Notes under the pieces: generated by a model
The model's database searches: none
The model's input: the letters and a program-made list of their open reading frames with translations, nothing else
Told to the model about the DNA's origin: nothing
Source of the DNA: Micromonospora pallida
GTDB lineage: Bacteria; Actinomycetota; Actinomycetes; Mycobacteriales; Micromonosporaceae
NCBI RefSeq assembly: GCF_900090325.1
Contig: NZ_FMHW01000002.1
Coordinates: forward strand, 62,001-126,000
DNA: 64,000 nucleotides
Direction of reading: 5' to 3'
Position numbers and translations under genes: made by a program
In this document: positions 1-64,000 of the stretch, in pieces
Layout of the letters: every line of letters begins with the position of its first letter
Numbering within the stretch: position 1 is the first letter of the stretch

Positions 1-1
1 G

Positions 2-4506
<4,505 letters not shown>

Positions 4507-4510
<4 letters not shown>

Positions 4511-7500
4511 GCGGCACTGACGACGACACCCTGCTGGAGTACCTCCGGCGGGTCACCGCCGAGTTGCAGGACTCCCGCCGACGTCTGCGGCAGCTACGCG
4601 ACCGGGCCGACGAGCCGATCGCGATCATCGGCACCGCCTGCCGGTTCCCCGGCGGGATCCACGACCGCGCCGACCTGTGGCGGCTGCTCGACACCGGCGG
4701 CGACGTGGCCGGGGAATTCCCCACCGACCGGGGCTGGGACCTCGACGCGCTGTTCCACCCGGACCCCGACCGGCCGGGCAGCTCGCACGCCCACGCCGGA
4801 GGGTTCCTCGCCGACGCCGCCGGATTCGACGCCGAGTTCTTCGGCATCGGGCCCCGCGAGGCGCTCGCGATGGACCCGCAGCACCGCCTGCTGCTGGAGC
4901 TGGCCTGGAGCGCGGTCGAGGACAGCGGCATCGCCCCGCACTCGCTGGCAGGCTCGCGCACCGCCGTGTTCGCCGGGCTGATGTACCAGGACTACGGCTG
5001 GCTGACCCAGGCCGCGGACGCGGAACTGGGCGGCTACCGGGGCATCGGGGCGGCGGCGTCAGTGGCGGCCGGGCGGATCGCCTACACCCTCGGCCTGCAC
5101 GGACCGGCGGTCACCGTGGACACCGCGTGCTCGTCGTCCCTGGTCGCCACGCACCTCGGGGTGGCGGCGCTGCGCCGCGACGAGTGCGACCTGGCCCTGG
5201 TCGGCGGCGCGACGCTCCTCGCCACTCCCGGCGTGTTCACCGAGTTCTCCCGACAGGGCGGGGTGTCCCGGGACGGTCGGTGCCGCTCGTTCGCCGAGGG
5301 CGCCGACGGCACCGGCTGGGCCGAGGGCGGGACGGTGCTGGCGCTGGCCCGACTGAGCGACGCGCAGCGGCTCGGCCACCGGGTGCTCGCCGTCATCCGG
5401 GGCAGCGCGGTCAACGCCGACGGCGCGTCCAACGGGTTGACCGCGCCGAACGGGCCGGCCCAGGAGCGGGTGATCCGGGCCGCGCTGGCCGCGTCCGGCC
5501 TGACGGCGGCCGACGTCGACCTCGTCGAGGGCCACGGGACGGGAACCAGCCTCGGCGACCCGATCGAGCTGGGGGCGCTGCTCGCCACCTACGGACGGGA
5601 CCGGCCGACCGACGCGCCGGTGTACCTCGGTTCGGTGAAGTCCAACCTCGGCCACACCCAGGCCGCCGCCGGGGTCGCCGGAGTGCTCAAGGCGGTGCTG
5701 GCGCTGCGGCACGGTCGGATGCCCCGGTCGCTGCACGCCGAGCAGCCGACCAGCCGGGTGGACTGGTCGGCCGGCGGGGTGGCCCTGCTGAGCGAGGCGC
5801 GCCCGTGGCCGGCCGGTCCACGGCCGCGCCGGGCCGCCGTGTCGTCGTTCGGGATCAGCGGTACGAACGCGCACCTGATCCTGGAGGAGGCGCCACCCGC
5901 GCCGGAACCGGCGCAGCGGTCGGCGGCCGACGGCCCGGTGCCGGTGTTGCTGTCGGCCCGCTCGGCCGCCGCACTGCGCGAGCAGGCCGCCCGGCTGCGC
6001 GTACGGCTCGCGGGAACGGCCGAGGAGCCGGAACCGCCACTGGTGGACGTCGCCCACGCGCTGGCGGCCGGGCGTACCCGGATGGCGCACCGGGCGGTCC
6101 TCGTCGCGGCCGACCGGACCGAGCTGCGGGCCACACTGGACGAGGTGGCCGCCGGCGGGTATCCCGAGGACGGCGCGCTCGGCGTGGCCGGTGCGCCCCG
6201 CCGTGGGGTGGTGGCGCTGTTCACCGGGCAGGGCAGTCAGCGGGCCGGGATGGGCCGCGAGCTGGCCCGGCGGTACCCGGTCTTCGCCGAGGCGCTGGAG
6301 GAGACGTGCGCCGCGCTGGACGCCCATCACCACGGCGACGGCGACGACCCGCCGGTTCGGTTGGCGCTGGCCGTCGAGCCCGGGTCCGCGCGGGCGGAGC
6401 TGCTGCACCGGACGGGCACCGCCCAGCGGGCGCTGTTCGCGGTCGAGGTGGCGCTGTTCCGGCTGCTGGAGAGCTGGGGCCTGCGCATCGACTTCGCCCT
6501 CGGGCATTCGATCGGGGAACTGGTCGCCGCGCACGTCGCCGGCATGCTGTCGCTGCCCGACGCGGCCCGGCTGGTCAGCGCGCGGGCGCGGCTGATGCAG
6601 GCGCTGCCCGGGGCCGGGGTGATGGTCGCGGTGCAGGCGGACGCCGGTGAGGCGGCGGAGCTGATCGCGGGGGTCGCCGACCGGGTGGCGGTGGCGGCGG
6701 TCAACGGGCCGGAGTCGGTGGTGCTGTCGGGCGACCCCGAGGCCCTCGACCCGATCGTCGACCGGCTGAAGGCCCAGGGCCGGCGGGCGAAACGGCTGGC
6801 CGTCAGCCATGCGTTCCACTCTCCGCAGATGGACCCCATGCTCACCGCGTTCGAGCGCGAGATCGAGGGTGTGTCGGCGGGCGCCGGCCGGGTGCCGGTG
6901 GTGTCCAATCTGACCGGGCTGCCGCTGACCAACCCGGACGCCGGCTACTGGGCGCGGCAGGTCCGTGGCACGGTCCGGTTCCTGGACGGGGTGCGCTGGC
7001 TGGCCGCGGCGGGCGCGGGCACCTGGGTGGAGTTCGGCCCGCACGGCGTGCTGACCCCTGCAGTGCGGGACTGTCTGCCGGACAGCGGAGACGCCCTGCT
7101 GGTCCCGACGCTGAGCGCCCGGCGGCCGGAGGTCGAGTCGGTACTGACCGCTGCCGCCGAACTCGACGTGGCCGGGGTCGAGTTGGACTGGCCGCAGGTG
7201 CTGCGCGGTGACCAGCCCCGCCCGGCGCCAGTGCCCACCTACCCGTTCCAGCACCGGCGGTTCTGGCCGGCGACCCGGCCGGCGGGGGTGGCCAGCGTCG
7301 GGCTGTCCTCGGCCGACGACGGGCTGTCCTCGGAAGACGGCCCGGCCGAGGACGACCTCGTACCGGCCACCTCGCTGTCGGACCGGGCGGCGGTGGCGGC
7401 GCTCGTCACCAGCCAGGCCGCCGCCGTGCTCGGGCACTCCCCGGGTACGGCGGTCCCCGGCGACCGCCGGCTGCTCGAACTCGGCTTCGACTCGATGGGC

Positions 7501-8607
7501 GCGGTGAACCTGCACCGGCGGCTGGCCCGGGCGACCGGCCTCGACCTGCCGGCCCGCACGCTCGTGGAGCACCCGACGCTGGACGGGCTGACCGACCACC
7601 TCTGGTCCCGGCTCGGCCGCCCGACCGGACCCGAGTCGGGCGGCGGACCCACACTCGGCGCCGAGCCCGCGTCGAGCAGCGAGCCTGTGTTGGACAGCGG
7701 GTCCGCACTGGGCAGCGGGCCTGTGCTGGGCGGCGACCTCCTGCCGGGCGGCCAGCCCGCACTCGGCGGTAGGCCGGAACCGGTGAGCGGGACCGGGCCG
7801 TTCACCGCGATGCTGCGTACCGCCGCCGGCGCGGACGACCTGCCGCGCGCGGTGCGCTGGCTGGGCGACTCCGCCCGCTACCGCCCGAGCTACGCCACCG
7901 CGTCGGCGGGCCCGGCGCCGGTGAGCGTACTGATCTCCGACGGGCCGGGGCCCACCCTGGTGTGTCTGCCGTCGTTCCTCGCCGGGTCAGGGCCGCACCA
8001 GTTCGCCCGGTTCGCGGCGGCCCTGCCGACCCGGCGGCGGACGACGGCGGTGCAGCTACCCGGGTTCGGTCCCGGGGAACCGCTGCCCCGCGACTGGGAC
8101 GCGCTGATGGACAGCCTGTGCGCCGCTGTCCTGCACGCCGCCGGTCCGGACGAGTTCCTGCTGGTCGGATACTCGATCGGCGGAGTGCTGGCGCAGGGCG
8201 TGGCGGGCCGGCTTGCCGGCACTCCCCGGGCCCCCCATGGGCTGGTCATGCTCGACACGTTCGAGCCGGGGCGGGCCGACCAAGCGGACACCTTTGCCTG
8301 GGCGATGGGCGCGATCCTGAACCTGGACCACGAGTACCTGTCGATCGACGACGACGGGGTGCTCGCGATGGGCGGCTACCTGCGGGCGCTGGACGGCTGG
8401 ACGGCCGAACCGGCCCCGGTGCCCACGCTGCTGGTGCACGCGGAGCCGACCGACGGCTCGGGCCGGTGGCCCCGCTGGCAGGTCGCCGGCGCGGTGGCTG
8501 CCGTTTCCGGTGACCACTTCTCGCTGCTCCAGGAGGACGTGAAGGCGACCGCCGCAGCGGTCGACGAGTGGCTGACCGGGCGGGACGACGGCCCGGACCG
8601 GCGCTGA
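4507..8607 (+). CDS. Type I modular polyketide synthase, terminal module (KS-AT-ACP-TE)
   Basis: This is the last module and chain-release protein of the assembly line, 1366 aa. An N-terminal coiled-coil docking segment (about 1-35) precedes a KS (about 37-460) with the catalytic Cys in VDTACSS near 205. The AT (about 570-870) has GHSIGE and HAFH, the malonyl-CoA signature. There are no reductive domains. The ACP (about 960-1040) carries LGFDSM. A Gly/Pro/Ser-rich linker (about 1045-1100) built of degenerate short repeats leads to a thioesterase with GYSIGG near 1222, Asp in MLDTFEP and His in GDHFSL. The released chain should therefore end in an unreduced beta-keto acyl unit. Whether the TE cyclises or hydrolyses it cannot be read here. 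The GTG start overlaps the upstream stop, so the two proteins are translationally coupled. Confidence 0.96.
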
Positions 8608-8618
8608 CCCCGCCGCCC

Positions 8619-8654
8619 GACCCCGCTGCCTGACCTCGCTTAGGCAGCGGGGTC
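8619..8654. terminator. Hairpin between convergent PKS and KSIII-like genes
   Basis: Perfect 13-bp arms at 8619-8631 and 8642-8654 flank a 10-base loop in the gap between the PKS stop and the facing KSIII-like gene. There is no U tract, as is usual for actinomycete terminators, so it could serve both strands. Confidence 0.6.
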
Positions 8655-8723
8655 AGGCAGCGGCATCCCAGCGGAACGCGGCGGCGAGGTCAGGCTCCGC
8701 CCTCCCGGAACCCGGCGGCGAGG

Positions 8724-9755
8724 TCAGGCGTTGGCCTGCCAGCGGAACGCGGCGGCGGCGGCGAAGTCCCCGGCGTGGGCGAACCCGGCCACGACCACCA
8801 GGTCGCCGGGACGGACCCGGCCGCCGCGCAGCGCGTGGTCCAGGTTCACCGGCAGCCCCGCGCCGTAGAGGTTGCCGAGGGTGTCGTAGGTGTCCACGTG
8901 CCGCTCGGGCGGGATGCCGAGGTCGTCGCGCCAGTTGCGCAGGAAGGTCCGGTTGGGCTGGTTGGTGACGAGCACATCGATGTCGGTCACCTTGACGCCG
9001 ATGTCCTCGCACAGCTCACGGACCACCTCGGGCACCACGCGGTTGCCGAGGGCGAGGGTCTCCTGGGTACGACTCGGGTCGAACCGAACGTCGACCTGCC
9101 CGGTCCCCGGCTCCCAGTACTTGCGGCCCTCGGCGCCGACGCGCAGGTCAGCCGCGGCCGACGGGGTGTTCCGCACGGCGGTGCCGAGCAGCGGTGACCG
9201 GTCGTCGGCGGTGAGCACCGCCACCCCGCACCCGTCGCCCGGGGTACGGGCCTGCGGCAGGAGGCGGACCTGCGACTGGCTGAAGATCTGACCGCCGGCG
9301 TTCTGCACGTTGGCCAGCAGGGCGGTCCGCGCCTGGCCGGTGGAGATCAGCACGCCGGCCAGCCGCATCATGTACCCGAACGAGGCGCAGCCGGTGTTGT
9401 GCAGGTCGATCGTCCACGGCGGGGCACAGCCGAGCAGCGCGGCGGTCTCGGCTCCGCACCCGGTGAACAGCTCGTCGGGCACCAGCACGTTGGTGAGCAG
9501 GATGTCGATGTCGGTGGCGGCGATCCCGAGGCGCTTGAGCAGCGGCGTCGCCGCCCGGTAGATCATGTCGCTGGCCCGCTGGTCGGGTGCGACGTGGTGG
9601 CGCAGCGGTGGCGGCCCGACCAGTGGGCTGTGCAGCATCGGGTCGTCCGGCGGCGGCCCGTCGAAGAAGAAGTCCAGGCCCACCACCTTCTCCGGCAGGT
9701 AGGCGCCGACCCCCGCGATGCTGACCGCGCGGCCGGCAGTGGACCCGCCGGTCAC
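8724..9755 (-). CDS. Ketosynthase III-like (FabH/CerJ-type) protein with altered catalytic His
   Basis: A 343-aa thiolase-fold protein aligning with FabH along its length. The nucleophile Cys is present in NTGCASFGY. The FabH-type HQAN position reads NQPN, so the catalytic His is Asn (codon AAC). The second Asn is retained in TLGNLYGAG. Known PKS-associated KSIII-like proteins such as CerJ and ChlB3 transfer acyl groups to sugars or alcohols rather than condense, and the Asn substitution would fit loss of decarboxylative condensation; that is inference. The GTG start at 9755 is chosen because it overlaps the upstream hydrolase stop as GTGA. A longer frame exists, but its N-terminus is arginine-rich and out of family. 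Its place beside a TE-containing PKS suggests tailoring or priming of the polyketide. Confidence 0.85.
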   Translation of the reverse strand: MTGGSTAGRAVSIAGVGAYLPEKVVGLDFFFDGPPPDDPMLHSPLVGPPPLRHHVAPDQRASDMIYRAATPLLKRLGIAATDIDILLTNVLVPDELFTGCGAETAALLGCAPPWTIDLHNTGCASFGYMMRLAGVLISTGQARTALLANVQNAGGQIFSQSQVRLLPQARTPGDGCGVAVLTADDRSPLLGTAVRNTPSAAADLRVGAEGRKYWEPGTGQVDVRFDPSRTQETLALGNRVVPEVVRELCEDIGVKVTDIDVLVTNQPNRTFLRNWRDDLGIPPERHVDTYDTLGNLYGAGLPVNLDHALRGGRVRPGDLVVVAGFAHAGDFAAAAAFRWQANA

Positions 9756-10621
9756 TGCGGCGCCTGCCCGCGCCCGTCCGCGTCGTCGGTCCGGCGCAGG
9801 AACTCGCGCAGCGCGTCGGCCAGTGCCGCCGGCTGGTCCTCGGGGATGAGCGCGTACGAGTCGTCGATCTCGACCAGCTCGGCGTTGGGGAACTCGCGGG
9901 CCAGGCGACGGCCGTGCTCGACCGGCATGACCTTGTCCTCGGTCGCCCACACGATCAGGGTCGGCCCCTCGAACGCGACGGCGCGCTTGGCGATGTCGGC
10001 GAGTTCCGCCTTGTCGGGGACGCTCAGCACGTACTTGCGCAGGTCACGGCGAATCGCGGGATCCGTCTGCATCGGCTGCGACCAGCGGCGCATGACGTCG
10101 CGCGGCACCGGACGCTTGGCCATCAGGCCGAACGTGGTGGGCAGCCGCTGGAGCAGTCGGAAGCGCAGGGCGGTGGCGGCGACCATGAGCCCGCCGGGCA
10201 CCTTCGACATCTGGAACAGCGACTTGCCCGGCTCGCCGGGCGGGTAGTTGTCGTACGCCTCGCACGAGGACAGCACCAGGCGGCCGACCCGGTCCGCGAG
10301 CCCGTCGGCGATGAGCACCTGCGGCCCGCCCCAGTCGTTGGCGACCAGCGCGACGTCGCGCAGGTCGAGCGCGTCGAGGAACTCCGCGACCAGCTTCACC
10401 ATGCCGTGCATGCTGAGGTCGGCGTCGGGGTGCATCGGCCGACGGTGACCGCCGAGCGGCAGGGTCGGCGTGATGCAGCGGTAGTCCGCGGCCAGGGCCG
10501 GCACCACGTTGCGCCACAGGGAAGCATCCATCGCTACTCCGTGCAGCAACACGACAACGGGCCCGGTGCCTCCGGTGTCGTCGTAGTCGATGGTGCCTGC
10601 GGACAGGGTCACTTCCGGCAC
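9752..10621 (-). CDS. Alpha/beta-hydrolase with Asp nucleophile (epoxide hydrolase/dehalogenase-like)
   Basis: A 289-aa alpha/beta-hydrolase. The oxyanion-side HG motif is in VVLLHGVAM. The nucleophile elbow reads ANDWGGPQ, with Asp where lipases have Ser, as in haloalkane dehalogenases and epoxide hydrolases. The acid residue is probably in ATEDKVMP. Where the catalytic His is expected before the EDQP segment, the sequence reads DDSYALIPEDQP, so no His is evident. The GTG start at 10621 is preceded by GAGGAGG. It is first in a two-gene operon with the KSIII-like gene, with overlapping stop and start. The substrate is unknown; a role in polyketide tailoring is inferred only from position. Confidence 0.85.
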   Translation of the reverse strand: MPEVTLSAGTIDYDDTGGTGPVVVLLHGVAMDASLWRNVVPALAADYRCITPTLPLGGHRRPMHPDADLSMHGMVKLVAEFLDALDLRDVALVANDWGGPQVLIADGLADRVGRLVLSSCEAYDNYPPGEPGKSLFQMSKVPGGLMVAATALRFRLLQRLPTTFGLMAKRPVPRDVMRRWSQPMQTDPAIRRDLRKYVLSVPDKAELADIAKRAVAFEGPTLIVWATEDKVMPVEHGRRLAREFPNAELVEIDDSYALIPEDQPAALADALREFLRRTDDADGRGQAPQ

Positions 10622-10901
10622 GAGGCCTCCTCGGGTCGCGGCCGAACCCCCGGCACCGACAGGTCGATGCCCGGCGTCACTATTCCAACAGTGGTAGAGG
10701 GCCGGCGACGTGTCGGAAACTTGGCGACTGCCTGCCGCCAATCGGCCCGATGAAATACCGCACCCCGAACCCGATCATGCGCGCCGATCATATCCGTACG
10801 GGTCGGGGCAGGCCACCCCGCCAGCGCGGCCGGCGAAGTCTTTCCACAATGGACGCAAGAGGGGCCCGTGTCCGTCATGGACCGCCAGGCCAGCGCCTTG
10901 A
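10622..10901. other. Intergenic region upstream of the hydrolase operon
   Basis: About 280 bases separate the divergently placed hydrolase start from the 3' end of the small zinc-ribbon gene. It should contain the hydrolase promoter, but no convincing -35/-10 pair is seen. No gene is supported. Confidence 0.4.
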
Positions 10902-11135
10902 TCAATTGCGCTGCCAGGGACTCGAACCCAGGTCATCTGGTGGGGTTGTGCTTCTCTGCCGTACGTCCTCGGCGGCGCGGAGGACATTGTGGGCGGCGGT
11001 GGCCACCGCACAAGCTGTCGTCCGACAGATCGGACAGCGGCCGTCGGGTCCGGGTGTGTGCTGGCGGAGTACAGCACGGGCGGTGAGGATGATCCGGTTG
11101 CGGATCTGGGCCAGGGACAGGTGCGGGCCGGTCAC
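10902..11135 (-). CDS. Small zinc-ribbon-like protein coupled to XRE-TPR regulator
   Basis: A 77-aa protein with a GRCPICRTTAC motif, giving three closely spaced Cys that could hold a metal together with nearby His residues. The N-terminal half is helical (SLAQIRNRIILTARAVL). It starts with GTG three bases after the stop of the upstream XRE-TPR gene, which strongly suggests translational coupling and a shared role. The last codons lie in the tRNA-like fragment, so the native C-terminus may have been altered. The function is not known. Confidence 0.65.
   Translation of the reverse strand: MTGPHLSLAQIRNRIILTARAVLRQHTPGPDGRCPICRTTACAVATAAHNVLRAAEDVRQRSTTPPDDLGSSPWQRN
10903..10940 (-). other. 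tRNA 3'-end-like fragment (possible attachment-site scar)
   Basis: On the minus strand a T-arm-like sequence (GGGTTCGAGTCCC) is followed by seven bases and an A, as at a tRNA acceptor end. One T-stem pair (50-64) is mismatched and no matching 5' acceptor, D-arm or anticodon arm lies upstream, so this is not a functional tRNA. It lies inside the last codons of the small gene ending at 10902. It could be the scar of integration into a tRNA 3' end, or chance. Confidence 0.3.
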
Positions 11136-11138
11136 CGT

Positions 11139-12347
11139 TCAGCCCACCCCGAGGGTGTCGGCGAGTTGGACGACCGTGGCCGGGGCGTTGGGGTCGCGGG
11201 CGACCTGGGCAAGCAGGTCGCTACCCGCTGGCCGGTGGCGGATTTCGGCTGGCGCGATTCGCTCGGCGTCGACCAGGACCCGCCCGGCGTTGATCGGGTC
11301 GCCGGCCTGTAGGTACGCGTGGGCGGCGTCGATCAGGTGCGCGGCGCGATGCTCGGCGGGCAGCGATCGCCAGCCGTCCCGCTGGGTGGCTTTCTCGTGC
11401 CAGGTCACCGCGTCGCGGGCGTCGCCTAGCTCTACGGCTGCGGTGGTACGGGCCAGGTCCACGGCGGTGGGTCCGAACCCGGTCCGGTGGTGGTCGTGCC
11501 CGTCGCCGACTCGTTCGGCGAGGTCGGCGGCTTCGTCGAGCAGTTCGGCAACGGCGGCATCGTCCCCGTAGTGGGCGGCGGCCAGGGCGGCCTGGACGAG
11601 CAGGGTTCCGCAGAGGGACAGCTCTGGTGGGGTGCCGTACTCGATGACGGGTGGGGCGATCCGGTACGCGGCGGCCCGCATCGCTGACGTCGCCTCCCTC
11701 GCCCGCCCCGACTCGCGTAGCACCTGCCCGAGCTGTACGGCAGCGGCGGCGACGAGGGTCCGGTCGCCGGTGGCGGCGATCATCGCCCGGTCGGCGGCCA
11801 CCCAGGCCAGGTCGGCATCACCGAGCTTGACCAGCAGTGCGGCGGTGATTCGGTACGCCTCGACCAGCGGCACCCGACCCGCCACCGGATCACGGGCGTG
11901 GGTGCGCTGCGTGTCGGCAAGCAGGTCGGGTACCAGATCGATCAACTGCGGATAGCGGGCGTACTGGAAGGTCGTCCACGCGTGCGCGACCTCTCTGGCC
12001 ACCCGGTCGACGGACAGGACGGGACGACGGCCCGCCGGCCTGCCGAGCGGAATCTCGTACCGGGACAACGCTGCCCGGATGCGCTCCACATCTACGGTCC
12101 GCTCGGCCACCTTGGCGGACTGGACACCGCGTCCTAGCAACACTGCCGCGTCGATCCGTAGTACGGCGGCGATGTCCTGAAGGGTTGACACCTTGTCGAG
12201 GGAGCGAACGCCCCGCTCCACCTTGTCGACCCAGCTCTTCGACTTACCGAGCCGATCGGCGAACACCTGCTGCGACAGCTTCCGCCGCCCCCGCCAGTAC
12301 GCCACCCGCCGGCCGATCGGAAGAGCCTCCGGCCGGTTCACGCTCAT
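11139..12347 (-). CDS. XRE-family regulator with TPR-like C-terminal domain
   Basis: A 402-aa regulator. The helix-turn-helix lies at about residues 10-65 (KLSQQVFADRLGKSKSW, then KVERG). The remaining 300 residues are Ala/Leu-rich helical hairpins resembling a tetratricopeptide sensor. The start ATG at 12347 gives MSVNRPEAL directly before the HTH; a longer frame to 12572 adds a basic, low-quality segment. Such proteins are common in actinomycetes as XRE regulators paired with a tiny downstream partner, sometimes tied to development or to integrative elements. Divergent from a second XRE gene across about 400 bases, so cross-regulation is plausible. No key residue is missing. Confidence 0.85.
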   Translation of the reverse strand: MSVNRPEALPIGRRVAYWRGRRKLSQQVFADRLGKSKSWVDKVERGVRSLDKVSTLQDIAAVLRIDAAVLLGRGVQSAKVAERTVDVERIRAALSRYEIPLGRPAGRRPVLSVDRVAREVAHAWTTFQYARYPQLIDLVPDLLADTQRTHARDPVAGRVPLVEAYRITAALLVKLGDADLAWVAADRAMIAATGDRTLVAAAAVQLGQVLRESGRAREATSAMRAAAYRIAPPVIEYGTPPELSLCGTLLVQAALAAAHYGDDAAVAELLDEAADLAERVGDGHDHHRTGFGPTAVDLARTTAAVELGDARDAVTWHEKATQRDGWRSLPAEHRAAHLIDAAHAYLQAGDPINAGRVLVDAERIAPAEIRHRPAGSDLLAQVARDPNAPATVVQLADTLGVG

Positions 12348-12749
12348 CCGACCCACCCGAGGAATCGGTGATGCAGAACCCCGGCGGGCACCCAGGGCAA
12401 GTCTTCCGCCGCCCGCACCAACTGCCCACTGAGGTAAAGTGACAGGGACAGTGGAGCCTTGTCGAACTCGGCGAACAACTCCCGTTTTCGAATAAGACAG
12501 GGCCAGGAGCAGCCGCAGCCCCGACAGGTCCACCATGGTGGGGCGGGCTCGTGCGTCGTCACCGAACAACACCCTTCCCTCAGCAACAGCCCGGCCTTAC
12601 CGACGGACCATGCCTGGCACATTCAGTAACCGTGACGCTACGATCACTGCGGCGATCGTTGAACTCACCCGCAGTACGAATGAGCTGCTCAGGGGTCCCC
12701 TCACGTCGCTGTCCAAGACGGCAAACGTCGACTGCCGGTCAACGTAGGG
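12348..12749. promoter_or_regulatory. Divergent intergenic region between two XRE genes
   Basis: About 400 bases without a supportable gene. It must hold promoters for both XRE genes. A weak -10-like TACGAT lies at 12639-12644 for the rightward gene. A lower-GC patch near 12480-12510 may hold leftward signals. No clear XRE inverted-repeat operator was recognised. Confidence 0.4.
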
Positions 12750-13886
12750 ATGTCGATGACGCAGTTCGAACGGTCCGCCCCGACGCGCGGCGATGTCACC
12801 GGCTACCTACTGAAGCTGATTCGGGAATCCATCCCCCTGACCCAGGAACAGCTCGGCATGGAACTCGGCGTCGACCGCGCGACCGTTCAGAGCTGGGAGT
12901 CAGGACGGCGGCCGTTCCTCGCCGTCCCGTTCGGTCAAGCCGTCCGGATCCGCCAGAGGCTCGGCAGTCGCGGGGCGAACCCGATACTGCTCGACGCCGT
13001 CACGGACGCCGCCGAGGCCGATGCCATCCTCGCCGCCCTGATCGACCCGAAGATCGAGCGGGCAGACATCACCGGACAGCCCCTCGGCTGCGCGGTACTC
13101 ACCCACCGACTGTCCGACCTGATCCTCTGGGCAGTCCTCGGCCAGACACCCACCTTCATCAAAAGTCTCCCGACGCCCCACCGTCGACGCGGTCCCGTAG
13201 CCACCGGCCCCACCCTCTGCGCCGAGGAACAACGCGCCTTCTTCACCAACCTGCACGTCCTCGCCGAACGCGCCGCAGACCAGCGCCACCCGAACGTGCT
13301 ACTCCACCGGCAGGCATGCTTCCTCGCCGGCATGGACCCCACCGGTACCTCCGCCGCGTGGCTCGCCCAGAGCAACGCCCGCAAGACACACCGGGTGACG
13401 ACCTTCCACACCTGGTCACCGCTGTGGCCGGACGCCCGCTCCGTCGTCACGTCCCTGGCCAACCAGGGCGACCCCGAACCGCTGCGGGACTTCATCGCCC
13501 GCGCGCACCCCGACGACGCCTGCCAACGGGCCGCCCTCAACTACTCGGCCTACTGGGTCGGCGAGATCCCCTACCGCCAACCCGACGACTCCTTCATGCC
13601 CACCACCAACACCGACTGGCGCGGCACCCGACTCCTCCGTCACCTGGTCGAACGCTTGGACGCCAACCACCCCTTCGTAGACCTCAACATCCACAACCTG
13701 TGGGCACTACTCACCGCCCGACGCGGACTCGTCCACGACCACCCCACCACCGGACAGACCCTCGCCGACCACGCCACCGCCATCCTCGACAGCGACCGGA
13801 TCTCCGCACAGTCCCGGCAGGAACTAACGTCTATCGTCTACAGCCTGCGGACAGAAGGAATCACCGGCACAGGGACGGGCAGATGA
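12750..13886 (+). CDS. XRE-family helix-turn-helix protein
   Basis: A 378-aa protein with an N-terminal HTH at about residues 15-65 (LTQEQLGMELGVDRATVQSW). The C-terminal region of some 300 residues is not recognised; it is rich in His, Asp and Trp and shows no membrane segments. The start is ATG at 12750 after GTAGGG; an in-frame ATG two codons on is an alternative. The stop overlaps the HD-hydrolase start as ATGA, so the two proteins are made together. That fixed pairing suggests the XRE protein controls or senses a nucleotide pathway in which the HD enzyme acts; this is inference. Confidence 0.82.
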   Translation: MSMTQFERSAPTRGDVTGYLLKLIRESIPLTQEQLGMELGVDRATVQSWESGRRPFLAVPFGQAVRIRQRLGSRGANPILLDAVTDAAEADAILAALIDPKIERADITGQPLGCAVLTHRLSDLILWAVLGQTPTFIKSLPTPHRRRGPVATGPTLCAEEQRAFFTNLHVLAERAADQRHPNVLLHRQACFLAGMDPTGTSAAWLAQSNARKTHRVTTFHTWSPLWPDARSVVTSLANQGDPEPLRDFIARAHPDDACQRAALNYSAYWVGEIPYRQPDDSFMPTTNTDWRGTRLLRHLVERLDANHPFVDLNIHNLWALLTARRGLVHDHPTTGQTLADHATAILDSDRISAQSRQELTSIVYSLRTEGITGTGTGR

Positions 13887-14461
13887 GCGACGACCAGGAT
13901 GCCGCCGCGATGAGGTTCATCTTCGAGACTGGCGTCCTCAAACGCGCGGCCCGCACCGGCTGGTGGTTCGCCGGCGTCAAGCACCCCGAATCCATCGCCG
14001 AGCACTCCCACCGCACCGCCCTGATCGGGATGATCCTCGCCGCCATGGAGGGGGCCGACCCCGCCCGGGTGACGATGCTCTGCGTCCTGCACGACACCCA
14101 GGAAACCCGCGTCACCGACATCCCCCACATCGCCAAGCGCTACCTCACGACCGCGCCCAACACCACCGTCACCGCAGACCAGGTCGCCGACTGCCCACCC
14201 GCCGTGGCGGAGACGATCATGGCCGCTGTCGCCGAATACGAAGCCGGCGAAACCCTCGAAGCCGTCGTCGCCCGCGACGCCGACAAACTCGAATGCCTCG
14301 TCCAAGCCGTCGAATACCGCCACCAGGGCATCGGCAACGTCCAACGCTGGATCGACAGCTCCCGCGCCGCGCTCAAGACCACGTCGGCACAGCGCCTCGT
14401 CGACGCCGCACTGACCGGACAACCCCTCGCCTGGCTCACACCACCTCCGAAAACGGAGTAA
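13883..14461 (+). CDS. HD-domain phosphohydrolase (YfbR/HDDC2-like)
   Basis: A 192-aa HD-domain protein. The metal ligands are visible as AEHSHRTAL, LHDTQETRVTD and a later Asp in VARDADKLE, the order seen in YfbR-type 5'-deoxyribonucleotidases and human HDDC2. The length matches that family. It probably removes phosphate from deoxynucleoside monophosphates, though HD enzymes of this group also act on other phosphoesters. It is translated from an ATG overlapping the XRE stop. In a region with gene-end duplications, a nucleotide-directed HD enzyme with its own XRE partner could be a defence or metabolic module, but nothing in the sequence proves it. Confidence 0.85.
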   Translation: MSDDQDAAAMRFIFETGVLKRAARTGWWFAGVKHPESIAEHSHRTALIGMILAAMEGADPARVTMLCVLHDTQETRVTDIPHIAKRYLTTAPNTTVTADQVADCPPAVAETIMAAVAEYEAGETLEAVVARDADKLECLVQAVEYRHQGIGNVQRWIDSSRAALKTTSAQRLVDAALTGQPLAWLTPPPKTE

Positions 14462-14528
14462 CCGACCCCTCGCTTGTAAGTCCTGGGCGCTCTGTCCTGG
14501 AACTCCCTCAAACGGCTCGGCGATTCCC

Positions 14529-14600
14529 TCAGCTGCTGACGATGGTGTTGGCGAGCTGGGTGATCGTGGCTGGGGCGCCGGGGGCGCCCAGACCGCCCGC
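14529..14600 (-). pseudogene. Remnant of the 3' end of an XRE-TPR gene
   Basis: On the minus strand the last codons read GAPATITQLANTIVSS then stop. This matches the C-terminus of the XRE-TPR protein ending at 11139 (NAPATVVQLADTLGVG then stop). Base identity is roughly 70 percent by eye over about 65 bases and similarity ends abruptly upstream. The rest of the 14462-14707 gap contains nothing recognised. Confidence 0.65.
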
Positions 14601-14707
14601 GAATCGCAATGGCAGGTTGGGACACAATCCGCGGACGCCGCGTGACATGTGTCGCCATAGGAGCTTGTGCGTCGGGCCGAATAACGTTAACCATCGATAA
14701 AAGTTGA

Positions 14708-15894
<1,187 letters not shown>

Positions 15895-16052
15895 TCACCC
15901 GAAAGAACGATCGTGGACGCGGGATCTGCTCGGCTGGCCGCCGCCTGCGGAGATGATCCGTCTACGTTCGCGGACGTCCGTGGTTGCGCGCTCCGGTTGT
16001 CACCCAGTTCGTCACCCATCTCGATTCCACGGCATCCGGATAGTCTCCGAGC

Positions 16053-16448
16053 ATGCGGTACCTCACCCGGTCGTCCGTTTTCGGCGCTCTCGGCCGCAGG
16101 AAAGGCGTTGAGCAGTTCGTCGGACCCATCACGCTGGCGGGCGTCCGAGGCATCCGCTGGGTCTCGGTCTGGCCCTGGCAGGACGGCTACAACGTGTCCG
16201 TCCATGACGTACAGGATCTGGACGACGAGCACTACCGCGATCTGTCCGTGTTTCCGCCCCTGGACCCCGAAGACGAAGACGACACGGGCGTTGGCCGCAT
16301 GATCGGCCACGTTGAAGACCCGGCCGAAGCGTTGGAACTGGCGGAGCGGGGCACTGGGGCTGCCCCGCATCGGTGGGTCAATCACGGGGTTGCCGGGGAT
16401 GACTATGCGGACTTCGTCTTGGCGAGGCGAGAGCAGCATCAGCCCTGA
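16053..16448 (+). CDS. Hypothetical protein, 131 aa
   Basis: A cytoplasmic-looking protein with an ATG start, no signal peptide or membrane segment, and an acidic middle (LDPEDEDD). It contains WVSVWPWQDGYNVSVHDVQ near residues 36-54. Not recognised as a known family. Its composition is less GC-biased than surrounding genes. It sits between the two copies of the serS 3' end, so it may be cargo of an inserted segment. Confidence 0.55.
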   Translation: MRYLTRSSVFGALGRRKGVEQFVGPITLAGVRGIRWVSVWPWQDGYNVSVHDVQDLDDEHYRDLSVFPPLDPEDEDDTGVGRMIGHVEDPAEALELAERGTGAAPHRWVNHGVAGDDYADFVLARREQHQP

Positions 16449-16592
16449 CTGTCAGTTCGGGTGTCCTTTGTCGACTCGCTCTGCCGGGCAAACAGCGGGC
16501 ACGGCAGGCAGTCGGGACTGCTCCGACTTGTCATGTCAGGGCCGCTGGGCATAATCGGTTGGCTCGCAAGGCATCTGATCGAGAGGAAGCGC

Positions 16593-16889
16593 ATGAAGCG
16601 CAACGTTGTACGCGTGCTGGCGGTCATGGCCGTCGTCGCCGCCGGGTCGGCGGTGGCGTCCGCGCCGGCCGTCGCCAGCGATGCCCCTGGTGACATCTGC
16701 GTGACCAACCAGGCCACCTGGCTGCGCGACCAGCCCTGGGGCAACCCCCTCCGCACCCTGAGCCCCGGGCGAGGCTTCCGCGTTCACTCGATTTACGGCG
16801 GCAGTGAGATTGGGACCTGGTACTACGGCCACGGGGCCGAGGCGCCGGGGCAGGACGGCTGGATCCCGGCCGGCAACTGCAACTGGTAG
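16593..16889 (+). CDS. Small secreted SH3-like protein, 98 aa
   Basis: ATG at 16593 follows a good GAGAGGAAG site. A classical signal peptide (MKRNVVRVLAVMAVVAAGSA, cleavage near VAS) precedes about 70 mature residues with CVTNQATWLRDQPWGNPL, a YYGHG stretch and a final CNW. Two Cys could form a disulfide. The pattern resembles bacterial SH3-like domains in short actinobacterial secreted proteins of unknown role. It lies between the duplicated serS ends and is followed by a 16-bp hairpin. Confidence 0.75.
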   Translation: MKRNVVRVLAVMAVVAAGSAVASAPAVASDAPGDICVTNQATWLRDQPWGNPLRTLSPGRGFRVHSIYGGSEIGTWYYGHGAEAPGQDGWIPAGNCNW

Positions 16890-16928
16890 GCGGCAACCTC
16901 TGACCTTCGCACCGTTGGTCAGCTGTTC

Positions 16929-16964
16929 CAGAAGAGGCACCCTCTGTCGAGGGTGCCTCTTCTG
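16929..16964 (+). terminator. Strong hairpin terminator after small secreted gene
   Basis: Perfect 16-bp arms at 16929-16944 and 16949-16964 around a 4-base loop, 40 bases after the stop of the small secreted protein gene. Confidence 0.85.
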
Positions 16965-17014
16965 CGCTGTGTCGCTGGGACCGAACCAGTGACGTCTTCG
17001 GTGTGAACGAAGAG

Positions 17015-17044
17015 GTCCCCTGCACCCGGCCGGGTGCAGGGGAC
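17015..17044 (-). terminator. Terminator of serS
   Basis: A perfect 30-base palindrome starts 11 bases beyond the serS stop on the minus strand. It can act for convergent transcription as well. It contains the GTCCCCTGC element also seen in the window's interspersed repeats. Confidence 0.7.
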
Positions 17045-17055
17045 CGTCGGGAAGG

Positions 17056-18345
17056 TCAGCGGCCGGACGGGACCAGACGGTCGGTGCCGAGCTTGGACTG
17101 GAGCACCTCGGGCACCAGCACCGAGCCGTCGGGCTGCTGGAACTGCTCCAGGATGGCCGGGAAGAGCCGGCTGGTGGCCAGCGCCGACCCGTTCAGCGTG
17201 TGCACGAACCGGGTCTGCTTGCCGCCGGGCTCCTTGTACCGGATGGCCGCGCGGCGGGCCTGGTAGTCGCCACCCCAGGAGACCGACGAGACCTCCTTGT
17301 ACTTGCCGGTGCTCGGCATCCAGACCTCGATGTCGAAGGTCTTGCGCATGGACGCGCTGGAGTCCCCGGCGGCGAGGAAGCTGCGCTGGTAGTGCAGGCC
17401 CAGCGCCTCGACCAGGCTCTCGGCGTGCAGGAGCATCTCCTCCAGCGCCGCGTCGGCCTGCTCCGGCAGGGTGAACTGGAAGATCTCCACCTTGTTGAAC
17501 TGGTGGCCCCGCACGGTGCCGCGCTCGTCGGAGTGCGATCCGGCCGACTCCCGCCGGTAGCAGGGGGTGTAGGCGAACGCCTTCAGCGGCAGCTTCGCCG
17601 GGTCGAGGATCTCGTCCTGGTACGCCCCGAGGATCGCCGTCTCCGACGTCGGCAGCAGGAACTGTCCACGCGGGGCGGACTCCCGGTCGAGGTGGTAGAC
17701 GTCGTCGTAGAACTTGGGGAACTGCCCGGCGGCGAAGCCGGCGGTGTCCAGCAGCAGGTGCGGCGGGAGCAGGAACTCGTACCCGGCCTCGATGTTCCGG
17801 TCGACCAACCAGTTGATCAGCGCCCACTCCAGCCGGGCGCCGAGCCCGGTGTACATCCAGAAGCCGGAGCCGCCCAGCTTGACGCCGCGCTCATGGTCGA
17901 CCAGGCCCAGCATCCGGCTCAGCTCGACGTGGTCGCGGACCTTCTCGATCGCCGGGGGCGCACCGAAGACCTTGACGACCTGGTTGGCCTCCTTGCCCCC
18001 GGCGACCACGTCGTCGGCGGGCAGATTGGGCAGCTCGCTCATCCGGGAGCGCAGCTTGGACTGCACCTCGTCCAGTTCCGCCTCCAGCTCGGCGAGCTGC
18101 TTGCGGCCCGCCTCGGGGGCGGCGACCTCGGGCTCGGTGCCGGCGCGCTTGGCCGCCGCGTACGCCCGCGCCTCGGCCTTGCGGCGCTGCCGCTCCGCGT
18201 CGATCTCACTGATCAGGGCGCGTCGAGCCTGGTCGAGCTGCTGGATCTCGTCGAGGGCACGCGTGACCTCGGCCGGATCGAGCCGCTTGGCGAGCGCGAC
18301 CGCGACCGCCTCCCGATCCTTCCGGATCAACTCCATGTCGAGCAT
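17056..18345 (-). CDS. serS: Seryl-tRNA synthetase
   Basis: A 429-aa class II synthetase that charges tRNA-Ser, of normal family length. The N-terminal long coiled-coil arm (about 25-110, rich in RRKAEARAY and LEAELDEVQ) contacts the tRNA. Motif 2 is visible as YRRESAGSHSDERGTVRGHQ with FNKVE; motif 3 includes [22 protein letters not shown] at 18345 gives the standard MLDMELIRKD start. Its 3' end and terminator are partly copied at 15668-15873, so the gene appears to have been the target or source of a duplication but is intact here. Confidence 0.98.
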   Translation of the reverse strand: MLDMELIRKDREAVAVALAKRLDPAEVTRALDEIQQLDQARRALISEIDAERQRRKAEARAYAAAKRAGTEPEVAAPEAGRKQLAELEAELDEVQSKLRSRMSELPNLPADDVVAGGKEANQVVKVFGAPPAIEKVRDHVELSRMLGLVDHERGVKLGGSGFWMYTGLGARLEWALINWLVDRNIEAGYEFLLPPHLLLDTAGFAAGQFPKFYDDVYHLDRESAPRGQFLLPTSETAILGAYQDEILDPAKLPLKAFAYTPCYRRESAGSHSDERGTVRGHQFNKVEIFQFTLPEQADAALEEMLLHAESLVEALGLHYQRSFLAAGDSSASMRKTFDIEVWMPSTGKYKEVSSVSWGGDYQARRAAIRYKEPGGKQTRFVHTLNGSALATSRLFPAILEQFQQPDGSVLVPEVLQSKLGTDRLVPSGR

Positions 18346-18467
18346 GCTGCTCGTACGCCTCCGTCCGGGACGTCAGGTGGGACCACCAGATGCTACCGTC
18401 GCGGCCCCCACCGGCCGGGCGCGCCCTCGCACGCCCGGCCGACGGTCCGCCGTCCCGCCGCCGTATC

Positions 18468-18511
18468 GGCGATATCGGGGCATCACGCCGGTCGGAAACC
18501 CCGATATCGCC
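18468..18511. repeat. Palindromic repeat, family 2 (GATATCGGGG type)
   Basis: Perfect 13-bp arms at 18468-18480 and 18499-18511 around an 18-base loop, in the gap between serS and the MerR-clamp gene. The arms end in GGGG/CCCC, and the minus-strand loop begins TTTCCGACC. The hairpin at 60741-60788 has a similar GGGG/CCCC arm end and a TTTC-containing loop. Confidence 0.65.
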
Positions 18512-18535
18512 AAAACGGTGGCACAAGCAGGACGG

Positions 18536-19615
18536 TCAGAGCTTGATCGGCATCAGCAGGGAGAAGGTCAGCTCGTCGTCGGGACGGCGTACGGCCAGCG
18601 GGGTGATCGGCCCGTCCAGCTCCAGCACGAGCTGGCCCCGGTCCGCCGCGTCCAGGGCGTCGAGCAGGAACTCCCGGTTCACCCCGATCCGCACGTCGTC
18701 CCCGGCCGGGGCGTCGTCGCCGACCACGGTCAGCCCGCCCCGGTCGTCGACGCTCAGCACGGTCACCTCGTACCGCGTCCCGTTGTGCTCGCGGACGACG
18801 GTGGGCGCACCGCCCAGCGTGGCCCGCAGCGCCGGCACGTCCACCGTCGCCCGGCGGGCCGGCGCGGCGGCGACCCGGTCCAGCACCAGCCGCCGGTGGT
18901 CGGGGTATTCGACGTCGACGGGCTGCCCGGTGACCCGTGCGCCGTCGATCTCGACGGTGACGCCGTCGGTGTCGACGGTCAGCGTCGCCTCCCCGGCCGG
19001 GTCGGCGGCGAGCAGTTCCCGGATCCGGTCGGCGACCTCGACCGGCACCGGCACCCGCACCGACGGGCCGGTGACGACGGCGGGCGCGCCGGCCACCGCC
19101 AGCCGGAACCGGTCGGTGGCGACCAGGGTCAGCGTGTCCGCCCCGACGTCGACCAGGACGGTGGCGAGCTGGGGCAGCTCCGGGTCGGTGCCGACGGCGA
19201 ACCGGATCGCGTCGAACGCGGCGGCCAGGGCGGTGCGGGGCAGGGTGAGTCGGGTGGTCATGGCGGTCTCCTCGTGATCGAGCAGGGCACGGATCCGGGA
19301 GAGTTCACGGCGGGCGTCGGCGAGCCCGTCCTCGAGCCGGCGCAGGTGCGCGTCGAGCAGCCCGTGCACCACCGCCGGGTCGGCGGTGGCGACGGCGGCG
19401 GTGATGCCGGCCAGCGGCATCCCCACCCGGCGCAGTCCGGCGACCAGCCGGGCCGCGCGCACCTGGTCGGTGGTGTACCAGCGGTACCCGGTGTGCGCGT
19501 CGACCCACGCCGGCACCAGCACCCTGGCCCGGTCGTAGAAGCGCAGCGCGCTCACCGTCAGGCCACTGGCCCGGGCCAGCTCGCCGATGCTGAGCGGTTC
19601 CCTCTCCACGGGCAC
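18536..19615 (-). CDS. MerR-type regulator fused to DNA polymerase III beta-clamp domains
   Basis: A 359-aa fusion. Residues about 8-75 are a MerR HTH (SIGELARASGLTVSALRFYD, then GYRWYTTDQ), followed by a short helix to about 115. From about 122 onward the sequence matches the sliding clamp DnaN: AFDAIRFAVG, LVATDRFRLAV and a final LLMPIKL like the normal clamp C-terminus. Only about 235 residues are present, fitting two of the three clamp domains. GTG at 19615 is preceded by GAGGGA at good spacing; a second GTG lies two codons on. It begins 29 bases after the saccharopine-dehydrogenase-like gene. The role is unknown; the clamp part may be a ligand- or dimer-forming module rather than a processivity factor. 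Confidence 0.85.
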   Translation of the reverse strand: MPVEREPLSIGELARASGLTVSALRFYDRARVLVPAWVDAHTGYRWYTTDQVRAARLVAGLRRVGMPLAGITAAVATADPAVVHGLLDAHLRRLEDGLADARRELSRIRALLDHEETAMTTRLTLPRTALAAAFDAIRFAVGTDPELPQLATVLVDVGADTLTLVATDRFRLAVAGAPAVVTGPSVRVPVPVEVADRIRELLAADPAGEATLTVDTDGVTVEIDGARVTGQPVDVEYPDHRRLVLDRVAAAPARRATVDVPALRATLGGAPTVVREHNGTRYEVTVLSVDDRGGLTVVGDDAPAGDDVRIGVNREFLLDALDAADRGQLVLELDGPITPLAVRRPDDELTFSLLMPIKL

Positions 19616-19644
19616 CGATGCTGGTCCCTCGACCTGGTCGAGGG

Positions 19645-20967
19645 TCAAACCCCGCCGCCGGGCGGTTCGGCGCCGTCGACGACCGCGCCCCCGGTCGAAG
19701 CGGTACCGCCGGCCGAAGCAGCACCGTCGGCAGGTGTGGCACCGTCGGTCGGCGCGGCACCATCGGCCGAAGCAGCGCCGCCGGCCGGTGTGGGGCCGTC
19801 GACGACCCGGACGGTGATGCCGGCTCGGACCAGGCGTTCCAGCAGCGCGTCGCCCATCGCGGTCACCGGGGTCACCTGCCCGGCGGTGGCCGGCAGGTCG
19901 TCCAGCGCCAGGCAGAGCGCCGACTCGGCGAGCATCTTGGCGGTCTCGTCGTACCCAGGGTCGCCGCCGGAGACCTCGGTGACCACCCGCCGGCCGCCGC
20001 CGGTGCCCACGAACCGCACCCGGAACCAGGATTTCGCCCGCTGCTCCGGCGTCGGCCCCTGCCCGGAGGCGAACCGGCCGTGCAGCCACCGCCGGGCGGG
20101 CGGCACCTTCACCAGGCCCACCACCGCGCCGAGGCCGACCATGCTGGTCAGCACGGTCGCCAGCCGCTTCACCGCCGCGAAGTGCCGGTAGGTGAAGTCC
20201 GGGCCGTACTCCGGTCGGGCCGCCGCCGAGCGGCGGACCACCTGCGGGTCGATGGTGGGCAGCGGCACCGCCCAGAAGCCCAGGTCCGCGCGGCGACCGA
20301 TCTTCCCCGGTACGGCCCGGACCCGGCGACCCTCGGGCCGGGGTTCGGCGGCCCGGCGCTCCCGCGCCGTACGGCTCATCTGCGCGGACCGCTCGAACGC
20401 GGTCAACGCGGAGTGGTACGTCCCGGCGGAGAACTTCCCGCCGGCCCGGACGAACCCGTCGACGGCGACCGGCCCGTCCGTCGGCAGGTGCTTGAGGGTG
20501 AACCAGACCCCCAGGTCGTACGGGATCGAGTCGAAGCCGCAGGTGTGCACCAGCCGGGCGCCGGTGCGTACCGCCTCGGCGTGGTGTCGCAGGTACATCA
20601 GGTCGACGAACTCGGGCTCGCCGGTGATGTCCAGGTAGTCGGTGCCGGCGCGGGCGCACGCCGCGACCAGCGGCTCGCCGTACCGCAGATAGGGGCCGAC
20701 GGTGCTGGCCACCACCCGGCTGCTCTCCGCCACCGCGCGCAGCGAGTCCGGGTCGGTGACGTCGGCGGTCAGCAGCGGTAGGTCGGCCAGCGCCGGGTCG
20801 GTGGCGGCGAGCCGGTCGCGTACCCCGGCCAGCTTCGCCGGGTTACGGCCGGCCAGCGCCCAGCGGAACCCCGCCGGTACGGCGCGGGCCAGGTACGCGG
20901 CGGTCAGCGCGCCCGTGAAGCCGGTCGCGCCGAACAGGACGAGGTCGTACGGGCGGGGATCGGGCAT
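19645..20967 (-). CDS. Saccharopine dehydrogenase-like / trans-acting enoyl reductase family protein
   Basis: A 440-aa Rossmann-fold protein. The nucleotide motif is LVLFGATGFTGAL at residues 9-21, followed by AGRNPAKL and STVGPYLRYG, as in the mycobacterial Rv2953/Rv2449c trans-acting enoyl reductase family. A hydrophobic stretch (LTSMVGLGAVVGLV) lies near 280. The catalytic region ends about residue 390. The last 45 residues are a degenerate Gly/Ala/Asp/Thr repeat (ADGAAPTDGATPADGAA) unlike the family and likely disordered. Probably reduces or modifies an acyl lipid with NAD(P)H; the substrate is unknown. It probably heads an operon with the MerR-clamp gene. Confidence 0.85.
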   Translation of the reverse strand: MPDPRPYDLVLFGATGFTGALTAAYLARAVPAGFRWALAGRNPAKLAGVRDRLAATDPALADLPLLTADVTDPDSLRAVAESSRVVASTVGPYLRYGEPLVAACARAGTDYLDITGEPEFVDLMYLRHHAEAVRTGARLVHTCGFDSIPYDLGVWFTLKHLPTDGPVAVDGFVRAGGKFSAGTYHSALTAFERSAQMSRTARERRAAEPRPEGRRVRAVPGKIGRRADLGFWAVPLPTIDPQVVRRSAAARPEYGPDFTYRHFAAVKRLATVLTSMVGLGAVVGLVKVPPARRWLHGRFASGQGPTPEQRAKSWFRVRFVGTGGGRRVVTEVSGGDPGYDETAKMLAESALCLALDDLPATAGQVTPVTAMGDALLERLVRAGITVRVVDGPTPAGGAASADGAAPTDGATPADGAASAGGTASTGGAVVDGAEPPGGGV

Positions 20968-21071
20968 CCGACGAGTCTCCCACCCGCCGGTCCACCGCGC
21001 CCGCCCGCGACGGCTGCCTGGCCGACAGGGGGTTTGCGGCGGGGCCTGGCCGACAGGGCGGGGCGTCCGTC

Positions 21072-21127
21072 GCCAGCCGGGTCAGTCGGGGCGAACGGCG
21101 CCAGCCGGGTCAGTCGGGGCGAACGGC
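21072..21127. repeat. Tandem 28-bp duplication spanning a gene end
   Basis: Two identical 28-base units, 21072-21099 and 21100-21127. The second covers the stop codon and last codons of the BtrH-like gene, so the gene's tail has been duplicated downstream. A shorter pair built on CCTGGCCGACAGGG lies just left, at about 21016-21060. Confidence 0.85.
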
Positions 21128-22099
21128 GGCCAGGGTCTGCATGGCGGCGCGTTCCCGGTCGGCGAGTTCGGTGAGGATCGCCGAGGCCCGGGTGAGCTGC
21201 TTTGGGTCGCCGGTTTCCCCGGCGGCGGCGATGTGCTGGGCGACCTCGGTCCACCGCGGGGCGATCTCGGCGTACAACTGGTGCCCGAGGCGGAGGTTGT
21301 CGTCGTCGACGATCGTGGCGCACTCGGCGAGGAAGTCGCGGTACATGGTGCGGAACAGCGCGCCGCCGGTTCCGCCGCGTTCCATCAGCGTCGCGGCCAG
21401 CGGCAGGTCGCGGGACGGGTCGCTCGCGCGGTCGAGCCACCGCGTCACCTGCCGGGCCGCCTTGCCGATGCCCCGGTGGCCGAGGTTCGCGATCGGCGGG
21501 TTGAGGAAGGTCTGCGCGTTGTTGCGGATGGCCGTCCGGACGGCGTCGCCCAGGTCGGGCCGACCGCCGGGGCTGGCGACGGTGAAGGAGAGGTGGCGGG
21601 CGGTCATCGGTCCGCGTTCGCTGCGGGCCTGTGCCAGGCTCGTCAGCGTGGTCGTCACGGTGCCGCCCTGCTGGGCGGTGTCGACCAGGTAGGCGTGGGT
21701 GTCGTCGTAGCCGTACATCGCGACGACGTGGCCGCCGAAGTGGACTTTCGTGGTGAAGTAGTCCAGGTGGTAGCAGTCCAGTTGCAGGCCGACCGGGCGT
21801 CCGGCGGCGAGCGCGGCGGCGACGTTCTCCCACGCTTTACGGGGCGAGGCGGTCTCCTGGACGTGCAGCGTCAGGCCCAGCCGGTCGGCCACGGTCCGGA
21901 TGATCGTGGTCGGCTTGGTGCGGCCGCCGAGGAACGGAAAGTCCATGTTCCTGGCGTCCCAGTAGACGAAGCCCAGACCTTCGCCGAGGCCGAACAGCAT
22001 GGGCTCGGAGAGGTCGAGGCCCTCGTGGCGTAGCAGGGCGCCGAGCGCGGTGGTCTCGCAGTGCTGACCAGCGGGGAACGCCACGTTCTCGAGGATCAC
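21110..22099 (-). CDS. BtrH N-terminal domain / DUF4872-type protein (cysteine-protease-fold acyltransferase-like)
   Basis: A 329-aa protein. The N-terminal FPAGQHCETTALGALLRHEG with a later FGGHVVAMYGYDD and LVDTAQQGG is the Cys-His-Asp pattern of BtrH-like proteins, which resemble C39 peptidases and act in BtrH itself as an acyl-ACP:aminoglycoside acyltransferase. The C-terminal half is helical, as in DUF4872. GTG at 22099 is chosen because AGGAG lies just upstream and the residues beyond match the usual family start; an ATG at 22144 is possible. No acyl-ACP or aminoglycoside genes are adjacent, so the substrate is open. Confidence 0.8.
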   Translation of the reverse strand: MILENVAFPAGQHCETTALGALLRHEGLDLSEPMLFGLGEGLGFVYWDARNMDFPFLGGRTKPTTIIRTVADRLGLTLHVQETASPRKAWENVAAALAAGRPVGLQLDCYHLDYFTTKVHFGGHVVAMYGYDDTHAYLVDTAQQGGTVTTTLTSLAQARSERGPMTARHLSFTVASPGGRPDLGDAVRTAIRNNAQTFLNPPIANLGHRGIGKAARQVTRWLDRASDPSRDLPLAATLMERGGTGGALFRTMYRDFLAECATIVDDDNLRLGHQLYAEIAPRWTEVAQHIAAAGETGDPKQLTRASAILTELADRERAAMQTLAAVRPD

Positions 22100-22192
22100 C
22101 TGATCTCCTGACCTGCTGCCCGGGCCGGGCCGAACCTCGATCATCTGACCAGGGCGCTCGCCGCAACACAAACCCTCCAGGTCAACGGCACC

Positions 22193-23335
22193 TCAGCCGG
22201 GGGTGAAGAGCACCCGGACGCAGCCGTCGGTCCGGTTCCGGAACAGGTCGTACCCCTCCGGCCCCTGTTCGAGGGGGAGCCGGTGCGTGGCCAGGTACTC
22301 GGTGCGCAGCTCGTCCCGGGCCATCCGGTCCAGCAGCGTCGGGACGTGCCGGGGTCCGTGCGGGCGTGCCCCGCGTACGGTCAACTCCTTGCGCACCACC
22401 GCGCCGACCGGGAAGGTGTCCACGAAGCCGGTGACGTCGCCCAGCACCACCACGGTGCCGCCCTTACGGCAGGCGTGCACCGCCTCGCGCAACGCCAGCG
22501 GGGTACGGGGCGCGCGGCGCAGCCGGTCGGTCAGCGACCGGGAGCCGTCCACTGAGCCAGCCGCCTCGACGCACACGTCCGGGCCCCGCCCGCCGCTGCG
22601 TTCCCGCAGCTCGGCGGTGACATCGGCGTGGTGGTAGTGCACCGTCTCCGCGCCGGAGTGCTGTTCGACCATGCGCAGCCGATCGTCGTACCGGTCGATG
22701 ACGACCACCCGCTCCGCGCCCCGCAGCAGCGCCGCCCGGGCGACCAGTTGACCGACCGCGCCCGCGCCCCAGACCGCCACCACGTCCCCGGGGCGTACGC
22801 CGCCGACGTCCACCCCCGTCCAACCGGTCGGCGCGGCGTCCGAGGCGAACACCGCCCGTTCGTCGGGCACCCCGTCCGGCACGGTGAACGCGCCGACGTC
22901 GGCGTACGGCACCCGGACGTACTCGGCGTGGCTGCCGGCGAAGCCGCCACCGGCCGACGGGTGGCCGTAGCAGCCGGCCGGCGCCTGGCCCCAGGCCAGC
23001 TCGTCAGTCACCGGGTCGACGCTGCCGTTGTCGCAGCAGGAGTGCAGCCCTTCCCGGCAGTACCGGCACCGGCCGCAGGCCACCACCGAGGCGACCACCA
23101 CCCGGTCCCCGACCCGGTGCCGGCGCACCCGTGGACCCACCTCCACCACCTCGCCGAGGAACTCGTGCCCGAGCACGTCACCGGGGCGCAGTGCCCCGGT
23201 GTCGATCAGGTGCAGGTCGGCCCCGCAGGTGGCGCTGCACCGGACCCGCACGATGGCGTCGTGCCCGTTGCGCAGCTCCGGGTCGGGCACCTCGGCGACG
23301 GCCAGCCGGTCGCCCTGCCAGCACAGCGCCCTCAC
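22193..23335 (-). CDS. Zinc-dependent alcohol dehydrogenase (formaldehyde dehydrogenase-like)
   Basis: A 380-aa medium-chain dehydrogenase. Catalytic zinc ligands appear in SATCGADLH and GHEFLGEVVE; the structural zinc set is CGRCRYCREGLHSCC. The NAD(P)-binding motif is VWGAGAVGQL near residue 190, followed by VIDRYDDRL, an acidic residue suggesting NAD. The arrangement is nearest to glutathione-independent formaldehyde dehydrogenases. Its GTG start overlaps the stop of the small upstream gene, so it is the second gene of an operon. Probably oxidises aldehydes or alcohols during stress or C1 metabolism. Confidence 0.93.
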   Translation of the reverse strand: MRALCWQGDRLAVAEVPDPELRNGHDAIVRVRCSATCGADLHLIDTGALRPGDVLGHEFLGEVVEVGPRVRRHRVGDRVVVASVVACGRCRYCREGLHSCCDNGSVDPVTDELAWGQAPAGCYGHPSAGGGFAGSHAEYVRVPYADVGAFTVPDGVPDERAVFASDAAPTGWTGVDVGGVRPGDVVAVWGAGAVGQLVARAALLRGAERVVVIDRYDDRLRMVEQHSGAETVHYHHADVTAELRERSGGRGPDVCVEAAGSVDGSRSLTDRLRRAPRTPLALREAVHACRKGGTVVVLGDVTGFVDTFPVGAVVRKELTVRGARPHGPRHVPTLLDRMARDELRTEYLATHRLPLEQGPEGYDLFRNRTDGCVRVLFTPG

Positions 23336-23634
23336 CGCAGCGGCTCGCCGGTCTCGGTACGCTGCCGCACCTCGCGCAGCGCGGCCCGGAGCACCTGGTC
23401 CGGGTCGTCGCCGACCAGGTGGGCGGCCATCCCCGCGAACCGCCCGTCCGGGGCGCGGGCGGCCAGCTCGGTGCCCCGGTCACCCGGAGCCGGGCGCACC
23501 CGCACCTGCACCCCGTTGCCGAGTTGGGCCAGTGGTTCCGGCAGCCGCCCGCCGGGCAGCACCTCGTCTGCCGGGCGATCCACGGTCACCACCTGCCAGC
23601 GTCCCACCGGCACCGGCCGTCTCGCGCGTACCAC
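23332..23634 (-). CDS. Small hypothetical protein coupled to alcohol dehydrogenase
   Basis: A 100-aa soluble protein with GRWQVVTVDRPADEV and RGTELAARA segments; the latter pattern is reminiscent of SRPBCC/cyclase-like folds, but the protein is too short for a full domain. GTG at 23634 has GGAG at good spacing. The last base pairs overlap the dehydrogenase start (GTGA), which is the main evidence that it is real. Function unknown. Confidence 0.65.
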   Translation of the reverse strand: MVRARRPVPVGRWQVVTVDRPADEVLPGGRLPEPLAQLGNGVQVRVRPAPGDRGTELAARAPDGRFAGMAAHLVGDDPDQVLRAALREVRQRTETGEPLR

Positions 23635-23672
23635 GGTTGTCTCCGCCTTTCCCTCGCCGGCACTGTGTTGTG

Positions 23673-23723
23673 TGCAGGGGTCCCCTGCTACGCAGAAAGC
23701 GGTAACAGGGGTCCCCTGCTACC
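23673..23723. repeat. Palindromic repeat, family 1 (two cores)
   Basis: Two CAGGGG-T-CCCCTG cores lie at about 23674-23686 and 23706-23718, separated by a short AAAG-containing spacer and followed by CTACC. Located between divergent genes. Related copies occur at 26.5, 34.9, 38.6 and 45.5 kb. Confidence 0.8.
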
Positions 23724-23843
23724 ACCCACCCCTGACCGCACCCTGCGCCCCGGTCGGGTGAAGCCGGTTCCCCCGGAAGGGGTGAACGGCGTGAGGCCGG
23801 GTAACCGCCGGCCGCGACCGGGGAGCGTGGGGGAGGACGACAG

Positions 23844-26450
23844 ATGCCGGAGGAGTATCCGACCGTGCCGCTGCTGGCGTCCCGGCTGGTCGCGCCCCCG
23901 CCGCCGGAGCCGGTGGTGCTCCGCCCCCGGCTGCTGCGCCGGCTCGACACCGGCACGTGCGGGCCGGTCACCCTGCTCCGCGCGCCCGCCGGCTGGGGCA
24001 AGACCACGCTGCTCGCCGCCTGGGTTCGGGCCACCGAACCGGCGTCGGCCTGGCTCTCCGTCGAGGTGGGCGACACCGCCGAGCGGCTCTGGTCGTACCT
24101 CGCTGTCGCGCTGGACGCGGCGGATCTGCCGGCCGACCGGTCCGTCGAACGGCTCGCCGCCGCGCTCGCCGCGCGGGACCAGCCGGTCGTCCTCGTCCTC
24201 GACGACCTGCACCGGGTGACCGACCCGGCGGCGCTGGCCGGCCTGGAGTTCCTGCTCCGGCACGCCGGGCAGCGGCTACGGCTGGTGGTCGCGGCGCGCA
24301 CCGATCCGGCGTTGCCGCTGCACCGGTGGCGGCTGCGCGGGGAACTGACCGAGATCGACGCCGACGAGCTGGCCTTCACCACCGACGAGGTGGCCGACCT
24401 GCTGACCGCGCACGCTGTCGCGGTGCCCCCGGCGTCCGTGCCGACGCTGCGGGAACGGACCGGTGGCTGGCCGGCCGGGCTGTGCTTCGCCGCGCTGGCC
24501 GCCCGCTCCGCCGCCGACCCGGCCGCCGTGGTCACCGGGTTCGGCGGGGAACAGCCGGACGTCGCCGGGTACCTGCGCGACGAGATCCTCACCGAGCTGC
24601 CCGCCGCCGACGTCGACCTGCTGCGCCAGCTCGCGGTGGCCGGGACGGTCTGCGGTGACCTGGCCGCCGCACTGGTCGGGTCGGCCGGCGGGGACGGGCC
24701 CCTCGCCGACCTCGCCCGGTCCACCGGATTTCTCCGGCCCGACGGGCTGCGCCCCGGCTGGTACCGCTGCCAACCGCTCCTGGCCGACCTGCTCCGCGCC
24801 GACCTGGCCCGGCTGCCCGACAGGCAGTTGCCGATGCTGCACTCCCGGGCCGCCGGCTGGTACGCCGGGCAGGGCCGGCCGGCGGAGGCGCTGCGGCACG
24901 CGCTCGCGGCCGGCGACTGGGACCACGCCACCGAACTGGTGCTCGTCGACTGGCCGGAGCTGGTCCCGTACGACCCGGAACCGGCCGGGCCGCCGCCCAC
25001 CGTCCCGCCGGCCGACCGCTTCGACCGGGACCCGGAACTGGCCCTGGCCCTGGCCGTCGACCGCGCCCGAGCCGCCGATCGCGCCGCCGCCGACCACCTG
25101 CGCGCCGCGCTCGCCGCGGCCCGCGACCTTCCCGCGCCGCGCCGGGACCGCCTCCGGTGGTTGGCCGCCGCGCTGGACGTCGCGCTGGCCCGGCTGACCG
25201 GTGACCCCGCCGGGGTACGCGCCGCCGCCGCACGCCTCCGCACGCTCACCGGCGCGCCGGCCGGGCCCGCCGACGACCCCCGCTCCGGTGCCGGTGACCG
25301 GGCCGACGGCCACCTGGTCGCCGGCACCGCCGACGCGCTCGCCGACCTTGCCGAGGGGGACCTGACCGGGGCGGGGGCCGCCTTCGACCGGCTGGCCGCC
25401 GGGGCCCGGCAGGCGGGTCGACCCCGCACCGAGCTGCTCTGCCGCAGCCGGGCCGCGCTGGCCGCCGCCTGGCACGGCCGGCTCCGGGAGGCCGAGCGGG
25501 ACGCCCGCGAGACGCTCGGCGGGCCGGCCACCCCGACCGACCGGAGCCACGCGTACCTGGCGCTGGCGGTGGTCGCGCTCTACCGCGACCAGCCCGGCGC
25601 GGCCGAGGCGGACCTGGCGCTGGCCGACGGACCCGGGTACGACCCGACGACGGCGGCGGTGGCCGCGTACTGCCGGGCGCAGCTCGGCAGCGACCCCGGT
25701 ACCGTCCGGCCCACCCTGGCCCGGGCGCGGAACCTGCTCGCCGGCCGTCCCCGCGCCCGGGCGGTGACCGACCGGCTGCTCGCCGCCGAGGTCGACCACT
25801 GCGCGGCGCGCGGCGATCCGGGGGCGGCCCGGGAGCTGCTGGCCGCCGTCGACGAGTCGACCGTCGGCCCGGAGCTGGCCGTCGCGCGGGCCCGAATCGA
25901 GCTGTACGCCGGTGACCCGGCCGCCGCCGGCCGTGCCCTGCCCCGGTGGGACGCCCCGGACGCCGACCGGTGGCCCCGACCGGTACGCCTCGACGCCGCC
26001 CTGCTCGACGCCCTGCTCGCCCGGCACGCCGGGGACCCCCGCCGGGCCGGGCGGACGGTGGAACGGGTGCTGGAGCTGGCCGAGGCGGACGGACACCGGC
26101 GGGTACTCACCCGGGCCGTCCCCGGGGTCCGGGACCTGCTCGCCGAGCACCTCGACTCCGGCACCGCTCACTGGACGCTCGTCGCCGACCTGCTCCGCGA
26201 CGGTGGCCCGACCGGTGAGCCGGCGCGGCGCGGTGGTGCGCCCGAGCGGGGACTGGACGAGCCGCTCACCGAACGGGAGCTGACCATCCTGCGTTATCTC
26301 CAGAGCATCCTGTCCAACGTGGAGATCGCCAGCGAGTTGTCCCTGTCGGTGAACACCGTCAAGACGCACGTCCGCAACATCTACCGCAAGCTCGACGCGA
26401 CCCGGCGCCGTGAGGCGGTCCGCCGGGCCCGCGAACTCCACCTGATCTGA
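23844..26450 (+). CDS. LAL/MalT-type LuxR-family transcriptional regulator
   Basis: An 868-aa large ATP-binding LuxR regulator. The Walker A motif is APAGWGKTTLL near residue 47 and Walker B is VVLVLDDLHRV near 115, followed by AARTDPALPLHRWRLRGEL as in MalT. The middle is a long array of Ala-rich helical repeats. The C-terminal HTH (LTERELTILRYLQ, SNVEIASELSLSVNTVKTHV) is a typical LuxR domain at about 800-868. ATG at 23844 follows GGGGAGGA. A family 1 repeat flanks each end of the gene. It probably activates stress or metabolic genes in response to a small ligand; the targets are not evident. Confidence 0.95.
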   Translation: MPEEYPTVPLLASRLVAPPPPEPVVLRPRLLRRLDTGTCGPVTLLRAPAGWGKTTLLAAWVRATEPASAWLSVEVGDTAERLWSYLAVALDAADLPADRSVERLAAALAARDQPVVLVLDDLHRVTDPAALAGLEFLLRHAGQRLRLVVAARTDPALPLHRWRLRGELTEIDADELAFTTDEVADLLTAHAVAVPPASVPTLRERTGGWPAGLCFAALAARSAADPAAVVTGFGGEQPDVAGYLRDEILTELPAADVDLLRQLAVAGTVCGDLAAALVGSAGGDGPLADLARSTGFLRPDGLRPGWYRCQPLLADLLRADLARLPDRQLPMLHSRAAGWYAGQGRPAEALRHALAAGDWDHATELVLVDWPELVPYDPEPAGPPPTVPPADRFDRDPELALALAVDRARAADRAAADHLRAALAAARDLPAPRRDRLRWLAAALDVALARLTGDPAGVRAAAARLRTLTGAPAGPADDPRSGAGDRADGHLVAGTADALADLAEGDLTGAGAAFDRLAAGARQAGRPRTELLCRSRAALAAAWHGRLREAERDARETLGGPATPTDRSHAYLALAVVALYRDQPGAAEADLALADGPGYDPTTAAVAAYCRAQLGSDPGTVRPTLARARNLLAGRPRARAVTDRLLAAEVDHCAARGDPGAARELLAAVDESTVGPELAVARARIELYAGDPAAAGRALPRWDAPDADRWPRPVRLDAALLDALLARHAGDPRRAGRTVERVLELAEADGHRRVLTRAVPGVRDLLAEHLDSGTAHWTLVADLLRDGGPTGEPARRGGAPERGLDEPLTERELTILRYLQSILSNVEIASELSLSVNTVKTHVRNIYRKLDATRRREAVRRARELHLI

Positions 26451-26460
26451 GCGCTCGGGT

Positions 26461-26513
26461 GGTAGCAGGGGTCCCCTGCAGTCGTTTTATGAGGAGCAGG
26501 GGACCCCTGCAGT
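26461..26513. repeat. Palindromic repeat, family 1
   Basis: Cores at 26466-26478 and 26497-26509 face each other around a TTTTATGAGGAG spacer, forming a hairpin between the convergent LAL and DsbA-like genes. Likely works as a bidirectional terminator. Confidence 0.8.
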
Positions 26514-26528
26514 CACGAGGTGGACGGC

Positions 26529-27083
26529 TCAGTCGCCGGCCGCCTGGTCGACGGCGGCGAGCAGGTCCGCGACGGCGTACCCGCCCTCGTGGCAGACGTC
26601 GTTGACGAACATCGTCGGCACGCCGGTCACCCCGCTGCGGATGCCGCCGACGAAGTCCCGCCGGACCCGGTCGGCGTGCCGCCGGTGCTGGGCCTCGGCG
26701 CTGACCTCGTCGTCCGCCGGGAAACCGAGCTGCTCCACCCCGACCGTCAGGTGCACCGGGTCGAGCTGGTCCTGGTGCTCGTACAACCAGTCGTGCATCT
26801 CCCAGAACCGGTCGCGTTGGCCGACCGCCTCGGCGACCTCGGCGGCGCTCTCCGCGTACGGGTGGATGTTGGCGATGGGGAAGTGCCGGTAGACCAGCCG
26901 GACCAGGCCGTCCCGCTGGCGCAGCACGTCCCGCAGGTTCCGGTACGCCGCGCCGCAGTGGCGGCACTGGAAGTCGGCGTACTCGACGAGGGTCACCGGC
27001 GCGTCCGCCGGCCCCCGTACGTGGTCGGCCTCGGTGACCGGCACCCGCAGGCGGGCGTCGGTGACCTGGAGCGACGTGGTCAT
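26529..27083 (-). CDS. DsbA-family thioredoxin-like oxidoreductase
   Basis: A 184-aa protein with the redox motif CRHC in YADFQCRHCGAAYRNL and the cis-Pro region in GVTGVPTMFVND, both diagnostic of DsbA/FrnE-like folds. The helical insert (YAESAAEVAEAVGQRDRFWE) is typical. No signal peptide is seen, so it is probably cytoplasmic. It starts with ATG at 27083. It may protect or reduce protein thiols under oxidative stress, consistent with its BON and dehydrogenase neighbours. Confidence 0.92.
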   Translation of the reverse strand: MTTSLQVTDARLRVPVTEADHVRGPADAPVTLVEYADFQCRHCGAAYRNLRDVLRQRDGLVRLVYRHFPIANIHPYAESAAEVAEAVGQRDRFWEMHDWLYEHQDQLDPVHLTVGVEQLGFPADDEVSAEAQHRRHADRVRRDFVGGIRSGVTGVPTMFVNDVCHEGGYAVADLLAAVDQAAGD

Positions 27084-27195
27084 GCGTCGCTCACCCCCTC
27101 CCGGTTCGGCCCGGCCCGGTGGTCCGCGCCCGGTCGGCGCGGCCGGCGCGGACCGGCACGTCTCCCAACCTGCCGGCCGGACGGGTGAGCCCGGT

Positions 27196-27885
27196 TCACC
27201 CGGGCGGGGTGGTCCCCACCACGAGCCGGTTCCGCACCTCGGTCACGCCCGGCGCGGACCAGGCGGTCCGCTCCGCCGCCGCCCGCTGCTCGGTGGAGCG
27301 GACCACCCCGTCCAGGACGACCGTGTGGCCGGACAGGCCGACGGAGATCCGGGCGGTGTCGGTGGCGACGCCGCGCTCCAGCGCGCGGCGGATGCCGGTG
27401 GCGATCTCCGGGCCCGGGGCGGTGGCGCGGGGGCGGACGGCGATGCCGTTGCTGACCCCACGTACGCCGGTGAGCCGACCCACCGCCCGCTCGGCGGCCC
27501 GTCGCTGATACTCCCACTCGACCTGACCGCGCAGCGTCACCCAGCCCTCGGCGACGGTCACGTCGACCTCCTCCAGCGGCACGAAGGCGTCCCATTCCAG
27601 GGCCCGGACGGTGGCGGTGGCGACCTCCTGGTCGGTGCGCTGGGCGGAGCTGGGCAGCCGTACCGCCAGGTCGTTGGCGACCGCCCGGACCCGGGCGACG
27701 CGGTGGGCGGCCCGTTCGGCGGCCCATTTCTTGGCGTAGCCGTCCACCCAGCCGCTCAGGGTGACCACGCCCTCGGTGACGGTCACGCCGATCTCGTGCG
27801 GCTGCACCCGGGGTTCCCAGGTCAGCTCGTCCAGCACGTCGGCCTGGATGTCCTGGTCGGTACGGATGATCGTGGCGCTGCCCAT
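27196..27885 (-). CDS. Triple BON-domain protein
   Basis: A 229-aa soluble protein with three BON repeats at about residues 10-77, 85-153 and 155-225. Each shows the alpha-beta pattern ending in a V-x-G/N-D/R-L/I-V core: VTEGVVTLSGWVD, VAEGWVTLRGQVEW, LSGHTVVLDGVVR. BON domains bind membranes, lipids or glycans and occur in stress-linked proteins. There is no signal peptide. Same strand as the DsbA-like gene, which begins about 110 bases downstream, so co-transcription is possible. Confidence 0.92.
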   Translation of the reverse strand: MGSATIIRTDQDIQADVLDELTWEPRVQPHEIGVTVTEGVVTLSGWVDGYAKKWAAERAAHRVARVRAVANDLAVRLPSSAQRTDQEVATATVRALEWDAFVPLEEVDVTVAEGWVTLRGQVEWEYQRRAAERAVGRLTGVRGVSNGIAVRPRATAPGPEIATGIRRALERGVATDTARISVGLSGHTVVLDGVVRSTEQRAAAERTAWSAPGVTEVRNRLVVGTTPPG

Positions 27886-28062
27886 CGGAAGGCTCCTCTC
27901 CGCAGCCGGTACGTCGGGTTCTCGTCCGCCGGCCGCGATGCTGCCCGCGCGGCGGGTGAGCCGCCCTCACCCGGATCGGAGGGGCGGGACGGGGGTGACA
28001 GCCGTACGGCGGTACGGCACGATCTGGATCGGTCGAACCACGGTCGGCGACGAGGGCGGGGG

Positions 28063-29964
28063 ATGAGCACCGAACGGGAGATGGTCACCCCGGTCCGCGT
28101 CCGGGCCGGCTGGGCGTTGTGGCGGCTGGCCCGGCACGAGTGGACCCTCGTGGTCCTCGGCTCGCTACTGTTCGCGGCCGTGCTGACCTGGCCGACGCTG
28201 CGGGACCTGACCGGGACGATCCCGCAGGACACCGGGGACCCGACCCTCCAGGCCTGGCAGGTCGCCTGGGGCGGGCACGCGCTGCTGACCGATCCGGCGA
28301 ACCTCTGGCACTCGAACACCTTCCACCCCGAGCCGTACACCTACGCGTACTCCGACACCCTGCTCGGCTACGCCCCGTTCGGCATGGTCGGCGACGGACC
28401 GGTGGCTGCGGTGGTCCGCTACAACCTGCTCTACGTGCTGGTGCACGCGCTGGCGTTCGTCGGGGCGTACGCGTTGGCCCGGCAGGTGGGGGCGGGGCGG
28501 GCCGGGTCGGCGGTGGCCGGGGCGGCCTTCGCGTACGCTCCGTGGAAGCTCGCCCAGGCCGGGCACCTGCACGTGCTCTCCGTGGGAGGGATCGCGCTGT
28601 CGCTGGCCATGCTGGCCCGGGGACACGGTTGGTCGCTGCGGCACGGCTACCGGCCGGAGCGGGTCCGTCCCGGCTGGGCCGCGGCCGGTTGGCTGGTCGC
28701 CGCCTGGCAGATCAGCCTGGGTTTCGGCATCGGCCTGCCCTTCGCGTACGTGCTGGCGCTGGTCTGCCTGACCGCGGCGGCCCGCTACGCCTGGGTGGCC
28801 TGGCGGCGGGCCCGGCCGACCTTTCCGCGCGGCCTGCTCCTGGCCGACCTGGCGGGCGGGGTCTTCTTCGCCGGGGTGACCCTGCTGATGGCCGCGCCCT
28901 ACTTCGAGGTGGTGGCCCGCCACCCGCAGGGGCGGCGCACGGTCGAGCACATCGCGATGTTCTCCCCGCCGTGGCGCGGCTTCCTGACCGCGCCGCCGGA
29001 GAGCTGGCTGTGGGGCGACCGGCACGCCGCCGCCCGGGCGGCCCTCGGTTTCCCCAACGAAATGACCCTGCTGCCCGGAGTGGTGCTGCTCGGTCTGGCC
29101 TTCGCCGGGCTCTTCCTCTCCGCCTGGCGACTGCGCCACCGACTGCTGCTGCTGGCCGGAGTGCTGGTCAGCATGGCGCTCGCGGCCGGCACCACGTTCC
29201 TCGGCGACGGGGATCCGGGCTACGTCACGCTGGTCGAGCACGTGCCGGGCTGGGACGGCATCCGGACCCCGGGCCGGCTGGTGCTCTGGACCACCCTGCT
29301 GCTCGGCCTCCTCGCCGCCGGGGCGCTCAGCCGCGACCCGACCGACCCGGCCCCGCCACCCCCGCCACCTCCACCGGCCGATCCGGGCGGTCCAGCCTCG
29401 TCCGTCGACCCGGCCGATTCCGGCACGCCGGTCGATTCCGCCACGCCGGTCGCGTCGGCCGAGCCCGCGTCGCCGGTCGTGGCGGCCGGAGCCGCCGGGC
29501 CGGGCGGGGCCTCGGGCGCCGGGGGGTTCGCCCGTTGGGGGCGGCTGGTGCTGGTCGTACCGCTGGTGTTGGTGCTGTTGGAGGGGGTGAACCGGACCCC
29601 GCACGTGCCGGTGCCTGAGCAGCCGGCGGCGCTGCACGGGGTGACCGGGCCGCTGCTGGTACTGCCCAGCGACGGTATCCGGGAACTGCACGTGATGCTC
29701 TGGTCGACCGACGGGTTCCCCCGGGTGGTCAACGGGCTGGCCTCGTTCACCCCGGCCAGCCAGGCCGAGATCCGCGCGGCCAGTCTCAGCTTCCCGGATG
29801 CGCCCTCGGTGGCGTACCTGCGCCAGCGGGGGATCCGGACGGTGGTGGTGCTGCCCGAATACGCGGCGGGCACCCCGTGGCATGACGTCGCGTCCCGGCC
29901 GGTGGCCGGGCTCGGCATCCGGCGGGAGCAGGTCGACGATGGGTTCGTGTACCACCTGGGCTGA
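28063..29964 (+). CDS. Polytopic membrane protein, GT-C-like
   Basis: A 633-aa protein with about ten membrane helices, first at about residues 25-42 (TLVVLGSLLFAAVLTW). After it comes a polar loop with DTGDPTLQAWQVAWGG and WHSNTFHPEP, the kind of acidic first loop seen in GT-C glycosyltransferases that use polyprenol-linked sugars. Near residues 430-480 is a Pro/Asp/Ala-rich cytoplasmic linker of low complexity. The final domain contains LVLPSDGIRELHVML. ATG at 28063 sits after GGCGGGGG. Family membership is weakly supported; it may be a membrane glycosyltransferase or flippase-like protein. Confidence 0.75.
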   Translation: MSTEREMVTPVRVRAGWALWRLARHEWTLVVLGSLLFAAVLTWPTLRDLTGTIPQDTGDPTLQAWQVAWGGHALLTDPANLWHSNTFHPEPYTYAYSDTLLGYAPFGMVGDGPVAAVVRYNLLYVLVHALAFVGAYALARQVGAGRAGSAVAGAAFAYAPWKLAQAGHLHVLSVGGIALSLAMLARGHGWSLRHGYRPERVRPGWAAAGWLVAAWQISLGFGIGLPFAYVLALVCLTAAARYAWVAWRRARPTFPRGLLLADLAGGVFFAGVTLLMAAPYFEVVARHPQGRRTVEHIAMFSPPWRGFLTAPPESWLWGDRHAAARAALGFPNEMTLLPGVVLLGLAFAGLFLSAWRLRHRLLLLAGVLVSMALAAGTTFLGDGDPGYVTLVEHVPGWDGIRTPGRLVLWTTLLLGLLAAGALSRDPTDPAPPPPPPPPADPGGPASSVDPADSGTPVDSATPVASAEPASPVVAAGAAGPGGASGAGGFARWGRLVLVVPLVLVLLEGVNRTPHVPVPEQPAALHGVTGPLLVLPSDGIRELHVMLWSTDGFPRVVNGLASFTPASQAEIRAASLSFPDAPSVAYLRQRGIRTVVVLPEYAAGTPWHDVASRPVAGLGIRREQVDDGFVYHLG

Positions 29965-30112
29965 CCGGAACCGGGCGGCGACGTCCTGGCCCCGCCCGGT
30001 CAGGACCCGGCCGGACCGGTTCGGCGTCCGGGACCGGCCGCCCCTCGTGCCCGGCCGCTCGTTCCCCCGCCCGCCGGTACGATCATGGCGCTGGCGACAG
30101 AGGGGAACGTCG

Positions 30113-30751
30113 ATGAATCAGACCAGGGCGGCATACCTGACCGCGGCGCGCTCGGCGGTGAGCCTGATCGCCGAGCCGGCGGTCGTGCGGCGCTGGGCCG
30201 AGCCGAGCGCGCTCGACGGGCTCCGGGTCGGTGGGCTCGCCGCCCACCTGGGCGCGCAGATCCTCCGGGTGCCGGCGGTGCTCGACCAGCCCGCGCCCTC
30301 TGGGGAGCCGATCGGCCTGCTGGCCCACTTCGGCCGGGTGCCGTGGGTCAAGGCCGAGCCGGACGCGGAGGTGAACGTCGTCGTCCGGCGGATCGGGGCG
30401 GAGTTGGCCGAGGCCGGGCCGGAGCCCCTGTTGGCGCAGGTCACGGCGGTACTGGCGGGGCTGGCCCCGGCCCTGGCCGACGCCCCGGCGGACCGGGTGG
30501 TGGCGGTGCCGCCGGGCGGGTGGGGGCTGACCCTCGACGACTACCTCGTCACCCGGCTGCTGGAGATCGCCGTGCACTCCGACGACCTGGCGGTCAGCGT
30601 CGGGATCGACCCGCCGGAGCTGCCCGCCGAGGTGAACGACCCGGTGTTCGACCTGCTCACCCGGCTCGCCGTCCGGCGACACGGCCAGCCGGCGGTGCTG
30701 CGGGCGCTGGCCCGGGCGGAACGGGCCCCGGCGGACATCACCGCCATCTGA
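30113..30751 (+). CDS. Maleylpyruvate isomerase N-terminal / DinB-fold protein
   Basis: A 212-aa protein of the mycothiol-dependent maleylpyruvate isomerase N-terminal family, a DinB-like four-helix bundle. The N-terminal half has AARSAVSLIAEPAVV and the metal-type His in VGGLAAHLGAQ; a later LEIAVHSDDLAVSVG supplies another His-Asp pair, so a metal centre is plausible. ATG at 30113 follows AGGGGAACG. Such proteins use mycothiol or bacillithiol as cofactor; the substrate here is unknown. Confidence 0.85.
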   Translation: MNQTRAAYLTAARSAVSLIAEPAVVRRWAEPSALDGLRVGGLAAHLGAQILRVPAVLDQPAPSGEPIGLLAHFGRVPWVKAEPDAEVNVVVRRIGAELAEAGPEPLLAQVTAVLAGLAPALADAPADRVVAVPPGGWGLTLDDYLVTRLLEIAVHSDDLAVSVGIDPPELPAEVNDPVFDLLTRLAVRRHGQPAVLRALARAERAPADITAI

Positions 30752-30879
30752 GTCCGGCGGGACAGCCACCGGAGTCCGCTGCCACCAGTCATCTGGGTCC
30801 GCGCGACCAGCCATCGGGGTCCGGCGCGACAGCACGAACCCCTGGCCGGATGGCCAGGGGTTCGACGGTTCGGGCCGGC

Positions 30880-31287
30880 TCAGGTGTCCAGGCTGGCCGG
30901 CGAGCTGGGCCGGTTGACGTCGACGAACTCGACGTCGTCCAGGTCGCGCTCGCTCCGGTTGCCGATCGCCCGCGCCGCCGATCCGGCCGCCCAGCCGATC
31001 GCGGCGCCGGCCAGGGCCGCACCGACGAGCAGCGCCCAGGGCAGAGCGGCCCGGCGTCCGGCGAGCGCGTCGAAGGCGGCCACCGCCCGGCGGCGGGCCT
31101 CCTCGGCGGCGGCGCCGACCAGGTCGCCCGCGTCGTCGGCGAAGGCCAGACCGTTGCGGCGGGTGGACCGCGCGGTGTCGCGCACGCTGTCCCCGGCCGA
31201 GTTGACCGTGGATGTCAGGTGCCGCCACGCCTGGTCCGCGATCCGCTCGGGCTTGCTGCGACGTTCCAGCAGGGTGGATCCGATCAT
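30880..31287 (-). CDS. Small membrane-anchored hypothetical protein, 135 aa
   Basis: ATG at 31287 follows a strong GAGGAGG. The basic N-terminus (MIGSTLLERRSKPERIADQA) precedes helical, amphipathic sequence, and one membrane helix lies near residues 90-113 (LPWALLVGAALAGAAIGWAA). The C-terminal tail is acidic (RDLDDVEFVDVN). Not recognised as a known family; resembles small stress-type membrane proteins in layout. Confidence 0.75.
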   Translation of the reverse strand: MIGSTLLERRSKPERIADQAWRHLTSTVNSAGDSVRDTARSTRRNGLAFADDAGDLVGAAAEEARRRAVAAFDALAGRRAALPWALLVGAALAGAAIGWAAGSAARAIGNRSERDLDDVEFVDVNRPSSPASLDT

Positions 31288-31504
31288 CGTGGCTACCTCC
31301 TCGGGGTACCGGCGTCGATGGTCCTGGCAGGCCACGGCGTCGGGGTCGGCGCGGTGCGCGCCTACCCGTCCGCGTCGCCCGGCCGGATGAACGCGGCAAC
31401 CAGGTGCCCCGCCGGGCCCGGCGGCAAACCCGCCGGGTGATGTCGATCACCGACGGTGCGGGCCGCCGTCGGGTGGGACCGACCCCGGCCGACGGCGCCG
31501 GAGG

Positions 31505-31651
31505 TCAGCGCAGCGTCACCACCGCGACGCCACGGGCGAAGTCGTCGTCGCCGTCGTCATCGTCATCGTCGCCCGCGCCGCCGAAGCCGCAGGCCAACAC
31601 GAGGGCGAGCAGGGCGCCGACACCAGCCAGCCCGAGTAGTCGCTTGATCAT
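31505..31651 (-). CDS. 48-aa putative lipoprotein with poly-Asp segment
   Basis: The minus strand at 31651 has ATG with a near-perfect GAAGGAG seven bases upstream. The product starts MIKRLLGLAGVGALLALVLA, then Cys, a clear lipobox, followed by a short Gly/Asp tract (DDDDDDGDDD) and a basic end. It is too short for a folded domain. A lipid-anchored acidic peptide could bind cations or the cell wall. The start signal and lipobox make it more than a chance frame. Confidence 0.65.
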   Translation of the reverse strand: MIKRLLGLAGVGALLALVLACGFGGAGDDDDDDGDDDFARGVAVVTLR

Positions 31652-31983
31652 CTATGGCTCCTTCGTTAGCGCCGGCAGGTTCTGTCCGGCTGATGCTAGG
31701 CAGGTCGGTCAATGCTCGCTGGGGGCGGATCTCACTGGGTGGGCACGCCCGGAGCGGTGGTTGCGCGGCGCGCCGGAGGGCGACCGTTACCCTTGGCCGT
31801 GGTGCGCGGTAGTCGAGATCGGCGGGTCAACGGGGGAGGAGAGTCGGAAATGGGCGACTTGCCGCTCCTGATCTGCGAATTTCCCACCCTCGGGGGTGGC
31901 GACCGAGGCTGTCGGAGGAATACTCTCGGTCGCGGCCCGCGTACTGATGAGGCGCCCGGAGACGGGCGAGTGGAGGTGCTCGC
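31652..31983. other. Intergenic region upstream of STAS gene
   Basis: About 330 bases. It should carry promoters for the poly-Asp lipoprotein (leftward) and the STAS gene (rightward). A short frame at 31712-31987 overlaps the STAS start and is not supported. No clear sigma-factor box was recognised. Confidence 0.4.
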
Positions 31984-32355
31984 GTGAGCCTGTCGATTGT
32001 GAAGTCGGTCCTGCCCGGTGGCGTCATGGAGATAGCCCCCCGTGGTGAGATCGACGTCGACACCGCGTACGAGGTACGCGAAGCCGTTGTCGAGGTGCTC
32101 GCCAAGGGGCGCCCGACACGGATCGAGCTCAACATGAGGTTGGTTACCTTCATCGACTCGGTGGGCATCAGCGCGATGGTTGCCGGGTTCCAGACCGCCG
32201 AGGTCAGCGGGATCAAGCTGGTCGTCACCGAGCCCAGCCGGTTCGTGCACCGGCAGCTCTGGGTGACCGGCCTGCTCGGCCTCTTCGGTGCGCCCGAGCC
32301 GTACTACGCCGGTACGGCCGGCACGCCCGAACCCGAGGTGCTGCCCGGCGGCTGA
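31984..32355 (+). CDS. STAS-domain anti-sigma factor antagonist
   Basis: A 123-aa single STAS domain. The beta-alpha pattern includes VMEIAPRGEIDVDTAYEVRE and the phosphorylatable Ser in TFIDSVGISAMV, as in SpoIIAA/RsbV proteins that bind an anti-sigma kinase and are controlled by its phosphorylation. GTG at 31984 follows GGAGGTG. No anti-sigma or sigma gene is adjacent, so it probably acts with partners elsewhere. The last 20 residues are a loose Pro/Gly tail. Confidence 0.93.
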   Translation: MSLSIVKSVLPGGVMEIAPRGEIDVDTAYEVREAVVEVLAKGRPTRIELNMRLVTFIDSVGISAMVAGFQTAEVSGIKLVVTEPSRFVHRQLWVTGLLGLFGAPEPYYAGTAGTPEPEVLPGG

Positions 32356-32566
32356 CCCGGCCCGCCGGCCACCCCGCCCGCCGCCAGCGGGCTCCGAACC
32401 CTGCTTCCGGCCCCGCCTCTGGCGGCTGAGCAACGCTGCTCGCCGTCAACGGGCTCCGAACCCCCGCGTCCCGCTCTGCCCGGCGGCTGATCCGGCCCCC
32501 GGCCAGGGCGTCGAACAGCAAGCGGCCCGCCACCCCCGGATGGGGTGGCGGGCCGCGTCGGGTTGC

Positions 32567-33634
32567 TCAGTAGACCGACAGGTGGACGTGGTTGGTGTGA
32601 TCGCTGGACGGGTCGCCGCCCGCCCCGCTGTACGACTTCCACCCGCTGCTCGGCAGCCAGATCTGGCGGTACCAGATCACGTAGAGCACGCCGAGGCGGT
32701 CGGCGTTGTTGATGAAGTACGCCGCCAGGTTGTTGCCGTAGGTCCGGTCACCGCCGGTGGCGTCGCCGCCGAAGCCGTTCTTCTGGGCGGCGAAGTCGCA
32801 GGCCCGGCCCTTGGGATGCTCGCCCGAACCGCCGGGGCGGTAGCAGGAGACATACCGGGTGAAGCCGGCCGCCTTGGCCTGGTTGAGCGCGTGCAGCGTA
32901 CGCGGGGTGATGCAGCCGTCGGCGGGCGTCGGGTCGTTGACGCTGCACGACTCGGGCGGCCAGGAACCGTCGGCGTTGCGCGGTGCCGGCTTCGCCGTGG
33001 CGGACCGGGTCGTACCGCCGCTACTCCCGCCCGAACTGGAGCTGGAGTTGGCGACGGAGAGCGCCCGCTCGGCCTGCTGCTTGCGCTTCTCCATCACCGC
33101 GACCTGCTTGCGCTGCTCGGTGATCTCCCGGGTCAGCGCGGTCTTGGTCTGGTTGGCCTGCTCCCGGGTGGTCAGCAGGCCGCGTAGTTCGCGGTCCTCG
33201 TTGGCGGCGACCGCGTCCAGCGCGGCGGCCCGGTCCATGAAGTTCTGCGGCGAGTCGCTGGTCAGCAGCGCCGAGGCCGGTCCGAGTCGACCGCTCCGGT
33301 ACGCGAGGCCGGCGATCACGCCGACCTTCTGGTCCCGGACGGCCAGTTCCTTCTCGATGGTGGTGAGCTGTTCGTTGATCTTCTTCTGCCGGGCGGTCGA
33401 CTTCGCGAGCGCGTCCTTGGCGTCGAGCCACCCCTTGCTGGCCGCCTCCAGTTGGGCGCGCAGTGCCGGGGTGCCGCCCTCGGGATCGTCACCGGGGGCC
33501 CGGGCGGTCAGCGGCGGGGCCGCCGTGGCGGGAACCACGGTGATCGGCGCGCCCGCGACGCCGAGGGCGAGTGTCGCGGCGATCAGTGCCGCCATCCGGG
33601 CGGCGGTACGTCGTACGGGTGCCACTACTGGCAT
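32567..33634 (-). CDS. Secreted coiled-coil protein with M15-like C-terminal domain
   Basis: A 355-aa exported protein. A signal peptide (RRTAARMAALIAATLALGVA) ends near ATA. Residues about 50-190 form a coiled coil (KKINEQLTTIEKELAVRDQK), as in actinobacterial NlpC or septal hydrolases. A Ser/Gly linker leads to a C-terminal domain with EHPKGRACDFAAQ, YVIWYRQIW and SSDHTNHVH, the conserved set of the ARB_07466-like/M15-like family, suggesting a metal-dependent cell-wall enzyme. ATG at 33634 has GGAAGGA at correct spacing; an ATG two codons earlier is too close to it. It is preceded by a c-di-AMP riboswitch, so expression should fall when c-di-AMP is high. Confidence 0.88.
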   Translation of the reverse strand: MPVVAPVRRTAARMAALIAATLALGVAGAPITVVPATAAPPLTARAPGDDPEGGTPALRAQLEAASKGWLDAKDALAKSTARQKKINEQLTTIEKELAVRDQKVGVIAGLAYRSGRLGPASALLTSDSPQNFMDRAAALDAVAANEDRELRGLLTTREQANQTKTALTREITEQRKQVAVMEKRKQQAERALSVANSSSSSGGSSGGTTRSATAKPAPRNADGSWPPESCSVNDPTPADGCITPRTLHALNQAKAAGFTRYVSCYRPGGSGEHPKGRACDFAAQKNGFGGDATGGDRTYGNNLAAYFINNADRLGVLYVIWYRQIWLPSSGWKSYSGAGGDPSSDHTNHVHLSVY

Positions 33635-33644
33635 GCACATGTCC

Positions 33645-33765
33645 TTCCGTCATCCGCCGACCGGGTTAGCTGACGGGTTCGGGACGGAAGATCCCTACCG
33701 CTGACGCGGATGCACCCCAAGAACATGGTTCCCCGGCTCGCCGTCACGGGCGATTAGGCGGCGGC
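33645..33765 (-). promoter_or_regulatory. Cyclic di-AMP riboswitch (ydaO/yuaA type)
   Basis: Reading the minus strand into the M15-like gene, the leader contains the ydaO landmarks in order: CGAGCCGGGGAACCA, CTTGGGGTGCAT, a TAGGG, then CCCGAACCCGTCAGCTAACC and a closing GTCGGCGGA. These match the known actinobacterial ydaO/yuaA element, which turns off cell-wall hydrolase genes on binding c-di-AMP. Boundaries are approximate; the 5' side could extend to about 33800. Confidence 0.9.
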
Positions 33766-33889
33766 CACCGCAGGCGCCGGAGGGCGCCGCCCGGCGGTGA
33801 CCGGGTCCGAGACTACCGAAGCCGGTGCCGCACGGGCAGCGGCGACCACACCGCTCCCACGAGATGACACCAACAAACCTGACATAGCC

Positions 33890-33920
33890 GGACAATATAC
33901 TCCGAGATTTAAGTTTGTCC
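33890..33920. promoter_or_regulatory. AT-rich promoter-like patch with GGACAA/TTGTCC inverted ends
   Basis: A 6-bp inverted pair, GGACAA at 33890-33895 and TTGTCC at 33915-33920, brackets an unusually AT-rich stretch between the CDF exporter end and the riboswitch. It could be the riboswitch promoter on the minus strand or an end signal for the exporter gene. Confidence 0.4.
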
Positions 33921-33923
33921 TAA

Positions 33924-34838
33924 TTACCACTCCACTCGACCGCAGACGCCGGGCGATTCGTCGGGCTCGACCTGGAGGGTGGCGTGGTCGATGTGGAAGT
34001 CCTCGTGCAGCGCCGTACGCGCGGCGGCCAGCACCATGCCGACCTCGGCCGCCGGGTCCGTGGTCAGGTGCGCCGAGGCGACCTCCATCCCCGAGGTGAG
34101 CGTCCAGACGTGCAGGTCGTGCACCTCGACCACGCCCGGTACGGCGCTGAGTCGGTCGCGCACCGCGTCCACCTGGAGATGTTCCGGGGCGGCCTGGACC
34201 AGGATCCGCAGCGCGGCCCGGCCCAGCCGCCAGGTGCGGGGCAGGATGAAGACCCCGATCGCCACCGCGACCAGCGGGTCGGCCCACCACCAGTCGGTCA
34301 GCGCGATGACCGCCGCCGCCGTGATTACGCCGACCGACCCGAGCAGGTCGGCCACCACCTCCAGGTACGCCCCGCGCAGGTTGATGCTCTCCTGCGCGCC
34401 CTGGCGCAGCAGCGCGAAGGCGACCAGGTTCGCCAGCAGGCCGAGCACCGCCACCAGCAGCATCGGGCCGGTGGTCACCTCCGGCGGGTCGCCGAACCGG
34501 CGGACCGCCTCGACGAGCACGTAGACCGCGACCCCGGAGAGGAGGACCGCGTTGGCCAGCGCGGCGAGCACCTCCAGCCGGTAGAGGCCGAAGGTGCGCT
34601 GCGGATCCCGGCCGGCCCGCCGGGCGGCGGTGATCGCGGCCAGGGCCATGCCGATGCCGAGCACGTCGGTGAACATGTGGCCGGCGTCCGAGAGCAGGGC
34701 GAGCGACCCGGTGCTCAGCGCGGTCGCCGCCTCGACCACCATCAGGGTGGCGAGCAGGCCGAACGCGCCCCAGAGCCGGCCGGTGTGTCGTCCCGCAGCG
34801 TGTGCGAGCCCGCCGTGGTGGTCATGACCTGCGCCCAC
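33924..34838 (-). CDS. Cation diffusion facilitator metal exporter
   Basis: A 304-aa CDF transporter with six membrane helices. The His-rich N-terminus (GAGHDHHGGLAHAAGRHTG) and the paired sites SLALLSDAGHMFTD and LEVVADLLGSVGV provide the H/D set typical for Zn or Co exporters. The C-terminal cytoplasmic domain includes EVHDLHVWTLTSGMEVASAH, as in CzcD/ZitB. GTG at 34838 is used because GGAGGGTGGGAG precedes it. An imperfect metal-regulator-like operator lies about 50 bases upstream. Probably exports zinc, cadmium or cobalt across the inner membrane. Confidence 0.95.
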   Translation of the reverse strand: MGAGHDHHGGLAHAAGRHTGRLWGAFGLLATLMVVEAATALSTGSLALLSDAGHMFTDVLGIGMALAAITAARRAGRDPQRTFGLYRLEVLAALANAVLLSGVAVYVLVEAVRRFGDPPEVTTGPMLLVAVLGLLANLVAFALLRQGAQESINLRGAYLEVVADLLGSVGVITAAAVIALTDWWWADPLVAVAIGVFILPRTWRLGRAALRILVQAAPEHLQVDAVRDRLSAVPGVVEVHDLHVWTLTSGMEVASAHLTTDPAAEVGMVLAAARTALHEDFHIDHATLQVEPDESPGVCGRVEW

Positions 34839-34883
34839 GCTCCCACCCTCCGTTCCCCGTGCGCTCCCGACCCAATGTATGTT

Positions 34884-34899
34884 CACATCGCAATATGTG
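34884..34899 (-). promoter_or_regulatory. Candidate ArsR/SmtB-type operator before CDF exporter
   Basis: An inverted repeat CACAT-N6-ATGTG sits in a locally AT-rich patch some 45-60 bases before the exporter start. Similar sequences (ATATGTGCA-like) are bound by metal-sensing ArsR/SmtB proteins. No such regulator gene is adjacent, so this is a prediction only. Confidence 0.45.
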
Positions 34900-34941
34900 C
34901 AAGTAACTGCCGGCAAGGCGCCCGTAACGGATGCGGCTGGA

Positions 34942-34995
34942 GGTAGCAGGGGTCCCTTGTTACTCATCAATGAGTAACAAGGGACCCCTGCTACC
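34942..34995. repeat. Palindromic repeat, family 1, perfect 26-bp arms
   Basis: Arms at 34942-34967 and 34970-34995 with a 2-base loop are perfectly complementary. Contains the GGTAGCAGGGGTCCC element. Lies just beyond the HelD stop and upstream of the exporter, between two leftward genes. Confidence 0.85.
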
Positions 34996-35029
34996 AGCTG
35001 AACGCCTTGGGAGGCAGGGGCAGCGCAGG

Positions 35030-37147
35030 TCAGTCGAGCGGGTCGAGGGTGGTGAGGCGTTGGGTGGCCCGGGAGAGGGCTACGTAGAGGGTCCGTACGC
35101 CGGAACCCGGGTCGGCGCGGATCTCACCCGGCGCGACCAGCGCCACCCCGTCGTACTCCATGCCCTTGGCCTGGAGGCTGGTCACCACCTGAAGGCGCGG
35201 CGAGTCGAGGTGGGCCAGCCAGCAGGCGACCTCGTCCCGGCGGGGCACCGGAGTGATCACACCCACCGTCCCCGCCACCTCGGCCAGCAGCGCGTCGACC
35301 GCCTCGACGGTGCGGGCCGCCAGCTCCGTCGCCGGCACCCGCAGCTCCACCGGGTGCACGCCGGTGGAGCGGACGGCGGTCGGCAGCGGCAGATCCGGGT
35401 GGACCGTACGGATCTCGGCCGCCGCGACCGCGAAGATCTCCGCCGAGTTGCGGTAGTTGGTGGTCAGCGTGAACTCGTGCCGCTTGCGCCGGCCGAGCGC
35501 CTGCTCCCGGGCCCGGGTCAGCTCCACCGGATCACCGGTCCACGCGGTCTGCGCCGGGTCGCCGACCACCGTCCAGGAGGCTAACCGGCCCCGCCGGCCC
35601 AGCATCCGCCACTGCATCGGCGACACGTCCTGCGCCTCGTCGACCACCACGTGCGCGTAGTCGCGGTAGTCGGCCGGGCGCTCCCGGGCCGCCGCCCGCT
35701 CGGCGCGCTGCCGGTCCGCGAAGGTGCTCAGCTCGCGTACCCCACCGGCGAGCTGGAACGGGTCGCGTCGGCGGCGGGCCGGCTTCATCGGCTGGCCGAG
35801 CAGCGCGTCCAGCTCGTCCAGGAGCGCGATGTCGGCGATGGTCAGCCCATCGCGGTCCAGCGTCCGCCAGGCCGCCGTCAGCACGCGGATCTCCGCGCCG
35901 GAGAGGATCCCCTGGGCGTACGCGCGCAGCCGCTCCGGCCGGGCCAGCCAGCCGAGCACGTGGCGCGGGTGCAGGCGCGGCCACCACGCCTTGAGGAACT
36001 CGCGGAATTCCGTCCGGTCGACCAGCTCGTCATCGAACAGCCGCTGCTCGGGCAGGCCGGGTACGCCCAGCTTGCGGGCCTGTGCCCAGAGCGCGGCGAA
36101 GATTCCGTCGAAGCCGGCCCGGCGCGCCTCGTTGCGGCGGGCGCCCCGGGGCAGCGCCCGGGTGCGGATCGTGTCCAGTTCGGCACGGCTCAATCGGAGC
36201 AACTGCCCCCGGTAGAGCAGACGCAGCTCCTCCGGGCCGTCCGGCACCGCGTCCCGGGCGGCCCGTTCCAGTACCCGCCGCATCCGCAGCGAACCCTTGA
36301 CCGCCGCCACGTCCGGCGGGTCGGTGCGGGTGGCGGACATGCCGGGAAAGAGCGAGCCGAGCGAGTGCAGGGTGGCCGTCTCCTCACCGAGGGACGGCAG
36401 CACCGAGGCGATGTACTCGACGAAGACCGTCGACGGGCCGACGACCAGGATCCCGCCCCCGGCGTACCGGCTGCGGTCGGAGTAGAGCAGGTACGCGGCC
36501 CGGTGCAGGGCGACCGCCGTCTTGCCGGTGCCCGGACCGCCGGAGACGATCGTCACGCCCGAGCCGGGGGAGCGGATCGCCTCGTCCTGCTCCCGCTGGA
36601 TGGTGGCGACGATGTCCCGCATCCCCCGTCCGGTGGCCCGGGACAGGGTGGCCAGCAGTGCGCCGTCACCGACCACCGGCATCTCCGGCGGGGCTGCCGC
36701 CGGATCGAGCAGGTCGTCCTCGATTCGGGTGACCCGCTCGGCCGAGGACTGGATGGTGCGGCGGCGGACCACGCCCAGCGGCTGCGCCGGGGTGGCCTGG
36801 TAGAAAGCCGCCGCGGCCGGGGCCCGCCAGTCCACCACCAGGGTTTCGGCGTTCTCGCCGCGTACGCCGAGTCGACCCACGTGCAGCACCGACCGGTCCC
36901 GCAGGTCGAGCCGGCCGAAGACCAGCCCTTCGTGCTCGGCGTCGAGCAGGTGCCGGCGCTGGGCGGCGTGGAAGACCATCGCGTCCCGCTCGACCAGCGC
37001 CCCGAAGTTGCCCACCTTGGCCAGCCGGTAGCCCTCGCGTTCGGCTCGGGCGGCCGACTGCCGCAACTCGGCCAGCCGGGCGTACACCCGGTCGAGATGC
37101 CGCTGCTCGGCGGCCATCTCCTGCTCGAGGGTGGTCTGGTCGGTCAC
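35030..37147 (-). CDS. helD: UvrD-family helicase of HelD type
   Basis: A 705-aa superfamily 1 ATPase. The N-terminal 60 residues are a coiled coil (LEQEMAAEQRHLDRVYARLA), the arm HelD inserts into RNA polymerase. Walker A is GGPGTGKTAVALHR; Walker B is HVVVDEAQDVSPMQWRML; the later motifs include VVGDPAQTAW, TTNYRNSAEIF and YVALSRATQRL. HelD recycles stalled RNA polymerase and in some actinomycetes contributes to rifamycin tolerance. GTG at 37147 follows AGGAG at eight bases; the longer frame upstream is basic filler. Confidence 0.9.
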   Translation of the reverse strand: MTDQTTLEQEMAAEQRHLDRVYARLAELRQSAARAEREGYRLAKVGNFGALVERDAMVFHAAQRRHLLDAEHEGLVFGRLDLRDRSVLHVGRLGVRGENAETLVVDWRAPAAAAFYQATPAQPLGVVRRRTIQSSAERVTRIEDDLLDPAAAPPEMPVVGDGALLATLSRATGRGMRDIVATIQREQDEAIRSPGSGVTIVSGGPGTGKTAVALHRAAYLLYSDRSRYAGGGILVVGPSTVFVEYIASVLPSLGEETATLHSLGSLFPGMSATRTDPPDVAAVKGSLRMRRVLERAARDAVPDGPEELRLLYRGQLLRLSRAELDTIRTRALPRGARRNEARRAGFDGIFAALWAQARKLGVPGLPEQRLFDDELVDRTEFREFLKAWWPRLHPRHVLGWLARPERLRAYAQGILSGAEIRVLTAAWRTLDRDGLTIADIALLDELDALLGQPMKPARRRRDPFQLAGGVRELSTFADRQRAERAAARERPADYRDYAHVVVDEAQDVSPMQWRMLGRRGRLASWTVVGDPAQTAWTGDPVELTRAREQALGRRKRHEFTLTTNYRNSAEIFAVAAAEIRTVHPDLPLPTAVRSTGVHPVELRVPATELAARTVEAVDALLAEVAGTVGVITPVPRRDEVACWLAHLDSPRLQVVTSLQAKGMEYDGVALVAPGEIRADPGSGVRTLYVALSRATQRLTTLDPLD

Positions 37148-37309
37148 GCACGAACTCCTGTGCTGTCGGTGGCGGACGGCGCGCGGACCCGCGCCGACCT
37201 GACCCGGCCGAGGGTACGGGCAGCGGCTCGACCGGCAGGCAGGCGATCCCGATCGCGGGTGATTGCTCCCGTTATGCCGCCTACCTGATGCGACCGGATC
37301 CACCGGAGC

Positions 37310-37490
37310 GACCGCCGCCGGGCCGGACTACAGCTCCGGAACGGCCGCCTGCGGGTCCGATCACGCCTCCGGGGTGGCCGCCGTCCGGAGCTTGGTCACG
37401 CTTCCGGGACGGCCGCCGTTCGGATCCGGGTCACGGCTCCGGGGTGGCCGCCGCCGGGTCAGGTCACGCCTCCGGGGCGGCCGCCGCCTT
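37310..37490. repeat. Degenerate tandem repeat with about 34-bp period
   Basis: Five copies of a CTCCGG-GGCCGCC block start near 37333, 37367, 37402, 37437 and 37470, giving spacings of 34, 35, 35 and 33 bases. The last copies overlap the end of the hydrolase gene and encode its APKAAAAPEA tail. It fills the gap between HelD and the hydrolase. Confidence 0.75.
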
Positions 37491-38396
37491 GGGGGCCGGC
37501 GCGGCCAGCGCCTGCCGGAGTACGGCGACGATGGCCGCGTCGACCTCGTCCGGGCGCTCCATCATCAGCATGTGGCCGGCACCGGGGCAGACGGTCAGCT
37601 CGGTGGTCGGCAGAACCCCGGCGATCGACTCCGCGCACGGTGGCGGGGTCAGCCGGTCCCGGTCGCCGACCAGCGCCGCCGCCGGCACGTCCCCGAGCTC
37701 GGCGAGCGTGTCCAGGCGGTGCTGTGCGCCGATCGAGGCCCGGAACCCGCCGATCGAGCGGAGCGAGGCGCGGGCCACCGCCGAGGTGACCAGCCGGATG
37801 TCGGTCGGGTCGCACCGGTCGCCGAAGAGCAGCCAGCGCAGGGACGGCCGCAGGGCGCGCAGCAGGGCGCGCGGTGGTCGCCACGAGCCGCACCGGGCCA
37901 GTACCCCGGCCCCGGTGGTCTCGGCCAGTCGGATCAGCCGGGCGACCCGGGGCGGGAGCCCGTACCCGGTGTGGGTGTGTCCCTCGGCGGTGGTGGCCAC
38001 GAAGACCAGCCCGGCGGTACGGGCGGCGAAGTGCTCCGGGTGACGGTGCGCGTACTCCATGATGGTCATGCCCCCCAGGGAGTGCCCGACCAGCACCACC
38101 GGCCCGGTCGGCGCGACCTCGTCCAGCACGGTCGCCAGGTCGTCGCCGAGCTGCGCCAGGGTCGCCGTCCGCAGCGCCATGCAGCTCGACCGGCCGTGCC
38201 CCCGGGCGTCGTAGGTGAGCAGGCGTACCCGGTCGCCGAGCTGCCGGCCGAGCCCGGCGAGCTGCCGGTGCCAGCTTCGTCCGTCCAGCGTCCAGCCGTG
38301 CAGCAGGACCGCCGTGACCTCGGCGTCGACCGGTCCGGTCGTCTCCCCGTGCAGCCGTACGCCGTCCGGGAGCCGCACCTCGAACTCCTCCGGCAT
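37464..38396 (-). CDS. Alpha/beta-hydrolase
   Basis: A 310-aa alpha/beta-hydrolase with a complete triad. The oxyanion motif is VLLHGWTLDGRSW, the nucleophile elbow VLVGHSLGGMTIME, the acid in LVGDRDRLTPP and His in PGAGHMLMMERPDEV. The cap region is at about residues 140-210. ATG at 38396 follows GGGGAGG; an earlier ATG at 38450 lacks a good site. The C-terminal Ala/Pro tail is encoded by a tandem repeat. Substrate unknown; the pattern is near the general esterase/lipase-type hydrolases of actinomycetes. Confidence 0.9.
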   Translation of the reverse strand: MPEEFEVRLPDGVRLHGETTGPVDAEVTAVLLHGWTLDGRSWHRQLAGLGRQLGDRVRLLTYDARGHGRSSCMALRTATLAQLGDDLATVLDEVAPTGPVVLVGHSLGGMTIMEYAHRHPEHFAARTAGLVFVATTAEGHTHTGYGLPPRVARLIRLAETTGAGVLARCGSWRPPRALLRALRPSLRWLLFGDRCDPTDIRLVTSAVARASLRSIGGFRASIGAQHRLDTLAELGDVPAAALVGDRDRLTPPPCAESIAGVLPTTELTVCPGAGHMLMMERPDEVDAAIVAVLRQALAAPAPKAAAAPEA

Positions 38397-38586
38397 CGCC
38401 ACCTCCCCAGGCCGGCCCCCCCCGCGCGGGGGGTACCCGGCGGTAACCACCGGCTACCCGCCATGGCACCACGCGAACCACCGGACGGGAAAGAATCGCC
38501 GTTCCTGGTTTGCGTCCCGTGAGAAATCTACCGATGCGAATGTCGTTCGCGGCCGGGCGGCCGGCCGGAAGGTGCCTGCTTCGGGT

Positions 38587-38640
38587 GGTTGCAGGGGTCC
38601 CCTCCTCATCAAAAAACGGTAGGAAGGGCCCCCTGCAACC
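38587..38640. repeat. Palindromic repeat, family 1
   Basis: Imperfect arms starting GGTTGCAGGGGTCCCC and ending CCCCCTGCAACC, with a CATCAAAAAACGG spacer that matches the spacer of the copies at 45.5 kb. Located between two leftward genes. Confidence 0.8.
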
Positions 38641-38690
38641 ACCTGAACGCCGGTCGGGAGCAGGCAGGACCGGCCTGCCCGGGTACGGAC

Positions 38691-38723
38691 AGAGCCGCCC
38701 GCCGGAATCCGGCGGGCGGCTCT
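38691..38723 (-). terminator. Hairpin terminator downstream of 109-aa gene
   Basis: Perfect 15-bp GC-rich arms at 38691-38705 and 38709-38723 around a 3-base AAT loop, some 20 bases past the stop of the gene ending at 38746. Confidence 0.75.
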
Positions 38724-38745
38724 GGGGTGTCGCGGGGTGGGGTGC

Positions 38746-39075
38746 TCAGCCCTCGAAGACGCCGGCCTCGACCAGGCGCTTCTCGGTCGCGTCCCAGCCG
38801 TCGCCCGGGTGGGTGGCGTTGAGGCTGTTGATCTCCGCCCGGATCTTGGCGGCGTGACCGGCGGCGGCCAGCACCCGGATCTCCTCGACGAACGCCTCGG
38901 AGTCGGTGCGCAGGTGCGCGGTCTTGCCGTTGGTCAGGTTCCGCACGTAGGCGTGCTTGCCGCCGTTGAGCGGGATGAGGTACTTGAACTCGCCCAGCAC
39001 GCTGAGGGCGCCACCCTGGCCAGCCTGGCCGGCCCGGACTGACGCGCGCGCGGTCTTAGAGGTGTTGCTCGCCAC
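38746..39075 (-). CDS. Conserved-looking hypothetical protein, 109 aa
   Basis: GTG at 39075 follows AAGGAG at good spacing. The product has a flexible basic N-terminus (ASNTSKTARASVRAGQAG) followed by a compact region with LGEFKYLIPLNGGKHAYVRN and GKTAHLRTDSEAFVEEI. No signal peptide or membrane helix. It has its own terminator and a long leader, so it is probably well expressed, but I do not recognise its function. Confidence 0.7.
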   Translation of the reverse strand: MASNTSKTARASVRAGQAGQGGALSVLGEFKYLIPLNGGKHAYVRNLTNGKTAHLRTDSEAFVEEIRVLAAAGHAAKIRAEINSLNATHPGDGWDATEKRLVEAGVFEG

Positions 39076-39522
39076 GGAGGTACTCCTTGCAAGACGTACG
39101 GGAGGACGGAACGTCCGGGGGCGGTGCGGACGGCCCCGGGGAGGAGACGAGTCCGCGGTCACCTGCGGCGACGGGGCCGCGAGGTGCTGCCCGGCGGCAC
39201 GGGCCGCCGAGACGGAGGTGATGCGCGGCGGCACAAGCCGCCAAGCGAACTGTACACGACCGCCCCTTCGGCTCGGCCGGCGTCGGCACACGACCGCTGG
39301 TCGGGGCCGGATCGGGCGACCGTCGTCGCCGGTGGGGCTGTCGTGGAGCGGCGTCGTTGCCGTCGCCGAGAGCAACGACGCGCGTGCGTCGCGCTATTCC
39401 GGTGGCGAATTTTCCGATTCCCTGGCGCACCATCCGCCACAGGAGTCATCATGTGTGTCCTGGTACCACTTGTTGATCGAGGTCGTAGGGGAAGACGCAC
39501 CTCGCTCTCCGGGAGGTCCACC
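39076..39522. promoter_or_regulatory. Divergent intergenic region
   Basis: About 450 bases between the 109-aa gene and DUF3145. A minus-strand -10-like TACAGT lies near 39251-39256. Lower-GC sequence around 39390-39430 (GGCGAATTTTCCGATTCC) may hold the rightward promoter. An in-frame ATG near 39451 would lengthen DUF3145 but lacks family support. Confidence 0.4.
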
Positions 39523-40014
39523 GTGCCAACGCGTGGCGTCGTATACGTCCACTCGACCCCACTCGCCGTGTGCCCGCACGTCGAGTGGGCGATCGCGCGC
39601 GTCCTCGCCGCGCCGGTCAATCTCCAGTGGACGGCCCAACCCGTCGATCCCGGTGCCCGCCGGGCCGAGTGCGGGTGGACCGGCCGTCCCGGAACGGGCG
39701 CCGAGCTGGCCGCTGCCCTCCGGCAGTGGCCCATGATCCGTTACGAGGTGACCGAGGAGCCCAGCCCCGGAGTCGACGGCGAACGCTTCATGTACGTGCC
39801 CGGCCGGGGGCTGTTCCGGGCCAGCGTGGGCGCGGCCGGGGACATCCAGCTCGGCGAGGACCGGCTGCGCAGCATCATGGCCGCCGCCCGGGGCCCGGAA
39901 GCGCTCGCCCATGCCCTGGACAAGGCGCTCGGCACCGCCTGGGACGCGGAGCTGGAGCCGTACCGCTACGCCGGCGACGGCGCCCCGGTGACCCTGCTCA
40001 CCCGGGTCGGCTGA
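39523..40014 (+). CDS. DUF3145-family protein
   Basis: A 163-aa protein with the actinobacterial DUF3145 signature: TRGVVYVHSTPLAVCPHVEW, WAIARVL, a middle with MIRYEVTEEPSPGVDGERFM, and the end region with AELEPYRYAGDGAPVTLLTR. GTG at 39523 is chosen over upstream ATG because GGGAGG precedes it and the family normally begins there. Found across actinobacteria, function unknown. No membrane or secretion signal. Confidence 0.93.
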   Translation: MPTRGVVYVHSTPLAVCPHVEWAIARVLAAPVNLQWTAQPVDPGARRAECGWTGRPGTGAELAAALRQWPMIRYEVTEEPSPGVDGERFMYVPGRGLFRASVGAAGDIQLGEDRLRSIMAAARGPEALAHALDKALGTAWDAELEPYRYAGDGAPVTLLTRVG

Positions 40015-40121
40015 CCGGTCCGGCCGTCCTGCCGGCCTCCGTCCCTGGCCACACCCTGGACGGATGGGCGGGTACGGGGGGAGTGGGGTGGATTTGGTGG
40101 GGGCGGAGCGAGTTTGATGGG

Positions 40122-41852
40122 ATGGCAGGCGTGTCGAGTCTCCTGCGTCGCGTCGGCGTCGCGTCCGCCCTGCTGGCCGTCCTGACCGGGTGCACGGGTC
40201 CGGCGGAGCGTCCCACCACCCCGGCGACCTCGGGTGCCGCGACCCCGTCGACCGGGCCGTCGGCGGCTCCGGCGCCGGCCGGGGACCCTGCCGCCCGGGC
40301 GGCCGCGCTGGCGGCCACGCTGCGCGACGAGGACCTGGTCGGGCAGGTGCTCATGCCGTACGCCTACGGCAGCTCGGCGACCGACGTCTCGGCCGGTTCG
40401 GCCCAGGGCAACCGGGCCCTGGCCGGGGTGTCCACGCCGGCCGAGATGATCGCGAAGTACCGGCTCGGCGGGCTGATCCTGGTCGGCTTCTCCGCCGACG
40501 ACCCGACCTCGGGCAACCAGGAGACCACCAACGTCGACAACCCGAAGCAGGTCCACGGCCTGACCACCGGACTGCGGGCCGCCGCCGGGAAGCTCCCGGC
40601 CGGTAGCGCGCCCTTCCTGATCGGCACCGACCAGGAGTACGGCGTGGTCACCCGGATCACCGACGGGGTGACCCAACTCCCCAGCGCCCTCGCCGCCGGA
40701 GCGGCCGACGACCCGGCGCTCACCGAGGCCGCCTGGCGGGCCGCCGGCACCGAACTCGCCGCCATGGGGATCAACATGGACTTCGCCCCGGTCGCCGACG
40801 TCCTCGCCACCCGCAGCACGGTGATCGGTTCGCGGTCCTTCGGCGCCGACCCGAAGCGGGTCGCCGCCCAGGTCGGCGGGGCGGTCCGGGGGTTGCAGGG
40901 CGCGGGCGTGGCGGCCAGCCTCAAACACTTCCCCGGGCACGGGCACAGCGCCGCCGACTCGCACGCCGAACTGCCGGCGCTCACCCAGTCCCGGAAGGTT
41001 CTCGACACCGGGGCGTTGCCCCCGTTCACCGGCGGCATCGACGCGGGCGCCTGGGCGGTCATGTCGGCCCACCTCGACGTCAAGGCCGTGGACCCGGGCA
41101 CCCCGGGCACCTTCTCCCGCAAGCTCCTCACCGACGTGCTCCGGGGGCAGCTCGGCTTCCAGGGGGTGGTGATCACCGACGGGATGAACATGGCCCCGGC
41201 GAAGCGCTACCCGCCGGGCGAGGCGGCGGTGCGGGCGCTCAACGCCGGCAACGACCTGATCCTCATGCCGCCGAACGTGACCCAGGCCTACGACGGGCTG
41301 CTCGCCGCGCTGCGCGACGGCTCGCTGCCCCGTACCCGGCTGGTCGAGGCGGTCACCCGGGTGCTGACCCTGAAGTTCCGGCTGGCCGACCGGCCCGCCC
41401 CGGACCTGTCCACCCTGGGCGACGACGCCCACGACCAGGCGGCCCGTGCGCTGGCCGCCGCCGCGGTGACCGTGCTGCGCGGCTCCTGCACCGCGAAGGT
41501 CACCGGGCCGGTCACCGTCTCCGCCTCCGGCGGGCGGGAGCGGACCCGGGCCGCGCTGACCGAGGCGCTGACCGCCGCCGGGGTGCGGGTGGTGCCCAGC
41601 GGCGGCACGGTGGTGCACCTGGTCGGCTACGGCGACGGCACCGCCGACCTGCGCGCCGACGCCGACGTCACGGTCGCCATGGACACCCCGTACGTGCTGG
41701 CGAAGGCGAAGTCGCCGACGTTGCTGGCCACCTGGTCGTCGAGCCGCGCGTCGATGGCCGGGCTCGCCGCCGTGCTGGCCGGCAAGGCCCGTCCCACCGG
41801 GCGGGCCCCGGTGTCGGTGACCGGCCTGCGCCCGCCGGCCTGCTCCCGCTGA
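40122..41852 (+). CDS. Glycoside hydrolase family 3 lipoprotein (beta-N-acetylhexosaminidase-like)
   Basis: A 576-aa lipoprotein. The lipobox LAVLTGC lies near residue 25. The GH3 catalytic barrel (about 70-410) carries PFLIGTDQEYG, KHFPGHGHSAADSH (the His/Asp dyad of NagZ-type enzymes) and the nucleophile Asp in VVITDGMNM. A second Rossmann-like domain from about 450 ends in a short tail. Such enzymes release GlcNAc from peptidoglycan or glycoproteins at the cell surface. ATG at 40122 gives the signal peptide directly; the ribosome site is weak. Confidence 0.92.
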   Translation: MAGVSSLLRRVGVASALLAVLTGCTGPAERPTTPATSGAATPSTGPSAAPAPAGDPAARAAALAATLRDEDLVGQVLMPYAYGSSATDVSAGSAQGNRALAGVSTPAEMIAKYRLGGLILVGFSADDPTSGNQETTNVDNPKQVHGLTTGLRAAAGKLPAGSAPFLIGTDQEYGVVTRITDGVTQLPSALAAGAADDPALTEAAWRAAGTELAAMGINMDFAPVADVLATRSTVIGSRSFGADPKRVAAQVGGAVRGLQGAGVAASLKHFPGHGHSAADSHAELPALTQSRKVLDTGALPPFTGGIDAGAWAVMSAHLDVKAVDPGTPGTFSRKLLTDVLRGQLGFQGVVITDGMNMAPAKRYPPGEAAVRALNAGNDLILMPPNVTQAYDGLLAALRDGSLPRTRLVEAVTRVLTLKFRLADRPAPDLSTLGDDAHDQAARALAAAAVTVLRGSCTAKVTGPVTVSASGGRERTRAALTEALTAAGVRVVPSGGTVVHLVGYGDGTADLRADADVTVAMDTPYVLAKAKSPTLLATWSSSRASMAGLAAVLAGKARPTGRAPVSVTGLRPPACSR

Positions 41853-42079
41853 CCGTCCGCCCCGCGCTCGGGGCAGCCCCTGCGCGTCCGGCCCGGTGTG
41901 CAGGCGGCGGGGACGGCGACCCGACCCGGTGGGCAGCCCGCGCGCCCGGCCCGGCGGACCTCGACCGGCACGTCGCCGGTGAGGCCGTGGGGCAGCCCGC
42001 GCACCCGGCCCGGCGGGCGGTTCCGGCTGGTAGCGTTCGCCTCGTGCGCCGACGGAGCGGGTGAACAGGGGCGAGTGCG

Positions 42080-43168
42080 GTGACGCGACCGGAGCCCGTC
42101 CTCTCCGTGGTGGTGCCGATGTACAACGAGGAGGGCGTCCTGCCGGCGTTGGCCGGCCGGCTCCGCGCCGTCCTGGCCGACCTCGGCGAGCCGTACGAGG
42201 TGGTGGCGGTCGACGACGGCAGCGACGACGGCACCCCCGCCGCCCTGACCGCGCTGCGCGCCGACTGGCCGCAACTGCGGGTGCTCCGACTGCGGCGCAA
42301 CAGCGGGCACCAGGCCGCCCTGGTCGCCGGGGTGCTGCGGGCCCGGGGCCGGTACGTGGTCAGCATCGACGCCGACCTCCAGGACCCACCCGAGACGATC
42401 GTCGAGATGCTCCGCGTGGCCCGCGCCGACGACCTCGACGTGGTCTACGGCGTCCGGGCCGACCGCAGCACCGACAGCCCCTTCAAGCGGTGGACCGCCG
42501 GCGGCTACTACCGGTTGATGCGTCGCCTGGTCGGCAAGCAGGTGCCCGCGCAGGCCGGTGACTTCCGGCTGCTCAGCCGAGCGGTCGTCGAGGCGCTGCG
42601 GGACCTGCCCGAGCCCGCCCCGGTGCTCCGGCTGGTGGTGCCCTGGCTCGGCTTCCCCAGCGGGGAGGTCACCTACCAACGCCACCGGCGGGCCGCTGGG
42701 CAGACCAAGTACCCGCTGTCCCGGATGGCCGGACTGGCCGCGCAGAGCGTCACCAGTTTCTCCGCCGCGCCGCTGCGCTTCGCCACCTGGCTCGGGCTCG
42801 CCGGGGTGGCGGTCTGCGGCCTGCTGGTGGTCTTCACCGTCGTCGCCTGGGCGCTCGGCGGCACGGTCGACGGCTGGCCCTCCCTCTACGTGGCGATCCT
42901 CTTCCTCGGCGCGGTGCAACTGCTCTGCCTCGGCCTGCTCGGCGAGTACGTCGGCCGGATCTACACCGTGGTGCAGGGCCGCCCGGCGTACGTGGTGGCC
43001 GCCGACAGCGCCGCCGACGGGCCGGCGCACCGTACCGCCGACCGGGCCACGCACCGTACCGCCGACGGGCTTGCCGACCCCGACGCACCGGCCGCCCGGT
43101 CCGGCGACCCGGTCGATTCCCCGGACGCCGGTGACGCGGTCGGCCCGCTGGCCGACAGCCTGCGGTGA
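42080..43168 (+). CDS. GT2 glycosyltransferase, polyprenyl-phosphate sugar type (DPM/GtrB-like)
   Basis: A 362-aa membrane glycosyltransferase. The GT2 core has SVVVPMYNEEG, VVAVDDGSDDGTP and SIDADLQDPPETI, the DXD-type motifs of dolichol-phosphate mannose and GtrB enzymes. Two membrane helices follow at about residues 240-265 and 275-300, ending with YVGRIYTVVQGRPAYVV, as in GtrB. The last 45 residues are a disordered Asp/Ala tail. It transfers a sugar from a nucleotide donor to polyprenyl phosphate at the inner face. Its stop overlaps the GTG of the next membrane protein, so the two likely act together. Confidence 0.93.
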   Translation: MTRPEPVLSVVVPMYNEEGVLPALAGRLRAVLADLGEPYEVVAVDDGSDDGTPAALTALRADWPQLRVLRLRRNSGHQAALVAGVLRARGRYVVSIDADLQDPPETIVEMLRVARADDLDVVYGVRADRSTDSPFKRWTAGGYYRLMRRLVGKQVPAQAGDFRLLSRAVVEALRDLPEPAPVLRLVVPWLGFPSGEVTYQRHRRAAGQTKYPLSRMAGLAAQSVTSFSAAPLRFATWLGLAGVAVCGLLVVFTVVAWALGGTVDGWPSLYVAILFLGAVQLLCLGLLGEYVGRIYTVVQGRPAYVVAADSAADGPAHRTADRATHRTADGLADPDAPAARSGDPVDSPDAGDAVGPLADSLR

Positions 43169-45432
43169 CCGCGCTCGCCGCCGAGGCCCCGTCGGGCGTC
43201 GCGCCGACCCGCCGTCCGGTCGCCGTCCGCGTCGCCCCGGCCCTGGTCGGGTACGCGGTCGTCGCGGTCGTCCTGCTCGCCACCGGCACGCCCGCCGTGG
43301 ACCTGGCCCGGTTCACCGGGTACGCGCTGCTCGCCGTACTGCTTCCCGGCACGCTGGTCTACCGGGCGCTGCGCGCCCGCCCGCACACCCTGGTCGAGGA
43401 TCTGGCGGTCGGCGCGGCCGTCGGGCTGGTGCTGGAGCTGGCCGGCTGGGCGGTTTTCACCGGGCTCGGCGTACCGGGCCTGCTGTGGCTCTGGCCGCTG
43501 GCCGTGGTGCTGCCCTTCGTGGCGGTGCCCCGGCTGCGCCGGCACTGGCGGGTCACCGGGTACACCCCGGTCCCGGCCGGCTGGGCGTGGTCGCTGGCCG
43601 CCGTGGTCGCCGGTTTCACCTGGTACGTGGCCGAATCGTTCCTGCGTCGCAACCCGGTGCTCCCCACCGGTGAGGGACAGGCCCAGTACATCGACCTGGC
43701 GTTCCAGCTCTCGCTGGCCGGTGCGGCCACCCACCAGATGCCGCCCGAGGTGCCGCAGGTGGCCGGGGAACCGCTGCACTACCACTGGTTCGGCTTCGCC
43801 CACCTGGCGGCAGCCAGTCTGGTCAGCGGGGTAGACCTGCCCACGGTCTTCTTCCGGCTGGCCGTACCGGCGCTCTGCGCGCTCGCCGCCGTACTGGTCG
43901 CGGTGGTCGGCTGGCGGGTCAGCGGCCGGGCGTACGCGGGCGTCGGCGCGGCGGCCCTGATGTTCACGGTCGGGGAGTTCGGCTACGAGAACGGCGTCCG
44001 CCAGCTCTTCGGCACCCAGGCCACCTTCATCGTCTGGGGCAGCCCGTCGATGACGTACTCCTGGGTGTTGCTGCTGCCCCTGATCGCCGCGCTCGCCGAG
44101 GTCGTCGGCCGGGCCCGGGGCAGCGCGGTGCCGGCGCTGGGCCGGGGCGCGTGGGTGCTCGCCGCGCTGTTCCTGGCCGCCTCCACCGGTGCGAAGGCCA
44201 GTTCGGTGCCGGTGGCGCTGGGCGCGCTCGCCTTCACCGCCGTGCTGCTGTTGGTGGTACGTCGCCGGCTGCCCCGCCGGTTGCTCGGCGCGGTCGGGCT
44301 GGCGCTGGCCGCGCAACTGTTCGCCACCGCCGTGCTGTTCCGGTTCGTCAGCCATGGGGTCACCGTCGACCCGTTCTCCGGGCTGCGCCCGTACGTGCCG
44401 TCGACCGGCTCGCTCACCGCGCTGACCTGGGTCGCCGTGGCCGTGGCGTTCCTGCTGAACCTCCAGCTCCGGCTGGCCGGCGTGGCGGCCCTGGTCGGGT
44501 TGCGCCGGGGCCGGCTGGAGCCGGTGCAGCTCTTCCTGCTCGGCGGCGCGCTCGCCGGGCCGGCGATCTACCTGCTGGTCGGGCACCCGGGCAGCAGCAA
44601 CCAGTACTTCGTCCGGGCCGGGTTCGCCTTCGGGGTGCTGCTGTCCGCCTGGGGGTACGCCGAACTGGTCGAGCGGGCCGGGCTGCCGGTGCGCGGGCGG
44701 GTGCTGCTCGCGGTCGGGGCGGCCGGGTTCGCGCTGCTGCTCACCGTGATCCAGCTCCGGTATCCGGCGACCGTGGAGCCCGGCCCGGCGTACGGGCCGG
44801 TGCTGCCGCTGCTGCGCTGGGCGGTCGCGCTGGTGGTGGTGGCGATCGTGCTGGCGCTGCTCTGGCCGGCGCTGGTCGGTGGCTGGCCCGCGCTCGCCCG
44901 ACGGGGTGCGGTGGTGCTGCTCACCGGCGCGCTGGTGGCCGGTGCACCGGGGCTGGTGCTGGACGCCGCCGCCGCACGGCGGTACCCCAACGGCGGGGCG
45001 TACGCGGTGGTGCCGATGCCGGCGTCCCGGGTCGAGGCGGCCCGCTGGGTGCAGGCGCACAGTGCTCCGGACGACGTGCTCGCCACCAACGTGCACTGCC
45101 GGGTGGTGGTGGACGGCTGGTGCGACGCCCGCTCGTTCTGGCTCAGCGGGTACGCCGAGCGTGCCGTGCTGGTGGAGGGCTGGTCCTTCGCCCCCCGGAT
45201 GGTCGGCCTGCCCGGTGGCGCGTACGCCCCGTTCTGGGACCAGGAACGGCTGCGCGCCAACGACGCGGCGTTCACCGCCCCCAGTGCCGCCGGGCTGGCC
45301 GGGCTGCGCGACCGGTACGGCGTCCGCTGGCTGGTCCTGGACCGCTCGGTCACCCCGGAGAACCCCGCGCTTGCCGACCTCGCCGACCTGCGCTTCCGCA
45401 ACGACCGGGTGAGCGTCTACCGCCTCCGCTGA
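43165..45432 (+). CDS. Large polytopic membrane protein, GT-C-like
   Basis: A 755-aa protein with about 13 membrane helices. The first is near residues 20-35 (ALVGYAVVAVVLLATG). A long outer loop contains NPVLPTGEGQAQYIDLAFQLSLA and EPLHYHWFGFAHLA. The soluble C-terminal region (about 620-755) has HSAPDDVLATNVHC and RDRYGVRWLVLDRSV. Layout and pairing with a polyprenyl sugar transferase suggest a GT-C glycosyltransferase using the lipid-linked sugar. Start GTG overlaps the previous gene as GTGA. The acceptor is unknown. Confidence 0.85.
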   Translation: MTALAAEAPSGVAPTRRPVAVRVAPALVGYAVVAVVLLATGTPAVDLARFTGYALLAVLLPGTLVYRALRARPHTLVEDLAVGAAVGLVLELAGWAVFTGLGVPGLLWLWPLAVVLPFVAVPRLRRHWRVTGYTPVPAGWAWSLAAVVAGFTWYVAESFLRRNPVLPTGEGQAQYIDLAFQLSLAGAATHQMPPEVPQVAGEPLHYHWFGFAHLAAASLVSGVDLPTVFFRLAVPALCALAAVLVAVVGWRVSGRAYAGVGAAALMFTVGEFGYENGVRQLFGTQATFIVWGSPSMTYSWVLLLPLIAALAEVVGRARGSAVPALGRGAWVLAALFLAASTGAKASSVPVALGALAFTAVLLLVVRRRLPRRLLGAVGLALAAQLFATAVLFRFVSHGVTVDPFSGLRPYVPSTGSLTALTWVAVAVAFLLNLQLRLAGVAALVGLRRGRLEPVQLFLLGGALAGPAIYLLVGHPGSSNQYFVRAGFAFGVLLSAWGYAELVERAGLPVRGRVLLAVGAAGFALLLTVIQLRYPATVEPGPAYGPVLPLLRWAVALVVVAIVLALLWPALVGGWPALARRGAVVLLTGALVAGAPGLVLDAAAARRYPNGGAYAVVPMPASRVEAARWVQAHSAPDDVLATNVHCRVVVDGWCDARSFWLSGYAERAVLVEGWSFAPRMVGLPGGAYAPFWDQERLRANDAAFTAPSAAGLAGLRDRYGVRWLVLDRSVTPENPALADLADLRFRNDRVSVYRLR

Positions 45433-45465
45433 TCCGCACCGACACCCCGCCGCCGGTTTCTGTAG

Positions 45466-45556
45466 TGGTAGCAGGGGTCCCCTGCTCATCAAAAAGCGTG
45501 AGGAGGGGTCCCCTGCTCATCAGAAAACGTGAGCAGGGGACCCCTCCTACCACCTC
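45466..45556. repeat. Compound palindromic repeat, family 1 (three cores)
   Basis: Three tandemly placed cores: GCAGGGGTCCCCTGC near 45471-45485, GAGGGGTCCCCTGC near 45504, and GCAGGGGACCCCTCC near 45533-45547. The last two form a hairpin with 19-bp arms around a CATCAGAAAACG spacer. It lies between the convergent membrane protein and PIG-L genes. Confidence 0.85.
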
Positions 45557-45582
45557 AACCGGTGCTTGCCGGGTCGGTCGGG

Positions 45583-45818
45583 TCAGCGCACGCTGACCTG
45601 GTCGGCCCGGGCTCCGTCGCCGGCCTCGAAGGCGGCCAGCAGGGACGTCGGCGTGCCACCGGCGACCGGCACCACGACGGTCACCGACCGGCCGGCGGTC
45701 AGGTCGACCGTGTGGCTGCCGAGGGATCGGTCACCGTCCCAGGTGTACAGGTACGCCGTGCCGGTGCGGTCGGCGCGCAGGGTCACCCGTACGCCGTCCC
45801 GGGTCACCTGCTGGTCGG
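45583..45818 (-). pseudogene. Frameshifted C-terminal domain of the PIG-L protein
   Basis: Beyond the in-frame stop at 45819 the sequence continues, in the neighbouring frame, as a well-formed beta domain (VTDQQVTRDGVRVTLRADRT, DGDRSLGSHTVDLTAG) and ends in a normal stop at 45583. A single missing base in the GGGG run near 45830 would join them as PEG-ALRVTD. It has no start of its own. Either a real frameshift mutation or a sequencing error. Confidence 0.7.
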
Positions 45819-48281
45819 TCACCCGCAGTGCCCCTCGGGCAGCTTCGCCACGGCGGCCGGGGCCACCCCGTCCACTGCGGACTGCGCGATGGTCTGCGGG
45901 CTGTGCACGCTGCGGGCGGCGGTGTCCGGGAAGACCGGCTTGCTCGGCTCCCGGTCGCCCGGGGTGTAGCCGGGCAGGGTCATCAGGCCGTACCGGTACG
46001 GGTCGGCGCGCACCCCGGTGAAGGTGGACCAGCCCAGCCGGGACTGCGAGCTGAGGTCCTGGGTGTCCGAGTCGTAGACCAGCACGTTGAAGCCCATCCG
46101 GGCCGGGTCGACCGCGTCCGGCAGCACCGCGAACGGGATGCTCGCCTCGATGGTGTAGCCGGTGTACGGCTCGCTGACCTTGCTGACCACGGTCATCCCC
46201 GGCGCGGTCTGGGCGCCCGGGCCCTGCCGGTTGTCGGCGTCGCGCTGCCAGCACGGCGGGTTGCCGTTGGCCGGGTCGTCGGTGATCGGGAAGATGCCGG
46301 CCTTGAACACGGTGGAGGTGTCCGAGGAGTCGCCCTTCGGGTCGACGATGATCTCGACGCTGTCGGTTCGCCGCTGCCGCTTGCAGTCCTGCGGCACCAC
46401 CTTCTTGCCGAGTACGTCGTCGGTGACCTGCACGATCACCTTCAGCGCGTCCTCGGTGTACGCGATCCGACCCTTCGCCGAGGCGTCCTGCCCGGTGACG
46501 GCCTGACCCTCCCAGATCCGGGAGAAGTCCAGTTCCTCGCCGGGGTATTCGCCCGGTGCGGCCTCGCCGTCGACGGCGTGGTCGTGCCCGGCGTGCGGGA
46601 CCTCGCTGGTCGGCACGATCTCCAGGGCGCCGGTCTCGACGTTGGTGCCGGAGCCGCTGGTGGTGGTGATGGTGATGCCGTAGTCGCCGTTCTCGCCCCC
46701 CTCGTTGGCGGTGGGCAGCGATGGGTCGCTGTTGGTCACGGTGAAGGTGACCGCGCCGGTCGCCCCGGCGGCGAGGTCGGTGTAGCTCTTCGTCGCCGCG
46801 TCGGCGGTGAAGCCGGCGGGTAGACCGAGGGTGACGCTGCCGCTCTGCGGGGTCGTGCCGTGGTTGCGCAGGTCGACGCGGACCTGGCGGCTCTTGCCGG
46901 AGCCGAGGGTGAGCACCGGCTTGATCAGGGTGTCGAGCTGCGGGTAGCCCTCCGCGCCGGCCCAGTCCCGGAACATCCCGACCTCGGGCAGCGGCTCCAG
47001 GGTGCCCCGCACGTCGGCGACCACCCGGACGGCCCGGTCGGTGCGGCCGGCGCCCTGGCCGGTGGTGAGGGTCGCGCCGAGCAGTGACTGCTGGTTGGTG
47101 TCGGCATCGGCCGGCACGGTGACGGTGAAGGTGGTGGTGCGTTCCTGGCCCGGGGCGACCGCGCCGCGCAGCGCACCGGAGCCCGTGGCGGTCCAGCCCT
47201 CGGGCAGGCGCAGGGCGACCGTCGGCGTGGTCAGCGCCCGCTTCGCGGCCCGTACGTGGGCGGTGACCTCGACGGTCTGACCGGGGGTGAGGTCGAACCG
47301 GTCGGCGGTCAGGTGGAACTCGGTGTCCTCGGGGAGACCGCCGTTGACGGCCGGGAGCACCGAGCCGCGCAGGATCGCCTCGGGGGAGGTGTCCGCCGGG
47401 TCGTACGGCACCCGGCTGTCGACCAGCGTGTAGAAGTCGCAGCGCTGCTGTGCCGGGTTGGTCGGGGCGGCGGCGGTGTTCGCCCAGCCCTGGGTGACGT
47501 AGTCGCGGCGGGCGTCAACCTCGATCTCGGCCCAGGACTTGCCGGTCTTGCTGAGGGTGCCCTCCCAGACGCCGAAGACCTGGTCGGTGGGGACCGTCGG
47601 GGTGAAGCTGGTCGCGCAGGCCGGGCCGGCCGACGAACTGCCGGTGCCGCCGGTACGGAGGAACTTCGCCGGCCGGAACGGCGTGAGCCCCTCCTCGCTG
47701 AGCTGCTCGGGGAACGCCTTCGGGTCGGCGGCGGCGTGGAACGCCTCGGCGGCGAACCGGGCGGCCTGCTGGTGGTTGCCGTGGTTGCCCGGGGTCGGCG
47801 ACGGGTTCATGGTCATGACGATCTCGGGCCGGGTCTGCCGGATCACCCGGACGATCTGGGCCAGGGTGTCGTCGTGGCCCCAGATCTGCTCGGACAGGGG
47901 CGCGGAGGCGGTGTACCAGAAGTCGACCCGGTCCAGGTTGTAGAGGTTTTCCACCCCGGCCCGGCCGATGGCGGTGCGTTCCTCGCGCTCCCGGATGATG
48001 CCCAGCGGCGGGCCCTCCTCCAGGCCGACCGCGTTGCCGCCGCCCTCACCACGGGTGATGGTGACGACGCCGGAGCGGACGCCGAAGTTCTCCTTCCACT
48101 GGCCGAGGGTGGCGAGGCTGCCGGCCTCGTCGTCGGGGTGGGCGCTGACGAAGAGCACGTCCAGGTCGACCGCGTCGGTCGGCTTGGCGTCGGTGGTGCC
48201 GTCGGGGGCGGCGAGGGCGGCGGGTGCCCCGGAGAGGGCCAGGGCGAGCGCGGTGGGTAACAGGAACGCCTTGAATCGCAT
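45819..48281 (-). CDS. Secreted PIG-L-family N-deacetylase with beta-domain tail
   Basis: An 820-aa exported enzyme. The signal peptide (MRFKAFLLPTALALALSGAP) ends near ALA. The PIG-L domain (about 40-260) has the zinc motif LFVSAHPDDEAG and a later HGNHQQAARFA, the His-Asp-Asp/His set of GlcNAc-type deacetylases such as MshB. Two or more NEW3/CARDB-like beta domains follow (from about 390), then a DOMON-like carbohydrate-binding region with YTEDALKVIVQVTDDV and YTIEASIPFAVLPD. ATG at 48281 follows GGAAGGATCC. Divergent from the ROK repressor, so it is probably in the same regulon and removes an acetyl group from an extracellular amino sugar. The C-terminus appears frameshifted. Confidence 0.9.
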   Translation of the reverse strand: MRFKAFLLPTALALALSGAPAALAAPDGTTDAKPTDAVDLDVLFVSAHPDDEAGSLATLGQWKENFGVRSGVVTITRGEGGGNAVGLEEGPPLGIIREREERTAIGRAGVENLYNLDRVDFWYTASAPLSEQIWGHDDTLAQIVRVIRQTRPEIVMTMNPSPTPGNHGNHQQAARFAAEAFHAAADPKAFPEQLSEEGLTPFRPAKFLRTGGTGSSSAGPACATSFTPTVPTDQVFGVWEGTLSKTGKSWAEIEVDARRDYVTQGWANTAAAPTNPAQQRCDFYTLVDSRVPYDPADTSPEAILRGSVLPAVNGGLPEDTEFHLTADRFDLTPGQTVEVTAHVRAAKRALTTPTVALRLPEGWTATGSGALRGAVAPGQERTTTFTVTVPADADTNQQSLLGATLTTGQGAGRTDRAVRVVADVRGTLEPLPEVGMFRDWAGAEGYPQLDTLIKPVLTLGSGKSRQVRVDLRNHGTTPQSGSVTLGLPAGFTADAATKSYTDLAAGATGAVTFTVTNSDPSLPTANEGGENGDYGITITTTSGSGTNVETGALEIVPTSEVPHAGHDHAVDGEAAPGEYPGEELDFSRIWEGQAVTGQDASAKGRIAYTEDALKVIVQVTDDVLGKKVVPQDCKRQRRTDSVEIIVDPKGDSSDTSTVFKAGIFPITDDPANGNPPCWQRDADNRQGPGAQTAPGMTVVSKVSEPYTGYTIEASIPFAVLPDAVDPARMGFNVLVYDSDTQDLSSQSRLGWSTFTGVRADPYRYGLMTLPGYTPGDREPSKPVFPDTAARSVHSPQTIAQSAVDGVAPAAVAKLPEGHCG

Positions 48282-48696
48282 GCGGATCCTTCCGCTGGGC
48301 GCGGGTCCGGGCAGCGGCCGGCGGCGTCGGGCGCACGGCGGCACCGACGCGGGGTCGCGTTCGGACGGCTGATGGGGGACGGTCGGCGGGAGGCGCGGCA
48401 GGGCGCGGTCCACACCGGGGTACGCAGCGGTACGGGCATCCGTACACACTGGAAGGCCTTCGCCGGTGACGCTAGGGACCGGCGAGTCGGCCCGTCAATG
48501 CTTTGCAAGGTCTTTCTTTGTTTGCGGAAGAAATAAAGTCGGCCAAGCGGGCCATGATCACCCGGAGCATCCGGCTCGGCCACGCTTGGTCGACATCTCG
48601 TCAAGGCTGTGTTTCCCCAGGCAGTGAAGGCTCCCGCCGGGAGTCGAGACCCTTTCGTTACTTGACTCGTTAATTCGTTCGCCGTAGGAAGGAAGT
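48282..48696. promoter_or_regulatory. Divergent promoter/operator region of the ROK locus
   Basis: A 415-base gap with striking AT-rich islands in GC-rich DNA: AAGGTCTTTCTTTGTTTGCG with GAAGAAATAAAG around 48509-48538, and TTACTTGACTCGTTAATTCG around 48657-48676. ROK repressors of the NagC type bind AT-rich operators, so these two islands are likely operators or promoters for the PIG-L gene and the transporter operon. Confidence 0.6.
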
Positions 48697-49860
48697 GTGA
48701 GTGACGTGGTGACGCCACCGACGAGCCCGGTGAGCCGGGAGCGGGCGAAGGAGATCAAGCGGCTTTCCGTGATCTCCACCGCCCGCCAGGTCCGGGTGCT
48801 CTCCCGCGCTGAGCTGACCGAGCTCACCGGGCTGAGTCCGGCCACGCTCACCCCGTTGGTCCGCGAGCTGATCGCCGAGGGCTACCTGATCGAGCGGGGA
48901 CCCGGGGCGTCCCGGGCCGGTCGTCCCCGGGCGATGCTGGAGTTCAACCCCCGGGCCGAGCTGGTCGCCGCGGTCTCCCTGGAGCCGTCCCGGCTGACCT
49001 GCGAGATCGCCGACAGTGACGGCACGGTGGTCGCCCACCGCACCGTCCGGCTCACCGGTGACATCGTCGACACCGTCTGCCGGTCGGTGCCCGAGCTGGC
49101 TGGCGACGGCCTGCCGGCGCTGCGCGGGGTGGCCATCGCCGCGCCCGGGATCTCCTCCGGCGGCGCGGTCCGGCTCGCCCCCTCGGTGGGGGTGGTCGAG
49201 GGCCGCCCGATAGGGGAGTCGGTGCAGCGGCGGCTCGGGGTGCCGGTGGTCGTGGACAACGACGTCAACCTGATGGCGGCTGGCGAGCACGCCGCCGGGG
49301 CCGGCAGCGACGTGGCCGACCTGCTGTTGTTGCACGTCGCCGACGGCATCGGCGCCGGCCTGGTGCTCGACGGGCAGGTCCGCCGGGGCGCGGGCGGCGC
49401 GGCCGGCGAGGTCGGCTTCCTGCCGCTGGACCCGACCGACCAGGGCCACGACGGGATCGGTCCGTTCGAGGACCGCTGGTCGGAGAACGCCATCGCCGAG
49501 CGGGTGGTCGCGCTGGCCCCCGGCCGGCGGCCGGACACACCGGTGGCCGCCCTGGTCGAGCTGGCCGGGACCGACCGTCGGGCCGCCACCTACCTGGACG
49601 AGGTGCTCACCGCCTGGTCCCGGCTGATCGTCTCCTGCGTCTGCGTCGTCGACCCGGGTCGGGTGCTGCTCAGCGGGGCCGCCACCCAGCTCGACGACGC
49701 CGCCGTCGACCGGCTCCAGGCGCTGGTCGCCGCCGCCGTGCCCAGCCCGACCGAGGTACGCCGGGCGGTGCTCGGCGACCGGGCGGTGCTGCACGGCGCG
49801 GTCAGCTACGCGCTCTCCGCGGCCGCCGCCGGCCTGCCCCACCTGCTTCCCAGTCCCTGA
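48697..49860 (+). CDS. ROK-family transcriptional repressor
   Basis: A 387-aa NagC/XylR-type regulator. The winged HTH is at about residues 25-70 (LSRAELTELTGLSPATLTPL). The sugar-binding ROK domain follows, with VVVDNDVNLMAAGEHAAG and GIGAGLVLDGQVRRGAGGAAGEVGF; the latter part normally precedes the Cys-rich zinc motif, which is absent here. GTG at 48697 follows GGAAGG. It is 36 bases before the solute-binding protein and divergent from PIG-L, so it probably senses a sugar or sugar derivative and controls both directions. Confidence 0.94.
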   Translation: MSDVVTPPTSPVSRERAKEIKRLSVISTARQVRVLSRAELTELTGLSPATLTPLVRELIAEGYLIERGPGASRAGRPRAMLEFNPRAELVAAVSLEPSRLTCEIADSDGTVVAHRTVRLTGDIVDTVCRSVPELAGDGLPALRGVAIAAPGISSGGAVRLAPSVGVVEGRPIGESVQRRLGVPVVVDNDVNLMAAGEHAAGAGSDVADLLLLHVADGIGAGLVLDGQVRRGAGGAAGEVGFLPLDPTDQGHDGIGPFEDRWSENAIAERVVALAPGRRPDTPVAALVELAGTDRRAATYLDEVLTAWSRLIVSCVCVVDPGRVLLSGAATQLDDAAVDRLQALVAAAVPSPTEVRRAVLGDRAVLHGAVSYALSAAAAGLPHLLPSP

Positions 49861-49896
49861 CCAGCAGTTCTCCATCACCCCCTTCGGAGGTACCCC

Positions 49897-50949
49897 ATGA
49901 GACGTCGACTTCTCCTCGCCGGGGCGCTCGCCGCCGTGCTCGCCGCCGGCACCGCGTGCGGTAGTGGCGGCGGTGACGACGCGGCCGGCGGCGGCGCGAC
50001 CGCCGAGAAGCTGACCATCTACACGGCCCGCGACAAGAAGGTCTCCGACTACGTGGTGGAGCAGTTCACCGCCAAGTACCCGGAGTACAAGGGCAAGGTC
50101 GAGATCCTCAACCTGGGCGCGCAGGAGATCCTGGAGCGGGTCCGGGCGGAGAAGGCCAACCCGCAGGCCGACGTCTGGTGGGGTGGCACCCAGCAGGGAC
50201 TCTCCGCGGGCGCGTCCGAGGACCTGCTCGCCCCCATCCAGCCGAGCTTCGCCGGCAAGATGGACGCCAAGTACAAGGACGCCGAGGGCCGCTGGTTCGG
50301 GGAGATCCTGCTGCCCGAGGTCATCATGTACAACAACAAGGCGCTCACCCCGGAGCAGGCCCCGAAGGACTGGGACGACCTGCTCAAGCCGGAGTGGAAA
50401 GACAAGATCATCATCCGGGACGTGGCCGCGTCAGGCACCATGCGGTCGATCTACTCCGCGATGATCGTGCGGCAGTCGCCCGACGGCAGCAACCCGCAGC
50501 CCGGCTACGACTGGCTGAAGAAGCTCGACGCCAACACCGGCGCGTACGCCGCCAACCCGACCGACCTGTACCTGAAGCTCTCCCGGCAGCAGGGCACGCT
50601 CAGCGCCTGGAACCTCCAGGACGTCCTGCTCCAGGCCAACCAGTCCAACATGCCGTTCGGGTACGTGATGCCGGCCTCCGGCGCGCCGGTGCTGGTCGAC
50701 GGCCTCGCCGCGGTCAAGGGCGGCAACACCGAGGGTGCGCAGAAGTTCCTCGAGTTCCTTTTCGACGACAAGCTCCGGGGTGACCTGGCCAAGGAGTACT
50801 TCCAGATCCCGGCGGTGGAGATCGCCGAGCAGCCGGAGTGGCTGGCCCAGCTCGACCTGAAGCCGCTCGACGTCGACTGGGACGTGATCGGCAAGAACGA
50901 GACCGAGTGGATCAACCACTGGAACAGCCAGATCAAGAACAAGGGCTGA
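49897..50949 (+). CDS. ABC transporter solute-binding lipoprotein
   Basis: A 350-aa lipoprotein. The signal RRRLLLAGALAAVLAAG ends in a lipobox before Cys. The mature protein is a family 1 extracellular binding protein: LTIYTARDKKVSDYVVEQF, ADVWWGGTQQGLSAGASEDL, and GEILLPEVIMYNNKALTPEQ resemble AfuA/FutA and phosphonate-type binders that capture ferric ion, sugar phosphates or aminoalkyl ligands. A good GGAGG precedes ATG 49897. It delivers ligand to the ATPase and permease that follow. Confidence 0.95.
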   Translation: MRRRLLLAGALAAVLAAGTACGSGGGDDAAGGGATAEKLTIYTARDKKVSDYVVEQFTAKYPEYKGKVEILNLGAQEILERVRAEKANPQADVWWGGTQQGLSAGASEDLLAPIQPSFAGKMDAKYKDAEGRWFGEILLPEVIMYNNKALTPEQAPKDWDDLLKPEWKDKIIIRDVAASGTMRSIYSAMIVRQSPDGSNPQPGYDWLKKLDANTGAYAANPTDLYLKLSRQQGTLSAWNLQDVLLQANQSNMPFGYVMPASGAPVLVDGLAAVKGGNTEGAQKFLEFLFDDKLRGDLAKEYFQIPAVEIAEQPEWLAQLDLKPLDVDWDVIGKNETEWINHWNSQIKNKG

Positions 50950-51046
50950 CCGCGCGGACGCCGGACCGGGGCCGACCCGGTCCGGCGTACCCGCCCGTCA
51001 GTGGTGCGCCCGGCTGGGCGGCGTACCGCACGAAGGAGAGGGCCTC

Positions 51047-52120
51047 ATGATCGATGTCACGCTGGAGTCGGTGAGCAAGCGCTTCGCCCGGGGCGGCGAC
51101 ACCGCGGCCGTGGACGACGTCGACATCACCATCGCCGCCGGGGAGTTCTTCACCCTGCTCGGCCCGAGCGGCTGCGGCAAGACCACCACCCTGCGGATGG
51201 TGGCCGGGTTCTACTTCCCCACCTCCGGGCGGATCCGCTTCGGCACCGAGGACGTCACCCGCCGGCCGCCGAACAAGCGCGACACCGGCATGGTCTTCCA
51301 GAACTACGCGCTCTTCCCGCACATGAGCGTGGCGCAGAACGTCGCGTACGGCCTCAAGATCCGCAAGGTGAACCGGGCCGAGTCCCGGCGGCGGGTCGAG
51401 GAGGCGCTCGGCCAGGTGCACCTCGCCGGCTACGGCGACCGGCGCATCGACGAGCTCTCCGGCGGCCAGCAGCAGCGGGTCGCGCTGGCCCGCGCCCTGG
51501 TGATCCGGCCGCGCACCCTGCTGCTCGACGAGCCGCTGTCGAACCTCGACGCCAAGCTGCGTGAGGAGACCCGTACCGAGATCCGCCGCATCCAGCAGGA
51601 GGCCGGCACCACCGCCATCTACGTCACCCACGACCAGGCCGAGGCGATGGCCATGTCGGACCGGATCGCGGTGATGCAGTCCGGCCGGGTGCAGCAGATC
51701 GGCGCGCCGCAGGAGATCTACCACCGGCCGGCGAACGCCTTCGTGGCCCGGTTCATCGGCCGCAGCAACGTGCTCGACCTGCCGGTGGTCGGCGCGGCCG
51801 AGCAGACCGTCACGGTCCGGCTGCCCGGCGGCGGCGAGGTCACCGTCGGCGCGCCCACCGGCCACGGGCGGACGGCGGGCGGGACCGCCCTGGTCTCGGT
51901 CCGCCCCGAGCACATCGCCCTGACCACGACCACCGACCCGGACGCGCTGCCCGGCCGGGTCACCGAGGTGGAGTTCACCGGCATGGCCACCAACCTGGTG
52001 GTCGACCTGGCCGGCGAGCCGGTGCAGGTGGCCGCCGTGGACGTGCCGGCGGGCATCGCCGTCGGTGACCAGGTCGGCCTGCGGCTCAACCGCGACCGGA
52101 TGTGGGTGGTGCGCCCGTGA
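51047..52120 (+). CDS. ABC transporter ATPase (PotA/FbpC-like)
   Basis: A 357-aa ATPase. Walker A is GPSGCGKTTTLRM, Q-loop region VFQNYALFPHMS, signature LSGGQQQRVALARAL, Walker B LLLDEPLSNLDAKL and the switch His in YVTHDQAEAM. The C-terminal TOBE-like domain (about 280-357) is typical for PotA/FbpC. ATG at 51047 follows GAAGGAGAGG. Its stop overlaps the permease start as GTGA. It powers import of the ligand bound by the upstream lipoprotein. Confidence 0.97.
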   Translation: MIDVTLESVSKRFARGGDTAAVDDVDITIAAGEFFTLLGPSGCGKTTTLRMVAGFYFPTSGRIRFGTEDVTRRPPNKRDTGMVFQNYALFPHMSVAQNVAYGLKIRKVNRAESRRRVEEALGQVHLAGYGDRRIDELSGGQQQRVALARALVIRPRTLLLDEPLSNLDAKLREETRTEIRRIQQEAGTTAIYVTHDQAEAMAMSDRIAVMQSGRVQQIGAPQEIYHRPANAFVARFIGRSNVLDLPVVGAAEQTVTVRLPGGGEVTVGAPTGHGRTAGGTALVSVRPEHIALTTTTDPDALPGRVTEVEFTGMATNLVVDLAGEPVQVAAVDVPAGIAVGDQVGLRLNRDRMWVVRP

Positions 52121-53910
52121 GCACCATCCCCGTTACCCCGAGCGCGGCCACCGTCCCACCGGTCACCGAGGACCCGACGCCGCCGCGCGCCCCGCGCCGC
52201 CGGCTCGCCGACCGCTTCGGCGGCGGCGCCGGCTCGCGCTGGTTCCCGTACGTGCTGGTCTTCCCGCTGGCGCTGATCCTCTTCGGGTACGTCGTCCAGC
52301 CGATGTTCGCCACCTTCGCGGAGAGCGTCGGCGTGAACGGGGTGGCGAACTACACCGCCTTCCTCAGCGGCGACGGGGTGGCCCGGTCCGCCCTGGTCAC
52401 CTCGCTGATCATCTCGGCGGCGAGCGTGCTGCTCTGCGGGATCGTCGGTGTGGCGATGGCCTTCCTGCTGAAGCGCTTCTCGTTCCCCGGGCGTGGCCTG
52501 ATCGAGGCGATCATCCTGGTGCCGGCGGCCCTGCCGCCGCTGATCGGGGCGATCTCGTTCCAGTTGCTCTACAGCGAGACCGGCATCCTGCCGCGTGGCC
52601 TCCAGCAGCTCTTCGGCGCCGAGAACCCGGTGCTGCCGTTCAGCGGCATCGCGGGCGTGCTGGTGGTGCACACCTTCACCATGTACCCGTACTTCTACCT
52701 GGCCACCTCGGCCGCGCTGACTGGGATGGACCCGTCGGTGGAGGAGGCCGCGTACAACCTGGGGGCCGGGCGGGTCCGGGTCTGGCGTACGGTGCTGCTG
52801 CCGATGCTCACCCCGGCGCTGGTCTCCGCCTCGCTGCTGGTCTTCATGACCTCGCTGGCGTCGTACACCGCCCCGCTGCTGTTCGGGGTGGACCGGACGA
52901 TGACCATGCAGATCTACATCAACCGCACCAACGGCGACCTGCCGATGGCCTCCACGTACGCCTCGGTGCTCGGTGTGGTCTCGGTGCTGTTCCTGCTCGG
53001 CATGCGCTGGTACGAGGGACGGCGCAGCTACCGCTCCCAGTCCAAGGGCGTGGCCAGCCACCGGCGGGAGATCACCAACCCGTTCGGGCGCTGGGCGGCG
53101 CTGGTCGCGTCGCTGCTGGCCACCGCCGTGCTGCTCGCCCCGGTGGCGACCATCGCCCTGGTGGCGTTCTCCGAGGACGGCTCCTGGACCACCGAGGTGA
53201 TCCCGGCCGCCTACACCACGGCCAACTTCGTCACGATCTTCTCGGACCCGGAGGCGTTCCAGCCGATCCTGAACTCGCTCCAGATGAGCCTGATCGCCAC
53301 CGTCGGCTGCGTCGTGGTCGGCGTGCTCATCGCGTACGCGGTGCGCCGGCTGGACTTCCGGGGCCGGGGCCTGCTGGACGTGGCGGTCATGCTGGCCTGG
53401 GCGCTGCCCGGCACGGTGGTCGCGATCAACCTGATCTCGGCGTTCAGCACCGGCAACGCGTTCAGCTTCGGGCAGGTGCTGATCGGCACCTTCTGGATCA
53501 TGCCGCTGGCGTACTTCGTCCGGTTCCTGCCGCTGGTGTTCCGCTCCAGCTCGGCCAGCCTGGCCCAGCTCGACCCGTCGCTCGAGGAGGCTGCCCGCAA
53601 CCTGGGCGCGTCCTGGTGGCGGGCGTTCGGGTCGGTGACCCTGCGGCTGATGCTGCCCGGTGTGCTGGCCGGCGCGCTGCTCGCCTTCGTGCACGGGGTC
53701 GGCGAGTTCGTCGCCTCGGTGCTGATCTACACCTCGGACACCGCGCCGATCTCGGTGGAGATCAACAACCGGATGTACTCGTTCGAGGTCGGCACCGCCG
53801 CCGCGTACGGCATGCTCCAGGTCGTGCTGATCTTCGTGGTGATGGTGCTCTCCGGCCGGCTGGAGGGCGGCCGGCGCTCCACCCGGGAGGCGGCCCGGTG
53901 GACGGCGTGA
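52117..53910 (+). CDS. Fused double ABC permease (FbpB-like)
   Basis: A 597-aa inner-membrane protein with two permease halves in one chain, each of about six helices. The first EAA-like loop is EEAAYNLGAGRVRVWRTVLL near residue 210; the second is EEAARNLGASWWRAFGSVTL near 490. Such fused permeases are usual for FbpB iron and phosphonate-type importers. GTG at 52117 overlaps the ATPase stop; an upstream GTG-like start adds five residues without support. It forms the channel for the transporter of this operon. Confidence 0.95.
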   Translation: MSTIPVTPSAATVPPVTEDPTPPRAPRRRLADRFGGGAGSRWFPYVLVFPLALILFGYVVQPMFATFAESVGVNGVANYTAFLSGDGVARSALVTSLIISAASVLLCGIVGVAMAFLLKRFSFPGRGLIEAIILVPAALPPLIGAISFQLLYSETGILPRGLQQLFGAENPVLPFSGIAGVLVVHTFTMYPYFYLATSAALTGMDPSVEEAAYNLGAGRVRVWRTVLLPMLTPALVSASLLVFMTSLASYTAPLLFGVDRTMTMQIYINRTNGDLPMASTYASVLGVVSVLFLLGMRWYEGRRSYRSQSKGVASHRREITNPFGRWAALVASLLATAVLLAPVATIALVAFSEDGSWTTEVIPAAYTTANFVTIFSDPEAFQPILNSLQMSLIATVGCVVVGVLIAYAVRRLDFRGRGLLDVAVMLAWALPGTVVAINLISAFSTGNAFSFGQVLIGTFWIMPLAYFVRFLPLVFRSSSASLAQLDPSLEEAARNLGASWWRAFGSVTLRLMLPGVLAGALLAFVHGVGEFVASVLIYTSDTAPISVEINNRMYSFEVGTAAAYGMLQVVLIFVVMVLSGRLEGGRRSTREAARWTA

Positions 53911-54860
53911 CGACCTGGCCGGCCGGGGGCGGGCTGATCCCCGCCACCCGGATCCCCGGCGGCGAACTGGCCGCGGTCGCCGCGGCAGCCGACTTCGCGG
54001 TGCTGCCGGTCGGCGCGGTCGAGTGGCACGGTCCGCACCTGCCGCTCGGCACCGACCTGATCCTCGCCGAGGGCTTCGCCCGCGAGAGCGCCGCCGACGC
54101 GTCGGCGGACGTGCCGGCGGGCGACCACGCGCCGGCCGCCGGAAGCGCCACCGGCGGCGCCGGTCCGCGTGGGGTGCTCTTTCCCGCCGTGCCGTACGCG
54201 GCCTGCCCCGGACAGACCCGCCCCTGGCCGGGCACCGTGGCGATCCGCCCGGAGATCGCCGTCGGCTACCTCGCCGACGTGATCGAGGGGATCGTGGCGG
54301 CCGGCTTCCCCCGACTGCTGATCGTCAACGGGCACGACGCCAACATGTCCACCGTCCGGGCCGCGATGGAGTGGGTCTCCGGGCGGCGTAGGGCCAGCCT
54401 GCTGCTGGTCAACTGGTTCCAACTGGTCACCCCGGAGGAGACCACCGCGCTGTACGGGCCGCTGCCGGCGCGCGGGCACGGCGGGGCGTACGAGACCTCC
54501 GGTGTGCTCGGCTTCGACCCGGACGCGGTCCGCCTCGGCGCGGTCGACGACCTGCCGCCGAAGCCCAAGCTGCCGGTCCCGCACCCGTACGTGCTCGTGG
54601 AGTCCCGGCCCGACCCGTGGCAGGGCTGGTCCGGGCACATCTCGCTGGCCGACGAGACGATCGGCCGACGGGTCCGGGAACTGGCCGGCGGGCGGCTGCG
54701 CGAGATCATCGCCGCCTGGGTGGCCGCCGAACCCCCGGCCGCCCCCACCGCCGACCCGCTGCCGGGTCCGGCCCCGGCCGGTGCGCGGCCGGCCGGCACC
54801 CCGGCCGACGTGCCCACCGCCGACTCCCGGCTGAATCCGTCCCCCGGGGAGGACTCGTGA
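53898..54860 (+). CDS. Creatininase-family amidohydrolase
   Basis: A 320-aa metal-dependent hydrolase. The family motif VLPVGAVEWHGPHLPLGTD gives the Glu, His and Asp ligands; LIVNGHDANMSTVRAAM and ARGHGGAYETSG supply the remaining His and Glu. Creatininase-fold enzymes open cyclic amides or cleave amide and peptide bonds (creatinine, formamides, MftE). GTG at 53898 has GGGAGG seven bases upstream; GTG at 53907, overlapping the permease stop, is an alternative. The last 40 residues are a disordered Pro/Ala tail. Probably cleaves an amide in the imported compound. Confidence 0.93.
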   Translation: MDGVTTWPAGGGLIPATRIPGGELAAVAAAADFAVLPVGAVEWHGPHLPLGTDLILAEGFARESAADASADVPAGDHAPAAGSATGGAGPRGVLFPAVPYAACPGQTRPWPGTVAIRPEIAVGYLADVIEGIVAAGFPRLLIVNGHDANMSTVRAAMEWVSGRRRASLLLVNWFQLVTPEETTALYGPLPARGHGGAYETSGVLGFDPDAVRLGAVDDLPPKPKLPVPHPYVLVESRPDPWQGWSGHISLADETIGRRVRELAGGRLREIIAAWVAAEPPAAPTADPLPGPAPAGARPAGTPADVPTADSRLNPSPGEDS

Positions 54861-55810
54861 CCGTCGACCGGGGACTCGACGTCGTCGACTTCCACCTGCA
54901 CTTCCGCATCGGCACGGACCAGACGATCCGGTGCTGCGAGGACGCCGCCGGCATGCACCCCGGCGGGGAGCACGAGCGGGCCGTCCGGGCCGCCGGCTCC
55001 GCCCCGTACGCGGCGCAGTGGCGGCAGGCGTGGGGCTTCCCCGACCCGGAGCCGCCGGCCGAGCGCTGGCAGGACGAGGCGGACCGGTGGGCCGACGAAC
55101 TGCGGGCGGTGCACGTCCGGCGGGCGGTCTTCGTCACCGGCGGCGGCAACGACACCCTCGCCGACGTCGTCGACCGCCACCCCGACCTGCTGCTCGGCTT
55201 CGCCCACCACGACCCGTACGCCCCCGGGGCCGCCGCCGAACTGGAACGCGCGGTGGTCGAACGCGGCCTGCGCGGGCTGAAGCTCTTCGCCCCGCTGCTG
55301 CGCGGCCCCCTCGACCACGCCGACCTCGACCCGCTCTGGGGCACCGCCCAGCGGCTCGGCGTGCCGGTGCTGGTCCACATCGGGCACTACGGGAGCGCCG
55401 GCGGGCTCTCCCACGGCCGGCACGGTGGCCCGGACGAGCTGGCCCGGATGGCCCGGCGCTTCCCGGAGCTGGCCGTGGTGGTGCCGCACTTCGGCGTCCA
55501 GCACGTGCAGGACCTCTTCTTCGCCGCGTGGGGCTGCCCGAACATCCACGTCGACACCTCCGGCTCCAACCAGTGGGTGCGTTGGATGCCGTACAAACTG
55601 ACCCTGGAGGACCTCTTCCGGCGCTGTTACGAGACCATCGGCCCGCACCGGATCGTGTTCGGCAGCGACTCGTCGTGGTTCCCGCGCGGTTACGTCACCC
55701 GCTACCTCGACGACCAGCTCCGCATCTGCCGGGAGCTGGGACTGCCCGACGACCACCTGCGCGCGATCTTCGCCGGGAACGCCGAGCGGCTGCTCGGCCT
55801 CGACGACTGA
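54857..55810 (+). CDS. Amidohydrolase 2-family metal-dependent hydrolase
   Basis: A 317-aa TIM-barrel enzyme. The metal motif HLH is in VVDFHLHFRIG near residue 13; other ligands are likely in LVHIGHYGSA, VVPHFGVQHVQD and the Asp in VFGSDSSWFPRG. This pattern fits the amidohydrolase-2 group, which includes hydrolases and ACMSD-type decarboxylases. GTG start overlaps the creatininase-like stop as GTGA. A twin Cys (IRCCEDAAG) near residue 25 is unusual. Acts on the same pathway, either after or before the creatininase-like step. Confidence 0.9.
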   Translation: MTVDRGLDVVDFHLHFRIGTDQTIRCCEDAAGMHPGGEHERAVRAAGSAPYAAQWRQAWGFPDPEPPAERWQDEADRWADELRAVHVRRAVFVTGGGNDTLADVVDRHPDLLLGFAHHDPYAPGAAAELERAVVERGLRGLKLFAPLLRGPLDHADLDPLWGTAQRLGVPVLVHIGHYGSAGGLSHGRHGGPDELARMARRFPELAVVVPHFGVQHVQDLFFAAWGCPNIHVDTSGSNQWVRWMPYKLTLEDLFRRCYETIGPHRIVFGSDSSWFPRGYVTRYLDDQLRICRELGLPDDHLRAIFAGNAERLLGLDD

Positions 55811-55870
55811 CCGGCTGACGTCGGGCGCGGCGAGCGACGCGTCCGGCCTGGAAGGAAGAAGACACCCGTC

Positions 55871-57328
55871 ATGAGCACACCCCCGCTGACCACCTACCAG
55901 CGGCACCACCTGCGGCCCACGTACGACCACCACGTCGGGTACCTGTTTCCGGCGATGGTGCGGGCCAGCCAGGCACACGTGGTGATGCTGACCGAGCAGG
56001 GGCTCGTCCCCGCCGAACGGGGCGCCCGGCTGCTGCGCGGCCTCGCCGAACTGCGCGCCGACGCCACGCCCGCGCCGGAGTTCGACGGCACCTTCGAGGA
56101 CACCTACTACCTGCTGGAGAAGCGGCTCGCCGAGGCGTGCGGCATTCCCGCGTCCGAACTGGACGTGCAGATGGCCCGTAGCCGCAACGACCTGGACGCC
56201 GGGGTGTTCCGGATGCTCCTACGCGACCAGCTCGTCGGTGTGCTCGACCGGGTGCTCGCCACCGGGGCGACCGTGCTGGACGCCGCGCACCGGTACGCCG
56301 ACGTGGTGATCACCGGCTACACGCACCGCCGGCCCGCCCAGCCCACCACCATCGGGCACGCCCTCGCCGGGTACGCCGAAGCGCTGGCCGGCGAGGCCGT
56401 CGCGTACACCGACCTGATCGACTTGCTCAACACCTCGCCGCTGGGCTCCTGCGCGTTCGCCGGCACCGACCTGGACATCGCCCCCGCCCGGGTGGCCGAG
56501 CTGCTCGGCTTCGCCGCCCTGGTCACCAACTCGTACGAGGCGGTGGCCGGGGCCGACCACCTGGTCCGGGTGGGCACGCTCAACGCGCAGGCCCTCGCCA
56601 CCGGCGCGCGGCTGGCCCGCACCCTGATGGACTGGCTGACCTGGCGCTGGGTGACCACCCCCGGCGACTTCACCCAGGGCAGCAGCATCATGCCGCAGAA
56701 GCGCAACCCGGTGGTGCTGGAACACCTGGTCTCGATGGCCGGGGCGACCGCCGCCGACGCCGCCAGCGTGCTCAACAACGTCGGCGCGGCCTGGTGGGAG
56801 GACTCCAACAACGCCACCACCGACGTGCAGGTCCGGCTCTGGGAGAGCAACGACCGGACGAACCGGTTCTTCGCCCTGCTCGGCGGCTTCCTCGCCGAGA
56901 TCGAACCGTTGGCGCCGCCGTCGGCGGAGGAGATCGTCGCCTCCGGGGCGACCACCACCGCCGCCGCGGACGCGTTGACCCGGCACGGCGTGCCGTTCCG
57001 GGCCGCCCACTCGGTGGTCGGCCGGCTGGTCCGGGGCGGTGCCCCGGACACCTGGACCGCCGCAGACGTACGCGCGGCGGCCGAGGGGATCGCCGACGGA
57101 CTCGACGACGCCGCGATCGACGGCCTAATCGCCGCCGCCGTCCGTCCCGAGCGGGTGCTCGACCGGGTCCAGGTCGACGGTCCCGGCGCGAACGCGGTAC
57201 GGGCCCAGGTGGCGACCCTGCGCGTCGCCTTCGACGGGGTCACCGGCCGGCTCGACGCGGTTCGCGACCGGCTGGCCCGCGCCGACGCGGCCCTCGACGC
57301 CGTCGCCGCCGAACGGGCGGCCCGGTGA
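55871..57328 (+). CDS. Argininosuccinate lyase-like C-N lyase
   Basis: A 485-aa member of the argininosuccinate lyase/fumarase superfamily. The signature loop GSSIMPQKRNPVVLEHL is intact at about residues 273-289, with its flexible-loop Ser; the other conserved regions include QMARSRNDLDAGVF and GYTHRRPAQPTTIGHAL. No arginine biosynthesis genes are nearby, and it sits in a catabolic transporter operon, so it probably eliminates a fumarate-like or related acid from an imported N-linked compound rather than making arginine. ATG at 55871 follows GGAAGGAAG. Confidence 0.93.
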   Translation: MSTPPLTTYQRHHLRPTYDHHVGYLFPAMVRASQAHVVMLTEQGLVPAERGARLLRGLAELRADATPAPEFDGTFEDTYYLLEKRLAEACGIPASELDVQMARSRNDLDAGVFRMLLRDQLVGVLDRVLATGATVLDAAHRYADVVITGYTHRRPAQPTTIGHALAGYAEALAGEAVAYTDLIDLLNTSPLGSCAFAGTDLDIAPARVAELLGFAALVTNSYEAVAGADHLVRVGTLNAQALATGARLARTLMDWLTWRWVTTPGDFTQGSSIMPQKRNPVVLEHLVSMAGATAADAASVLNNVGAAWWEDSNNATTDVQVRLWESNDRTNRFFALLGGFLAEIEPLAPPSAEEIVASGATTTAAADALTRHGVPFRAAHSVVGRLVRGGAPDTWTAADVRAAAEGIADGLDDAAIDGLIAAAVRPERVLDRVQVDGPGANAVRAQVATLRVAFDGVTGRLDAVRDRLARADAALDAVAAERAAR

Positions 57329-57395
57329 ACGCGCCCGCCCGCGCAATGGGCAGCCGGGTGAGCGCGCCCGCCCGCTCGACCGGTAGGCGCGACCG

Positions 57396-58325
57396 GTGAG
57401 CGTCGGACTGACCGGCCGGGCGGCCCAGCCCGCGCCGGTGGCCGGTGACCGGCCGGTGCTGCTCGGCATCGACTTCGGCGGCACCAAGATGGCGGTCGGG
57501 GTGGCCGACGGGCAGGGCCGGCTGCTGGTCCGCGAACGGGTCCCCACGCACGCCGAACAGGGCGCCCCGCAGGCACTGGACCGGGCGCTGGCGTTGGCCG
57601 CGAAACTGCTGGGGCAGGTCGGCGCTCCGGTCGCGGCGGCCGGCGTGGCCTCGCCCGGCGTGGTCCGGCCGGACGGCATCGACCTGGCCCCGAACGTGCC
57701 CGGTTGGGACCGGCTGCGGCTGGCCGACGCGGTCCGTGACCGGTTCGGGGTGACCGCCGTCGCGGTGGACAACGACCTGAACGCCGCCGCCCTGGCCGAG
57801 GTACGCCTCGGCGCGCTGCGCGACGCCGACCCCGGGCTGGTGGTCGGCCTCGGCACCGGCGTCGCGGCGGCGGTCACCGTGGGCGGCCGGGTCGTCGCCG
57901 GCCACCGGGGCGCGGCCGGCGAGATCGGGTACGCCGTCGCCGGTGGACCCTGGCCGGGCACCATGCTGGAACTCGACTTCTCCGGCCGGGCGCTGGACCG
58001 GCTCGCCGACGAACTGGGCGTACCGGGCGGCGCGGCCGGGCTGGCCACCGCGGCCGCGCGTCCCGGCCCGGCCCGGGACGCGCTCACCGCCCGGGTCGAC
58101 GAGTTCGCCCGGCACCTGGTCACCTGCTGCCTGCTGCTGGACCCGCAGCGGGTGGTGCTGGTGGGCGGGGTGGCCGGCAGCGACCTGATCCGGGGCCTGC
58201 TGACCGAACGGCTCGGCGCGGTGCTGCCGTACCGGCCGGAGGTGGTGCTCTCCCGGTTCGCCGACGACGCCGCCCTGCACGGCGCGGTGATCCTCGCCCA
58301 CGAGGCGATCCCCGCGTCCCGCTGA
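57396..58325 (+). CDS. ROK-family sugar kinase
   Basis: A 309-aa kinase-type ROK protein without HTH. The phosphate loop is LLGIDFGGTKMAVGVAD; the base is the Asp in VAVDNDLNAAALAE; adenosine region VVGLGTGVAAAVTVGG. The expected CXCGXXGC zinc motif is missing, replaced by EIGYAVAGGPWPGTMLEL, which is seen in some ROK kinases of unusual specificity. GTG at 57396 has no strong ribosome site; the gap from the lyase is 67 bases. Probably phosphorylates the freed sugar, and a hairpin ends the operon just after it. Confidence 0.9.
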   Translation: MSVGLTGRAAQPAPVAGDRPVLLGIDFGGTKMAVGVADGQGRLLVRERVPTHAEQGAPQALDRALALAAKLLGQVGAPVAAAGVASPGVVRPDGIDLAPNVPGWDRLRLADAVRDRFGVTAVAVDNDLNAAALAEVRLGALRDADPGLVVGLGTGVAAAVTVGGRVVAGHRGAAGEIGYAVAGGPWPGTMLELDFSGRALDRLADELGVPGGAAGLATAAARPGPARDALTARVDEFARHLVTCCLLLDPQRVVLVGGVAGSDLIRGLLTERLGAVLPYRPEVVLSRFADDAALHGAVILAHEAIPASR

Positions 58326-58330
58326 CCGCC

Positions 58331-58362
58331 TCCGGATGCCGACGGGGGCGTCGGCATCCGGA
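58331..58362 (+). terminator. Hairpin terminator closing the ROK operon
   Basis: Perfect 13-bp arms at 58331-58343 and 58350-58362 with a GGGGGC loop, six bases after the kinase stop and before the convergent membrane protein gene. Confidence 0.8.
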
Positions 58363-58399
58363 GACCGGACCGGTCAGTGGGAGGCACCGGGCGCACCGG

Positions 58400-58864
58400 T
58401 CAACGTGCCAGCTTGTCCGACCAGCCGAGCAGGACGGCAAGCCCGCCGACCAGCAACAGCGGCACCCCGAGCAGGTACGCGACACGTCCCGGAGACCATC
58501 CCCAGTCCACCGTCTCGTCGGGGTCGCCGTTCGCGGCGCCGATCGAGCGGACGAGATCCTCGACCTGCCGCCGGTCGGCGTCGGTGAAACCGTCCGCGTT
58601 CGCGCCGAGATGCTCGGCCAGCGCGACCACATGGTCCCGCTCCGCCCGGGTGAAGGGAGAATCCCCCTCGGGCACGGTGCCGAAGCAGATCATGCGCTGA
58701 CCGGTCTTCGCGTTGATGTTGATGTCGGCCCGGCTGGTGCACTCGTCCCCGCTGCGGACGAAGTTGACCTGGTACTCGCTCCCCGCTCTGAAGCCGTCGA
58801 CCAGCCCGTACGCCGTCAGGACCATGCCCAGGGCGAGCGCGACCGGCCAGATACGTCCTCTCAT
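58400..58864 (-). CDS. Membrane protein, 154 aa
   Basis: Two membrane helices, at about residues 4-24 (IWPVALALGMVLTAYGLVDG) and 125-145 (VAYLLGVPLLLVGGLAVLLG), bracket a polar domain with FVRSGDECTSRADININA and two Cys that could pair. It includes TRAERDHVVALAEHLGANAD. ATG at 58864. Not recognised as a family; probably an envelope protein with an extracytoplasmic loop. It is leftward and follows the MerR gene on the same strand. Confidence 0.75.
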   Translation of the reverse strand: MRGRIWPVALALGMVLTAYGLVDGFRAGSEYQVNFVRSGDECTSRADININAKTGQRMICFGTVPEGDSPFTRAERDHVVALAEHLGANADGFTDADRRQVEDLVRSIGAANGDPDETVDWGWSPGRVAYLLGVPLLLVGGLAVLLGWSDKLAR

Positions 58865-58923
58865 GGCCCCATTGTCCAGCTTGGATGGGGATCCGGCCAG
58901 AGTCGTGGCGGGCGGGAGCGCGG

Positions 58924-59835
58924 TCAGCGGGTGGCGCGTAGGGCCTCGATCAGCCACTCCACCGCCGGCACCATCGGCGGGAACGGTGGCCGACGGTTCA
59001 GCACCCCGACCAGCTCCCAGTACCGCTCCACCCGTCGGTCGGTGAAGGTGGCCATCCGGTCGGCCAGCGCGACCCGATCCTGAGCGGAGAGCGCCGGGTC
59101 GATGATCCGGTCGACAACCTCCCGGGCGGTGGGGGAGTCCGGGGCGATCCCGGCGGCGAGGGCGTCCCGGGCCGGCGTCGCGTCGGGCATCGGCTCCGGC
59201 GGGGTGTCCCCGCCGGACGCCCCGGCCACCGCCATCTCCCGGGTCCGCTGGCGGAACGCCGGGTCGGCGACCAGTTCGGCCAGCTCCACCCAGGCGTCCA
59301 CCTCCTCGTCGGTGGGATTGTCGGGCAGGTCCGCCGGGACCGCGCACCGCATCGCCGAGGCGATACCGCCGGCGGGGGAGTCCGGGTCGACGCCGATGAA
59401 CACCTCCGCCACGAAGTCGTCGATGATCTGCTGCCGCTCCCGGGCGGAGAGGCGGGCCAGGTCGTGCATGAGTCTCAACTCCTCGGTCGTGCTTCCGCGA
59501 CGGACGACCGACCGCAGCACCGCCCGACGCAGCCGCAGCGTCCGGATCTCGGCGTCCAGCGCCCGGACGTGCGCCCGTGCCACGTCCGTGACGCCGGCCT
59601 GCCGGTCCAGGATCCGCCGGGCGTCGTCCAGGCCGACACCCAGGTCACGCAGGGTCCGCAGCAGCTCCAACCGGGCCACAGCGGCGGCGTCGTAGAGGCG
59701 GTACCCGCCACCGGACCGGGCGGTCGGCGGCAGCAGCCCCTCGTCCGACCAGAACCGGATGGTGCGTACGGTCAGGCCGGTGCGATCGGAGAGCTGTCCG
59801 ATGGTGAACAGCTCGGTTCGGTCGTCCACGGCCAA
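58924..59835 (-). CDS. MerR-family transcriptional regulator
   Basis: A 303-aa regulator. The MerR HTH occupies about residues 9-75 (LFTIGQLSDRTGLTVRTIRF, then GGYRLYDAAAVARL). The long C-terminal region (about 110-303) has no Cys cluster typical of metal sensors, so it likely senses an organic ligand or partner. Start is either TTG at 59835, which sits nine bases after GGAGGG, or GTG at 59829, six bases further. A perfect palindrome typical of MerR operators lies just upstream, so it probably controls its own gene. Confidence 0.92.
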   Translation of the reverse strand: MAVDDRTELFTIGQLSDRTGLTVRTIRFWSDEGLLPPTARSGGGYRLYDAAAVARLELLRTLRDLGVGLDDARRILDRQAGVTDVARAHVRALDAEIRTLRLRRAVLRSVVRRGSTTEELRLMHDLARLSARERQQIIDDFVAEVFIGVDPDSPAGGIASAMRCAVPADLPDNPTDEEVDAWVELAELVADPAFRQRTREMAVAGASGGDTPPEPMPDATPARDALAAGIAPDSPTAREVVDRIIDPALSAQDRVALADRMATFTDRRVERYWELVGVLNRRPPFPPMVPAVEWLIEALRATR

Positions 59836-59846
59836 CAGCGTGCACC

Positions 59847-59861
59847 CTCCAGCGGCTGGAG
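59847..59861 (-). promoter_or_regulatory. MerR-type operator CTCCAGC-G-GCTGGAG
   Basis: A perfect 7-1-7 palindrome directly before the MerR gene, with a -35-like TTGAGT immediately upstream on the minus strand. CTCCAG...CTGGAG sequences within an extended spacer are the known binding pattern of many MerR proteins. Confidence 0.7.
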
Positions 59862-59871
59862 ACTCAAGTCG

Positions 59872-60585
59872 TCAGGCGGGCGGGCGGTGGGCGCGCAGCA
59901 TCAGGGATACCCCGGGCAGCCCCTTCACCGGCAGGTACCGTTCGGCGGCGACGACCGCCTGGAGCCCGAGGTTGACCACAGCGGGCAGGTCGCCCAGGTC
60001 GCTGCCGGTGGAGGTACGCCGGCGCCACGCGGCGACCGGCCGCAGCAGTACGTTCCAGCTCCACAGCTCGTCGACGACCAGTCCGGCCTTCTCCACCGTC
60101 GCCCGCAGCGACTCCCGGTCGTAGCGGCGGACGTGCCCGACCGCCACGTCGTGCGCCGACCAGAGCCGCATGTCGCACGGTACGGCGATCAGCGCCGTAC
60201 CGCCCGGCCGCAGCGTGCGGCGGATCTCGGCGGCGGCGAGATGATCCTCGTCGACGTGTTCGAGGATGTCGAAGGCGACCACCAGGTCCAGTCCGGCCGA
60301 GGCGACCGGCAGGCGCCGGGCGTCGGCCCGGATCACGTTCAGCCCGCGTTCCCGGGCCACCTCCGCGCCCTCCACGCTGAACTCCAGCGCCACCGGCTGC
60401 CAGCCGTACGCCCGCAGCACGCGGGTGTTGCCGCCGCCGGCCGCGCCGACGTCCAACGCCCGGCCGGGGCGCTGACCCGAGGCCGCGAGCCGGCGCAGCG
60501 CCCGCCCCAGCAGCGTCCGACGCTCGCGGTACCACCAGTGGGTGTCCTCGAGCGCGGCGAGCTTGCGGATCTCGGTCGCTTCCAC
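59872..60585 (-). CDS. SAM-dependent methyltransferase
   Basis: A 237-aa class I methyltransferase. Motif I is ALDVGAAGGGNTRVLRAYG near residues 44-62; the acidic residue VALEFS follows; motif post-I ADARRLP and motif IV LDLVVAFDILEHVDEDHL are clear, as is LRPGGTALIAVP. It resembles UbiE/methyltransferase-11 enzymes acting on small molecules. GTG at 60585 follows GAGGAG; the longer frame upstream runs through low-complexity sequence. Substrate unknown. Confidence 0.92.
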   Translation of the reverse strand: MEATEIRKLAALEDTHWWYRERRTLLGRALRRLAASGQRPGRALDVGAAGGGNTRVLRAYGWQPVALEFSVEGAEVARERGLNVIRADARRLPVASAGLDLVVAFDILEHVDEDHLAAAEIRRTLRPGGTALIAVPCDMRLWSAHDVAVGHVRRYDRESLRATVEKAGLVVDELWSWNVLLRPVAAWRRRTSTGSDLGDLPAVVNLGLQAVVAAERYLPVKGLPGVSLMLRAHRPPA

Positions 60586-60669
60586 GCGTACTCCTCGTAG
60601 TCCGGGCGCCCTCACCCTATCCAGCCCGCCCTGCGCCAGGGCTGCCCCCGCCAGGCCCGTCCCCGCCAG

Positions 60670-60715
60670 GGCCCTCCCCGCGCGGGGCCCTCCCCGCGCG
60701 GGGCCCTCCCCGCGT
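60670..60715. repeat. 16-bp tandem repeat (GGCCCTCCCCGCGCGG)
   Basis: Two full copies at 60670-60685 and 60686-60701 and a third, partial copy to about 60715. Part of a low-complexity C/G tract upstream of the methyltransferase. The gap 60586-60974 otherwise holds the palindrome below and a G-rich run at 60825-60960; no gene is supported. Confidence 0.8.
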
Positions 60716-60717
60716 CC

Positions 60718-60811
60718 CCGGCCCGATGATCGACACGACATGCGGCATGTTGGGGTGTTTCGGTCCTCGGAGACCCCAACATGCCGCAAGAGGAGTGGAT
60801 CATCGGGCCGG
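60718..60811. repeat. Long double-stem palindrome, family 2
   Basis: A 94-base inverted structure. Outer 14-bp arms at 60718-60731 and 60798-60811 and inner 16-bp arms at 60741-60756 and 60773-60788 are perfect, separated by 9-base internal loops. The inner arms end in GGGGT/ACCCC around a TTTCGGTCC-containing loop, like the 18468-18511 element. Confidence 0.85.
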
Positions 60812-60974
60812 TGGCCGGGGTGGGCCAGGTGCGGGCCGGGGCGGGTCGGGCGCGCGGGCCAGGCACGCGGGTCGGGGGCGGGGCGGGTCAGAGGCGCGGG
60901 GCGGGTCAGGGGGCGCGGGGCCGGGGGCGCGGGGCCGGGAGGCGGGGCGGGGTGAGGCCCCGGTCAGGTTCCGG

Positions 60975-61538
60975 TCAGGTCTGGGGCGGCGGTGTGGCGT
61001 CGGCCGTGCCGGCGCGCGTGCCGTCAGGGTCGGCCAGGACGCCTGGGGGGACCAGCCTGTCCCGCGCGTTCTTCCAGGGTTTCACCCAGGTCATGTGCTC
61101 GGGTACGAGGGCTTCGCCGCAGGCGCTGCACACCTCCCCGTGCGTGGTCTCGTTGCCGCACGTCTGATGGATCATGGCCATGTGCCCGCCGTCCGCCGGC
61201 ATCGGTGTGTGCCGTTCGCCCCACAGCGCGAGCTGTTGCAGCACCGGTAGCAGTTCTGCCGCCGCCTCGGTGGCCGCGTACCCCTGACGGGTACGTCCGC
61301 CGCTGTCGTAGTCGACGCGTACCAGCAGGCCGGCGTCGACCATGGCATGCAGTCGGCGGCTGAGCACCGCCTCCGAGATGCCGAGACTCTGACGCAACGA
61401 GTCGAACTTGCCCCGGCCGTGCAGCACGTCGCGGATGATCAGCAGCACCCATCCGTCCCCGAGCACATCGAGTGAGCGGCGGATCGGGCACAGGTCGTCG
61501 GACCAGTCGGATCGTAGCGGCATCGCCTTTTCGGTCAC
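60975..61538 (-). CDS. HxlR-family regulator with zinc-ribbon tail
   Basis: A 187-aa winged-helix regulator. The HxlR domain (about 15-105) begins DDLCPIRRSLDVLGDGWVLL, with Cys at the usual place, then LGISEAVLSRRLHAMVDAGL. The C-terminal part adds TCGNETTHGEVCSACGE, a four-Cys zinc-ribbon seen in a subset. GTG at 61538 is used; an ATG at 61523 gives a product five residues shorter. Divergent from the MFS gene across about 60 bases, so it very likely regulates the transporter. Confidence 0.92.
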   Translation of the reverse strand: MTEKAMPLRSDWSDDLCPIRRSLDVLGDGWVLLIIRDVLHGRGKFDSLRQSLGISEAVLSRRLHAMVDAGLLVRVDYDSGGRTRQGYAATEAAAELLPVLQQLALWGERHTPMPADGGHMAMIHQTCGNETTHGEVCSACGEALVPEHMTWVKPWKNARDRLVPPGVLADPDGTRAGTADATPPPQT

Positions 61539-61554
61539 CTCACGTCTCGGGTAC

Positions 61555-61564
61555 GGTGATCACC
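61555..61564. promoter_or_regulatory. GGTGATCACC palindrome between HxlR and MFS genes
   Basis: A perfect 10-bp palindrome in the 59-base divergent gap, next to an AT-rich GATATAAC. Its position suits an HxlR operator covering both promoters. Confidence 0.45.
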
Positions 61565-61597
61565 AGGATATAACTTCGCTCAAGAAAGCCAGCACTC

Positions 61598-62923
61598 ATG
61601 TCACCACGATCCGCTGAGCGCGCCCGTACACCCCGTCGGTCACGTATCCACCCGGCCTGGTGGGTCGCGGTCGTCGCGTTCCTGGCGTTGCTGGGGGCCG
61701 CCGGCTTCCGCGGCGCGCCGGGCGCGTTGCTGGTGCCGCTGCACCACGAGTTCGGCTGGTCGACGAGCGTGATGTCGCTGGCCGTGAGCATCAACCTGGT
61801 GCTCTACGGGCTCGTCGCACCCTTCGCCGCCGCGCTGATGGACCGCCTCGGCATGCGCCAGGTGGTCTCGGGCGCCCTGTCGCTCGTGGCGCTCGGCGCG
61901 GGCGGCAGCGTCCTGATGACGGCCTCGTGGCAGCTACTGGTCTTCTGGGGCCTGCTGATCGGCACCGGCACCGGAGCGATGGCGCTGGTGTTCGCGGCGA
62001 CCATCGCCAACCGGTGGTTCGTCGCACGTCGCGGCCTCGTGATGGGTGTGCTGACCGCCGGGGCGGCGACCGGTCAGTTGGTGATCCTGCCGCCGGTGGC
62101 CGCCCTGGCCGAGAGTGTGGGGTGGCGGGCGGCGTCGCTGGTCATCGCCGGGTCGGCGCTTGTCGCCGTACCGCTGGTGTGGTGGATCATCCGCGACCAC
62201 CCCGAGGACCGTGGTGTGCTGCCGTACGGCGCTGATCCGCAGCGTTACAGCGCGCCACCGCGTGCGGTGGGCGGTGCCTTCCGGCGTGCCGTCGAGGGGC
62301 TGGCCTTCGCGGCCCGGCACCGCGCGTTCTGGGCGCTGGCGGTCGCCTTCGCGATCTGCGGCGCGACCACGAACGGGCTCGTCGGCATCCACTTCATCCC
62401 CTCCGCCCACGACCACGGCATGCCCGCCACCACCGCGGCGGGTCTGCTGGCGGCGGTGGGCGTCTTCGACATCGCCGGCACCATCGCGTCCGGTTGGCTG
62501 ACCGACAAGTTCGACCCGCGCAAGCTCCTGGTCGCGTACTACGCCTTCCGAGGGGTGGGCCTGCTCGTACTGCCCTGGCTGTTGGCGGACCAGGTGCCCC
62601 CGAGCATGATCCTGTTCGTGGTCGTCTACGGCCTCGACTGGGTGGCCACCGTCCCGCCCACGGCGACGCTGTGCCGCACGATCTTCGGCGCGCGCGGCAC
62701 CATCGTGTTCGGCTGGGTCTTCACCGCCCATCAGCTCGGTGCGGCCGCCGCGGCGTTCGGCGCCGGCGTCGTCCGGGACGTCTTCGATACCTACACCTAT
62801 GCCTGGTGGGGTGGGGCAGCGCTGTGTGTCGTGGCCGCCGCGCTGTCGATCGTCGCCCGGGAGTCCCGCCGCGACAGGCGGAGCGCCCCAGACGTCGCCC
62901 GGAGCCCAGTCACCGTGCGTTGA
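61598..62923 (+). CDS. MFS transporter
   Basis: A 441-aa transporter with 12 membrane helices. The motif-A loop is AALMDRLGMRQVVSG between helices 2 and 3, and a second copy is SGWLTDKFDPRKLLVAYY after helix 8. Overall layout and length resemble oxalate/formate or monocarboxylate-type and drug exporters of the MFS. The basic N-terminus (SAERARTPRRSRIHP) is cytoplasmic. ATG at 61598. Divergent from the HxlR regulator, which commonly controls detoxification; the substrate is unknown. Confidence 0.93.
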   Translation: MSPRSAERARTPRRSRIHPAWWVAVVAFLALLGAAGFRGAPGALLVPLHHEFGWSTSVMSLAVSINLVLYGLVAPFAAALMDRLGMRQVVSGALSLVALGAGGSVLMTASWQLLVFWGLLIGTGTGAMALVFAATIANRWFVARRGLVMGVLTAGAATGQLVILPPVAALAESVGWRAASLVIAGSALVAVPLVWWIIRDHPEDRGVLPYGADPQRYSAPPRAVGGAFRRAVEGLAFAARHRAFWALAVAFAICGATTNGLVGIHFIPSAHDHGMPATTAAGLLAAVGVFDIAGTIASGWLTDKFDPRKLLVAYYAFRGVGLLVLPWLLADQVPPSMILFVVVYGLDWVATVPPTATLCRTIFGARGTIVFGWVFTAHQLGAAAAAFGAGVVRDVFDTYTYAWWGGAALCVVAAALSIVARESRRDRRSAPDVARSPVTVR

Positions 62924-62961
62924 ACCGCTTGGCCCCGCTACCCGCTCCCCGTCGTCGCAGA

Positions 62962-63004
62962 TCTTGGACAGTTACCGTCGCGATTGGACGGTAACTGTCC
63001 AAGA
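62962..63004 (+). terminator. Strong hairpin terminator after MFS gene
   Basis: Perfect 18-bp arms at 62962-62979 and 62987-63004 around a 7-base loop, about 40 bases after the MFS stop. Confidence 0.85.
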
Positions 63005-63160
63005 ATCAGCCGGGATCCGCCGCGACGCCGCAACGCCGCGACGGGGATGGCGGAGGACCGGCCAGTCCGCCAGCCCTGCGGTGTGCAGGAACCCCATCCA
63101 GGAAAAGCCGCTCACCAGTCAGCTGCCGGCGATACGCTCCGAGGCGTAAAGGGGGCGATT

Positions 63161-63940
63161 ATGGGCATTCAGGGCAAAGTGGCGGTCGTTACGGGAGCGG
63201 GTCGGGGGATCGGCCGGGCGATCGCCCTGCGGTTGGCGGACGACGGTGCCGACGTGGCCGTGAACGACGTCCGGGCCGAGGGCGCCGAGAAGGTGGCCGA
63301 GGAGATCCGGGCCCGAGGTCGACGGGCCGTCGCGGTGCCGGCCGACGTCAGCGACCGGGACGCCGTCTTCGGCATGGTGGCGAAGGTCGCCGACGACCTC
63401 GGCCGGGTCGACATCATGGTCTCCAACGCCGGCATGGCCCAGATCAAGCCGCTGACCGAGGTGACACCCCAGGAACTGGAACCCCTGTTCCGGCTGAACG
63501 TCTTCGGCGTCCTCTACTGCCTACAGGCCGCCGTGGCGCAGATGCAGAAGCAGGGCGGGGGCGGAAAGATCATCAACGCCGCCTCGATCGCCGGGCACGA
63601 CGCGTTCGACTACCTCGGCGCGTACTCGGCGACGAAGTTCGCGGTGAACGGGTTCACCCAGGCTGCGGCGAAGGAACTGGCGCAGTTCGGCATCACGGTC
63701 AACGCCTACTGTCCCGGGATCGTCGGCACCGACATGTGGGATGCCATCGACCAGAAGCTCAGCGGCTACCTCGGCCTGAAGCAGGGCGAGGCGCTCAAGA
63801 AGTACGCGGGCGGAATCCCCCTCGGCCGGGTCGAGACCCCGGAGGACGTCGCTGCCTTCGTCTCCTACCTGGCCAGCCCCGACTCGGACTACATGACCGG
63901 CCAGTCCGTCATGATCGACGGCGGCCTCGTCATGCGCTGA
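63161..63940 (+). CDS. Short-chain dehydrogenase, acetoin/diacetyl reductase-like
   Basis: A 259-aa SDR. The cofactor motif is [20 protein letters not shown], with Asp in VAVNDVRA favouring NADH; catalytic Ser is in INAASIAGH and the YxxxK in [11 protein letters not shown]. The segment [19 protein letters not shown] with [17 protein letters not shown] is characteristic of (S)-acetoin-forming diacetyl reductases (BudC type). ATG at 63161 follows AAAGGGGG. Upstream sequence to the MFS terminator carries no other gene. It likely interconverts diacetyl, acetoin and butanediol. The final 60 bases of the window hold nothing recognised. Confidence 0.92.
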
Positions 63941-64000
63941 CCCTGGGCGGCGTCGCGCGCCGTCCGGCCCGCGACGCCGCCCGGCCCACTTAGGCGAACG

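Follow-up and report, generated by a model that had tools for sequence, protein, structure and literature searches.

A ROK-controlled gene cluster of Micromonospora pallida with an argininosuccinate lyase-like enzyme, possibly for catabolism of a hexosamine-dicarboxylate

We analysed a 64,000-nt stretch of Micromonospora pallida DNA (the window; RefSeq GCF_900090325.1, contig NZ_FMHW01000002.1, positions 62,001-126,000 of the forward strand), in which an earlier note had described a locus for uptake and degradation. ORF calling and Pfam and NCBIfam profiles located nine genes where that note had placed them: a PIG-L gene on the minus strand and, on the plus strand, eight genes whose products belong to the families ROK, SBP_bac_6, ABC ATPase, double BPD_transp_1 permease, Creatininase, Amidohydro_2, Lyase_1 plus ASL_C2, and ROK. 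The several 4-bp overlaps it had reported proved to be three, each reading GTGA, between the ATPase and permease genes (52117-52120), the permease and creatininase-family genes (53907-53910), and the creatininase- and amidohydrolase-family genes (54857-54860); gaps of 60 bp and 67 bp, with no overlap, separate the amidohydrolase gene from the lyase gene and the lyase gene from the kinase gene. The closing hairpin (58331..58362, plus strand), which has no T run, was likewise recovered by folding: the 55-nt piece at 58326-58380 gave -38.2 kcal/mol with a z of -4.93, a stability equalled by 0 of 200 shuffles. The plus-strand genes begin with a ROK-family regulator (48697..49860; PF00480), which is NagC-like at 86 bits, below the cut-off. 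A promoter-region block 5' of its gene (48658..48695, plus strand) is conserved in 13 aligned Micromonospora intergenic regions, and a candidate ROK operator, a degenerate palindrome without assigned strand (48512..48538), has 9 of 12 arm positions paired in the window, where taken alone it is not significant, and is perfect in loci L006 and L013.

The minus-strand gene (45819..48281) encodes a predicted secreted PIG-L/LmbE hydrolase with a PF02585 domain, NEW3 repeats and a CBM9-like domain (CBM9_1); its ATG start at 48281 and signal peptide were assigned by eye, the longest ORF beginning at 48449. The left edge originally drawn for the locus, 45583, is right in that it marks the end of a real conserved C-terminal PIG-L tail (45583..45840, minus strand; tblastn of the piece alone, upstream limit approximate), but in the window the tail does not share the reading frame of the main ORF, which stops at 45819. 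The matching tail in locus L042 (70 aa, 69 %) is in the same frame as the rest of its protein and contiguous with it, and weaker tblastn matches occur in 17 further loci among the matches listed. The metal motif of LmbE/PIG-L enzymes is HXDD plus a His, and known LmbE enzymes act on N-acylglucosamine substrates, GlcNAc-malate and bacillithiol conjugates among them (PMC4101496). The motif is present here as HPDD and a later His, invariant in 18/18 rows, and the HPDDE and HGxHQ segments are invariant across the 18 aligned domains. Against the bacillithiol and mycothiol models the window protein scores weakly (at most 42 bits), and LnmX is the best solved relative of the PIG-L profile. In genomes G436 and G517 and in locus L023 the PIG-L gene lies on the opposite flank but is still linked.

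Profiles from Pfam and NCBIfam identify an importer on the plus strand, consisting of a solute-binding (lipo)protein (SBP_bac_6; 49897..50949), an ABC ATPase (51047..52120) and a fused, double ABC permease (52117..53910; ORF and Pfam), whose GTG start overlaps the ATPase stop. The best solved relative of the binding protein is 6wce, a pyridoxal-5-phosphate binding protein; 4r72, which we take to be AfuA, is also near and relates the system to AfuABC-type importers. The three proteins resemble PhnS2, PhnT2 and PhnU2 of 2-aminoethylphosphonate-type importers. The locus differs from both types in that all matches fall below curated cut-offs and the cluster has no phosphonate genes.

The Creatininase-family metal hydrolase (53907..54860, plus strand; PF02633, 143 bits) reaches 67.5 bits against the curated creatininase model, short of its cut-off of 235. 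The NGHYEN segment of creatininase aligns with NGHDAN here, and the second-metal Glu after the conserved His, presumably E122 of creatininase, is missing; H143, D144, A145 and N146 are invariant in 10 of 10 rows. In the Amidohydrolase_2-family enzyme (54857..55810, plus strand; PF04909), HxH, H174, H211 and D271 are invariant in all 14 aligned rows. The cleavage of an amide by these two enzymes, as the earlier note had it, found no support: the families alternate between lineages, and lactonase-type and decarboxylase folds tie as matches to the predicted amidohydrolase structure (pLDDT 83). Ring opening of a lactam or a lactone is a possible role for the two proteins, as is substitution for the PIG-L step.

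The lyase (55871..57328, plus strand; PF00206/PF14698), predicted to release fumarate, is labelled argininosuccinate lyase in public sources. It has in common with ArgH the fold family and the catalytic segments SRND, TH and GSSIMPQK, with the leaving-group side altered. It differs from ArgH in scoring 216 bits against the curated model TIGR00838, whose cut-off is 279.5 (acidobacterial and chloroflexal relatives, at 345-356 bits, exceed it), and in lacking the YN(K/R)DxQEDKE segment of ArgH in the alignment. A separate, true ArgH of at least 558 bits was found in 16 of 17 genomes tested, the one in the window's own genome scoring 563 bits, and in a quick tree (75 of 100 rows, with long-branch warnings) all 16 ArgH sequences fell on one side of a branch with support 100. 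By these sequence comparisons the lyase is ASL-like and not ArgH, as had been proposed. Its best-matching solved relative is the EDDS lyase of Chelativorans sp. BNC1 (PDB 6g3d-6g3i; 157 bits over 363 residues, at low identity), which is also the best solved relative of the acidobacterial/chloroflexal lyase profile. In that enzyme, of the same superfamily, R112, N113, Q159, N288, D290 and Y320 are residues near the substrate (PMC12363623). The window lyase keeps equivalents of R112, N113 and N288, whereas His152 stands at Q159, an invariant Val281 at D290, and the Y320 segment holds an invariant Asp311; it also differs from EDDS lyase in having sugar genes as partners.

The last gene encodes a ROK-family sugar kinase, a predicted hexosamine kinase (57396..58325, plus strand; PF00480, 114.3 bits, cut-off 22.9). 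Its scores against the nearest curated models are all far under their cut-offs, and the zinc loop, a usual motif of ROK kinases, appears by eye to be missing. The kinase family is swapped between loci (ROK, PfkB or BadF), lyase and PfkB are fused in locus L056, and 7 of 79 loci include a NagB-like gene within the cluster, NagB being encoded elsewhere in the window's genome. Since kinases of three families occur in the same clusters and NagB in 7/79 loci, the end product is read as a sugar, probably a hexosamine, which agrees with the freed sugar first suggested. The ROK regulator, ROK kinase and occasional NagB-like gene are shared with NagC/NagK/NagB amino-sugar catabolism, from which the set here differs by adding the lyase, PIG-L, and the creatininase- and amidohydrolase-family proteins.

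Among 150 Micromonosporaceae genomes the lyase occurs in 21 and the creatininase-like gene in 22, including all 21 lyase carriers, where it lies within 1.2 kb of the lyase; a PIG-L domain is present in 15/21 carriers vs 2/129 of the others (these counts are not corrected for kinship). Lyase relatives with the same partners are found in Actinobacteria, Acidobacteria, Chloroflexi and a Bacillota-labelled phylum. In the other phyla the lyase stays with PIG-L, ROK, amidohydrolase or creatininase, and the importers differ; of 18 acidobacterial loci, 4 have amino-acid permeases instead of the symporter. The gene set is conserved across phyla beyond chance, and the neighbourhood check called for in the earlier note thus bears out its single uptake-and-degradation system. 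PIG-L is absent from 6/21 Micromonosporaceae carriers, 7/18 acidobacterial contexts and all 18 PfkB plus amidohydrolase loci, 16 of them with room for it, and its step is therefore not always required. A search of open-licence PMC articles returned no such pathway.

We propose ROK-controlled catabolism of a conjugate between an N-acylated hexosamine and a C4-dicarboxylate, likeliest glucosaminyl-malate, the backbone of the antioxidant bacillithiol, and give this reading a probability of roughly 0.45; we infer the substrate and every catalytic step as follows. The secreted PIG-L would act first, N-deacylating the compound extracellularly; the anionic product would enter via the ABC importer, the ASL-like enzyme would eliminate fumarate and free the hexosamine, and the ROK kinase would convert it to hexosamine-6-phosphate, which would reach glycolysis via the NagB encoded elsewhere. 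Fumarase breaks a C-O bond and ArgH a C-N bond; on glucosaminyl-malate the lyase would cut like fumarase. The C-N cleavage originally suggested has the lyase's nearest solved relative in its favour; cleavage at C-O is no less likely. We somewhat favour a hexosamine-dicarboxylate as the substrate class; within it, malate or bacillithiol is a tentative choice. Against the proposal, two of the nine genes (creatininase- and amidohydrolase-family) have no assigned step, and EDDS lyase is a C-N lyase.

An association with the bacillithiol gene BshC is seen in Acidobacteria, where it is present in 18/18 lyase-bearing genomes vs 72/149 overall (uncorrected for kinship) and lies within 12 kb of the lyase in 6 of the 18, in two gene arrangements: at 0.1-0.3 kb in G148 and G030, related genomes with one common arrangement, and at about 11 kb in G012, G015, G054 and G155. 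This nearness may be accidental, because BshC is distant in the other 12 (on the same contig at least 297 kb away in three, on another contig in nine) and in G012 BshC is separated from the ROK gene by MutL, a housekeeping gene. No BshA over the cut-off was found in G148. In locus L079 a small PIG-L adjoining the lyase is nearest BshB1 (140 bits, cut-off 182.5), and that genome has neither BshC nor BshA over the cut-off. No cysteine gene was seen. BshC was found in none of the nine actinobacterial genomes, nor in G013 and G016, and under the bacillithiol reading these hosts would therefore need to scavenge. BshA-C and Bca have PIG-L/LmbE chemistry on N-acylglucosamine in common with the set here, and BshC adjoins the lyase in some Acidobacteria; those enzymes make or recycle bacillithiol, whereas this set would dismantle it, in actinobacterial hosts without BshC. 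Three other substrates were considered. Mycothiol was set aside because its aglycone, inositol, is not a dicarboxylate; GlcNAc-asparagine was set aside on chemical grounds, an amide being unable to give a carboxylate-stabilised intermediate; and nothing was found in favour of the opine-type compound of the earlier note.

We consider it unlikely that the lyase breaks a C-N bond, with a sugar carried on the nitrogen of aspartate (an Amadori or Heyns glycated aspartate, or an N-succinyl amino sugar) and fumarate and an amino sugar as products. The broad amine scope of EDDS lyase and the acidobacterial amino-acid permeases would suit such a substrate, and the kinases and NagB fit it equally, yet it leaves the PIG-L found with the lyase in three phyla without a function and BshC without a reason, and sits poorly with the loss of Q159, D290 and Y320. 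Quite improbable is some other conjugate of an N-acetylhexosamine, for instance a glycosylated natural product or the remnant of a glycopeptide, with the lyase acting on the non-sugar half after release of the sugar: the resemblance to LnmX, the carbohydrate-binding domains of the large secreted PIG-L, and the diverse N-acetylglucosamine substrates of PIG-L enzymes (teicoplanin included) point that way, but a constant core with changing importers across phyla fits a common metabolite better, and the lyase-kinase fusion suggests consecutive steps. A spare argininosuccinate lyase within an ordinary sugar-uptake operon would match the public label and the relatives above the ArgH cut-off but is very hard to credit, given the separate ArgH in 16/17 genomes, the tree split, the missing signature segment and the constant linkage to the same non-arginine partners.

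Returning to glucosaminyl-malate, it is conceivable, if rather doubtful, that the set serves growth on bacillithiol or glucosaminyl-malate as the first pathway of this kind, which would combine a secreted PIG-L amidase/deacetylase and phylum-specific importers with an ASL-family enzyme that splits a malate O-glycoside into fumarate and glucosamine by elimination, not hydrolysis, in at least four phyla and under the database name argininosuccinate lyase. If true, freeing a sugar from a malate glycoside by elimination would be an unusual way of breaking a glycoside.

The locus (45583-58362) belongs to a catabolic module that is real and conserved. The general logic proposed in the earlier note, an uptake and degradation system, was right, and ORF and domain/family searches returned the gene content it described, together with three GTGA overlaps and a closing hairpin at 58331-58362. 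No description of this module was found in the literature searched (open-licence PMC). Of 278 candidate stretches from a related-locus search with 25 aligned lyases, 239 coded for a relative, and retaining the 80 best yielded 79 loci. Partner genes were scored by tblastn (E ≤1e-8, at least 60 aa), some loci being cut by contig ends. Among these best-ranked loci, the regulator was found in 66, the ATPase in 65, the permease in 64, and the binding protein in 63; PIG-L was present in 45, the amidohydrolase in 43, the creatininase-like gene and the ROK kinase in 38 each, PfkB in 27, and NagB in 7.

The association also held across 150 Micromonosporaceae genomes, which we searched with cutoffs of E ≤1e-120 for the lyase and 1e-60 for the creatininase-like gene and the PIG-L domain; the lack of conservation that the earlier note said would refute its proposal was thus not observed. 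The lyase was present in 21 of them, and the creatininase-like gene in 22, comprising all 21 lyase carriers, where it always lay within 1.2 kb of the lyase, and G461. The PIG-L domain was detected in 17 genomes (15/21 carriers versus 2/129 others), within 8 kb of the lyase in 14 of the 15 carriers, two of which (G436 and G517) have it on the opposite side, and 4 Mb away in G441. In G461, the creatininase-like gene and PIG-L lie about 6 kb apart with no lyase match at 1e-120; its lyase was either lost, replaced, or not assembled. The window spans G000:C2:62001-126000 in a 7.76-Mb genome of Micromonospora type, and its lyase is 91% identical to that of Micromonospora haikouensis.

The lyase (55871..57328, plus strand) is not argininosuccinate lyase proper: it scored 216 bits on the ArgH model, below the cutoff of 279.5, and a separate ArgH of at least 558 bits was present in 16 of 17 genomes, the 17th being a 1.9-Mb MAG in which just the lyase was seen. 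A quick tree built from 75 of the 100 rows (25, mostly close relatives, were removed by hand; the program issued a long-branch warning) put the 16 ArgH proteins on one side of a branch (support 100), 55 ASL-like rows on another (88), and the EDDS-lyase fragment, from the nearest solved relative, beside ArgH (83). Counter to this reading, acidobacterial and chloroflexal members reached 345-356 bits on ArgH, over the cutoff, and the acidobacterial proteins, where named in sources, are labeled argininosuccinate lyase. Where a true ArgH is also present in the genome, this label on the lyases of these two phyla (P0121-P0240, L085-L106) is likely an annotation error. A third ASL homologue of the window's genome (L148:8586-11134; G000:C2, about 1677085-1679633) scored 303 bits, over the ArgH cutoff, directly 3' of an arginase-family gene and outside the ASL-like clade.

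Compared with EDDS lyase, the window lyase keeps the catalytic segments while the leaving-group side is changed: D290 of EDDS lyase corresponds to Val281, and the Y320 segment, which aligns loosely, carries an invariant Asp311. Since residues 309-312 are poorly placed in the predicted model, we make no claim on the pocket. Going by the chemistry established for this superfamily, the window lyase should release fumarate or a close analogue.

Four actinobacterial layouts account for 65 of the 79 loci. Creatininase, amidohydrolase, and ROK kinase occur together in 21 (Micromonospora, Plantactinospora; PIG-L in 16), and creatininase with ROK kinase without amidohydrolase in 17 (some Micromonospora, Dactylosporangium, Jiangella, Georgenia, and others; PIG-L in 13). 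PfkB accompanies amidohydrolase without creatininase in 18 (Saccharopolyspora, Saccharomonospora, Actinomadura, Arthrobacter, Cryobacterium; PIG-L in none) and stands without amidohydrolase in 9 (Brachybacterium, Tessaracoccus, and others; PIG-L in 8); the remaining 14 loci have PIG-L in 8. Because PIG-L is found in 0/18 versus 8/9 of the PfkB groups, PIG-L and the amidohydrolase exclude each other there (Fisher 8e-6 without two loci short of upstream room, 4e-6 with them, both ignoring kinship), suggesting that either may substitute for its counterpart. L051 has neither, and its PfkB match spans just 66 aa. In L056 (9956-12403), lyase and PfkB kinase form one 816-aa protein, a fusion that would put successive steps on a single chain; L054, L062, and L072 have single ORFs similar to it in length, the only property compared. 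A reduced locus in Micromonospora sp. ATCC 39149 (L027) consists of a PIG-L fragment, ROK, an amidohydrolase fragment, and the lyase, with importer genes not found there.

The accompanying kinase is ROK, PfkB, or BadF. Together with the NagB-like and PF01182 genes, this points to a hexosamine-6-phosphate. We keep this as inference because function-level scores fall below cutoff: the BadF protein of L084 is nearest to a GlcNAc kinase model (102 bits, cutoff 370), and an Arthrobacter NagB-like protein scores 211.5 bits on nagB (cutoff 236.9). A PF01182 gene is present elsewhere in the window's genome. The amidohydrolase model (pLDDT 83) matches lactonase-type and decarboxylase folds equally; speculatively, glucosaminyl-malate in its lactam or lactone form would make a fitting target for this enzyme or for the creatininase-family protein.

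The left limit of 45583 given earlier needs qualification. The PIG-L frame already stops at 45819, but a conserved C-terminal tail in another frame (45583-45840, minus strand), contiguous and in frame with the rest in L042, does run to 45583; the break reflects either a sequencing error or a genuine lesion. Between PIG-L and the convergent upstream gene, a long near-perfect inverted repeat (GGAGGGGTCCCCTGCTCA ... TGAGCAGGGGACCCCTCC, about 45500-45550) is probably their common terminator. The intergenic region of the divergent PIG-L/ROK pair contains an AT-rich palindrome that is partly kept in 13 Micromonospora including the window, perfect in L006 and L013, and degenerate in the window (9/12, not significant). 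Arthrobacter L055 has another perfect palindrome 5' of its ROK gene, and 19 of 27 regions examined gave no significant repeat. As a candidate operator, the palindrome would fit one repressor for both transcripts.

Outside Actinobacteria, the lyase occurs in 18/149 Acidobacteriota genomes (1e-100). Of these 18 contexts (tblastn E ≤1e-5), 11 have PIG-L nearby and 10 a ROK gene; TonB receptors were detected in 11, with a weak match in one more, SSF symporters in 12, and amino-acid permeases in 4. L078 reads ROK-TonB-SSF-PIG-L-lyase. Chloroflexota have it in 4/201 genomes (1e-120). Amidohydrolase and an SBP_bac_1/8-type importer accompany it in 4 of 6 loci read from Chloroflexota and the unclassified MAG RI_153 (L079, also with a small PIG-L; L082; L084, also with the BadF-family kinase; L153). 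In the phylum of G010 (labeled Bacillota), 13/43 genomes carry the lyase (1e-100); of 12 loci read from 17 matches, 4 have that same pair, 7 have none of these partners, and in L191 ROK, binding protein (57%), ATPase, permease, and creatininase-like genes adjoin the lyase.

A 2014 review gives N-acylglucosamines as substrates of the LmbE enzymes it covers, BshB acting on GlcNAc-malate (written 'maleate') and Bca on bacillithiol conjugates (PMC4101496); another paper describes malate as the aglycone of the amide-linked glucosamine in bacillithiol (PMC4065351). BshC was over cutoff in 18/18 lyase-bearing Acidobacteria versus 72/149 overall (hypergeometric 5.9e-7, ignoring kinship). BshC and the lyase are 0.1-0.3 kb apart in the related genomes G148 and G030 (lyases 60%, BshC 52% identical), and the distance is about 11 kb in G012 (L078, Pyrinomonadaceae), G015 (L083, Blastocatellia), G054, and G155; MutL sits between BshC and ROK in G012, and the other three have ORFs at the matching position. 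Of the other 12, three have BshC at least 297 kb away and nine carry it on a different contig. BshA was over cutoff in G030 and G054 and not in G148. These data are suggestive of a bacillithiol link, not proof. No BshC was found in the 9 actinobacterial genomes searched, nor in G013 and G016, so these organisms would be scavengers. Of the substrates the earlier note had offered, the amino-sugar conjugate is retained and the opine-like compound is not: the module probably serves ROK-controlled catabolism of an amino-sugar dicarboxylate conjugate.
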